64,000 nucleotides of DNA. Origin: Morchella semilibera (Eukaryota; Ascomycota; Pezizomycetes; Pezizales; Morchellaceae). Numbering within the stretch: the first letter of the stretch is position 1; each line of letters starts with the position of its first letter. The notes under the pieces were generated by a model. The model ran no database searches, was not told where the DNA came from, and worked only from the letters and a program-made list of their open reading frames with translations. Below are positions 1 to 64,000 of the stretch, one piece after another. A program made the position numbers and the translations under genes. Where the stretch lies: positions 3,627,973 to 3,691,972 of the forward strand of contig WBVU01000003.1 of assembly GCA_009192285.1 (NCBI GenBank). Reading direction: 5' to 3'.

Positions 1-1628
1 GGAAGGGGAAGGGAGGAAGGGAAAGGAAAGGACGAGGGCGGGAATGTAAACTTTATGGAAAGACGCAACCGAATGCAGTCGCCTGTCTAAGTATGTGTTA
101 TAGAGCAGGCAGCAGTAGGCCCTTACGCTCACGCTCGTATGAGCAGGTGGTGGGCAGCAGGTACAAAGTCTTGGAACCACTTGGGGTCGAGATAACGTAC
201 CAAGGTAGAGAGAGAGAGCACTAAGACCGAAAGAAAAGAAAAACAAACGACAAGAAAAGAAAAGAAGGAAAGAAAAGAAAAGAAAAACTGATCCACGTAC
301 TCACGCTTGTCGCAAAAGGGGAGAGAGAGGGGGGGGGGGGAATGATAGCCTTGGGAGTTGGGTCTTTTGAGGAAGGAGAGCTGGAATACCTACATAACTT
401 CCTAACTTTTACTTACTTAGATAGTGAGGGAGGTGGCCAGGGGTGTTTGGTACAGAGTATTGTTTTTATTGGTATTGATAGCAGAATCAATTCGTTAATT
501 CCTACTATCTACATAGATGTAGATATACGTATACCCGGTACTGCCATCATTAGAGAGTGGAGGTGGGTGTACTCTAAGTATGTTCAGCTTTCTTGAAATT
601 TAAATGAGTGGACATAAGAATAGACCCCCGGGAAATCCCCCCAAAATAATACTTATATATGGGATATCTGAATAGCTGGGCGTGACATGTAGGGGGGGGA
701 GGGTGGGTAAAACGGACTGTGTGGGGAGGGGGGTCGATGGGGGGAGGGTAAAGTCGTCCTAGCTAACATGTAGACTAGAAGGAAGGGGAAGGAAGGAAGG
801 AAGGAACCAAAACCAAAACTAAAGCTAAAGCTAAAAAAAAAAAAAAAAAAAGTCTTGAATCCCATACCCAAGCGTCCCCCCCCCCCTCACTCCTACCATC
901 TTTTCCCTTCCTTCTTTCTTTTCAATGGCATACAATCCAGGCCCCCAAACATCATGATGCGAGGAGATAAATGTCCGGTCCAGATGGTAAGAAGAGCTCC
1001 CCCCCCCATGTCAAATCAACGTCCCTACATGATCATGTAAGTACGTACCTACATAGGGAAGCTGATGTAGGATGCGTACTTAGTAAAACACACACACACC
1101 TCTACCCAATAGGAATCTGCCCATGCGTCGCATTTCCCGACGCGGATCTATCGCGGTCGCCCCCTTCTGTGCAACTTTGACATGTCTTATGTGCAGCGGG
1201 AATCATATGGGCCAGAAGAGCATTCGTCCAACGGCGGCGGCGGCGGTCCGCCGAAAGAAGGTATGTACAGAGAATCTAGAGTACATGATGTGAGGATGTG
1301 AGGATGGGATGTAGGGACAGGGACAGGATCAGGAACAGGTATGTATGTGGTGCCTGAGAGGCAAAGTGCAAGTGCAGTAATTACTACCAAAGTGCAATTA
1401 TGACCTCTCTCTCTCTTGCGCACACAAATTAAATCATCCAGCGCACAGCCCTCTGTGTTTCTCCCTCTCTCCCTCTCTCTCTCCCAACTCTTCCCAGGAA
1501 ATGTTCGAGAACTGCAACCGTAAAAACAACAACACCCCCCCCCTACAACATTTCCACCCGATCCGAATTCCGGGACACCGTTACTCCGGGGTTTCCATCC
1601 ATCCATCCACAGCTGCCAACTGACCTTC

Positions 1629-1655
1629 CTGCTGCTGCTGCTGCTGCTGCTGCTG
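1629..1655. repeat. (CTG)9 trinucleotide microsatellite
   Basis: Nine uninterrupted CTG units. On the minus strand they read as a poly-Ser run in an open frame (1187-1675) that I do not accept as a gene. Confidence 0.9.
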
Positions 1656-4600
1656 TAGTGGCGTTTGTGGAGCAACAGGGGAAAGGAAGAGGAAGGCCGG
1701 TTAGTTATTAGGTTAGCAGGTTAGGTTAGTTCCGCTGAAATACAGTATAGATAAAAATTAAAACCCTGTATGTGATACTCTAAACAGAAACCTCCTAACC
1801 CAATTTGCATACGGCACTCGCCTCGGGGCGGACCCTGAACGACTTGACGGTCCGGGGCTCCCGCAGCGTTGAAGTGAGCGAGCAGAGCATACCTACATCT
1901 CCTACGAGCCCTACATGCACAGCTACACATTATTCAAACCGGACAAACTCTACCCTCACCTATGTATCCCACCTAGGGGGAATTGAGCTGCTTTTCTCCG
2001 CCGACAGACAGACGGACAAACAGGCAGATGTCATGTCGGATCTCTCGCTTGGTTTAGCGCGTGGTCGCTGTTTTGTGTGTGTGCGTGTGTGTGCATGTTA
2101 TAAATAGCACACTCGCGAAATTACCCATCGTTTAAGCGTTGGCGACTCCACTGCCTTAATCTTTCATATCATTGACCACTTCTCGTGATCCCTCCCTCCC
2201 CCAAAAGAGCACAAGATCCAGCTCAATTCGTTTAACCCCCCGCCGTATCGTCATCGGAGGTTTTATGTAGGCCCTGATCTGTGCCACACCGGTATACTCG
2301 TGCGAATTATATTAGGTTCTGTCTAGCAAGTATTGTTATAATGTCTCTAGATATGAACCCCACCCGGCCACTAAACCGGATATGATGCAAGTCCACGATA
2401 CAAAAGTAAGGTACAATACGAGCGCGGTCTATTTTGATCAGGGCCCTTCTAGCTGAATTCCTAGGGCTCCCTCTGCTATGGCCTTCCTATCCGTCCTTCT
2501 TTCTCCGAGCGACAATGGCAATGGCCACCCGCTCTAGAGCGGCCGTGGTATGGTGGCATGTCTCTGGAATACCTACTCTTATCTCTAGGGTCTGGTCTAG
2601 AGATAGATCGTACGGCTCGCAGTCTATATATATGTAAGGATATCATACGAACCGTCCACTCGACCCCCCGTCCTACGGGCCACTGGACTGGACCCTGAAA
2701 TCACAACTACATCATTGACCGAGCCCCAATTAACTTAAACAGCAAAAAGCGTTTGGCCCAGCGTAAACGGCCATCAGATCCCCTCCCAATCTCTAGCCAA
2801 GTAGTGTAGATACCGCGGCGCACACGCCCCAATGCCCCCCCTAGCGGATCCCCGACAAGGGAGGCTGCTCGGGTACAGCACACACTATTTACTGCAGTCC
2901 TTTTTTAAGCTCGTCGAATACTCGGCCGCCCCGGCATCCATTCTTGGGGGCGGTGGCTAGCTGGGCCTCGGATACAAGAAGAAGGCATCTATACACAGGG
3001 GAGGAACTAACGGCGCTTTAAATACTCTGCAGTGGCTACTTAGTGTAGTGTAGTCGGTACCGGGTGGAGAGGTCGACCGTGCATACGATGGTGATGATGA
3101 TGATACGATGATATTGATTTATTGATTACATAGAGAGATAAATAGGTAGGGCATGTAGGGTATTTCGGCTGCTGGAAGCCGAGGAAGCTTCTAAATACAT
3201 ACATAAGGAAGGAGTGAGTGGGGGCATCATGGGACGTCACTCGCCTCTCAGCAGCGTCTCCGTTGATGCAGGTCACTCATGATCATGAATATCACTACAC
3301 CCCAGACCTGCATAAAATACATGTACCCTATATATGCGCGTGTTCCGGGCGGGCGGGAGGAAGGCGTCTCTCTATCCGCGACGGCGCTCATATAAGTATG
3401 TTTGAAGGAGAGTATGTAGCCCCACTACATCTTAACTGCAATCTACACAATTCCTCCCTCTCTCGGCGCAATTGATCGTACCATTCCCACCCAGTGCGCT
3501 GGCGGGCCACCACAATCTCAACCGTTTACTAGTATACTGCCATTGGGCACCGACACATCCGAGCCTCTCTCCCGTGAAACGCGGGCCTCATTTTAATGGG
3601 GGGGGGGGGGGTATTCGGAGGGAGATTAGACAGTGTGGGGTATGTATGTAGCACATGTGGGTATAGAAATGTATGTATAATGGGGGGGTCTGGGTGGGGA
3701 GATTAGGTTTCTTTTGCGGGATCGAGTGTTTTTTTTTTTCTTTTTCCCTTTATTACCCTTTCTTTGGTGTTTCTTTTTTTTTCTTTTTTTCTTTTCCTTG
3801 AAGATGCATGGCGGGGTAGAGTGCATGGAGAGGGAGTGGAGGGGAGGGGAGGGAGGGGAGGGGAGGGAGAAGGAGGTTTAATTCGGCGGCAGGTGTACAT
3901 GTTAGTCATTATCGGGGCGGGCTATTATCTCTGCTGTTCCACAAGTCCTTGGTTCCCAACAACAACACTTGCAATTGTATTTATATATACTGGGAACTGG
4001 ATAATACCCAGCCAGGCAGCGAATAGCACCGGAGCCATATAACGGTCAAGAAGAGCTTAGAGATGGTTAAATCCGCTGCTGCGTGGAGTAGGTACTAGTG
4101 AGGTGAATATAAAGATAAAATGCTTCCTCACCCTTAGATAATTGATACCTACTGGAATGCAAAGTGGATTCGAGTATCGTGGTAGCTGACCATCGCGTTT
4201 CAATCTCTGACATCTAAGTACTTATCTTACATAGTTGATTCCGTTAGAAACAGTGGGAGAGCTCTCGCCGACTGTTTCAACATACCCAAAGTGATTCCCC
4301 CACATACAACCCAGCTTTACTTACCCTCTCTATACCTCTACCTCCACCTTCAACCAGCCAACCAACCTCGCGATAATCGTCTGTCAACCACTATCATTGA
4401 AGCTGACACCTGTAAACACCCATCAGGTCCTACATCCATTGCACTCTCACACTAGATTTACCCGTGATGTGATTCCCTCGGCTAAAACGAGGGGCAGACA
4501 ATCGTGAAGGTACTTTAATTGAGGCGACCGGGCTTCCTTTGTCGAAGCAGTTTTTATATGTAGGTAGAGAGTACCTACATCTCTACCGATGGTGTGTGTT

Positions 4601-5429
4601 TTGCTTTTTTTTTTTGGAGGTGCATGCATGTTTGTCATTATTATCGGGGTAGAACACTGGCGAGCTTTCAAGGGTTCGGGGCCCAAGCCCACCACCCCTG
4701 AGCTACACATGTAGAAGTAGGTACATACAGAGCTTGGCAATGAATATCGTGAGAGCAAGCTTATCCTCTCTCTACAAGTGGAGGTTTCCTCAACGGAGTT
4801 GGGATGGAAAGGAGAGTGCAGTGGCCGCGATTCGATGGGGGCAGAAGCAAACAATTGTGGGTACAAAACACACAATCAATGACCCTCTCCGTCAACAAGC
4901 AGCTCACTGAACCCCAGACAATGATGATGATGATGAGATGGGCACCTTGCTAGCTAAACATCTACAATTATCCACTCTACTCTGCTCTACATTCATACAT
5001 GTATTCACCATCACATGTAGAGTTACTCGGGAGCAGATCTGATTTGCTTTCAGTAGCATTCCCGGCTCGCATCGTCGCACAGAAGGAAAAGCAAATCAGA
5101 AATCAAAATCACAACTGCCAATTGACCCGGTAATGTGAGAGTATGGAGTAGAATTTTTTCCTTCACTCTTTACGGAATATCGCGCACGATCATCACAACA
5201 ATCGGGCCGGTAGAAAGAAAGAAAGAAAGAAAGGAAAACGGACGGGGACGGGCACGCGAGCGCTCACCTTCTTTAGTCTTTTGGTCCTTCCCCGGCTGAT
5301 CCTCCACAGCCAACAACTTTCTCCCCCCCCTGAAGAAGAAGAAGAAAGACACACACAACACCTCATCCTGCATTGCTGCGTATCATATCAGCTCGACTCG
5401 ACGAGCACACCTACATACCTTCTTCTCTG

Positions 5430-5492
5430 CTCTCTCTCTCACTCTCTCACTCTCTCAGCTCTCTCTCTCTCTCTCCCCCCCCCCCCCCCTCT
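5430..5492 (+). promoter_or_regulatory. Pyrimidine (CT/C) tract upstream of PHO8-like gene
   Basis: A nearly pure CT-repeat and poly-C tract ends about 95 bases upstream of the phosphatase start codon. CT-rich tracts near transcription starts are common in filamentous fungi, so a core-promoter or 5' UTR role is likely but inferred. I did not find a CACGTG Pho4-type box close to the start. Confidence 0.45.
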
Positions 5493-5585
5493 AGATACCC
5501 ACTCCCTCTTTTCCCCTTACCTCCAAGCCCCTTCGCCCCCCCCCACCCACCCAACTCCCAAACAAGTACAACCACAACAGCAGCA

Positions 5586-7443
5586 ATGTCAGAACACGAC
5601 GGCCAGAGCCCCGAAGACGCCCTGCTAGGCGGCCATCGGACCCGCAAGCACAATGAGCGCTGCAAGTGGCAGGGCTGGATGCAGATCGGCTTGGGTGTTT
5701 GGGCCGCCGTGGCTACTGTTGGTAAGTGGGGATTGTAGGGTTTCCTCCAGGGTATAGCAACATAGCTAACGAATGGACCCTTGTGTAATGTAGGAATCGT
5801 CGTCATTGCGGTTATGTGGGTTCATGCCGACACCGCTCCGGGCAGCGGCCTCGAAAAGTTCCCGCCGTCGGGGAAGAAGAATATTGTGTTTATGGTCTCT
5901 GACGGTATGGGTCCGACGTCGCTCGCACTCACACGAGAGTACCGCCAGCTCGTGGAGGGGCTGCCGTGGGACGACACCCTCACCCTCGATAAGCACCTGA
6001 TCGGGACCAGCCGAACTCGGTCCTCAAACAGCTTGGTCACAGACTCGGCCGCCGGTGCAACTGCCTTCTCGTGTGGTATTAAGAGTTACAATGGCGCGAT
6101 CTCCGTGCTTCCAGATGGATCGCCCTGCGGAACTGTTTTGGAGGCAGCAAAGAAGGCGGGCTATATGACCGGCTTGGTGGTGACCACTAGACTTACTGAG
6201 TATGCCACCCCCCTCTTCATTGGTGCTATCTGGGGCTTGGGACTAGAGCTGACTTTGATACAGTGCTACACCGGCCTGCTTCTCGGCCCACGTCAACATG
6301 CGCATGGAGGAGGACCGCATCGCCGAACAGCAACTTGGCGACTACCCACTCGGCCGCGTCGTCGACCTCATGCTCGGTGGCGGTGCCTGCCACTTCCTTC
6401 CCAACACCACCGAAGGCTCCTGCCGCCAGGACTCCCGCGACCTCGTCTCCGAAGCCCAGGACAGATTCGGCTTTCAGTACGTCTCCGGCCGCAAAGGCTT
6501 CGACTCCCTCTCCAAGGGCGCCGCTGTCAAGCTCCCCACTCTCGGCCTCTTCGCCTCCACCGACATCCCCTTCGAGATCGACCGCCAGGACGCCGAGTAC
6601 CCCAGTCTCGACGAGATGACCGAGGTCGCCCTCCGTGCGCTCACCGACGCAACAAAGGACTCTGACAAGGGATTCTTCCTCATGGTCGAGGGCAGCCGCA
6701 TCGACCACGCCGGCCACGGCAACGACCCCGCCGCACAGGTCCGCGAGGTCATCGCCTATGACAAGGCGTTCAACCGAGTCCTCGAGTACGTCTCCTCCGC
6801 CAAGAATCCCAGTGTTCTCGTCGCCACCAGTGACCACGAGACCGGTGGACTAGCGCTCGCCCGCCAGCTCCACAGCACGTACCCCGAGTACCTCTGGTAC
6901 CCTGAGGTCCTCGCCAACGCCTCCTCGTCGTCCGAGTACCTTGCTGCCAAGTACGCCTCCTTCGCCGGCGGTTCCTCCTCAGAGGATAAGTTTGTCAAGA
7001 AGACTATCCTCGCCGACGGCCTCGGCGTCCACGACGCTTCCGACGACGAGATTGAGGCGCTGAAGGAGGCAAAGTCGGGGGCCGCATGGGTGCTCGCAGA
7101 CATTGTGTCGCGCCGGGCACAGGTGGGGTGGAGCACTCACGGACACTCGGGCGTCGACGTGAACATCTATGGCAGCAAAGGGTCGGAGCGGCTGCACGGG
7201 AACCACGAGAACACGGATGTGGGCAACTTCATCAAGGACTTTTTGGAGATTGATGTTGATGCGGTGACGGAGGAGCTGAAGGAGAAGGGAGTGGATAGGG
7301 TCGTGGTGGAGGGTGAGGGGATGGAGGTTAAGAGGGTTAGGGAGTGGCCGTGGATGGGCAAGAGTCTGCATGAGCTGGCGAGCGAGGGCTTTGAGACGGC
7401 GCAGGTGGATTGCTATCATGGGGACTTTAAGCATAAGCACTAG
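5586..7443 (+). CDS. PHO8: Vacuolar-type alkaline phosphatase, membrane-anchored (PHO8-like)
   Basis: Three exons fit: 5586-5721, 5794-6199 and 6264-7443, giving 573 residues. The second intron joins a GA/T codon and restores the family stretch T-D-A-T-P-A-C-F. After a short basic cytosolic tail there is one signal-anchor helix (about residues 33-56), as in yeast Pho8. Metal Asp82 lies in VSDGMGPTS, the catalytic Ser130 in TDSAAGAT, and further metal ligands in RIDHAGHGND, TSDHETGG and HGHSGVD. Length matches fungal Pho8 (about 550-600). The enzyme hydrolyses phosphomonoesters in the vacuole lumen. A type II orientation is expected from the family. Exon 3 is GC-rich with strong C-ending codon bias, suggesting good expression. 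The start was chosen because it is the first ATG giving the basic tail before the anchor. Confidence 0.93.
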
Positions 7444-8927
7444 AGTAGATTATAGTAGTTAGTGGAGAGAGAGGTAGAGGCAGGGGTAGAATGAAGAAGA
7501 GGGTACGATATGGTATATTTGTGGCTTTGGTTTGGGTGCGGCTTGGTTTGGTGTTTTTTTTTTCTCTTTCTTACTTCTGCTCCTTCTTGTGCGTGTGCTT
7601 GTGCTTGTCCTGTGCTTGTGCTTGTGCGTTTGTTTATTTATTCTTACCCCTCTGGATGGAATTGATTGTATAAGCTAAATACTACATCTTACAAACTCGG
7701 CCTGTCTATAATGGGGAATATGCTTTGAGATAAGAGTTGAAATTTTGCATTAATCCTTTTTTTTTTTTACTGCCCCCCTTCTGTGCTTGTATTGTAATGC
7801 TCAAATGAAAGGATCCGCTCGTTATTCCAATTAGAAACTAGAAACTAGATATGGTAGCCTCCGTGATTCAACATCCCTTATATACATTGCATATAGGGGA
7901 CCTTTTCACGGGCCCGGCAACATTGGAGAAGGGGGGGGGGGCCCGGGGGGGAATTGAGACCCGGCTGCAGCTTCATCTTTCTAATGTCGAGGGAGGAGGA
8001 GGTGGAGATGCCTAGCCCTCGTTAAAGAGACCTTCCTAGTCTAAGTCTAATATAGCCTAGATACCCGCAGACTACATGTAGGCACATAGACGTACGGTGT
8101 GGTATGCGTGTGTGTGTGTTTGCCAGCCAGGAGGGGATTTTGGGCAAGACCAGATTTTTTTTGTCTTCATGGATGGTCACTCGCTGTGATGGAGCTTGGG
8201 GGGTTTTCTACGGGGGGGGAGTCGACACATGGTATATCTAAGCTGGGAAACCAACCCTCTCTCACATCGGGAATTTAAGCAGAAGAGTGACTTTTTTTAT
8301 TTTTGAATTTTCTTTTATGGAATACATACCTCCCCCCCCTCCTCCCGCGCCGCCGCCGCCTATTTTGTTGTGGATTTGACCAGGGCCACAGATGTCCCCC
8401 CCCCCCCCTCTCTCTTTCTATTTCTTTGGGTTTGGAAACAGCTGCGAAGGAAGGAAAATTAAAGGAAAAAGGAAAAAAAAGAAAGAAAAAAACCCTAGAA
8501 ATGCATGTGGAGAGATAGATAGATGATGGAAGATAAAAAGGAAAAGAGGAAAAGAAAAAAAAGATGCGATTATGTAGAATCCTCATAAACACCGTGCGTC
8601 CGTCCCGAAAACTAAAAGGAAATGAAGATAATGGAAATTAAAGCATAGCCCCGACCTTAAACACCAGATACACAACACTATCCCCCTGGTATGATGCGAC
8701 TTTTTTTTTTCTTCGTAAAATTATTCAAACGATGGGAACGAAGGTATAACTAAAAGAGAGCGAGGGGAATTATCCAGGTGCTCGTTGAGAAACCGTTTTT
8801 CCTTGCCCAAAGATTCCCGAAAAGATTAACGTAAAAATAAATTAAGGCCCGAGCCTTGAGAAATGGTCAAATCTAACCAAACCCCATCCAAACCAAAAGA
8901 AAAGGAAGAAAATAAAACCATAGGTCA
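7444..8927. other. Convergent intergenic spacer
   Basis: This spacer lies between the 3' ends of the phosphatase (+) and sestrin-like (-) genes. It holds poly-T, poly-C and poly-G tracts and AG-rich stretches, presumably the two 3' UTRs. No gene or structured RNA was recognised. Confidence 0.6.
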
Positions 8928-11900
8928 TTATCCAATGTATTCACTCACAGCCCTGACTCCCCACAACACCTCTCCCATGAATCTAGCCTGACAGGCTAAT
9001 AATGCCAATAGACTTTTCTCTTCACTCCTCAGCCCACCCATCCCTTGGCCCGCCCCGACCCAGTCCGCCACGCTGACCATATCAGGCTGGGCGCAAACCC
9101 TTTTTAGATACCTCCTTGAGCCTTTATCTAAGAGTACTTTGATTTCGCTGTACCGGAAGTCGTCCTTCTGAATCCCGAGCAGTCTTAGACTGTAGAACCA
9201 TGCTGCTTCTTTGAAGCTCTTCGGTTCAAAGACATATCTTGGTGGTGATGAGGCTGAACGCCCCGAAGATATGAACGATCTCCCAGTGCGATCGTGACGA
9301 TCTGGTGGTGATGCGAGAAAGTCCTCAAATTCCCCACTATCTACTCTACTCGGGGTATAGTCGTTTCTCGCGTTGGAGAATTCATCCGTCAAAAGTCTTC
9401 TTGGCGGCAACATTTCTACCGCCGAGGCGAAGTATACTTCGTCATCGGCATCCGCATCCTGAGCCTCTTTAAAGTAACGGTCCAAGACATCTACGACGAT
9501 ATCGAGATAGTCTGAAATGATGCTGCTTGCGTTACGCTCCCACTCAAATTCCTCCATAGGTAAGAATTCATAGTCACTCGAGTTTGGGTCGAAATCTTCG
9601 TGCTGGCGATCTATGCTCTCTGGATGTAGAAAACGGGTGTAGTCCTCGACAAGAACATTTACAGGCAATTGCTCACCAAGTAAACCCATCGTATCAAAGA
9701 GCGAGCTTGTTGAGCTTGACGGCGAAAGAAGGTATTCTCGAGCTGGTAATTGCCTCGCACTTGATAGACTAGAGAATGGGACATAGCTGTTCGGAGCTGA
9801 AAGCGAAAACCCATCTAACCCTGCAGTTGGTGGAGGTGGGGCATCTTCGCTAGTGGCACACTCTTCAAAGGATTTTCTGCGCTTCTGACTCTTTATGCGG
9901 TGGTGATGTTCCTTTGGAGTTTCTAGTGTTACGGTTTCGCTTTTCGAGGACGGAGGCGGCACACCCACAGGGTCCGATGGTGCAAGGACAGGGCTGGATG
10001 GACTACTTGGATTCGACACGAATGGGACACTGCCAGTTGGTGTTTTTCTCCACTTTTCCGGCACCTCTTCAGTGTCTTGCCCAACAGCTACCTGCGATCT
10101 TTTCCTGTTCGAGGGCCCCAACGTAGACTTAAATGAATCCCCATCTCTCTTGACACCACCCGAACCTTCGCTTGGAGGATCTGTGGACGAAGATTGGGCA
10201 AAGCTTCCAAAGGGAGCTACTGGCGTGCACTTTTCTAATGTCTTCACAGTCCCACCAAGTAGGTCTGCCTCGGGTAGTATACCCCACGCAAGTGCCATTG
10301 CTGATTTTCCATGGTAGAAACTCATTATGATAATGGCTTGAAGAGCCTCTGCTGTAGTCCACTTATGTTCGGGGTCTAGTTCTTCCGACTCGTCTCCACG
10401 AATAAGTTCTTTGATATGGTCTTGTGTGATGGTCCAAGGGCGGTGCGCAAGTAGCATATTTAGTTTTGAGATCCTCTGCAGTTTTGGCGGCGTATGCTCT
10501 ATTCCCTTTAACCATTCTTTTTCGCCTCGTATGGTTAAGAATTTCTCTGAAAGTAGCGAAAGGTAGTATTGACACTTTTTCTCGGCAGCCGCAATAATCC
10601 CTAGGTAGATCCTCCATTTTTGGGGCAAAGGCCCGTTCGGCGAGTCGTCCGAGACAAAAAGATCAGTAGCCTCCCTATTTACCTCCGCAAACCTTGGAAA
10701 ATGGAAGAGGATCTTGTTTAAATTTCCAACCCTGCCTGTACGCATATAAGCGTTTACTTGTAGACTTCTCATGTCATCACTCGGAGGCTTCGGTTTCGGC
10801 AGGAACCCAGGAACCCGCCGGCGGGGATGATTGCGCCTTTTGAACTTGTAGGATGTATTTAGCCCATTTGGTGGGGATGGCGGTGTTTGAAAAAGCGATG
10901 ATACCATAGAAACGGTTGTTCGCCTACTACCTCGACCAAGAGACCCAACTGGGGTTCTACCACGGGAGGTTGAACGAGTCCGATCTCCATTCATAGTTTT
11001 ATTAGGGTCAGGAATCATTATTCCCGATGCCAAGTTCCCGTTCCCGCTCGCCTCCCTTGGAGAGAACATTATTCCGTCTTCCTCATCCTCAGAAAGTTCG
11101 AGGGGGTTGGGTGATCTTGGGTTTGGTGTAGCAGGCGTCCAGGGTCCGTAGTTAAGGCCAATGGTTTCCCCCAAAGGGATGAAGAACGACGGCCCTCGTA
11201 CGGGTACCTCAGGTATTTGCGCCCCAGCTCTCTAACAATATACGGAATTGTGTTAGAAGCTTTCAACAGAGATGGTTTTGTAAGAGATTAAAAACGTTGT
11301 GGATAAATTTACCTCCGCTCGTTTAAGTATTTCTCTGCATCCCTTTCTAACATCCTTGAAAGGGCAATCGAGTGAGAACCTCAACAACCAGGTATAAAAA
11401 TTTTCTAGATTGGTCTTCATTTCCTCCAATCCCCATATTTCCTCAGATACTTGACGTCCAGCCCACGCTACATCTCTATTTGCACACTCAAAGTCCCCCA
11501 ATCCCCTATTCGAAAATCTTACTGCGCCGTCCGTAAACGACCCAGCCTCTGTAGGGGACACAGCGTACTCCACCCCTGATATCGATGTCCAATCTTCCTT
11601 TTCTGGGGTTAAAGGCAGAAAGTTGCCGTATGGTGCTTCTAGTATCCTAGGCGTCACAATGCTCAAATCATCTACATCAAGTCCAAATACATCTTCGAAG
11701 TGCATCTTGAAACTAGAATCTCTCCGAAGAAGGCCCCGTTGACCGTTTGGGGCGGGTGATATACCAGAGCCATTACTTGACTGACGTGCAATGGGGGGTC
11801 TATTCAAATGTGGTGATAATGGTGTCCAGGAAGTCCTGAGATAATCCTGCCACCCACTTGTCCAATAGTCCACGACATGTCCAAGAGTTTTTAGAGCACT

Positions 11901-12056
11901 AGAACGTATCGGTGGTTCTTCGTCGAAGAAGCAATTGAATAGACCGTGACGGAATGTGTTGGCCGTTTCTGAAAGGAAAAAAAAGTTAGTCTAGGAAAGT
12001 CTTAATTACAGAGGGGGTAGTTTACCGAGCCTAGGTCCGCTCTTCTCTCCCCCCAT
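8928..12056 (-). CDS. Sestrin-like protein (PA26 family)
   Basis: Three exons (12026-12056, 11313-11968, 8928-11231; start at 12056) give 996 residues, about twice animal sestrins because of a long N-terminal extension and a Ser/Pro-rich internal insert. Core family signatures are clear. The segment around residue 449 (AAAEKKCQYYL) matches the N-lobe helix of animal SESN2. LLAHRPWTIT followed by an ELI helix matches LLAHRPWLIT of SESN2. The C-terminus (FRYSEIKVLLDKG, then LLACQARFMGEVLWGVRAVS) matches the SESN2 end. Animal sestrins bind leucine and GATOR2 to control TORC1, and the N-lobe has been credited with hydroperoxide reductase activity. Cys449 and Tyr451 match human C125 and Y127, but the position of human H132 is Leu456. 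Family assignment is strong; function in a fungus is inference. Confidence 0.85.
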
Positions 12057-15000
12057 GCCCGTTTCAACCAAATAAACCTCAGAGGTTACTTAAGATTTCC
12101 GTCTACTCGCTTCCGGCAGAGTCCCACGTAACCCTACGTAACCTCCAAATATCGCCTGTAATTGCACTGAAAATAGGGATGTTGAAACCTTGGTAGAAAT
12201 GTGAGGATGGTGTTGGACAAATGTGGTTGTAACAAGGAATTGGCATAAGTTGACCAAGAAAGCTAGCGAGCTCGGAGCTGTGAGAGAATTCAAAGAGTTT
12301 CGAGTGATATTTTTTTTTTTGGAGACAAAACGTCGATTGTTTGTTAGGAGTTCCGAAATCTTCCTACGGGGCTGCGGCGGATAAGGAATGAGAATGGGGA
12401 AGGAAACGAATAGGTAATTTGAGAGTCCAAAGATAAGCTGTAGCTCGATCGAAAAACACCGGGTATGTATGTGGGTATGTAGTATCTGGGGGATCTCTAG
12501 CGCCGAGCAGATAGATAGAGATGGCTTGTCCCGTAATAGACGATTCGTAGTAATTCGCTACACAAGCCAGCCTACCGAGTTTCCCTGCTGTAAGGGCTGC
12601 GGGACAATGACGACAAGAAAAGAAAGAAGGAAAGGAAAAAAGAAAGAAAGAGCCGCTACCTAGAGTACAAAGAAACTAAAATCGAATCGGGTGAAGCGAG
12701 ATGGGCCTGGGGGTTCACGAGATGGGTATGTAAAAGGATATGATCGGATCAAACTGCCACTCGGCTTGCCGTCAGATGAAATAATTGGTTATAGAGAGGT
12801 ATCGTGTGATATTTACACGAATAAACAAGAAATATTGAATGATGAGGGAATGATTTTTTTTTTCTTGTTGGGCGTCCGATAGATCTGGTGGAGTGGCTAT
12901 TAACCTTGAGAGAACTTTGATCTAAGACTAGGCTCGTACCCAGCCCTCCTACCCAACGGCTGGCACCTACGGCTGGCACTGCAAGTAGGGGATGGGTACG
13001 AGACTAATCTAAGACGTATGGTAGCTTCAAAGATCCACCAACATCACCACCAACTGCAAGTAGCAGGGGAAGGGAATCGGCAAAAGCACTGGCAGGGGCA
13101 CCAGAAATGACGACGAACTCGAACGATACCAGGCACGAGGGGAGAGGAAAATATTCCGCGGTAATCTTTGACACGGTGGACCGTGGACGGATGCCCTTTT
13201 TTTTTCTGGGGAAAGGAAAGTCTGGGCGGCGTTTCCGTCCCGTCTTTTTTTTGGCTGGCAAGGGATTGAAAACGGCAAGGCGTAAGATATGGAGTTAGAG
13301 CAGGATCCTCCCTCTGTTATTTTTCTTAAAGGGACAAAGACTTATCTTTCCTGTGGCACGTCCCTTTAGTCCAAATACCTATTGCGGGAGCTAATATTAT
13401 GCGGTAAGGATGCAGATGCCTGACAGGTAAAGGTCAACAGACGGTATGTACTCTACGTAGAGCAGTAACTATCTATGTCTAAGCAAGCAAGAGGATCTAT
13501 GCAGTCGAAAACGAGGTGATAGTTTCAATGACAGAAGCAAACAGACAAAAAAGTATTACGGGAATAATCGGAGCAGGAAAATGCGTGTTCAGGGAGTATG
13601 TAGAGTCGCTGCGCCAACCCAAGGGTCCAAGGCAGCAAGGCAAGAAGAGAAGGGGGAGAGAAAAAAAAGAAACTAAACCGTGAGACCAAGCTTGTGGCTC
13701 GTGGGGTGGTTCTGGATCTGGGATCTGCATATCGACTTATTGATTGGTGGAGTGGCATACTTTCCCGTACTGTGCTAACCTTTTAGAGTCAAAAACCTGA
13801 AGATCAAGACCAATGTCGTTGACCCTCAAGCAAGGTACATAAGCCAACATGAGGAATTATTACCGGAGCCCTTTAAACCTGAAGTCATAATTCTCCATAG
13901 AAAAATGGTGAGGTTGAGGCTCTGCCAACAAACCTGTAGAATGTACTTAAGTACTTGGTATAAGTACATAACCACATGTGATTGGGTAGAGGAAACAAAC
14001 GTACCTACCTAAACATACAATGGTGGTTTACAATTATGGGATTACTACTCCGTGATTTGTTTTACATAGCATAGGGATTTTCTTAAAAGTAAAAAAAATA
14101 AAAAAATAAACGGGTGGTGGGGAAAACATTCAGGGGAGGAGCTTGGATTCCCCGCATTTTCAACACTTCCCTGTCCGTCATGCAACTGACATGCAGGCGC
14201 CCCCTCTGCACTAAAGCATTAGTTGGGGTACCTGGGGCACTCTAACTGGAGATGCTGTTTAATGTGGCGGCGTAGAAGGACCTTGGGCCAGATGGATATC
14301 CTAGAGAGGGCCCATAAGTACCGACAAGTTGCCATTTTGATATGCACGAGGGCCCTAAAACTCCTTTCCAATGCTATTAGATGAGGTACTACAACTAATG
14401 AAAGTTGCATACACACGCCAGTGGATGTGCCGGTAGAAATACATATAGGTATACATGTACCTATATGTAGCAGCAGAAGGTATGAAATAGTGTAAATACT
14501 GTACATGTATGAAGCGATAAGTAAATATACTGTATATACATGTATGTATATAAAATAGTACCTATGAAGGACCGCTGCTGTATAGATTGGACTGCCCAGC
14601 CAGCAGTATCGTGGAGTTGTATTTTCGGGCAAGGAGAGCACTGAAAACAGGGTTGCGTCACCAACAGTTATGTGCCTGCTTACGGCCGGGCCAACGCAAC
14701 ACTAGGTTCTGCTTCCTTTGCAACTCAACAGTTTTCACCACCGCACCACAGCTTTATCAGGCACTAGTTCTGCATTCTCAATCACGCAGATTCGGGGTAG
14801 GGCTGTCAATGCAGAATTGAACTGAAAATATACAATCATCCAGGTACTTGCATAAGTGATATCTCCATGTATGGAAGAGCGTCACATAAACAAGTAAAAT
14901 ACTAACCACATTTCAATCCAGGACGTCCTCATATCACGGATCTCACCCCACCCCACCACATTGCATCGCATAGCTAGAGTACATACTCTACTCCAGAGCA

Positions 15001-15196
15001 CCTGTAGGCAGTGCGTCAGATCACATACTCGTGCTTCTGTCGTGTTAGATATTAATCCATCCGCCCATCCGTTCAGTGGGTGCATCACCCAGTTCCACGG
15101 TTTACCCCTCCAATTCACCCCGCCATCCGCGGTTTTACAACGCCCACAACACCCAGTGTTGTACGCTCGAAATAGTGAGACACAATAGTTGAAAGT
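12057..15196. other. 3.1-kb spacer between divergent genes
   Basis: The sestrin-like gene (-) and NDUFAF3-like gene (+) diverge from this interval. I found no supported coding gene. It contains a hAT-like miniature element at 12929-13006 and several TACATGTA motifs near 14450-14550. The rest is unassigned promoter or spacer DNA. Confidence 0.55.
12929..13006. mobile_element. hAT-like MITE (78 bp) with terminal inverted repeats and 8-bp target duplication
   Basis: The left end TAGGCTCGTACCCA (12929-12942) is the inverse of the right end TGGGTACGAGACTA (12993-13006) with one mismatch, and weaker pairing continues inward (CCC, CTAC, GGCTGGC/GCCAGCC). The perfect direct repeat TCTAAGAC flanks it at 12921-12928 and 13008-13015; both copies are also preceded by A. 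An 8-bp duplication with TAG-starting inverted ends fits the hAT superfamily. It has no coding capacity, so it would be non-autonomous. A related single arm is at about 33798-33822. Confidence 0.75.
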
Positions 15197-16025
15197 ATGT
15201 ATGCCTTACGCCGTCCCAATGCCGTCTCAGTGATACGGCACCTTTCAATTTCTCGCCGAGCTGCGTTCAACACGAGCTCTAGCCTCCTCCGAAAGGCTAG
15301 TGAACCAATCGACACCCCCGAGACTACGGGTATGCCTTTTCAGGAGGATTCTACCAACCCGGGTGAAACGCTTTCAACACTTGATGTCCTTGGATCAATC
15401 CCGGCGCCGCCGTCAGCGGTTGATGCCACCTACGCCGATGGGTTTCTGCTAAACAACGGGACTCGGATTAATGACGGTGTCATGTTGTTGAACAACGAAG
15501 TGTTTGTGTGGAAGCCAATTGCACAGGGTGGTCCTGAAGAGATCAAAGCAAAAAAGGGCGTGTTAGAGCTGGCAGAGGAAGCTTGGGGTCTCTTGGATGT
15601 TGTTTACCCGAAGCCTGGTTGGTCTACATTACACCCTCTTCCCCGACATCACTAGATCTCAATCTATTTCATATTAACCACGTGGCTGCTATTTTCTTCG
15701 GCTTTCATTTCCTCTTACTCCTCCTCCTTTGATTCTTACTCCACTGCTTCAGTATACATGACCAACAGTCTCTTTGTCACGTTACAGCCCCAAACAACTA
15801 AACACACAATTTGCTGACACTCAAGACATAGAACTATTGATCCTCGGAACTGGACGCAGGACGCTCCTTCTCTCGCCAAAATCGAAGGCTAGAATCAGTG
15901 AGCTGGGAATACGGCTTGACGTCATGTCCACTCGCAGTGCAGCTGCCCAATACAATCTCCTCGCAACTGAACGAACAGGCGCTCAGGTCGCTGCGGCGAT
16001 GTTGGTGGATGGATTTGGAAAATAG
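15197..16025 (+). CDS. Mitochondrial complex I assembly factor NDUFAF3-like (Mth938 domain)
   Basis: Two exons (15197-15617 and 15826-16025) give 206 residues. The N-terminus is Arg/Ser-rich without acidic residues, as expected for a mitochondrial presequence. The Mth938/DUF498 domain follows: YADGFLLNNGTRINDGVMLL, a V-F-V-W-K-P strand, WGLLDVVYPKP, then IELLILGTGRRT and the C-terminal AAAQYNLLATERTGAQVAAA, the hallmark of this family. In animals NDUFAF3 helps insert early subunits of respiratory complex I. An alternative intron (15622-15787) would add 12 residues in frame; I prefer the longer one because family members run directly from PKP to the ILGTG strand. The downstream ATG at about 15341 would remove the presequence. 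Confidence 0.85.
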
Positions 16026-17620
16026 AAAACGAGGCAGGCTTCTTAATTGGTGCTCAAAGAAAGTAGCTAAAAAAACAAAAACAAAGGACAAATTGAAATC
16101 TGGATGTTGAAATGTATCATATTGGTTGGGATTCATAATCGCAATAGCATTTTTTTATGTAACCTTTACCACAAGGTTGAGATGTATGTATCTTATCCAT
16201 CGAAGCCACCCGCACTTTGCGCGCTTGGCAAGAGGGGTTTTCTCTCAGGGTACACCACGTTATTGGGAAATCGACAGCAGGGTTCAAGAGTATCTAATCA
16301 GCCTCACTATAGAAAAGGCTGACATAAAGGTCTATTATGGGAGACAAAAAAAAAATAATCTCTAGATCTCTAGATTGACTATCCAATCACCTCTTATCAT
16401 CCGGTCTAATCCGGAAGACATCTCCACACCGGAATTTTGGTTTAATATATTGTTTGGACCAGAAAGAAATCTGAGAGAGCTGAAATCTCGGGGGTGACAC
16501 ATGGAACTAAGGGGAATCCGAAGATTGTCGGGCTGAGATATTTAGGTGTAGAAGCTTTACTAATTTCTCGGGGGAGGTTTTTTTTTTTTTTTTTCTTCTT
16601 GCTTGGTTGTATTATGTATTCAATGCACGTATGTTGATTGTTTAAAGAATCTTATGACATGTGATTGAAGTTCTGGCATAAATCTCACTTCACTTTCCAC
16701 GCCTTCACGCCCTCACTAGGAACTATGGGTCTAGGTTCGCAGAATATGGCTCAATTCCACACATTTATCAGAACGGCGTTGCTGGCCCTATATTTGTTTT
16801 ATCTTGCATCACAAGACGCCTCTTATCGTTATCTCAAAGGTCCTCGTGCTAGGCTATAAGTACATGTATATACCGACATACATGTATGTACCTGATCGGT
16901 CTTCTGCCATCGAACCCATATCGGTGGATATTTATTATTACGCTCTAATCGTACTACCAAAGGCACTCTTGGTCACCAAGGTACCCTAATCCTACTTGAA
17001 AAAAAAAAACTATATGGAATGGAATTACTTGCCGTTCCACAACTCCACCGATTATGGTGGGGCCATAAAGTGGATACGGGTTTGGTAAAACCCGCTTCGG
17101 CTTCGTTTCCGGTGCAGGAGCAACTGAGTCTTATCCACATTTTAATAGAGCCCACAGTACAAGTGTTTGCTGTTGAGAGCCATGCATGGGGCTTTAGCCT
17201 GATTAGTGTGGGCAAAGCGTTCTGTTTGTCTTCATACTTCATCACTCGTCCGTTTCGTTTTAGGACCCATGCCATTCTTATTGGCTTGCCCTGCTATTAG
17301 GGCCAAGTTGATCACAGCGAGTTTTACGACCTTCCCTCTTTTTTCTTTCTTTCTTTCTTTTTTTTTTTTAAAAAAAAATACCCGCTTGAAAGTAGAAGTG
17401 GATGGTGCACGGAGTCATTATTAGACTATCTGGTATACACGAATCGCCTACCCATGTTCCAGGTTGAAAACATTCCAAGAGAGCCAAAGATTGCAAGAAA
17501 AGAAAAGAAAAGAAACATAAGGCATTAATTGGAGGAGAAAAAGAAAGAGAAAAAGAAAGAGAAAGAAATTAGCCCTGTCAAATTTAAAGTGCCCAATCGA
17601 GCTATCGGATCCCATTGTTT
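16026..17620. other. Convergent intergenic spacer
   Basis: This lies between the 3' ends of the NDUFAF3-like (+) and Cwc25 (-) genes. It has poly-T and poly-A runs (16578-16595, 17360-17379) and TACATGTA motifs near 16862 and 16880. Short open frames show no domain, and none is called. Confidence 0.6.
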
Positions 17621-19010
17621 CTAATCATCAGATGCCTCCTTCATCAGCGTTTGTCGTCCTCTCCTCACTCTCTCCCCCAAGTCTAGATTTCCAGCTTTCC
17701 TATTGACTCCGGTCAAAAATTCGCCCTTGCCTCCGTATTTGCTATTTCGCATCCTCGCAGCCTCCTCTTTCTCATGCTCAGCCTTCTCTTTCTCTGAAAT
17801 CTCCGCCAAGCGCTTCACGCGCTCTGCGTTCATTTGGTCTGCGTTACTCTGCATGGCTGCTAATTTTCTTGCCCTTTCCTCCTCAATATTCCCATTCCCA
17901 TTCCCATTCCCATTTCCGTTTCTGTTTCTGTTCTCGTGGCCATTTCCGTTGGAACGATTTACGTAAGGCTGTCGTTGAGACCTTGATCTATAATCCCCAT
18001 TATCACGTGGTGGAGGGACTGGAGAGTGCCGGCGTGGGGAACGGGAAGGTGGATGCCGGTGAGAGCTCGATCCGTTGCGGTGACCAGTTGGTGGCGATCT
18101 AGTGCGTCTACGCTCGTAATCAGGAGAGCTACGGCGACGGTAATCGCGGCCCTCGCGGCGAGGTGATCTTGATCGGGACGGCGCTCGCGATTTTGATGTT
18201 GCCCTACGACGAGGTGGCGTCGATGATCGAGAGCGAGAGCGAGAGCGCGAGGAGGAGTGTCTGCGACGGTGATGGTGCCTCTTATCGTCATCTCTTCGAC
18301 TACTCCTTCGGCTGCGGTCGTCATCACGATGGCTACTTCTTCGTGAACTCCTATCATCATCGCGGTGCCGATGGCTCCTGTGTTTCCTGTCCCTTTCTTT
18401 GTCACGGCTATCTCTGCTCCTCTCCTTGCCACCCTCCGCGGCCTCCTTCAACTGCCTCCTTTTTGCAGGATCCTTCATGATAGCCTCATAAGCAGCCTGC
18501 TCCTGTCTCTTAATAGCCAACAGGGGATCCTCTCTGATTTTGTTTGCCGTATCCCTCACGGTATTGGCATTCTGGATAGCCATAAAGGACGTCTCAGACG
18601 CTTGCTTGCTCAGCTTTTCATTATCGCTCCCCTTTAATAGTGGGTCAATCCTGCGTTTTCCGAGCAGATATGCCTCCATCTCATCCGTAGTTCGGTCCAT
18701 CCCCTGTGAGGGTCCACTATACAAGAACTCGACACGGTCTAGCACCTTTTTTCCCCCGGCGGCCTCCTGTAGCTGTCGGAGCTCTTGGAGCTGTCGCTCC
18801 TCTTCTCTTTCTTTACGCCATTGCTCGGTTCGCTTGCGTTCTTCGAGCGCTTTATTTTCCTCTTGCCAGACGCGCTCTTGGTTCTTAAGTAGATGGGGAT
18901 GCCACGATTTTTTCAAATTAAGGTCCTACAAAGGCGGCGATGAGGTGTTAGCTGGATGTGTCAACTGATGTACATGGAAAGAAAATGGGGGGATAACTTA
19001 CACCACCCAT
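17621..19010 (-). CDS. CWC25: Pre-mRNA-splicing factor Cwc25
   Basis: The product is 437 residues from a 9-nt first exon (19002-19010, encoding MGG) and a long second exon (17621-18925). The join gives [13 protein letters not shown], the invariant N-terminus of Cwc25, which settles the start. A charged coiled-coil region (about residues 15-70) leads into [16 protein letters not shown] and the GKRRIDPLL segment, both diagnostic. The middle is rich in RS/RD/RR dipeptides. A Gly-Asn tract arises from a CCCATT-type hexamer repeat at about 17888-17932. The end is [20 protein letters not shown]-like, also conserved. Cwc25 joins the spliceosome after Prp2 and promotes the first transesterification. 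The RS content exceeds that of the yeast protein, as is usual in filamentous fungi. Confidence 0.93.
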
Positions 19011-19471
19011 GTTTGAAGGTCTAAGTTAGTTAGATCTTTTTTAAATCAAAGGTTCTGAAGGTGTAGGTTAGAAGGTGAATAATCGCTCGATGTTGGTGTT
19101 GACTCAGTGTTTGTGGTTTTTTGCTTAGCCACATGAAGCCAAGACTTTTATGTTATGTATCGAATGCCAAGCCTCTTGCCGTTCATGCATTATCACTCGA
19201 CAATTCAAATTCAGACTTCTTATTTTGTATTTTATGATTAGGGACATGCATACTCAGCTCGACCCTTCAAACCATGGCATTTGATAGAGTCAAATCATTC
19301 GCGCAATTATATACTGCTACATGATATCAATTCAATAATAGCAACAGAGCACGATGCTACACGTTTTAAGTCCGCCTCGGGGGATGCTAACATAATCAAA
19401 GACGCCTTAGCACTAAAATTTAGCAAACATTATATCATTGAATCTATCTACTTAATTATTCCCTATATGAG
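19011..19471. other. Spacer upstream of CWC25
   Basis: This 460-bp interval contains the CWC25 promoter and the 3' flank of the eIF2B gamma gene; both genes are on the minus strand. Nothing else was recognised. Confidence 0.6.
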
Positions 19472-22288
19472 CTATTCTTGTTCAGAGGAATTTACCCCTT
19501 CTCTCAGCAACAAAACGGCGACGAAAAGAGCAATCCAAGCACTAAGAGCGAGAATACTAAGACCCCAAGTACCCCACACCAATGCTGAAGCCCTTTTCGG
19601 TGTTGATAGTGCCGAGTTAGAGGGTTCAGTTTTAGGCACGGCCTCTACAAGATCAATATCGTTCTGATCGATCTTGGTGGAAGGTGAGGTATTTATGATA
19701 TCCTGCGTGGTGATTGCCTCTTTGTACAAGGCTTCCGTTTCACTGCTATCGCGCCTCACAGGGCGAGCCCTATCGAGGTTGTGATCTGGTTCAGGAAGTG
19801 CTTCCTTTTCGTCGTATTTCTGCTCGGTTTGGATCTCTCCTGTCTTTAGATCACTAAGATGCCCCTGACCAATATCCCTATCTCCCATAGAGCCATCTTC
19901 ACCCAGCTCTTTGATAGCAGCCCCAACTTTGTCAACTTGGGCTCCACTGGCTTTTTGGCCCTCTTCGGTCCTCTGATCTTCATCCTTTTTACAGCTGTTG
20001 ATTTTCCCGCCGTCATCAGTATCCTCAGTGTTTCCACCATCCCCGATATTCTCGTTGTCCTCGATACCGTAATTATCCTCATCGCTTTCAACCTCACCGT
20101 TCACATGATTATAGATATGCCCACATTTCCCAGCCTTTCCATCCATTGTTCTCTGTACCGGTTCGGCGCCACTAAAGAATTCGTTCAACTCGGATTGTTC
20201 TTGGCCATAATGGTCTTTAATCCCGCATTGGGGGTCATTGTTTGGGCCTGATCCAGGCTGAAAAGAGATGTTGTGGATACCGTCAAAGGCCGTCATAATC
20301 TCGCCTATAATCTCACCTGAAGTCGAAGCTATATCAATACCATCTTCTATATAGAAAAAAGAAAAAGGGGAATGTAGAAACCCACTTCCAGGCTCAACGA
20401 ATAATCCAGGAGCGACCTTGCAATTTTTCAGTTTTGCCCCAGCCCCAACGATAACACTCTTCCCCAAAATACACCCCTCAACACTCGAACCCTCCGCTAC
20501 TGAAGCTCCATCCATGAGTACAGACTCCAATACCCTGGCCTCTTTACCGATAGAAACGCCGAACCCTAAGACAGAGCTTTTGATAAATGACTTCCCAGCA
20601 ATGGAAACTTTTCCTGCTATTAGACAGTCTTCTTTATTAATTATAGCCGTTTTGTCGATTGAGGCAGACGGATTTATCTTAATCTGGCCAGATTTGAAAG
20701 CAGGACTTGCTATGTAGAGACAGATCGAGTGATATAAATGAACTGTATCGACACGCCGCGTGAAATTTCTTGACCGCTCTGGGAGATATACAATCATAGG
20801 CGGGATCTTGATACCACCCGGGGGAGGGGGTGGTGGTGGTGGTGGTCCCTTTCTGGTGGATGATTCTGGGACAAGAGGTTTTTTGGACACCGCTACCCCA
20901 TTCTTTAGCTTCTCCAATACCCCTAAATCTAATGCTGAGTATACTCGTTGTAAATCTAGGTCTTGCTGAGTCCATTGTGTAATATCTCGTTTCCTAGTAG
21001 AACTCATCTCTGCGAGGTTAAGCGTTTGCTCAAAAGCGCCCCCTCCCTCAGAAAGGATATCAAGAAGGCCCAGTTTCTTGGCAAGCCGTCTATTCTGCCA
21101 ACGAGCTTTAGACCACCATGGGAGAACATCCTCACGAATTGAGTTCATTTTCGGATTCTTGTCAATGAATCTGAGAATCCAGAAAGGGAGGAAGTAGATA
21201 CCGCTGTCGCGAACGTTCAAGTTGATTTGGACGTCGGGGCACTTTCTGATAAATGATTTGCGGAATGGGTATCCGCCCTTACTGGTAAACTCCTGACCCG
21301 GGAGATTATGCAAGAGTGACTTGAGAGCACCAGAGAATTGAGATTCGGGGGTGGATCCTATACTTGGTTCACGATGTGGAGCAAGGGCCAAGAGGTCGGT
21401 TTCTGTCAGTTGTCAGCCTGATTAATCGATTAGGCAGAAAGTAGCCGTAAGAACATATGTACCTTGTCCCTTTACCTGCCCTGCTCCCATAACGTCATAC
21501 CAAATACCTAAGCCCCCTCTCCTTTCATCATCCTCACGGCAATTGACAGTATCTATATTTCGTTTACCCATATCGCTATCGAAGCCAGCATTTTCAACCA
21601 TCCAGATCCTCACAAGCTCTTCAGGGTCTAAATCAGTGATAAGGTCACACGGCAACACTACAATATCCCCTGTCACCCATCCTTTCCTATAAGCCCTTCT
21701 TAAAACATCCGCAGTGCCTAGGTTTTCATCCAGGGCCGATGGGCCCTCAATTTGGATTTTGAATGGCAATGTTTGGGAGTGAACATATGCCTGAATTTGG
21801 GCAAGATGCTCAGAAAGCGTAATGATCAGGATTGCTGGAAATTGAATAAAAGGAGATTAGTATTATTTAACTCCAAAGAGCTGTGTTAATGTAGGCAGTA
21901 ATAGTAAGACAAGGCCGAAAGGATTTTCCCAACATACATTCAAACCGGGCTTTTTGACACCATTCAAGAGGGTATTGAATCATCGGCTTGTTCGCAATAG
22001 GAATGAGTGCTTTAGGCAACAGTTCATCTCCAGTAAATGGGTAGAGGGAGGTCCCAGGCCCACAGAGGATGACGGCTTGAAAACCAGGCCCGGGGGGACC
22101 AAGCTTCTTCCCCCTTTGCTCTTTCTCACCTCTTTCTATTGCTATTTTAGTTGGGATAGGCCCTGGAGCTCCTATGTCTCCGATAGCTCTTGTATTTTCG
22201 GTGCCTATAGTAACTCCCGCATCTCCAGTGGCCCCGTAGATTTTGTGAGCTTGGCGATTTGTGTGATGCCCATTACTGATGAGTTCAT
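19472..22288 (-). CDS. GCD1: Translation initiation factor eIF2B subunit gamma with C-terminal acidic, membrane-anchored extension
   Basis: Exons are about 22288-21938, 21834-21463 and 21402-19472, giving roughly 880 residues against about 460-580 in yeasts. The N-terminal nucleotidyltransferase-like domain shows GFQAVILCGPGTS, PKALIPIANKPMIQYPLEWC, AILIITLSEH, VVLPCDLITDL and NVRDSGIYFLPFWILRFI. Left-handed beta-helix hexapeptides follow (SIDKTAIINKEDCLIAG, VSIGKEARVLESVLMDGA). Gamma normally ends soon after these. Here the frame continues about 300 residues, acidic and disordered, to one hydrophobic helix (WGTWGLSILALSAWIALFVA) about 12 residues before the stop. The 5' end is unsettled: the frame feeding GFQAV has no ATG, and the nearby ATG at 22288 would need one extra base or an unseen intron. 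A 39-nt GT-AG segment (about 20346-20384) could be an in-frame intron. Confidence 0.85.
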
Positions 22289-22998
22289 AATGTTTTGATC
22301 TCTAATAATTCTTGATTGTGGCTCATATACAGCCGAGGACGTATATTAAATAGATGGCTGGGATTGTGGAAATAAAGCTTGAGATGTAGAGGTTGAGTCT
22401 GGTGTAGAGAGGTTGAGTCTGGTGCAGAGAGGTAGAGGTGCAGAGGAGGTGGAGGTTTGGAGGTGTGGAGGTTGAGAAGGTAGGTAGTAAGTAGTAAGGG
22501 CAAGGGGGGCTGCCAGATACCCAATTTGCAGGTATTTATTGAACCTTTGAACGCAGGGTGTAATACTATAGAATTTCAAGTAGGCGGTCGATTGTTACTA
22601 CATAGTACGTACATATGTGGTCTGAATGAGACGCACTAGGCGAGCGGACAACAGTTTGTGACTGCGTGTGCCTATGTACGTGTAGCTGTCAAGCTTAGAA
22701 ACAACGGTGGTGCTTGCATAGAAGTTTGGGTGTACTAAACCTTAAGGTCCCGTGACCATAAATTGAAGGGGCTCTGCCAGCCTACTCACACAACGCGAAT
22801 TGTCAACGCTAATTCTCGAATATATAAGAACTTAATGGCATACGACTATAGTTACTGGGGTTTAGCGTCCAAGTGATCGAAACATTTATCAGGCTCGCAA
22901 ACACGCCTTATGCGCTTGTGGTTAAGCAAACACTGCTCCAGTCCATCTATAATCCCCAGTGAAATAGGTAACCAATTTATTCCCAATTATAAATACAT
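22289..22998. other. Spacer between eIF2B gamma and PAN2
   Basis: The interval contains the eIF2B gamma promoter, including a purine-rich stretch with repeated GGTTGAGTCTGGTG-like units (22393-22427), and the PAN2 3' flank. No gene was recognised. Confidence 0.55.
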
Positions 22999-25900
22999 TT
23001 ACGTGTTCGAAAGACACCTCATCATACTGCTGCGTGGTTGAGGGGTGTTAGCTTCGGATCTCTGATCGCGCAATATTGGTGGCGTGTCCATCCTATCTTG
23101 TCCCATCTCAGAAAGCACTCTTGATGGTGGTTTAAACCCCCATTTCATGCCCTCTACTTGGACATGATTCATCATGACCTCCATAATACCGGCATCTGTA
23201 AATTCCAGGTACTTCCGGTATAATTTGAGTGCTGTTGAGGAGTCCTCAATTGAGTCATGCGTTTTCAGCTGGATTTCTTCACCTAAGATAACCCACGCTA
23301 GAAAGCGAAGCGATAATTTTCTGTGACTATTAGTAGTTTTCTTGGGAGTGCAAGTTTTCTATAACTCCTTACCGGAAAGTTGTTTTTAGAGAGAATAAAT
23401 CGACTGTATCCACGACTTGTTCCTTGGGTACGTGGATATCTGTTCATAATCAGCACATCTTGTGTTATCCGGTAAAACAGTCATCTTGTTGGGGGCTAAA
23501 CTTACTAATAATTCTAAAATCTTTCAACAATCCGTGGCCCACAAACACACATCCTAGATTCAATAATAGCCATAATCGTTTGTATGCCACCTTGAGTGGT
23601 ACCAACGCATGCCTGGACTGCATTGGGTCAAGATCACCAACATGAATCCCCGAGAACTCAGTTAAATAATCCACAACTGGCTCCTTGGTGATGATATAAT
23701 CGTCCAGAAATGGGACTTCTTCATACTCTCCTTCCCCCCTAAGCACAGAAACCCTCGCAAGACCTAGTCTGCTAGGCCGTATAACAGAGCGTGAGCCGTC
23801 CGCCTTGACCTCAATTTCTTCGTTTTGCATTGAAACGAATTCCGCGTCCAACGCAACGAGCATTCCTGGTCTCGGCCCCTCATCTGGTGTGAGTGGCTTG
23901 TATTTTGCTTCCCTATACACCTCGCGTTTTCTGGGCCCCCTGAAGTCAGCCAACTCAAATGAGATGGGTACTTTGGGTCTTTCAAATATATACCCGTATG
24001 TTAAATCGTGATAAAGTAGACTGGTGTCTAAATGGTTTTTCCAAGAATTGTCGACAACGTTGCTAGCAGATTTTACCTGATAGCATAGAACTGATGGCAT
24101 TTTCCATTTAGGCGTAAAGTCTAATGCATCCTCCTTAGAGACAGGCCTGACCATAAAATCGTTGAACATGTGCCAGTTATTGTCCTCAGTACGCTCGGCC
24201 GATGAAAGAGCAACTACAATGACACATCATTAGGATCTTGCAAATCGTCCGAATAAAGGAAACCACAGAAGGCCAAACCGTTAACGAAAGAGATAAGATG
24301 TGAATTTCGAGATTCTTCCAACCTAATCTCTGCTACAAAGCCGACGAGTTCATACACAATCAAAGTGCCACTTCTATCTCTTTCTTTCATGGCATTTAGA
24401 TCATCACCTTGATATATGTTTAACTGACTGTTAGTCACTACCATTCCAATTTCTTCAGGTAGCCACCCGGGCGTCGACCAATGATCCTTTGCAAAGCTCG
24501 CAGTCTTTTCGTGTGCAGTAGCATTAAACATCAATATTTTGGGCATCTTCCGAATTGTTTTCCGCATGACCTGTGTTTGGTAGCGACGACACTTATCACA
24601 CCACCCTTTCTGGTTTGTATCCAATTGGATGCTCTGCTTTGCAATGGCCGAGAAAGTCATGACTGGTTTATTTGGGACCTTTCTCTCTGATCAGCTAGGG
24701 AAATCCTAAAACAATATACCACATACCTTTGGAAGATAATTGAGATCAGTAACGTTAGTATCGCCCAGCGGACGTGTTTCCTTCCCACATACTACACATC
24801 GCTGAATCTTTGTAGCTGCAACATTAATGGCCTCTTCAAGCACAGTTGAACCAGGATCCCAGTTCCTTTGGTCCAACGAAACTTGATCTAGTAAAAAACG
24901 GTTCAGGCTCTGAATCATTGCTGTCAAAGATCCATTTCCCGAAGAATCTTCCTCAAGTACACCATGCCGAGCAGCTAAAGTTCCCCCAAGTCGGCCAGAA
25001 GATGCCGTGATCCTCTATTAGTACCGGAATTCATAGTGATTACAGAAGGGGCAAGGAAAAGCACACCAGTTGGTAAAGAGCTGAAGGTTTTCAGAAAGTT
25101 TGTAGCTTGACAATTTTGGCCATTCGCTTTGTCCAACATATCGAATAAAAAGCCCATTTGACATAACATACAGTCCTCTTTTGTACACGATGTGGCTGTA
25201 TGTTGGAGAGCCAAATTTCTTAATAGCGGTGTGAATTTGTACATCTGCAATAGTGGGTTCATATACGAGTTTGCAATGTGAGTCTCTAACCCCGAGAATC
25301 TTGTCTTGTTAAAATATCTATAGAAGAGATTAGTTACGAAGGCTCCTATTAAAAGATAATGTTTCGAGGATATGGCTCACTCAAAATCAAAATCATCAAC
25401 TCCAAACTTGCTGTATTTGATCTCAACTTTCCGGTACGCCGGCGGTACCTTCAAATTGTCTTCGTGCTTCATCCCCGAATAGCAATTTGGCATCACCGAA
25501 ATCCCCGGAATCTCTATTTTTATTCTTAGCCTGTTGGCTCAAGAACTTTGGCGCAGGGACGGGGGTGTCTGTGGGGGTTTTTTCAATACAATATCGGGGC
25601 GTCCTCTTATGGTACGGTGCATATCCTGTCTTTGCTGAAGCTTCTAATATATCCGAGTCAATCTTTGTGGTAGCTTATTCACATCAAAGACCATGTGAGG
25701 TGGCCAAGCGGACAAAAGTTCGTCATGATAGAACGGCATTCCTATGGTGTTAAGTGGTGTGTCTTCATTAACTATTACATTAGGCAATGGGTGAGGGTCT
25801 TGCCATTCCACAGGATTCATCAGTTCGGTAAACCTCATTTTATCTGGCGAGCCCCAGAGCTGTAGGTACCCATCTGCATCCATCAAAGCCAGTGCATCAC

Positions 25901-27109
25901 CCGAAGGAGCTAATTCCATGGCTGTTAAATAGCTGGAAACATTCGCATGATAGAGCTTCATAGCTGCAGGATTATTGATATCGATTATTTGGAATTGGCC
26001 TGCCTGAGAAGCGATTATAGCTGATGCTGACATCTTCGGATGCATCCGGACAAATGCTGCCCCGGAGGGAAATCCAATAGGTGGAAGAGCTCTATTCATT
26101 CGAAGATCATAAACTTTGACGAGTGTATCAAGGTGGTAGGTCCCTTGCCTAATTCCTAGTTAGCATAGGGATATCACGCGAGCCGTTCTTTTAATACCTT
26201 GGTGAATATCCACAAGTTAACAAAATATTCGCTTGCGTATCAATGTCAGATATCGCGCTCCCATGAACTTGAGGGAATTCCTTGATAATCTTCATGGTGT
26301 TCATATCTAGGAGTTTTATGTCCCCTTTTGCTGTACCATATACAATTGATCTTGAGCTCCGTTTCATAGCTTTGATGTCATCTTCTGTATCGTACTATAC
26401 ACTCACACCGAGGTTGGTTGCCATATATTTGGAGAAAGATTAACAAAGATGCAATTACCTCTCCCAAAACTGTTCCACGGTCGAGGTTGACTGTAAGCAT
26501 TGAATACTGGGTGCCGCCAACCAGAATCTCCGAGGTCCCTCGGTTTGTGTATGCCATTGTTGAAAGGTTCTGGAATTTATCATTCCTAAAAATAATAATA
26601 ATGGGGGTTAATAGTGTCCTTCCAAAGATCCTCTCAGCGAGGGGGTTTACCGACTGTATATTCCACTGTGCCAATCCCCTTCTAATAGCAAAATGCAAGC
26701 TCTTTGCCGACAAAGATACCACCCCCCGATCATTCACCATAATTTGCCTCACAGCATTCTCTGTCGGTGACACTGCCGGTGATATGGCAGTAGCGTGGCC
26801 ACGGTAGCTGGTATATTTCCTTAACTCTGGCCCAAAGTACGAGGTCACTCTTCCCTACTCATAGGAGTATCGTCAAAACTGACACCATAGTCTTCAAACG
26901 AGATTCAAAGCCTACATGTTCGTTTCCAAGCCATAAGAGCTCTTGGTTCGTATCGAATGTTATAGCCGGAGGTGGGGAAGCGCTATAACCCACAACCTGC
27001 TGCGAAGCCGGCGCGGCGGCGATACGTACTACCTATTTACAACGGTGAGAATTCATGTGCCTAAAACCTTCGATTATGGGGCACTTACCTCGTGCCAATC
27101 TGATTCCAT
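22999..27109 (-). CDS. PAN2: PAN2 deadenylase catalytic subunit (apparent single-base frame breaks)
   Basis: Many small exons encode the full PAN2 layout. The first five are 27089-27109, 26916-27032, 26651-26854, 26459-26569 and 26198-26394; the sixth starts at 26148. The N-terminal WD40 propeller has [17 protein letters not shown] and an [11 protein letters not shown] end. The inactive ubiquitin-hydrolase-like domain has [18 protein letters not shown] and a CVVC/CDKC pair. The C-terminal DEDD exonuclease has [14 protein letters not shown] and THDSIEDS. It shortens poly(A) tails with PAN3. Two breaks appear: near 25664-25666, between VFDV and IDSDIL, and near 24213-24220, before VALSS. Each is cured by one extra base, and neither has a workable intron. 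A 37-nt intron (25460-25496) is also assumed. I read this as assembly error in a working gene; a recent pseudogene is the alternative. Confidence 0.9.
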
Positions 27110-28103
27110 GAAGCTGATGTTATCGTTGTGCCCTGGAGATGGGGAATGCGGCTCATGGATGTCGCCGAGGTTAGGGTTTCTGAGCATACAGGGCTGCCAA
27201 GAGAACCTTTAAATTCGAGTTTTCACCTCCATTGCCACAACCCAATGTCACCAGTTCCACCAATCGACGTATCACCGCCTCTTGGTCCCTACCGGTATGG
27301 ATACTCTGTATAATAATAATAATATATCAACATAAACAAAACGGGAACCATTGGATCCTCCATTTATCTCGATCTCTTCTTTCGAAAAAAAAAAAAAAAA
27401 AACCGCAACCAACTCTAGTCCTGCCACTTGCTCCTCTAGGGACCATAACAAGTTTTCTTCCCTGGAAGAAAGCCACTCCCTTCCATACTGCGTTTTGTGG
27501 TCGAAGGTGTAGTGGGGGCTGTAGGGGTTTCTATATCGTATTTATGATATGGGCTCAGTTGCAAGAGCAAGCATTACCTAAAGAACCTTCATAGTACATA
27601 TTCGTATGAAACCTCTGCGTTTCTAAACTTACACGGATGTGTCTCCTTGCGTTCTACATCTACACATGTACTTTATATATTAGGGGGGGGGGAGGGCAAA
27701 AATCGATTCATAAGCATTTTCAAAACCTCCAACCATGTTCGCTCCCAGGGATTTAGATATTTATATTGCGTGAGATAGCAAAATGGGTATCAAACTAACT
27801 ACAGATAAGAAAAGCAAAACTATCTCGAAAACAAGTCCAAATGGTCCAGAAGGACGAACAAGGAATGATGTCCCTCCGGTAAAGAGAAACTATCAAGAAT
27901 TAGTAAAGAAAAACGATCAATGATAAACCCTATTCCCTTTCTTTGAACCCAACCCATTTATAACGAACGTCAGCTATTATCCCCAAAACTAGTAGAAAAC
28001 GACCGATACTCTAACCCATCCTGAAATTAAACGCCCACCCCACCACAAAAAAAACAAGAACAAAACAAAAACACAAACAAAAAAACGACGAAATTCCATA
28101 GTT
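27110..28103. other. Spacer upstream of PAN2
   Basis: About 1 kb between the PAN2 start and the 3' end of the next minus-strand gene. It has a poly-A run at 27385-27402 and a poly-G run near 27684-27692. No gene was recognised. Confidence 0.6.
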
Positions 28104-31100
28104 CTAGCAAATGATACAGGAAGCACCCCCTCTCTTCTTTCCCTCAGTCGCCTGCGCCCTCCCCTCTTGCCTCCTCCTCCTATCTCTAACATTAATCGCT
28201 GCACTTCTCTGCGCTCTGCTTCCTCTCCTGCTACCCCCACTACTTCTGACACTTCCTCCTCTGGTTGTACTCATTCCACGCCTTACACCACCAGTACCTG
28301 TAGTCGGTGCACCGGCGACATATGACTCTTGCAAAGCGACCCTTCGTCCCCGTGATGCAGACCTTGCAGGACTGGGCCGCCGCGTAGGAATTGGCCTGTA
28401 ATTCGGCGAGTCCCTCTGTGCGGGCGGTACTTCCGGTGATAGCATTGAAGTGTGGTATTGTCTGGGTGGAGGAGCTGTATGAGGCGGCTGTGGAGGCGGC
28501 AAGGCTTGTATTGGTGGCTGTATAGACTGTGTCTGAAGGTTTTGCTGCTGGGGTAACGGAGCGGAACGCTCTCTATATATGGCCGGGATTGGCGGGATAT
28601 TTGGAAAGTTCAGTGCATCTCCTGCGCTGCCTCTACGGACGTGGCTCTGCTGTGGTTGATCATGGCGCGGTTGACTCGTAGGGTACGTCCTTTGAGGCGG
28701 AAGGGTGCTACCAGGTAATGGGCCAGTTCTTGGGCCATTGAAAACTGATGGAGGCACCCCAACAGCAGGACTAACAGGCGCCGAACGGGATTGAGAAATA
28801 TTCCCTGCGCTGTAATTTGGGTGTATGGAAAGATGCGACTGAGAGGTTCCAGTGTTAACACTAGGCCTGAAAACGCTTGGCCGCCTCATCATATTCCCCA
28901 TAGTGCTTTCGATAGTCGTCCTAGTCCTCTGGAGCGTAGTCATTGTTCTTGATGGTGACTGAGATGGATTATCATTCAGAACATATGGTTCTGTCACACG
29001 AGGAGGCCCTTGTAATGTCAGAAGTAGATGCTCTGGCAATGGAAGGTTATCCTCGCTCCTTGGTGTATACGGCGGTGGTGGTGGAACCCAGGACGACCCA
29101 TCATCGTGCCTAATTTGCTGAGGAGCTGCTGCGTTTTGTGGCACAGGTCTGCCATCTGGTCCAAGTGCACGGGCATATCGGCCTCCAGTTGCCTGTTGAG
29201 GTGTGTTCCTAGCAGCTGTTGCAGCACGATGTAGAGTAGTTCTTGAGCGTGGCTCTCCTTGAGAATACGGCAAATCTATTGGCTCGGTAGACTCGTCTTC
29301 CTCATCGAAGGTTCGTTGTCTCCGTGCTGGGACGGGGCCAGGTGAAGTTCGCGGCGGTGCAGGGGAATGCAAGGCAGTCGGTAGTCTCGGTACAGGGGGG
29401 ATATAGCTATTACTGTGACTGCTCTCAGATGCACCTTGGGGACGCATGCTTCGTCTCCTATCGTTGTCCCTTTTCTGAGCTACAGTCCTGCGTCTGACGA
29501 TATCCACCTCCACTTCGATGTCGTTATGTTGCTCCTCAAGGGTTTCGACTGGCCCTTGTATTCCATCTCCAATTTCAATGGTAATTATCGTTTTCTCTGC
29601 TGTCTTTGGGGTACGTCCTAAATCATATAAAACCACTCGCCCACCTCCAATTGCCAGGAATTCCTCCTCTCCCCCTTCGCCGAGCATTCCATCGACTCCT
29701 CCGCCAGCCACGGCAACCAGTCTTTCTGTTCCATTGTTGCATTTGACGAATTTTATTCCAGACAACGCGTTAACGTCTCCAATTTCCCTGCCTCCAATAA
29801 ACACATTCCTCATCTTATCGCATAGTACCTGCCACTGGGGCATGACAATTGTTCCAAGCTGCCCACTAACCCAGTTTGGGGCCCTACCAGAAGTGCTGTT
29901 GCTCCTAGATGGGGCATTGGAACCATCCCCGTCCTGGCTCCCTGTTTCCGCTGGTAACTCTAACTTTCCAGGCACGCCATAGATCCAAATCTTCCCAGAG
30001 AACCCGGCCGCTACCATCCTCCCGTCCCCCGTAGGCGCAGGCAACGTGGTCGGCGCTAAGACGCCACTTTCGTCGCTGGGCCCTGTAAAATATGTGTGTC
30101 CGTTCCTCAAGTCATCAACCCTGACCGCCCTGAACGTTTCGTAAACCCGGTCATAGGTAAATGTCCAGGTATTCTCCCTATCATCTTCCTCCGGTAATAA
30201 ACTTGCATGACTACTATCCCTCGAACTTCTAGGGAAAAGAACTTGGGTTGTCCATAACTGTGCCAACCCTTCAAAAGGTAGGTCTGTTGAAAAATGCTGC
30301 GCGGACACCATAACGGTTGTAGGCGTTTTGCAGTTCAGCGTTGTGCCCACTAATATTGAACCATCCGGTGAAAAGGCCAAGGTATCGACAGTATCACAGT
30401 TTACTGCCCGACGATCGGTCGGGAGAGCATCCGGAAGCAATGAATAAACCTCTATGCCGCCATTAAAAGCTGCCCCAAGAACCTCTGCGCCTGGCGAGAG
30501 TGCGATAGTACGGGGTGCATTTTCAAGGGGAATGCTCTTTATGAGCTGTGCCTTTGTCTGGGTAAGATCGTAGAGTGTAACAGTATGATTCGAACTCAAG
30601 ACAGCAAGCATACTCCCGTCATCAACGATAGCTGCACACACTGGTCTCCTACTGATTTTCAGCTCACGTTTAACACAGATCTCCTCCACTGACAAATCTA
30701 GTACAAATATTCTACTCGAGCTTAAAGCTAATAGGCGTGTTCCTTTTGGCGAAAATTCGAATCTAAAGGCCTCGCCTCCAGGAAAAGCAGCGGCCGAAGA
30801 CGAAGCCTGGCAGATGAGTTGGACTTCTGTGATCCGTGGCCTTAACATGGTCTCGAATAGCTCACGACGCGCTTTTGCTGAGAACATTCTAATGAGCCCT
30901 GTTAATGAATCATCGGTAGGTTCCTCTGGGACATCGGTTGCACCACATTGCTTCAGTTGATGGGCATAGAGTCGTGGGCTTCGTGAGGCTTGGTGCCACT
31001 TTGAATTAAGAAGAGTGAGAGAATCGAAAGTATTCGGATCAGCCGCGTATAGGATTCTATTTTATGATTAGTTTGGTTTTCTCGATGTTGCCAGACTTTG

Positions 31101-31262
31101 CGAAAAGATGTAACCGCAAACAACGTACTCTTGTATGATTTCCCTCGGCAGCGCTTCAAACGCAGATAACTGAACTTTTTCTTTACCCTTTCCCTTACGA
31201 TCGGGCGTTGGGTCAGTATTATCTCTCATGGGTAAAGGCTTTTTTCGTATTGGTGAGTTCAT
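28104..31262 (-). CDS. F-box protein with WD40-like beta-propeller and C-terminal CaaX-like motif
   Basis: Two exons (31129-31262 and 28104-31056) give 1,028 residues. The join makes an F-box: FEALPREIIQEILYAA followed by SLTLLNSKWHQAS (about residues 35-70), the part that would bind Skp1. Residues about 120-510 read as beta-propeller blades (FEFSPKGTRLLALSSSRIFVLDL, MLAVLSSNHTVTLYDL, LAFSPDGSILVGTT, GRMVAAGFSGKIWIYGV). A Pro/Ser/Gln/Arg-rich disordered region follows (about 540-1015). The last residues are GGASCIIC, so the final four, CIIC, fit a CaaX box after a basic region and could be prenylated. The propeller-plus-disorder layout is common in uncharacterised fungal proteins. A membrane-tethered SCF substrate receptor is inference; the target is unknown. 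Confidence 0.75.
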
Positions 31263-31788
31263 CTAGAGCGGCCTTGTCGAGAAATAAGTGAACGAAGGTG
31301 AACAAACAAACAAATGAGGGGGGAGAAGAGTTGATAAAAAGGGCCTATTACGGATAAAGCATCAACTCATCAAAGGGGTAACAGGGCAGGGTAGGAGAAT
31401 AAACGGACTGAAGCCCTGTGAAAGGTAGGCACAGGGGGTGGGCGCAGATATATGTTCCAAGGAGAATTCCCAGGAGGTAAGTACAGGAGACAAACGGTGG
31501 TACAGATGCGTAAATCCATCTAGAGTACATAGGCGCATAAGTGCATGTATATATATACACATTGGGGGCTACTCTAGTACTTCTTGTTTTCTGATCATAT
31601 GTCCTCCTCGTACACTAAGGGTCTTTAAGAATCTACATACATATATCTACTGGTAGTAATTTGAAGACACAGGTTCCTCTAGAGTATATGCTTCTAAATA
31701 TTCTACAGCTATTCGGTTTGATTTCAAGTCAGCCAAGATCACAGCTTCTCACTTGAACAGATCTCATGCAACGATAGAGTAATCCCCC

Positions 31789-32136
31789 CTAAAAATCAAT
31801 TTCCCCTTGAATGTGGTAGTCCACAGGTACAAATTGAAATATGTAATCGCATATTCTACGCGTGCCTTTTGCCACTACTATTTCCAGTAGAGTGGGTGAT
31901 AAATGTTCCCACACTGGGCTGGTTTTTGTGCTGTGTAACATCTGCCCGTGGACAGATTCAGCCAAATGGCGAGGGTGGCCACCCCCGCCGAAAGAAAACA
32001 GGTCCAACTGCATGATTTCATCAACCGAAACGTAACCGGCCCCTTCGGGCGGTTTCATCGATCCGGACAGGTCTCCATTTCTTGCTTCTAGAACAGTTGA
32101 CGTGAAGTGGCCCAATTTTGCCCTTTCTTGCTTCAT
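31789..32136 (-). CDS. Hypothetical protein, 115 residues
   Basis: This single open frame has no low-complexity bias and an ordinary amino-acid mix. It includes a GGGGHPRHLAESVHG stretch and a hydrophobic-aromatic C-terminus (IFQFVPVDYHIQGEIDF). I recognise no family and no signal peptide. It sits alone in a repeat-bearing spacer and could be an orphan gene, a relic or chance. Confidence 0.3.
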   Translation of the reverse strand: MKQERAKLGHFTSTVLEARNGDLSGSMKPPEGAGYVSVDEIMQLDLFSFGGGGHPRHLAESVHGQMLHSTKTSPVWEHLSPTLLEIVVAKGTRRICDYIFQFVPVDYHIQGEIDF

Positions 32137-33049
32137 GGAGGTATCTTGTTGATGGTGATCGATCTCGTGTCACTGCGTCAGTGGCATGGGGAAGATGTAC
32201 CTGCCTGAATTCCCTTACTCTCCGTTAGACATGTGGCTAACACGACGTTACTTGTCAGATTATAACCAAAACCAGGTCTTTGTCCGATAAACGAACAGAA
32301 GTGACAGGCATAACGCATATATTATACTCTACTGTGTTGTTGCCCAGCAACATAGAGTAGTTTAGGGTGCTGTGCATGCGCCTATTACACCCGGCCAGGT
32401 TAGCCCAATAGAAAGGATTCCCTGGGGGCAGCTGCGCAGCTTAAATGGTATACAATGAGTATATACATACTTACTTACGTACATGTAGCTATCTGATACA
32501 ATATTCTACCATATATCTCTCGGCGGTTGGAACTGAGAATAAAACCTAGAGTACGTATCTACTTAAGCTACCTACGCATACTCGCCCATGGGAGCCCTGG
32601 AATACCTGCCTACGTACATTCACGTTGCTATACTCGTTTGTGAGGCCGAGACCAATGGCTGCATCTTGAAGCGATCACTTTAAACAAACACCCTTGCTCT
32701 TGCGAACACCAGGGAGCCCTCCACTACCCTAACTGATTGCTTCTAAAATACATGCAGTAGGAAGAAACCCAAGCGTCAATAGGACTCTAGGAATCACCGA
32801 GGTAAATACATGCATGTATTCGGTATTCGTGGCGACGTCAATTAATCAGTTCTCTTCTACTATCGAACTTACATGTAATTACATGCATGTAGAGTAACGG
32901 GTACGTACGAGTTGCAGTAGCATTAATAAAGAGGCATGTACCTATAAGTACATACGTAGTCCCTGGTCCGTAAAGTATTATATATCTGTAAGCACGGGAC
33001 CAGCACAGAATAAATATTTTACCGAGGCCTAAATAGTAAATGTAAGAAG

Positions 33050-33140
33050 TACTACGGGGGTAGGGGAAAGTCTCCAGAACTACATGTATGGCCTGTTGCA
33101 ACCATGGCCGCAGTTCCGACTTTCCCCTACCCCCGTAGTA
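33050..33140. mobile_element. 91-bp foldback (MITE-like) element, copy 1
   Basis: The terminal arms 33050-33072 and 33118-33140 are a perfect 23-bp inverted repeat beginning TACTACGGGGGTAGGGG. The loop contains GTTGCAAC. The same design recurs at 44115-44199. Each end is embedded in a GTAC/TACATG context, so a target duplication cannot be told from the abundant local motif. Confidence 0.75.
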
Positions 33141-34486
33141 CATGTATCTATGCAAAAATACGGTTCTTATGTAAGTATACGCACATGTAAGTGTAGAGTA
33201 ATCGTCCGATGAAGAGATGGGAATATTTGGGGTATACAGTACAAAAAAAAGCGGGCTTATCCAGTACCTTACCTGCCAGAATGCCATGACACTGAAGTTT
33301 TTCACGATACGGTATTGTTATGGTATCTATTACACCCCCCTTGTTGGTACTGTGCATATAAGTACATGTACCTGAGTATGTCTACATGCGTATACAAGCT
33401 TTGGGGAAACTGATTTAAATAGAACTACATGTACATGTACATGTACACGTGAGTTTGTCCCCGAGAAAAGGCTTCCAATGACCAACCTTTCCGGGGTGCT
33501 CCAGAAGTCAGAGGGAATTTTCTCAATAATAGAGTCTTTTAGCCACGAACAAAAAATTATTTATTCCCAAGACTTCCAAGACATGCAAGTTGGATGCAAG
33601 TAGGATGTGATATAATATTTTCAAGTACCGGACTTAAACATACGCATGGAGATATATTCAATCCTTATGCCTATGATTTCCTTCTCAGAGTAGGTACAGG
33701 CTTTATAACCAGCCCCTCTCTCGCAGGTAGGGTCTTCCCACACTTTAATGCTTAAAGCTTAGAGTACATACTTATATGTACTTATGTACTTCTATGTTAG
33801 TCTCGTGCCCATCCCTATTTGGTGTGGTTGGTGATGTAGTATTTTATGTATTAGTTCATACCAGTAGGACCTAAAGAAATACCGATTGGGTCTGGAACGG
33901 GGCTACATGTACTTCTATGCACGACTCGATAGTAATGCATGTATCTCTAAAACACGTGTTTACATACAAGATGCCGCTTTCACCTAAACAATTATATAAC
34001 TACATGTATGTATGTACTGATAGGATTTTTTAAATATCTTATATAGCATGAGATCGGTATCAAATACATATATCTCGGAGGAGTGCGTATTGTAGCCGAG
34101 GCAACTTTCTCACGCGTAGAAAGTGGCTCATAGCATACATTTACCTTCTCGAAGATACAAAATCTCTTCGGGAACGAAACCGTAGGAAGCAATGGGCAAC
34201 GAGATACGAACAACGATAGATGAACTATGAAAAAAGAACTAGTTTTCTCAGAGTATAATATCCAAAAACTTATGGAACAAGACCTGTGGGTACATGTATT
34301 ACGAAGATACTGAAAGAATTGGGAGGGATAAAGACTACCTAAAAGCCAATAAATCAAAGGCAATAGGAAGACGAACGGATATATCTCTAGGACTTTCGCA
34401 GACAAGAAAGGGGAACTCATCGGGATATATAAACGGAAAACCTCGGTCCGTACCTGGCTTCAGGACATATATAATACCCAGGAACA

Positions 34487-36515
34487 TCACTCAGCTACAA
34501 GCCCAACCCTCAGTAAGGCAGTCCTCCATCGATCGGCCGTTTCTATGTTCACTTGTGCCTCCCCCGCTGTAAAAATAAGCCTCTTCCAGATCAAATCCCA
34601 CTGATCAATCCATCTCTTAACCTCCTTAGACTTAGGGCCAGCAAGATCTGAACCGTTGACTAGAGTCCATTGAATCCATCCAGACCAGCATCTGCTAAGA
34701 TCACCACCCCTGAAAACGTTTCCGTAACCTTCAGGCAGATATTCGCGGAATACTGGGATCCAGTAGGTGTGGAATAACCTTTCTAGGCCGATGATATCTC
34801 GAATCTGTTCCTCCAGATGATAGTTGAGTGCTTCAAGGGTAGAAGGGGATACCCCGACCAATTTACTCCGCACACACTGCTTTAGCAATGGTACGAGAAT
34901 AATAACTAAATCTGTAGAAATTCTCTGAAGGAGAAAGTTGAGATTCTTTTTAATTTTCTCACCATTATCATTATTTGAGACTCCCGAAATTGAAACTGAC
35001 GTTCGGGGTGGGTTCCTGGAGGTGCTGAGTTGACCACGATATCGGGGACTTTGCGGAGACATGGTAGTGGTAGTGGTGGTGGTGGTGGTGGTGGTGGTGG
35101 TGGTTGCGTATATAGAGGCCCCCAAACCGCTTCTTTTTGGGATTTTCGGTGTAATCACACTCGTTATAGCTCCTCCTTGTGGGCGATCAGCCCCCCCGGA
35201 AACGTCGGAAGATTGGTAGATACGGTTCATAGAAGCCCGGTGATTCTTATGGTTGTAAGTTGTATAATCAGCCATTGGTTTGCACCCAATGTCCAGCCTG
35301 GATGGTTCTCGGGGAACAACAGTTTCCGTAACCTTTGGTAGATCTACTGAGTTCCCAAGAATACGAGTGAGAATTTTTTCTGCAGTAAGTATCTCACCAA
35401 CCTTCGATATGGTTTTGATATCTTGGGTGATTATTAACAGAATGAACGCTAATTGAGAGGGGAACATTGAAACATACTGTGAATCATTGCTTGAATGCAA
35501 AGGTTCTTATCGTTGGATAAAAGAACCGTTTCGTGTCTATTTTTAAAGTATCTAGAGAACCTGACGTTAGTAAGAACTCGGAAATATTACCAGCTAAGGT
35601 GAGGTCTTTAGATAATCGTTCTTCTAAATAAGACGCACAAAAGACTCCAATATTGTGCGCATAGCCAGAAAAACGACTTTCTCAAATGCCCCCTAGGTAA
35701 TACTATCCAAAGATGTGTAACTGGGGGGCTGCCGGTTCGAGGGCCACCCTTAAAATTTACACTCGATTTTAGAATGAAATATAAATATATACTAACCGGC
35801 AACACTCCAGAATTGCGGCATCTCCACGAACATGGGAGTCTTCGCATTCCTCCTTAGTCTGGCCCCAAACGCCAGGGTCAAGTTTTGCGAATACCCCAAA
35901 TGCCCAGTTGATCGCATTCCTGGCCAGTTTTCCGAGGTCTACGCCGTTTTGTATGTGCAACGACTTCTTAAGACCATCAAGTTCCTGTATAGTTGCCCAT
36001 GGCATGACAACGACATTTTCCCAGCGAGGATGAGATCGAACAAGGTCATCAACTAGCTGAAGGTGGGAAATAATAAAATTCGTATCGATTATAAGCAAGC
36101 AAGACGGTTGGGGAATACGAGATGTGGAAATTGCTGGTCGTAGCCCAGGTTTCAGCTAGACTCGTTAGTAATTCGGCGTCATAAAAGATGCAGGGGCATT
36201 TACATCAGAGTAGTTACTTATATTCTCGGCCCGGCGCTCGTTTCTAGTGAGTTCGGTAACCATTGTAATAATTCCAGGATCATTTAGATCCACCATCACA
36301 ACGTCGCCATCATGATCTATTGTAATGTCGTGAGTATAGTCGCCGGTATCACCCGGGTCGGGGTGCATATATTCCATATCATGATCACCATTAAAGTTTC
36401 CAGTATCGCTGGTAGATTTTTGAGTAGTTAGAGATAGGGAAGGTGGGGTGTTTCTGCTGTAACCTCCTCTGCTGTAACCTCCTGTAGGTGCCCATCTTGA
36501 ACCGCTCAAACTCAT
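34487..36515 (-). CDS. SWT1: Swt1-type PIN-domain endoribonuclease
   Basis: Four exons (36204-36515, 35797-36155, 35478-35551, 34487-35421) give 559 residues. The first intron has a textbook TTACTAAC branch. The PIN domain carries the four expected acidic sites: Asp128 in LLIIDTNF, Glu162 in IQELDGLKKS, Asp in RGDAAILECC, and Asp in the exon-joined VLLSNDKNLCIQAMIHNI, the Swt1 hallmark. A helical HEPN-like C-terminal region follows (RCWSGWIQWTL, then KEVKRWIDQWDLIWKRL). Yeast Swt1 cleaves mRNAs from defective nuclear mRNPs at the pore. A 14-residue Thr run from a GGT/GTG microsatellite (about 35062-35103) interrupts the linker. The second intron (35552-35796) is about 245 nt, several times longer than the others in this gene. 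The start at 36515 was chosen over 36614 because the upstream extension adds no conserved sequence. Confidence 0.87.
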
Positions 36516-37307
36516 GCTGGTGTTCCCGCAGTAGTAATCGTAGCAGCGGCCAGAAACTTTCTCTCTTATATATTGAACTAATCCCTTGTATCTAAGTGTG
36601 ATTGTTACAATCAAATGGTCGGCCCCGTAATCAGAAAGGGCTCAAAAGAGGATATACGTAAGAGATCAAATGCTATGCGCCCACAAGCCAAGATGAAAGA
36701 GATGTAAATAGAAAAGTAGTATGACGCAGAGTGGTGAAACCATGCGTAGGTGCTTAGTAGAGCACAACGTAGGCTGAGGAAAGTTGGAGAATGTTTGAGA
36801 AAGATGCGGGGATGCAGTTACGCTGAGGATCGACGAGGACAGAAAACATTAAGACAACAAAGCTGGCGAATGAAAGCGGGGGGGGCCAGATATGATCCAA
36901 GTTGTAAGATAGAAACAAAGCGGGATGAAAAGTGAGATTAATAAACAGAGGCTTCTGAATCCACTTTTCACCAGAGGTGAGACACAACTCTATAGCTCGA
37001 GTGACAGTAGATGATGCATGACCCTACTGGTATTCAAAGTGATGTGGTAAACTTTTATAGAATGACCGGGTAACCAGCAAGAAAGGAAGCCGGGTAACAC
37101 TCTGTATGCACCGAGGTGTTACCTACTTGTAGGTTTGTTGTCCCCACATCCGCGACATGGCCTAAATCAAGCCCTGAGCCTCTTCAACTGCCAATTTCGA
37201 CACCCACCACGCCCAAGCCCTCATCTCCAATTCTCAGAAACAAAACACATACATTCTTCCCTTCGGCTATCTCTAAACTCACGTTCTTACAACCGAAAAT
37301 CTACACC
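36516..37307. promoter_or_regulatory. Divergent promoter region, SWT1 / Y14
   Basis: This 792-bp interval separates head-to-head start codons, so both promoters lie in it. The stretch 37130-37300 is C-rich and coding-poor and fits the 5' UTR of the Y14 gene. No defined factor site was recognised. Confidence 0.55.
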
Positions 37308-38022
37308 ATGGAGGACGATGAGATGCGTGACATTGTACCCTCTGTGGAAGACCAGCTCGAGGAAACAGGCGCGTCAAAGACTGTCGTTGCAAAGACTGTA
37401 GCTGGCGCACCGGCTGTAAGATCTGTCGAGGGGTGGATTGTACTCGTCACAAATGTACACGAAGAGGCAAGCGAGGAAGATCTCCAAGAAAGGTTCGGAG
37501 AATATGGGGACATCCAGAATCTACACCTAAATCTTGACCGAAGGACGGGTTATGTCAAGGTATGCAATTTCAAATTAGTACATAAGTTGCTTTGAAGCAT
37601 ATGTTTTAGCGGTATAACAAAGCTATTTCCAGCTGGATTGAGTGTTTGAATGCTTGCAATGTATTCAATCTCTCTATAATTTGCTAACTATCTTATTTCA
37701 TCGCATGCAGGGATACGCTTTAATAGAGTACTCTACCCTCGCTGAAGCTCGTGAAGCAATCACACAAACAGATCACACTAAACTTCTCGATCAAACTATT
37801 TATGCCGACTTCGCCTTCGTCAGTCCGCCACCCGATCATAAGAGCGGCAACCGTGGAAGGGCCGGTGGAGCTGGGTTCAACAGGCGCGATAGAAACAGCG
37901 GGTACCGGGGAGGCCGTAGCCATGCAAGGTCAAGGAGTAGGTCACCGGGTCCAGCGAGAGAAGAGGGCGCGGGGGAACCGACACAAGCTGCTCCCAAAAG
38001 CTTGGAGAGCCGGACCGGATAA
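37308..38022 (+). CDS. RBM8A: Exon-junction-complex RNA-binding protein Y14 (RBM8A)
   Basis: Two exons (37308-37559 and 37711-38022) give 187 residues. An acidic N-terminus starting MEDDEMRD leads to one RRM. RNP2 is [16 protein letters not shown] and RNP1, split by the intron, is [14 protein letters not shown]; the order and the V-E-G-W-I lead-in are typical of Y14. The C-terminus is RG/RS-rich ([15 protein letters not shown]), the region phosphorylated in animals. Y14 pairs with Mago on spliced mRNA upstream of exon junctions. The start at 37308 is in a good context (CACCATGG) and begins the acidic Y14 N-terminus; the longer upstream frame looks like 5' UTR. Confidence 0.93.
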
Positions 38023-39669
38023 AATTTGTGTGTTGTTAGCGATCGGGGCGTCGAACCACAGACGGAAATACCCACCTCTTGGTGATACTAGCCCATCTTT
38101 CACGAATCATGTGTATTAATAATATTTTTAAACGCCAATTAAAATGAACCTTGGGCTGGAGAGTAAATTTCAAGAGGGAATATAGGGATAATTATTGGCG
38201 TTGAGTGGATAGGGGTTCAAATCTTGGCCTGGTTTTGTCATCCACAGTTTTTTTTTTATTTATTATTGGTTGTACCTAGCTAGCCCCACGGAAATCTGAC
38301 GGTCATAAATTGGGCATTTCTGCACCTGTAAAGGTTGCGGGTGCTAGTATTGACTAACTAGAGTATGAATTAAACCGGCAAATACTACACCAATACCGCA
38401 TTACTAACCCATTGATGGCCATTTGGTTGATTGATGGGTTTCCACAAATTTCGGGACATGTAGTATGAGCTGGATAGCTAAGTTGTATTGAAGTAGCAAC
38501 CCATCTAGGGGTAATGCCATGTTCCATTGTTAGAACATTGGTGTAAATATGTGCCTAGGACAGACGGGTTTTTTCTCTCTAAAGGATATGCTGCCTATGT
38601 TTGCCAAGACTCCTCTAAAGACTCGGCGCAATGGCGAGTGATTTTACATGATGAGATATATTGGACGATTAATTGGTTTTTTTTTTTCCGGCTATGACAA
38701 TAACTTGGCGTGACAGGGTTTTAGTAGATTGATTTTTCGTTAATAATTGCGTGATAGAGTAGTATCACTGCGAGGCTGCGCTTCGGGATTTTTGGGGGCA
38801 GAATCAGAACCCTAACAAAGTTTAAATTGGAAGCTAAAGTGTGGTCGAGTCTATTCCGGAGTTAGGACCATTTGTATATACTATATGTATATAGTCGGTC
38901 CAGCGAAGAAATTTCCAGTTACTTCATGAAATCAGCAACAGAGTGTAGAGGCTCAAGGCGGTATTCATCTATTTATGCTATTTCACTCGATATAAGTAAG
39001 GTGGATAACGGACGTTGGCCGGTTGGGTGGTCCGTGTAGCTCTGTCCGCATCAACCCAACTTATCATCCGGCCATCGCCCCCCAGACCCTATTTTAAGGG
39101 TCCTATGTCATGATCAGCCCATGTAATAGTAAAAGCTCGTCGACTAAACTAGTTCATTCGTGAGTGAACCGTGTACCGGCCTCGTGACTGTATCGGAACA
39201 AGCCTGGATCCACTGCTAAGGGCGGAGCTAGTTAAGGAGCAAATGAGTCTGAAAAGTATATGGCCTTCTATCTATCTTATTGAATGACGGCACTCGTATC
39301 ATGGGTATAAAGTGAAATTGGATGTGTAAAGTCGGTAGGTAAATCATTCCTAGCTAATAAATCATGGATATAAGATACACCTACCCCAAATAACTTCAAA
39401 TAGATTGTGAGTAAAGAATGCATTCATCTAGGACATTTCAAGCAAAATTTCATAATAAATGTGGGTGTGCGTATTCTATTCATGGGCAGCGGGAGTTCTT
39501 GATTTTGGGGAGCGGGTGGAACATATCAAGAGATGGACGGAATAAACTAGGAGAATATTCTTTCCACATTCCATCTAATTCTGTTCTAGAAGGAGGAGAA
39601 TAGGATAATATAAGAGTTGTAGGGGAAGAGTATATTGTGGATTATCGAAATAAGGAGCCTACTTCAGGT
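38023..39669. other. Intergenic spacer with degenerate repeat fragment
   Basis: The interval between the Y14 3' end and the deaminase 3' end contains poly-T tracts, a small palindrome near 38875-38893 and a 42-bp relative of the dispersed repeat described at 51.5 and 57.0 kb (38367-38408). No gene was recognised. Confidence 0.55.
38367..38408. repeat. Fragment of dispersed AATACCG-type repeat (copy 3)
   Basis: GAATTAAACCGGCA, a short variable part, then AATACCGCATTACTA match the middle of the copy at 57021-57152 in order and orientation. It is shorter and degenerate. Confidence 0.6.
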
Positions 39670-41120
39670 TCAAAGCACCGGCAGCCTATCAACAACACGA
39701 CACACTCCAGAAACGATATATCTAGAAACGACGCCCCTTTCTTCCAACTCCAGACATGTGGAGAGAGCCCTTTCACAAACATCATCCACTAGGCTTGATA
39801 CCTGTTCATAGATGGTATCCTTCACGAACGTCGAGGAGGTGTTTGGAATTTTCCATCCTACCGGTACCTTGTTGTTAAACTTTGTAACAACAATTGCAAC
39901 ACCGGGATTTTCCACCATTAAAATTTCGAGAAATTTTCGGCACATAAAACAACCCGACTTTGAAATCCCAAGTTGAATTTTCAAATATCTTTTTCTCCGA
40001 TTACCGGTGGCCCAATACTTCTTCAGAAGATGCAAGGTAAGTGCGCACTCACAATGCACAGATGATACAATAATCTGTTTCTGTGGGGGCCTGTCGGAAT
40101 TCCCAGTGGGTAGTTTCGTGTGCGGGAAAACTGTATGAGGAAAACAGTACAAGTATACGGACTCTGCGTCCTTATCTTTGGCCCATGTATTGAGAATATC
40201 TTCCGGGCTTGCGGAGAGAGAAATCTTCGATGGCTCAAATAATAGGACCTTTACCAGGCAATTAGTAAGCAAGGACAGCGTGGTAGGCCCCTGATGGAAG
40301 GGATTACCTCTTCAATTGTCGTAGAATACTTTTTTGTTTCTTTTAGCCCTGAAACTTCAGCCACTAGCATTCTGATAGCCAATTCATAGTCCCCAAGCTT
40401 TCTAATGCGATATAACAGGACCTGATCAAGTATGAGATGAATATTTCGGGTTATAGATATTGCCCATGAAAGCCTGATGAGGGTTCCAAGATTGACATCG
40501 GGCTTTCCAGCATCAGTTTTAATTCCATCAAAGATCCGCGTTAGAAACTGCTTTAGAGTCTCTTCTTCCGGGAAGTAATATGCTGGAATGAATTTCCTCA
40601 GTGATATTTCGATATCCGCGATATAAGGGCTGGAAATTATTCGATAGTGACCTATAGCTCTGTGGAGGTGTTCTAGACGGTGGCAAATCTTGGCAAGTCG
40701 CCTGTTGATCTTGGAGGTGCAGCTCTGGATCACGCTGTGTAGGATGTCCGTCCGACATGTAGCTTTGGTCTTTTCATCCACACTGGCGAGAGCGCGTTTA
40801 AATATACGATCGATGTATATACGCTCTTGTTGATTGCAAGGTTCCTTTTTAGCATAATAGATTGAGATCCTTTGAGGATATCTGATGAGAGAGATGGCGG
40901 CGACGTCGCGGGGGCCTCGTGTAATCAAGAGAAGAGAAATGAGGTCGAGAAACCGCATACCAGGGTGTTTACAGTAGAATTGGTGAGCTGCCCCATCATG
41001 GCTGCGTTTTTTTTTATGATCTTCGGGGTGATGAGTGAAGGAAAGGATGTTTAATTGGTCATTGAATGGAAAGGTTTTCTGTGCTGATATTGACCTATCA
41101 ATTGTAGGAGTTTTAGACAT
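39670..41120 (-). CDS. OTT_1508-like deaminase family protein
   Basis: Two exons (40308-41120 and 39670-40248) give 463 residues. The C-terminal part has the zinc-deaminase pattern of this fungal-expanded family: His336-Cys337-Glu338 in VHCECAL, then SKSGCFMC with Cys371 and Cys374, the latter followed by RKFLEIL. The His/Glu and Cys-x2-Cys spacing fits a Zn ligand plus catalytic Glu. The N-terminal 270 residues are helical, with FLDLISLLLITRG and hydrophobic segments, and are of unknown role. Family members are numerous in fungi; a link to self/non-self recognition or nucleic-acid editing has been proposed from comparative genomics, but no substrate is established. It is divergently placed to the RidA gene (825 bp). 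The start at 41120 is the first ATG of the frame. Confidence 0.78.
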
Positions 41121-41945
41121 CTCAGTCGGTTTTTGATGGAGGATAAATATGTAGTTTCACCTAGAGGTCAGCGGGTTGTGGCCCCGCCCGCGGGGGGGGG
41201 GGGGTGTTCGAAGGTGACGTGCATGGGACGTAGTCAGTGCTTGAATCTTTGGCCTGTTCGCGCAGCAACACTCACTCGTTCAACACAACGACGTTCTTTA
41301 ATGTTGTCCTTGCCATATACTCTACAAGAAGCTTTACGATTATTTTGCTTACATTGAGATCTAAAAGGACCGTATAGTTGCGTATATATCATATTCTAGG
41401 TGATCAGTGGTGATCAGGGCTCTTGTACTGTCCTGATGCCTAGTCACTTCGAAATTGTAAAATAGTAGCATATTCGACTGCAGCATATCAAAGACATTAC
41501 TACATGTATTTAATCAATTCTAAATTAGGAAAATAAATAATAGCACTAGGTGACCCTCCGGGGCATATGATACCATCGAGACTGTACCTTACCAATGCGT
41601 AAATGTACATGTAGGTACCACTACTATCACATACTTTTATATCTCTGTCCAATTATCGGAAGCCTTGGCAGGTTAGTCGAGTGAGCCCCGATGATGCAAC
41701 AAAACTTGAGTTCCAGCTAAATGTAGATTCTTTTTTGGAATGCTCAAAGTTCTCTAGAATGGAGATAGAGATACATGTACATGTATGTACATGGAATTTG
41801 ACCCTGACCACGTCGGGAGCGGGAGCACACCTGGCGATCCCGTGTGCTATGTTGTGGAGGCCAGTCACGGAACTAACCGCCCCCGCTATAGGCGCCCCGG
41901 CCCACCACCGTAAATTTATATAGCCTACCCCACTTCTTCACCTCC
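41121..41945. promoter_or_regulatory. Divergent promoter region, deaminase / RidA
   Basis: The interval contains poly-G (41192-41203), several TACATGTA motifs (41509, 41609, 41772-41786) and no supported gene. Both flanking genes start from it. Confidence 0.5.
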
Positions 41946-42602
41946 ATGAGCCATCTTACTTCCAGAGCAATTTTCAGAACTCTTCGAAAAATGTCTTCAA
42001 TTACTCCCGTGAGTATATCATATTCTAACCACAATCATCAAACTTAGTACTAATATTGATGACTAGGTTTCTACCACCGATTCTGCGCCTGGTAAGCTTC
42101 TCTTCGTTTGAGGCTGGGTACACTCACTGATCATAGGTTCTTTAATTGGAAAGCTGCTGGCCCATATGTAAGATACTCTCAGCGGTCAGTCATGTAATGC
42201 TTTATTAATACTTTTGTAGTCACAAGCTATTAAGGCCGGTGGAATGATCTACTGCTCTGGCCAGATTCCCGCTGACAAGAGCGGGAACGTTGTCGAGGGA
42301 ACCATTGAGGAGCAAACAGTGAGAAAAGTCTCTGAGAGTCTTGATATAGGTAAATCGCTTACGTGTTGGTGTAGGATGTTGTTTTCAACAACATAAGGGC
42401 CGTCTTGAAGGCTGCCGGAAGCGATCTGAGCAGGGTTATCAAGACCACTGTTTTCCTTGACGACATGGCAAACTTTGCGCGCATGAACGCCGCTTACGAG
42501 AGGAACTTCGAGGGGCACAGACCGGCTAGAAGTTGTGTTGCTGCTAAGCAACTACCAAAGGGTGTGCCTGTTGAGATTGAGTGCATTGCTTTGGACAACT
42601 AA
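41946..42602 (+). CDS. RidA/YjgF/UK114-family enamine/imine deaminase (Hmf1/Mmf1-like)
   Basis: Five exons (41946-42008, 42067-42091, 42154-42167, 42220-42318, 42375-42602) give 142 residues. The 14-nt third exon was set by the family motif: its joins give SAPAAGPYSQAIKAGG, while the other acceptor breaks the frame. Later signatures are GGMIYCSGQIPADKSG, RVIKTTVFLDDMANFARMN and the ARSCVAAKQLPKGVPVEIECIA end with the conserved Arg. RidA hydrolyses reactive 2-aminoacrylate and other imines from amino-acid metabolism. The first 15 residues (SHLTSRAIFRTLRK) are basic and Ser/Arg-rich like a mitochondrial presequence, and a second ATG follows directly. One gene could therefore yield mitochondrial and cytosolic forms. 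It ends tail-to-tail with the LPMO gene, 105 bp apart. Confidence 0.92.
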
Positions 42603-42707
42603 ATATGTGTCCCCAACATGCTTTTTTAGAACAGACCCTAAGCCACCAAATAGCACGATATTTCCATTCACGAGTTATTAACGAAACTTTAAATTAGAAT
42701 GTAGTCT

Positions 42708-43562
42708 CTAAAGTAGTGCCTTCTCTGGGATTTCTGGGGGATCTAGACATAGCCCTTCAGGTGGTGCACCCACCCAACGGGTTTCTCTTACAGCATTCTC
42801 AACCTGCGGGCCCGCTCTTGGGAACACTAAGTTGGTACCTGCTTGTGATTTGCATTGGTTGATCTCGCCGACAAACATTGCAGGGTATACTTCTGGTAGG
42901 CCGTCCCCCCCGTTAAGGATCTCAATGTGAGCGCAATTCATATACATCTGTCGGAAACCAGTTACTGTGAACCATGTCCTATTTGGAACAACAAAAAATT
43001 AGAGTATGTACTGAGCAGTCTAATTATTTATCTGGATTACCATGCAAATATCGCACTTCCACTGGGTGTTTCTTCAGGGATGATGAATTCAAATGTTTGG
43101 TCTGAGGTCATAAGTTCGTTCTCAACGGCTCCGCGTGGGCAATTGCCAATGAACGACTTCCAAACTTTAAATGTTCTTCCAACATCGTACGATACCGACA
43201 CTTGACAACTGCCGCCGTTATGAGCAGCAACACCTCTCATATCGATTCTGGACTCTACAAGTAAGTATTTGCATTTAGTGGGTTTGAAAGTATGGTAAGG
43301 TTACATACGTGAACGTTGCAGTTTCCCCAGCAAACCACTGCTTTACTGGGGCACCCATCCCCGCTGTCAGGTGAAATCCTTTACATGGGTAGTCACTTCC
43401 ATCGGCTTTCAGTGGTGCATTATAAAAATCTGGTCCACCTTCTGCGTCGATTCCGTACGGTTTGGGGTCTTGCATAACCAAGTGAGCTAGCAGTGGTTTC
43501 CATTGAAGTTGAAGGACTATGACTAGTATGGCTATATGTAGATAACTTCGGGGGGCGAACAT
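42708..43562 (-). CDS. Secreted lytic polysaccharide monooxygenase, AA11-like
   Basis: Three exons (43309-43562, 43041-43247, 42708-42978) give 243 residues. A signal peptide (residues 1-26, ending PLLA) precedes His27, the required N-terminal copper ligand, in HLVMQDPKPYG. The second brace histidine is His94 in AAHNGGSCQVS, the AA11 signature. Tyr166 in RQMYMNCA fits the axial tyrosine. DGSDYPCKG and the NCP Cys also match AA11. Known AA11 enzymes oxidise chitin. The tail after about residue 180 lacks a recognised carbohydrate-binding module. The first intron acceptor at CCAG (43248) was chosen because it joins GETATFTIDMRGVAAHNG in frame. Chitin as substrate is inferred from the family; the role may be cell-wall turnover or saprotrophy. 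Confidence 0.82.
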
Positions 43563-45354
43563 GGAACTATGTGGGGTAATTATAATGAGGTTACTGCTTA
43601 TTTATAATTTTGATAAACTATATAAGTCTTAGGAAATAGTGCTGTTTAGTGGATAGTGGATAGAACGTGTGCTGGGAGTGAGTATTAGCTAGCTAGCATC
43701 GTGGAAATTATACACTCAAGTTATATGCTTACATTCTGCAGCGGTATCTGATATCTACATGTAGTGTTTTGCAAGAATGACTGGGGATCAATCGAGTTTG
43801 GCTCATATTACATTCCGGAGTTCCCTTACATCTTTAATTCAAGGAATCTACCCTAGTGCCCTTAAAGCGACTGACATGCACGCCAAGATATTGTTTGCAG
43901 TATGTACAGTGGAAGTCGGCCAATTGCAGTCAATGAGCTTAATTGTATTTATACATGTAATTACCAGTGGAGCTGGGGCGGATGAGTACTAAAATGTACC
44001 TCTGCGTTTCTTGTTTGTAGGCTACATGTATCAGTCGATCGCCCTGGGGCGTCTAGGGATCTAAGTTTTTATAATGGGCTGCCTCGGGCCGTAATGCGTT
44101 GTGGCGAATACATGTACTACGGTAGGGGTAAGTCTGTAGACAGTGGTCGTGGTTGCAACAGCAGCAGGTGTCTACAGACTTACCCCTACACCCGTAGTAC
44201 ATGCAATGTGTATGCACTCATGCATTAACCGCATGTACCTACACCTATACTCGCATAAAGGCTACATGTATGTATGTATCGTTGTCACATCACACTGCTC
44301 ACTAAAACTGCACACTCTCCAATTTGGGTTTCATTGCTATATCTTCATCTGTATCAGAAATTGATACCTCTCGTGATCTTTAGATTCACCTTGAGCTACG
44401 ACGGTTATTAGACTTGTATACGAATCAATAAGACAGCATCCGATCCCGAAATTACATTACAGCTGCAAGGTTTCTCTTCTATACAGGTAAGGAGGCTTAT
44501 CACTGACCAACGGCTGTGCTGAATTGACTATTTCCTCCTTTCATTCTTTACCACCTCTAATATCCATCTTCTAGAGAATGCTTGTTTTTAACTGAGCTCG
44601 AAGGCGATAAGGATTCAAACATCAACCCATACTATATTAAGGCTTCTTTTGGCTCTTGCTTCTATAGACATGTGCTTCTACACAAATCACTACTATTCGA
44701 GGTGCGGTCATTCACCACTTATTCTACAAGACTTTTGCCGCCGTTCATGGTCAACACAACATCCAAGCCGCCCTCACTGTATTATTAGACACAGTTGTTG
44801 GGTTTTTATCCTGAGGGGTATACGTGATGTTCACTTTGTTGTTTGCCCGAGGTGTTTACCCCACTAAAAACATCGGTTGCAAAGCTATTAAGCGGACCAG
44901 ATCGAGGCCTAAAACAGAGATAAAGGTTCAGATATAATTATTTGTTAATATGAAAGCGGTAGCGCTGCGGGGCGAGAAGGCTACTATTGTTTTGGCGTTT
45001 CGAGACATGTTTTTTTTGTGTGGGGGCCATTTTTATATCAAGGATTGAAGCCTTTCCTATCTCGGTAAACTGGGAGCACTGAGAGGGGTGAGTCTCGAAA
45101 ATTCCTGTATTCTTGGGTTTAATTATTCTTAGACGCTAGCCTGTTTATTCAGCTATTAATACATAACATTGTTTCTATATCTGGGGAGATTATGAATATA
45201 AAGTGTAGATTTCCATGTTCTCACGAAGTATCCCGCAAGTCTATCTAGCGCTTGTTGGATTATGAACGTGAAGTTGCTTATATTATCGACCCTAATAAGC
45301 TGACAAGACTAACCAATTGTTATAATATCGATTAAATATAGCATATTACATATT
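43563..45354. other. AT-rich spacer with foldback element
   Basis: Upstream of the LPMO gene. It holds the second foldback copy (44115-44199) and TACATGTA motifs at 43757, 43955, 44021 and 44264. Short open frames show no domain. Confidence 0.55.
44115..44199. mobile_element. 85-bp foldback (MITE-like) element, copy 2
   Basis: The arms 44115-44142 and 44169-44199 pair over 28 bp with one 3-base bulge. The ends read TACTACGG and CCCGTAGTA, and each arm contains TAGGGGTAAGTCT or its inverse. The loop holds GTTGCAAC, as in copy 1 at 33050-33140. Arm mismatches between the copies are changed on both sides of the stem, so the pairing is kept. Confidence 0.75.
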
Positions 45355-45867
45355 CTATCTCAGACTTCGCATTCTTGACTGCACACGTATACTGGCCACT
45401 GGCATGCACTCATTGCACATTCCAGCCATACGGATTTCCTCCGTTATACGATCCATTTTACAATCATAGAACATATAATCGCCATGCCTGCGTCGATTTG
45501 TATCATCTAGTTGTTCCCAGACAATACGGCAGATGGTGTTGAACTGGGGTGGCTGATGACCGCAATCATATAGAAGTCGAATATAATTGCACATATGTTC
45601 TGGAAATGTTGAATATCTAAAATCATTATTAGATATTGGTAACCAAATTAAATATTCCAAAACGCCGAAAATTCTTTACCTTTGAAACAGAAGACCGTTT
45701 AGCACGATAAGACCAAAGGAAGAGTGTTGGCTGGGTTTCTGTGGATAATTATATATATAAAAACCATTTCCCAAGGGCTCTAGGCTCTTTATATATGTTC
45801 CACAAATTATATGTTGCCCGAATTTACTATAGTGCCACGTCTGATTTTTGCACGCAGCCTTCGTCAA
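45355..45867 (-). CDS. Small cysteine-containing hypothetical protein
   Basis: A coding segment at 45355-45616 joins by a 63-nt intron to 45680-45867. There is no ATG in the upstream exon, so the safest start is the internal ATG at 45594, giving 79 residues: MCNYIRLLYDCGHQPP, later FYDCKMDRI and GMCNECMP. The M-C-x-Y-I-R-x-x-Y-x-C-G-H start resembles many small fungal Cys/His proteins of unknown function, possibly metal-binding. It lies in AT-rich DNA between the LPMO and P450 genes. It could be a gene whose first exon I cannot find, or a relic. Confidence 0.45.
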
Positions 45868-46576
45868 AACATGTTTGAACTCATGTTAGCTGGCAAACCT
45901 TAATATATCTCTCCAGAATTATGCTATGCGGTGATCAATACGAAACACTCATAGGTTTTGTAAAGGAAATTGTTTGTTTAAATTAATACCAAAGATACAT
46001 AACAGTCCTCCCGAAATCCGAACAGGTGGTAATGAATAATTCTATTGAAAACCTCGCTTCGTTCAGTAAAAGTAAATACCCGTGGTGTTTGTACTTCCTA
46101 CATAAAATACATGTATATATAAAGTACGCATCCGCGATCATGACTGATATACATGTACAGGTAGTTTAGAACAAACTATATAAGTACTTTATATGTAGAT
46201 AGGGAGGAGAGATATTTATAATTTAACTATATACATACATGTAGCTCTTTGGCACGTGGATCATGGGGAGGCAAAGTACAAGCAACATGTCCCAAATAGA
46301 TAAGAGTTGGGAGTTGGGGATCTGTAGGAGGTATTTGTTATTCCTACGTATAAATTATGGACAAATCTAGAAAATTGAATGTTGGTTGCATATATGAATG
46401 AGGTACGCCGTGGTGGTATACAGATTCTCAAAGAGTTGAAGCGCTGCAAGCTCGCAACACTTCCCGAGATCGAGAACTTATAAGGTAGCACACGTATTAT
46501 ATATTATTTACACATGACCTAGAAGAATTTGAAACTGTAAATTGACACACTTATCTCATGTTTCTTCGCTTTATCT

Positions 46577-46834
46577 TTACTTTAAACCCGTTATCCGCCC
46601 ATCTAATTTCGGCCTCGTGGATGAGTTTGTCCACCCGTCGTACCCTCCCCTCCCTCTTAGAGGGGAAGGTCTTAAGAGAGGATTATTGCTTCTATAGAAC
46701 TCAGGTTTTTTTGGTTTGGCGGATATAAAGGGGCCAAAAGCAAGCATAGTACTAGCTGTTCGTATCTTAGGCACCACTAATTGTTCTTTATCAAAAGGTT
46801 TTGGCTTCATAGCTGCATATAGAAAGGCATCCAA
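46577..46834 (-). CDS. Hypothetical protein, 85 residues
   Basis: The frame is basic and Pro/Arg-rich (RTASTMLAFGPFISAKPKK, then RPSPLRGRGGYDGW) and not simple-repeat derived. A possible splice acceptor (ATATGCAG) lies just before MKPKPFDKEQ, so this may be the last exon of a longer gene whose upstream exon I could not identify. No family was recognised. Confidence 0.27.
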   Translation of the reverse strand: MDAFLYAAMKPKPFDKEQLVVPKIRTASTMLAFGPFISAKPKKPEFYRSNNPLLRPSPLRGRGGYDGWTNSSTRPKLDGRITGLK

Positions 46835-48168
46835 TTAATGATGTAAACAAAAAAAAAATAGAAAGGCATTCGAATCTAAGAGATCGAGTGATATTGGGTG
46901 ATTAAGAGAATTTAGAATATGTCGGCACAGTGCATAATAACGGTATAGGTACATATATCTATCACCGGCAGGGAATGAATTGGGTAACAAGTCAAATTAT
47001 TCGTGGGTAAATTAAAGGGCATCGTATCATCAACAACGCATCATTTTTGTATGGGAAAACTAGGGGTATGCTTGAGTGTTACCATGTTTGCTCATGGCTC
47101 TATAGATCTAGCTACATTTATTCTATAGAACTATCTAGATCTCACTCTCATCGACATAGCTCAGCTTTCGAGGGTTACTCGCCAAGTACTCGCTCTACTA
47201 GTAATTAAAGGGCCTTACTAGCGGTGACCATGATCGACGACGATCACGTTTGTGGCATGCAGCTGCGGGATACAGTAACCCATGGCCTGCAAAACCAATG
47301 AGCGAAGAACTTTACATAAGTATCCGGGGTGGGGTTACAGCCAGAATAGAGCCATCTCTATTTGCGCAAAGTATCTAATGTGACAAATGTTATTAATGCT
47401 ACTTACAATAATTATATAACCTGAATCAATGCTTGTTTCAGAAAAGGTTTCTCACAGGCTGTATAAGAGAGATGATTGGGTAGTTAATGCATATTGAGGG
47501 GCTCAAAAAGGTCTAGCAGATTCGAATAGATTCTTGGGAGCGGGGCCCCAGAAAAAAAGGAGCTGGGGATTAATCTATCATGTAGGTACTAGATCAATAT
47601 TCTCTAGATATAGCCATCCTTGATACATGTACACATATTGGGTAAGGATGTTATATTAAATAACATGGCTGGGTAAAATACATGCACGCACCCAAGATAG
47701 AGGTTCGTACTCTACAATAAAAGTTGCATGTTCACGATCTGTAGAACGGTTAGAGGCCCACTCAAGTGAATCATCCTCGATTCTTTCGGATCGGACTCTA
47801 GCTTTTCCGGAGACAAGACTTGAACTTAATAATTGCTACTTGCTCGCTTTTGGGTTGTGACTAAGCCTAACGATCTAGATATAGGTTAGCGTCGGAATAA
47901 CTCTAGAAGATGATTCGCTCCTCCTATTGACCTGTCCTACATACTAGTGCACTTGAAAATGGTTAGAGCTAGAACTCATGGAACATCTTGTACCCCCTTT
48001 TAAAGTACATGTAGGTTTATCCTTGATACAATGTCTGCCGTAATCCCCGGGGAATGACATCGTGCGCTACATACATCATACACGTACCTTCTTTGAGTTC
48101 ATGTAGGTGCCAAGAAACGACCGTCGGTCTTTACTGTAAATGGGAGACTCCCCGAGATATCAAAGGGT

Positions 48169-48214
48169 TCGGATTCCGAGCGGGTTCCGACCGGTTTCCG
48201 ACCGGTTTCCGAGA
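48169..48214 (+). promoter_or_regulatory. Candidate Zn2Cys6 binding cluster upstream of P450
   Basis: TCGGATTCCGA (48169-48179) is a perfect inverted repeat and fits TCG-N5-CGA, the form bound by AflR-type Zn2Cys6 factors. It is followed by an 11-bp direct repeat, TTTCCGACCGG and variants (48184-48214). The cluster lies 128-173 bases before the P450 start codon. The binding factor is inferred. Confidence 0.45.
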
Positions 48215-48341
48215 GACAATATCCCTAGGGATACTGTTATATAATTGTTCAACGCCCTAGAAAAGTGAAAGGGACTATTCAATTACTCATTGGCGCTTTT
48301 TTGTTCTTCGTTTACTTTCCACTTATACACATATTTTAAAG

Positions 48342-50218
48342 ATGGCATTGATGGAACTTTTGGAAGAACTTTCTTCCGTTGACAAAACCACTATTGTGGC
48401 TGTGGTTTTTGTTGGATTAATTACATATAGAGTGTATTATCACTATTCAGTCTACGTATGTGTCCTTATAGAATTAATAAGATATGAGTTTCTGTTGACA
48501 CTTGGCACAGGTTGATGTGGCAGCAGTTGGAGTTCCACCAGGAATATTAGGCCCGTGGAAAGCAGCCTTTCAACATATCAACGAAGCCGATGCCCTCATC
48601 AAGGAAGGATACAAAAAATACGGAAAAGATGGGAAGCTCTTCAAGATCGCTAGTATTCCCCGGTATCTTGTTTTCCCAACAGACCCAAAGCATTTGCAGG
48701 AGATGAATAGTGCACCTGATCATGTTCTTTCTTTTGGGGAGGCCGCTGCAGATGTACGTGATATTCCCCAATACTCATATTAATGGTGTAATGCGTTTGC
48801 TAAATTAGGTTCCGGCATAACCAGAGAATCTCCATCGACTACACAATGGACCATAGCTTTCGTACAGAAACTTATCACCTCAAAGTTATCCAAGTTTACC
48901 TCACTCAAAGATTGAGCAGCATTCTACCGGAAATCATTAGTGAAGTTACACTAGCCTGGCAAGGAAACACAAGCATTGGAGATGGTATTTGCTCACTATA
49001 AACAGAAGTTTTTCGCTAAACTAACTCTTGATTCCTACAGAATGGACTGAGGTCAACGTCTGGGATGTTATGTTGAAGGTTATCTCCAGAACTATTAACC
49101 GTATGTATGTCGGCTTGCCACTATGCCGTAACCAAGAATACTTGGACAACCTTGTCGAGTATGCCACAGCAGCATCGAAAAGTGGTCTTATGATTGACAT
49201 GGCCCCTCGGATCCTCAAACCGTTAGTATATCCATGTCTAGTATTTCAGATTTTGGAACTTCAAATATTTACCCCTCTACTAGTCTCGTTTCATGGTATA
49301 TCTTGGACAAGCCGAAGAAGCTCAAAAAACTCATGAAATTTGTTGCGCCAATGTTTGAGGAGAGGAAAAAAAAGATGAAGGAGCTCGGTGACAAGTGGAC
49401 TGATCGCCCGGTAAACCTAGTGACTGATTTCCTCATGATAAATTGGTTTCTAATGTGAAAACATATAGGATGATGCAATCCAATGGATTTTAGATAGTTC
49501 ACCACATGGTGTTGATACTGACACTGAAGCTTGTGTCAATCGGATCCTATTCCTAAACTTCGCAGCTATTCACACTACTTCTATTTCAGTCACCCAGGCG
49601 CTCTACGACCTCGCAGTCAACACAGACCTCCACAACCCCCTCAAAGACGAAATCACCTCGATCGTTGCTGAAGACGGTGGCTGGACCAAACAAGGCCTCA
49701 CAAGAATGAAAAAACTTGACAGCTGTCTTAAGGAATCCCAACGCATGAACAATGTCACCTCAAGTATGACTCATACCCTTAAATGACTTTATATATATAC
49801 TTACTGATATAATATAGTCGCAATGATGCGCAAGGCTTTGGTTCCATATACCTTCTCTGACGGAACTTTTATCCCCAAAGGTACCTGGCTCTGCGCTCCT
49901 GCTGCTGCCATTCACAAACAGGAGGAAATGAATTATGATGGTTTCCGTTGGGAGCGCCTGCGAAAGGAGGAAGGTCAGGCGGCAAAGCACCAGATGGTCA
50001 GTACATCAGTAGACTATTTGTCATTCGGCCATGGAAAGCACGCCTGCCCAGGGCGGTTCTTTGCCGCGAACGAGCTGAAGGTTTTGGTGGCACACCTCAT
50101 CATGAACTATGAGTTCAAGTCGCCTACGGGAGAGAGACCTACGAACGGTCATTTCGGTGTTTCTTGTGTTCCGGATCGAGCAGTCAATATGTTGTTTAGA
50201 AAGAGGCAGGACGTTTAA
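48342..50218 (+). CDS. Cytochrome P450 monooxygenase (ent-kaurene oxidase-like)
   Basis: Seven exons (48342-48455, 48511-48753, 48825-48984, 49041-49221, 49284-49410, 49469-49763, 49818-50218) give 506 residues, a normal length. An N-terminal membrane helix (about residues 15-32) is present. The I-helix region reads FLNFAAIHTTSISVTQALYDLA, the K-helix ExxR is Glu364-Ser-Gln-Arg367, and the heme loop is FGHGKHACPGRFF with the thiolate Cys450. The HTTS motif, GLPLCRNQEYL, DYTM and HQMVSTSVDYLSFGHGKHACPG are typical of the fungal ent-kaurene-oxidase-type clan, which hydroxylates terpenoid or other polyketide/alkaloid skeletons. No terpene synthase, PKS, transporter or regulator is beside it, so a cluster role is not shown and the substrate is unknown. 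All introns are 54-71 nt. Confidence 0.93.
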
Positions 50219-51231
50219 GCTGGTTTCTGTTAGTGAAGAGTCGTTACTATTCGTTTAAGAGTTCACTAGGGTTGCATTTGTATCATTGTTTTTGTGGGTG
50301 CACTTATAAATGTAGTTATTTGGGTAGCGAAATCAAACATAGAATTTCTTGTTAAATTGGTAAAGATACTTGATTCAGTATAGAGTGGTGATGGGCAGAT
50401 TACAACTTACCATCAATCCTGGAAACCTCCAAAACGGCCTCAGCTAGCCCTAATAATTTCCAGAGCTGCTTTATAACCCCATAAAATACTTCCTATACAT
50501 TAGATCAGATAGAGAAAGAAAATTCTTCGGTTTGAAAGGGAAGGGGCTGCATGCTGAGCTCGAAGTCTGAAGACCAAAAAGGTTTCCGTATCGGAAATTT
50601 CAAACCATCCCCCAACCTCTGGTTGGAAGCCACATTGCATTTATAATAATCAATCTATACATGTAGTCAGCACACAGCCAGCGCTTGAATGATACATGAA
50701 TATACAGACTTAGCCTTATTCCCAGGCACAGTCAGTATAGTGTAATAATTACATCGGTTTCGTCCAGAAAGATTTTCCGATCATAGAGTACTTGACTTTA
50801 TATAGTAAACTCTGGAGATATTTAAGACTGAGATAGCTTTCATTAATGTCCGAGCTTTGTGTTTAGAGTTTCCCGAAATTAAAACCATGCAAAGCTCCGA
50901 TATTTAAAACTCCGAAAGCATCCCTGGTTCTATCATCTCCGAGAAAATAAGTCAAGAAGCGAGGGAAGACCTAATACATTAGACTGGGATATTGTTTCTT
51001 TATTCCTTTTTTTTTGTTTTTACGAGTATCTACATACATTGTATACATGTTATGTATGTACTTATGTACGAGGCCACACCGACTACTGCGCAAGTGCGGC
51101 GGCTGTTTGTGGGCTGTGTATACACTTTTACGGTTCAGAATCAACAGACAGTTCCAGGACATTGATGTGTTGCCAAGGAGATCTTTCCACAAATGGGGGG
51201 CTCATAAACTACAACGACACAAATAAAAGCA

Positions 51232-51312
51232 TCGTGGCGTGGCCTAGTGGTAATACACTGGGCTTCGTCATATGACCACGACAGGTTCAAACCCTGGTGG
51301 GAGCAGTGATGA
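51232..51312 (+). repeat. tRNA-like Pol III promoter unit, possible SINE head
   Basis: Box A TGGCCTAGTGG (51240-51250) and box B GGTTCAAACCC (51294-51304) match tRNA internal promoters at a normal spacing, and the T-arm pairs over four bases. The acceptor and anticodon stems do not form, so this is not a working tRNA. A tRNA-derived SINE or tRNA relic is the likely reading. Confidence 0.45.
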
Positions 51313-51508
51313 GAATGCCCAACATGGTAGCGACGCTCTTGAGGGATGATACTCACTCACATAAGTCTTTTGTTGCCGGTTTCTTTTTATCATTTGACCG
51401 CGAGTTGTATTTTTAGGGAACAGTGGTAGACAAATCCTCTCTCTACGGTACGTACATGTTGCCGTGCTAGTCAGTACCCCCGTCACCCTCAACGCAACTC
51501 TCATAATC

Positions 51509-51645
51509 TAGTACATAGTAGATAGTACCAAAAAGAGGGGTGGGATCACGGTATTCTCATTGGTACGCTAGCATTGCAGTAAGAATACGGTATTTGTACA
51601 GTACTCTTCCTCTAATGCCGATTTAATTCGGTATTTGTCACTAAA
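51509..51645 (+). repeat. Dispersed ~130-bp repeat, copy 1
   Basis: From CTAGTACA to GTATTTGTCACTAAA it matches the reverse complement of 57021-57152 through most of its length: GGGGTGGGATCAC, TACGCTAGCATTGC/TACGCTAGTAATGC, GTAAGAATACGGTATTT, CTAATGCCG and TTAATTCGGTATTTGTCAC. It contains short internal repeats of the type AATACCG. No coding capacity. Confidence 0.75.
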
Positions 51646-52685
51646 CTCTGTAATCATATGACCCCATTTTTCGTACTGTACTTACATGTACTATGTAGTG
51701 GGTTCGCCCGATACATGTATTCTAAAACTATAGGGTTAGGGTTAATAATCAGAATAAATTTATAAACTGATAAGAGTAAGTGAATGAGTACTTTGTAAGT
51801 ATGTACCTATATTATATATATACATGTACTTATACCGAGTATGCAATGTAAGGTCTGCCGAGTTTTTTGATACATATTATGTATTTTAGCATCCCCCGAG
51901 TGAACCAAACTTAACATCCCATTAATGCGTTGGTGTAATATGCAATAGTCTTGGCGCATGGGCCCTCACTCGGCGGATTTGCTAGCCGCATGGCAGCATT
52001 GGCTTTATGAATTGCATACAGCCTCACGTACGACAAGGCGATACCGCGCGTGCAGTTTTCCCCCACAATCTCTCTCTATCCACCGCCATCTCAATAAAGG
52101 AAATGAAATCGTAAACGTACAAGAGGATAAGAAATAATCAAAAATAGGGTGCCCACCAAACAAGTTAGTCTGAGAGTTTCCTCTAGACTCGCTTTCCCTT
52201 CATGTACGTACCCTTCCCTACCCACCCGTCGGTGCCAGGTGCCCCCATCCCCTTCGATACTGTGTCCCTGTATGTGGCGACATTATCTTTCTCTCGATCA
52301 ATCGATCAATATATACTCTAAGTACCCTTATACTAATAAAACTATCTTAACCTTATGGCATATAGTATTACCTCGAATCATATTCTCTCGAGTTAGCTCC
52401 GCAACGCTCGGCAGCTAGTACCTCCACTATCAAATTAGATTAGAGTTCATAAAGTTTTACCGGTGACTAGATCCAATCCATACGCGAGGATGCTCCAAAG
52501 CTCACCCAATTTACATATACTTTAATCTAGTTTAATACTTGAGGGCTTTGGTGCTCTCGGAAAAGCTTGAGTTTAAATCAACTTTCTATATGAAATAGGG
52601 TATGTACAAGAAAAAAAAATAACTCCAAAATGACCGAACAAAAAGGAAAGATACAACAATTTAAATGCAAAAACTATCAAACTCT

Positions 52686-55617
52686 CTACTCAACCACAGT
52701 GGGCGAATCCTCGTCGTCCACATCCGTTTCAAGAACAATTTTTCTTCCCTCCTCCCGTTCCCTTGCCTTCCTTTCCCTCACTGCCTCCATCGTGTCGTCC
52801 CAGACGCTGGAAATCGGAGTCTTTGCGTAAGGTTTGCATTTTTTATTCTTGCTCCCCTTAATCTTGCACTTGAATGCAATGCTCTGCTCCGGTTCCAGGT
52901 CCATGGTCGAGATAATCCGCTTACCCTCAAGCTCATGGATTACCAAGTCGCACATCCCATCCTTGCCCGTCTTCACAGTCCCAAACATCCCCTTGTGAAT
53001 TCCAAGACGACAGTAGGCCACGTATCGTTCGAGCCAGTCTTTCATCTTAACACCGATCTGGGCCGGACACACCGTCATCGCGTACTCCTTGGTCGCTGCA
53101 GTTCCAGTGATTCCAATAGCCTGCCATATGGCACTGGTATCTCTCCCAAGATTACCGCAATAACAAGGGATTGCTTTGCGGGGGCCTTTGACGTTGAGGT
53201 CATCGATAAGGCCATCTTTAGTGGTTTGAGAGTTCCAGTTGTATGAACTCAGGCAAATGGGAACAGTGAATAACCCGGGAGTCTGTGGGTCTGCAGCCTG
53301 GTGAACAGTGGGGCCATCATTTAAGATGCTCAGGTTTGAAGCTAGCTGAACATCTCTCAGGCCCATCACGTGTGACCAGAAGGAGCTCGTGATGATATCG
53401 GCCGTGTTTAGGTTCCACGGGTCCGCAGCGAGCTCACTGAAACCGAAAGGATCCTCGACAGTGTGTGTCATGATAATACCACGATCATTCCAGCGGTACA
53501 GATAACAGACTGCCACATCGCCGATACACGCCTTACTGTGTTGCGGTCCAGTGGTATCTTCGGTGCAGGTCTTGACTATCTCGAAATCCTTGACGGGGTT
53601 GGGGGACGCGAAAGGCAGTGAACTTCTACCCTTGGATCTGCGAAATTCACTTGTGCAGGAAACGAACATTTTCTGAGAGTTTAAGGCCATGTTGAGGGTC
53701 TTGTAGAAAATGTTCTTCGTGAGGGTTCTACAAAAGCAGTTAGTAAGGTCAATGATCAAAAGACCGGAAATTTGGAAAAACTTGCGTCTCAACATCGGAA
53801 GCAGTCCAAGCACCGAGAACACCGTCAGTTGCCGGAAGATATGTGCCGAGAGCAAGAAGATCGGCCAGCTCAGAGGATCCGTCATCTTTGATAGCCTCAG
53901 ATTTGATGACCCGATTGACTGTTTCCTTGAGAGCTGTCCGGGAGATGCGACCAGACTCCTGGATCCACCACTGAAGTCCCATTTCGTTGATCTCTCTCGG
54001 CTTATCGTCCGCTTTCCACGTGGAAAAGAAGCTGTTGACCATGGTCTTGACCACACCCTGACTGATCATCGGAAACAGGATGCGGCCAACACCAATGGTG
54101 CGCTCGGCCAGTTGGTAGAACCCCAAGGTCCGGTTTGGGATCTTCGTTGCGTCCGAGGAACCTTTTATCCAGATCTTTTCAGGCTCTTCGGGAATGGGCC
54201 ACGTCTTTGCGATTTGCTCAAGGCGGTATTCATCATATGAATCCCAGCCCTCGTAGCGCCCCAAAGCCTCCCGCTCGGTTGTTGGACCCCAGCTCACAAT
54301 CCGATCACCTTCACCAAGCCTGCTAGAAGGATTAAGCTTGTCCTTCGCGCGCAGATACGTGATGTAGCTGAGTTGACCTGGTTGGGGTTCACCTTCTGGC
54401 TGTTGTCTGCTCTCTTCCTCGGGGGTGTCCTCTTCGTCGGCGGCGGCGACGGCAGCGGAAGGCCAGATACCGTGGATGAATCTTCTCCATCCATAGGAGG
54501 TTCCCGCACAGAGGTCCTTGAAATCACCCCAGGCATGCGAAGCAGCCTCTGTGAACCCGTGAACATTCCAGCGAGCACGGAAATCGGGAAACCAGCCATG
54601 GCGGTACTCCACATCGCCAACCTGATCTGCCTTCGTCGGATCGTGACGAACCATCGCATTGCCCTCCCACTGCCCGTAGAACTCCTGCTTGTTGAGTCTC
54701 CCGTCTATCTTGCCATTGTTGAACCACCAGTTGACCAATGACACACCGTCAGGGTTCCACCACAGCGGGCCGCCAAACCGAGGAGGTACACGAAGCGTAT
54801 ACGGGGCATCGGGGAGATACCCGTTGTTGACAGTATATCTCGTTAGCTGGATTTCCGAGATTTCCTCATCTGCTGGCGCTGGGAACATGTCAATAAGCCC
54901 CGGCTCGTTCGAGATGGGGCGTCCAGCCTTCTCCGAGATCTTAGCGAAGACCCAATCCTTCATGCTGCCCCAAGGGATCAAAGGCATAACCGCATTGAGT
55001 GCAGATTGGGCAGCCCACAGAGAAATCTCAGAGAGCTGGTTGAATGCGGCAATGCGTTGAAGCTCATCGGCGCTGTGCTGAAACCAGAAAAAGACGTACG
55101 ACATACGCCCCGCCATGAGCCCGACATTACCCTGCGCCGCTTGCATCCCATTGTGGATTATATCCAGGGATGCTACAAAATGGCCAGTCGAGGCCAGGAC
55201 AAAGTACACTCGTCGGGCGAGCTCGAGATCTTCAATGTGACCAACCACATCGAGGCAATTTACAGTGCAAGAGCTTTGCGCACCAATTGCACACTTGAAG
55301 TTTGTATCGCCGAGGAAGTCATAGGCGATAGTAGCCGCCAGACCATGGTGTCTGAAGTACTGGCGGTCTCGATTCTGGAGGGTGTATTCCCTGAGCCACT
55401 CGTCGCTACCGCTGCGGCGGTAGTTCAGCGTAGTTGGGGCGAAGGGACGGGACTTGCAAATCTCGACATTGTCACGAGCGTGTGAGGAGATTTCGTGGGA
55501 GGGGGAGGCTTGTGATGTAGCCCGAAGTAGATCTTGCGCGGAGGCAAGATAGGAGGGGAGGAGGAGAAGGAGGAGAAGGATGAGGGAAAACAAGCTAGAA
55601 GGCTTGAAGGAAAGCAT
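52686..55617 (-). CDS. Large secreted protein of unknown function
   Basis: Two exons (53765-55617 and 52686-53727) joined by a 37-nt intron with a strong TTACTAAC branch give 964 residues. A clear signal peptide (about residues 1-27, a Leu run ending YLASAQ) is followed by no further membrane helix. Trp-rich stretches such as GGPLWWNPDGVSLVNWWFNN, and paired Cys segments (CAIGAQSSCTVNC, ACIGDVAVCYLYRW, IPCYCGNLG) suggest a disulphide-bonded extracellular fold. Residues around 390-420 are acidic and likely a linker, and the last 60 residues are charged. I recognise no catalytic motif. The gene is more GC-rich than the AT-rich DNA around it and stands alone between inverted repeat copies, so transfer or an effector-like role is possible but unproven. 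It could be any fungal secreted DUF-type protein. Confidence 0.75.
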
Positions 55618-61518
<5,901 letters not shown>

Positions 61519-62020
61519 GGGGATATGAAGTTACGATGATTTGCTTTCGTTTAATTTATTGTGGCTTGCGGATTGTTTCTTTTCCTTACTTTCCTTACTT
61601 TCTCTCTTTCCTACTTTTCTTTACTTTACCAGTGTTCTGTACTAAAAGCGGAAGAAGCGTGAGACCCACGCCATGCATGGGGGTTTCAATTGTATTTTAG
61701 ATAATGGCTAAGTTGGACAGGTCGCAGGTTTAATAGCTATCATGGAAAGTAATATTGAGGAGGTGAGAGATATTTGATAGTAGTAAACGAGTAGGGGGTT
61801 TGCCCCTAATTTGATGCGTTGGCAGCGCCAAAATGTGTGTCTTGTCCGTTTGTAAGAACATATCATATGATTCCTGTAGTTAATTGGATGATTCCTGTAG
61901 TTAATTAGACGACAACCAAACTCAAAAATCACACTACATAGTCCTGCTTATCCCCAGTAAAATAATACAAGAAACTTCGCTTGCCCCACTACCTTATTAC
62001 CCCACCCTCAAGAACCAAAG
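61519..62020. other. Spacer between CEF1 and zinc finger gene
   Basis: Contains CEF1 3' sequences with TTACTTTCCTTACTTTC-like repeats, a 21-bp tandem duplication and the promoter of the next gene. No other gene was recognised. Confidence 0.6.
61867..61908. repeat. 21-bp tandem duplication
   Basis: Two adjacent units of ATGATTCCTGTAGTTAATT plus two bases (61867-61887 and 61888-61908) differ at one position. It lies about 110 bases upstream of the zinc finger start codon. Confidence 0.85.
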
Positions 62021-62956
62021 ATGTCACAAAAACGTCTTCGTTCCGACTCGGCTGCCTCCACCGATCCCAACACTTGGACAATCTTTGAGCCGTCCACGGT
62101 TCCAGATGCCGACGGCGACATTGTTCCCACGAATCCCCATGACACTAAGCACTCCCGTCATGCTGTCTCCTCTGCCCCGGCAATAACATGTTTCCTGCCA
62201 CCATCGTGCGCGGGAACTGAATTTGCTAGCCATGAGCTTTTTGAGAGTCATTATACGCAGGAGCATACCAACCGCTGCTTGGAATGTGGGAAAAACTTCC
62301 CGAGTAGGAAGTTTTTGGAGCTCCATATCGCAGAGCATCATGATCCATTGCAGGAATTGAGGAGGGAGAGAGGCGAGAAGGGGGTATGTTGTTAATACAT
62401 ATATAATCCTAAATATCCATAAATAAGTTGGGAGGAAGCTAATTCGGTGGTGTGGGTAGTACGGGTGCTTTGTGGAGGGGTGTGAGCGGTTTTGCTCAAC
62501 ACCGCAGAAGAGAAGGAGGCACGTTATCGATAAGCACCATTTCCCTAAGGTCTGTTCTCGGCCTGGTCCGATCCATTGGTTCATTAAAGAAGTTCTGGTG
62601 CTAATTGATTATAGGAATATAACTGGGGAATAGTACAATGGGGTATCGATAATCATACAACTCTCCTTACCCGTACTAGCACTACGAAAGCCACCACTGC
62701 AAACACAGATCCTGCTACCCCCAAAAAACCACAGAAGCTAGGTGGTAAGAACCCAAGCCCGAAACAGAAAGATCCAAATAAGCGGAAAATTCCAATGGAC
62801 ATCAAAGAGGAGGAAGAGGAGGAAAAGCCCACATTGGAAAAGGGGAAAGAAGCAAAGGAAGTAGATATGCTTGATGTTGCAAACGCTATGAGTGCTATGA
62901 AGCTGGTGCCGCCTAGTGTCAGGTTTGGAGGGAGGAGAGGAGCTAGCATGAGGTAG
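62021..62956 (+). CDS. C2H2 zinc finger protein (ZNF511-like)
   Basis: Three exons (62021-62383, 62460-62549, 62615-62956) give 264 residues. Finger one is CFLPPSCAGTEFASHELFESHYTQEH, finger two CLECGKNFPSRKFLELHIAEHH, and finger three is made by the exon-2 join: CFVEGCERFCSTPQKRRRHVIDKHHFP. The order, the HHFP ending and the DNHTTLL-like follow-up resemble eukaryotic ZNF511 proteins. The C-terminal third is Lys/Glu-rich and disordered, ending with MSAMKLVPPSVRFGGRRG, a short block that recurs in fungal members. Nucleic-acid binding is likely from the fingers, but the role is not established. The start is the first ATG, next to a basic KRLR. Confidence 0.82.
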
Positions 62957-63403
62957 TAAAGGATAATATATTCCATTAGAGAGGAATGAAAGGATTGGAG
63001 TCGGGTGTTTCAATTTTTTATATTATTTCTATTGCCCTATTTTTTTTCCTTCCCCTTTCCCTTGCTTTCCATACAGTAAAAAAATACGATCTTTCCAGCA
63101 CGGAGAACTGGTGGCCGATCAACGAATTTGGTCGAGTCTTGTTGAATTTATTGATAGTAAAGTTACTCTTGTAGCCGAAATACTTACTGGAGGCTTAAAA
63201 AACCCTTAAGATTACATAATTCTAATGAGCTTAGTATGTACTAAGACTTGAACGATAGAAAGAACTGGTAAAATAGTTAATTGTATTTCATATTGTACAG
63301 AAAATTCACAGAAAGGAAACCGCATGAAAACTCAACCCCACTAACATTTTTTTATCCCCGGATTTACTTGCTTCGAATTTTCTCCCGCAGCTAATCTCAA
63401 CCC
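62957..63403. other. Convergent spacer
   Basis: This 447-bp interval lies between the 3' ends of the zinc finger (+) and GAR1 (-) genes. It is AT-rich, and no gene was recognised. Confidence 0.6.
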
Positions 63404-64000
63404 TTAGTAAGATCCACGACCCCTTCCACGAGGTGTAAATCCACCGCGAGATCCGCCTCGTGAGCCACCGCGGGGGGTGAAACCACCACGTCCACCACGC
63501 GGAGTGAATCCGCCTCTGCCACCTCCTCTAGGCGCACCGCGGCCGCCGCGGGGAGCTCCACGGCCACCTCGAGAGCCACCGCGACCGCCAGCGGGCTTGG
63601 GGCCCTTGGGACCAACTGCTTTGGGTTTGGGAAGGAATCTAACAAGGTTATTAGCTCAAACAGCAGGAGAATAAGCAAATGGCCCTTACCTGTCCAAAGG
63701 CAATAACTTGTCGCCGCCGATGTAGAACTTGTCACCCTCTTTGAAGGATGTAGCGACGATACCGTCTTGCGGCTTAATGGTGAAGTAAACTTGGTTCATG
63801 GGGCCGAGGATCTCATCGACCTTGCCAATAACGGACTATAGAAATCCAATTTCAGGTTGTCAATAGATGGAGGGGAAAGGCATATTCAATCGAATTCAAG
63901 AAATAATACCTTGTTCTCGAGGTAAATTGGCGCATTGAAGTAGGGGATCTTGGTGTTGATTGACTGGCAGACAATCTCTCCCTCACAGGCGTGCATGAAC
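63404..64000 (-). CDS. GAR1: H/ACA snoRNP subunit Gar1 (partial, 5' end beyond the window)
   Basis: Three exon pieces are visible (63910-64000, 63690-63835, 63404-63638); the N-terminus is cut off by the window edge. The central Gar1 domain has [46 protein letters not shown] and [22 protein letters not shown], all diagnostic. The C-terminus is a long RGG tail ([17 protein letters not shown]) ending RGRGSY. Gar1 acts with Cbf5/dyskerin, Nop10 and Nhp2 in pseudouridylation of rRNA and in telomerase RNA stability in some species. The final tail codons are GC-rich repeats. Confidence 0.94.

Follow-up and report, generated by a model that had tools for sequence, protein, structure and literature searches.

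A gene of Morchella semilibera at about 22085-19472 (minus strand) encodes a homologue of the gamma subunit of eIF2B, the frame of which continues behind the beta-helix through a long acidic region into a hydrophobic segment close to the stop codon, and we read it, with a probability of roughly 0.5, as a diverged, tail-anchored second gamma that could bring the gamma-epsilon pair or the whole of eIF2B to a membrane. The integrated stress response acts on eIF2B, which controls how fast translation is initiated. Coordinates refer to the window, i.e. the whole stretch of 64,000 nucleotides that was analysed, unless another contig is named; searches of the organism's own genome covered 56.8 Mb in 23 contigs. 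A preliminary description of the locus, made from the letters of the window, had recognised the layout of a tail-anchored protein and had taken the gene for the cell's eIF2B gamma. The layout is indeed there, but the gamma gene on contig C11 is more canonical than the one in the window. The feature is real and is better called a tail-anchor-bearing paralogue than the organism's eIF2B gamma.

The relationship to eIF2B gamma was established by comparison with solved PDB chains. The open reading frame 21391-19472 (minus strand) matches the gamma subunits of S. pombe (5b04_E, E = 4.1e-15), human (6caj_J, 9e-11), and yeast (6i3m_I, 1.7e-9), and the spliced protein, with its upstream exons joined by homology and without the tail, matches 5b04_E at 6.7e-43. 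The tail-less protein reached 150 bits against S. pombe gamma, 103 against human gamma, 101 against a second human construct, 84 against yeast gamma, and 51 against yeast epsilon, the last match (1e-12) being far weaker than the one to S. pombe gamma. Judged by sequence comparison, the gene is homologous to known gamma chains over both domains, and more closely so than to epsilon. The Pfam model for the eIF2B beta-helix, PF25084, which is named for the epsilon subunit, gave the window gamma 44.5 and 48.9 bits, below the gathering score of 54, and the C11 gamma 54.3 bits, barely above it; this score is not treated here as a defining feature of eIF2B gamma. The protein model comprises 793 amino acids counted from GFQAVILCGPG and includes two upstream exons that were added by homology. 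The parts of the gene and the position of its counterpart are as follows:

21938-22085, minus strand: exon 1, starting with GFQAVILCGPG, from homology to the C11 copy and to PDB gamma chains
21835-21937, minus strand: intron 1, 103 nt, GTATGT..CAG, by homology; intron 1 of the C11 gene shares its codon and phase
21463-21834, minus strand: exon 2, nucleotidyltransferase-like domain, by homology
21403-21462, minus strand: intron 2, 60 nt, GTACAT..CAG, by homology, absent from the C11 gene
20386-21402, minus strand: exon 3, remaining nucleotidyltransferase-like domain, linker, and left-handed beta-helix, by homology
20819-20845, minus strand: nine consecutive prolines in the interdomain linker, read from the bases and the alignment, absent from the C11 copy
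20317-20385, minus strand: intron 3, inferred from homology only, GTGGGT..TTCAG, 69 nt that keep the frame and contain no stop
19472-20316, minus strand: exon 4, short C-terminal gamma motif, acidic tail, hydrophobic segment, and stop
19505-19585, minus strand: hydrophobic segment ALVWGTWGLSILALSAWIALFVAVLLL, 27 residues, putative tail anchor, from hydropathy
19475-19504, minus strand: polar C-terminus REGVNSSEQE, 10 residues
L018:5233-7275 (contig C11): canonical-looking eIF2B gamma gene

Around intron 3, the window gene reads LFVEPG, then the 69 nt GTGGGT..TTCAG, and then SEIIGEIMTAFDGIHN; the C11 gene reads VVEEG, an intron, and AEAKNERFVAFTGLDG, after which its acidic tail follows. The stretch 20385-20317 is very likely an intron, since its removal gives a gap-free alignment with the C11 protein at this place. 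The tail had been assigned to the interval 19472..20350, the first 34 bases of which (20350-20317) probably belong to intron 3. A CTRAY branch site was read by eye in four of the five introns inferred in the two gamma genes. The run of nine prolines could dock proline-binding proteins. Directly downstream of the gene, a CWC25 splicing factor gene is located (17624-18925); the window further contains a strong sestrin match in a fungal genome (8931-11231; PF04636, E = 7.6e-65) and a 985-residue protein with a DUF7165 domain (28107-31061; E = 4.1e-158).

When its own genome was searched with the window gamma, the protein found itself and a second gamma gene on contig C11 (2.5e-70). Three other matches were weak, namely the epsilon gene (3.1e-6), a broken frame (0.01), and a third beta-helix protein (0.15), which passes the Pfam cut-off for the beta-helix and is a mannose-1-phosphate guanylyltransferase. 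The C11 gamma has 635 residues, an ATG start, and two introns. On one side of its gene is a HEL2-like frame, in which a PAH domain of the ZNF598 type occurs, and on the other are PEX10-like frames with Pex2/Pex12 and RING domains. With 173 bits against S. pombe gamma, 127 and 126 against the human and the second human construct, and 96 against yeast gamma, the C11 protein outscores the tail-less window gamma against all four solved gamma sequences. Of the 103 columns with the same residue in the S. pombe and human gamma segments, 62 are retained in the C11 copy and 54 in the window copy. Over 567 aligned positions the two copies have an identity of 48%, and the codon and phase of introns 1 and 3 in the window gene correspond to those of introns 1 and 2 (the last) in the C11 gene. 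NSIREDVLPWWSKA and TRRVDTVHLY are identical in both copies, and the two longest identical motifs lie in the gamma domains. The existence of a second gamma, the 48% identity, and the shared introns together mark the gene in the window as a diverged paralogue rather than the only gamma of the cell. For epsilon, one gene was found, with a W2 domain, an acidic end, and no hydrophobic helix, and PF01008, the family of the alpha, beta, and delta subunits, matches at four places in the genome, one of which we take, by its motif, to be the related enzyme MtnA. Only gamma appears to be doubled; the other eIF2B genes look single.

The tail of the window gene is open for 280 codons (20314 to 19475) and, ahead of the hydrophobic segment, comprises 240 residues with a net charge of -31. 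It had been supposed that gamma normally stops after the beta-helix, which is contradicted by the C11 copy and by yeast Gcd1: the acidic tail of the former spans 131 residues counted from AEAKNERFVAFTGLDG, with a net charge of -30 and without a hydrophobic segment, and the C-terminus of the latter likewise continues into an acidic end. An acidic end therefore seems ordinary in fungal gammas, and the membrane helix would be the paralogue's own. Hydropathy analysis yielded a single strong segment, at the C-terminus, as the preliminary description had expected. The best Kyte-Doolittle mean over 19 residues (KD19) in the 793-residue model is 2.71, at 10 residues before the stop (best KD19 of the C11 gamma, 1.18), and all 13 windows above 1.6 fall in this segment of the model, the N-terminus of which may be incomplete. 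On the biological insertion scale, the sum over the best 19 residues amounts to -3.6 kcal/mol, which predicts insertion. The segment is preceded at a short distance by KR and directly followed by a single R, and three acidic residues are present among the last ten. Homology, the open frame, and hydropathy thus confirm the course of the frame as first described, from eIF2B gamma through the acidic region to a hydrophobic helix, polar residues, and the stop; its dimensions were revised, the helix having 27 residues instead of ~23 and the polar end 10 instead of about 12.

An AlphaFold model, calculated from a two-sequence alignment that contained the intron-3 peptide and lacked exons 1 and 2, had a mean pLDDT of 34.9. 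It showed strands in the region of the beta-helix (blocks at 52-65), residues 374-598 as coil, and a single C-terminal helix at 599-636. These low-confidence strands, coil, and helix fit the tail-anchor reading and are too poor for a fold comparison. The RNA fold at the 3' end of the gene was unremarkable (z -1.18). As far as can be judged from these predictions, the layout is that of a tail-anchored protein, i.e. one hydrophobic segment near the C-terminus. Fusion with a neighbouring tail-anchored gene had been offered as an alternative origin of the tail; it found no backing, as the tail matched only itself in the genome and nothing in Pfam, NCBIfam (a prokaryote library), or the PDB sequences. 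No relatives were found in the non-fungal collections of viral contigs and genome contigs.

There is good support for coding through the acidic tail. The training set of the coding statistics consisted of 17 long, unverified frames of the window and of L018-L020 with 7503 codons in all, from which the window gamma gene was left out and in which the C11 gamma was included; the annotated frame of the tail outscored the two other forward frames in 15 of the 17 overlapping windows of 30 codons. In the last two windows, where the helix lies, it scored -0.02 and -0.05, and the best antisense frame was higher, at 0.08 and 0.17. The synonymous-choice score along the tail was uninformative. For the helix, whose codons show no positive coding score, the argument for coding is that the frame is open and directly continuous.

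The same scores are what would be expected if the hydrophobic end were a neutral C-terminal extension that arose from T-rich former 3' sequence, in which case the paralogue would be real and its helix would have no membrane job. Such an origin is also favoured by the hydrophobic character of another reading frame of the same helix bases and by the frequency of similar ends among 355 comparison frames (stop-to-stop, 60-199 amino acids, from the same window, unsorted and mostly spurious), 17 of which reach a KD19 of at least 2.0 within the last 45 residues and one of which reaches 2.71. The chance rate of comparable hydrophobic ends is accordingly modest, at 0.3-5% of the other frames; none of 20000 shuffled tails attained 2.71, shuffling being a weak control. 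A table row of PMC4494051 moreover lists yeast GCD1 among the genes with a frameshift-derived change of the C-terminus, which, as far as this row goes, suggests that changes there are tolerated. On the other hand, an end as hydrophobic as that of the paralogue was met in just the one comparison frame, and the segment is located 10 residues from the stop with its charged flank on the side expected to face the cytosol. A neutral extension is in our view unlikely.

The 5' end of the gene raises a different question, i.e. whether the paralogue is a defective gene which has lost its start codon and from which no full protein is made. The frame of exon 1 is open from 22301, after a stop ending at 22302, and no in-frame ATG is present between this stop and MIQYP (residue 35 of the model). 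The upstream exons enumerated (30 of the 146 candidates; all up to 300 nt) required either a long intron or poor sites, and there is little room for such an exon, since PAN2 lies just upstream. The C-terminal part of PAN2, a deadenylase subunit, occupies 23000-24226 on the same strand, with its end near 23000 by reading. The best-scored upstream ATG among the candidates listed (23184) lies inside the PAN2 end according to a reading of the bases and was rejected. All of this would suit a defective gene, but the 216 bases 5' of exon 1 are open with a coding score of 0.10, so that an exon may plausibly have been missed or translation may start at a codon other than AUG, and the frame is otherwise open over all 793 codons despite saturated synonymous change (dN 0.39 over 496 codons between the window and C11 copies; dS saturated, NG86 returning -1). 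A gene unselected for so long would be expected to hold stops, and the paralogue has probably been under selection. A defective gene is improbable on these grounds; the lack of a start codon may go back to an overlooked exon, a start other than AUG, an error in the bases, or a recent loss.

For the preferred reading, a tail-anchored second gamma, we infer the following sequence of events beyond the anatomy of the sequence. A protein would be made from the window paralogue, and its last 37 residues would insert post-translationally as a tail anchor, by the GET or the EMC route; a Get3-type gene (ArsA_ATPase) is present in the genome. According to the positive-inside rule and the general rules for tail anchors, the KR and R flanks, the three acidic residues, and the high hydrophobicity make the ER a likelier destination than the mitochondrion or the peroxisome. 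The bulk of the anchored gamma would stay in the cytosol, on an acidic leash of roughly 240 residues which would let the gamma domains pair with epsilon. A fraction of gamma-epsilon or of complete eIF2B could then work beside the membrane and the C11 gamma could serve the cytosol; with two gamma genes, tethering would be confined to the part of eIF2B that has the paralogue as its gamma. Local recycling of eIF2 might thereby be raised, held, or shut off, e.g. for ER-bound translation. It is a tentative idea that the duplication provided a dedicated membrane-bound eIF2B, as decamers or as gamma-epsilon dimers with the anchored gamma, for eIF2 recycling at the ER surface, regulated apart from the cytosolic pool. 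Yeast offers two precedents for the preferred reading, the contact of epsilon and gamma with Ifa38 and the GCD1 entry on altered C-termini. The weak points of the tail-anchored paralogue are the start codon, the coding score of the helix, the occurrence of hydrophobic ends by chance, and the PF25084 score below the cut-off.

The anchored gamma might also have been neofunctionalised, acting outside eIF2B or as a sink that sequesters epsilon. The extent of divergence from the C11 copy, the smaller number of conserved columns retained, and the proline run in the linker would agree with such a role, but the placement of the two longest identical motifs within the gamma domains themselves does not, and we regard a role of this kind as quite improbable. 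Of the seven candidate intron pairs listed for the tail, 20097-19995 (donor GTGAGG, branch CTGAT) would reframe to a helix-less end through a mildly positive frame (0.11) but would remove bases scoring 0.59 in the acidic frame, the windows of which score 0.23-0.31 around it, and 19759-19585 (donor 19759, acceptor 19585, branch CTAAC) would lead into a frame with a score of -0.41 whose end is still hydrophobic. Removal or reframing of the helix by splicing or early polyadenylation in most transcripts is very unlikely.

If the anchored paralogue behaves as proposed, the presence of a soluble and a self-anchored gamma in one fungus would be a natural experiment on ER-bound versus cytosolic translation, and this fungus would possess a built-in, compartmentalised integrated stress response. 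The question of whether cells regulate initiation separately at membranes is not settled; for yeast, a link of eIF2B to the ER by way of a partner protein has been described. The primary paper on this link, by Browne et al. (2013), names ER membranes in its title. In the open-licence literature, no title or abstract among the matches listed dealt with a membrane-anchored or duplicated eIF2B gamma. The preliminary description knew of no report of a membrane tether of eIF2B, which agrees with these matches as regards a built-in anchor, but membrane association of eIF2B is not wholly undescribed, since in yeast an interaction with Ifa38 has been noted.

Several known systems share part of this architecture. 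Like the tail-anchored proteins that are inserted by GET or EMC, the window gamma carries one hydrophobic segment, in roughly its last 40 residues; to our knowledge, none of these proteins is an eIF2B subunit. With the established gammas, i.e. Gcd1, S. pombe gamma, and human EIF2B3, it has in common the nucleotidyltransferase-like domain and the left-handed beta-helix, and with Gcd1 of S. cerevisiae also the acidic C-terminal end, whereas the existence as a second copy, the proline run in the linker, and the 240-residue acidic tail with its hydrophobic segment are its own. The C11 gamma resembles it in the domains, two intron positions, and the acidic tail and differs in the absence of the hydrophobic segment, the shorter tail, and the ATG start. 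The closest functional parallel concerns Ifa38 (YBR159W): an excerpt of PMC7948505 describes an interaction of the catalytic epsilon and gamma subunits of yeast eIF2B with this enzyme of very-long-chain fatty acid synthesis and the appearance of microfoci once the interaction is abrogated. In both cases the catalytic gamma/epsilon side would be tied to the ER, in yeast to an ER enzyme as partner protein and in the window gamma, if the reading is true, through the subunit's own anchor.
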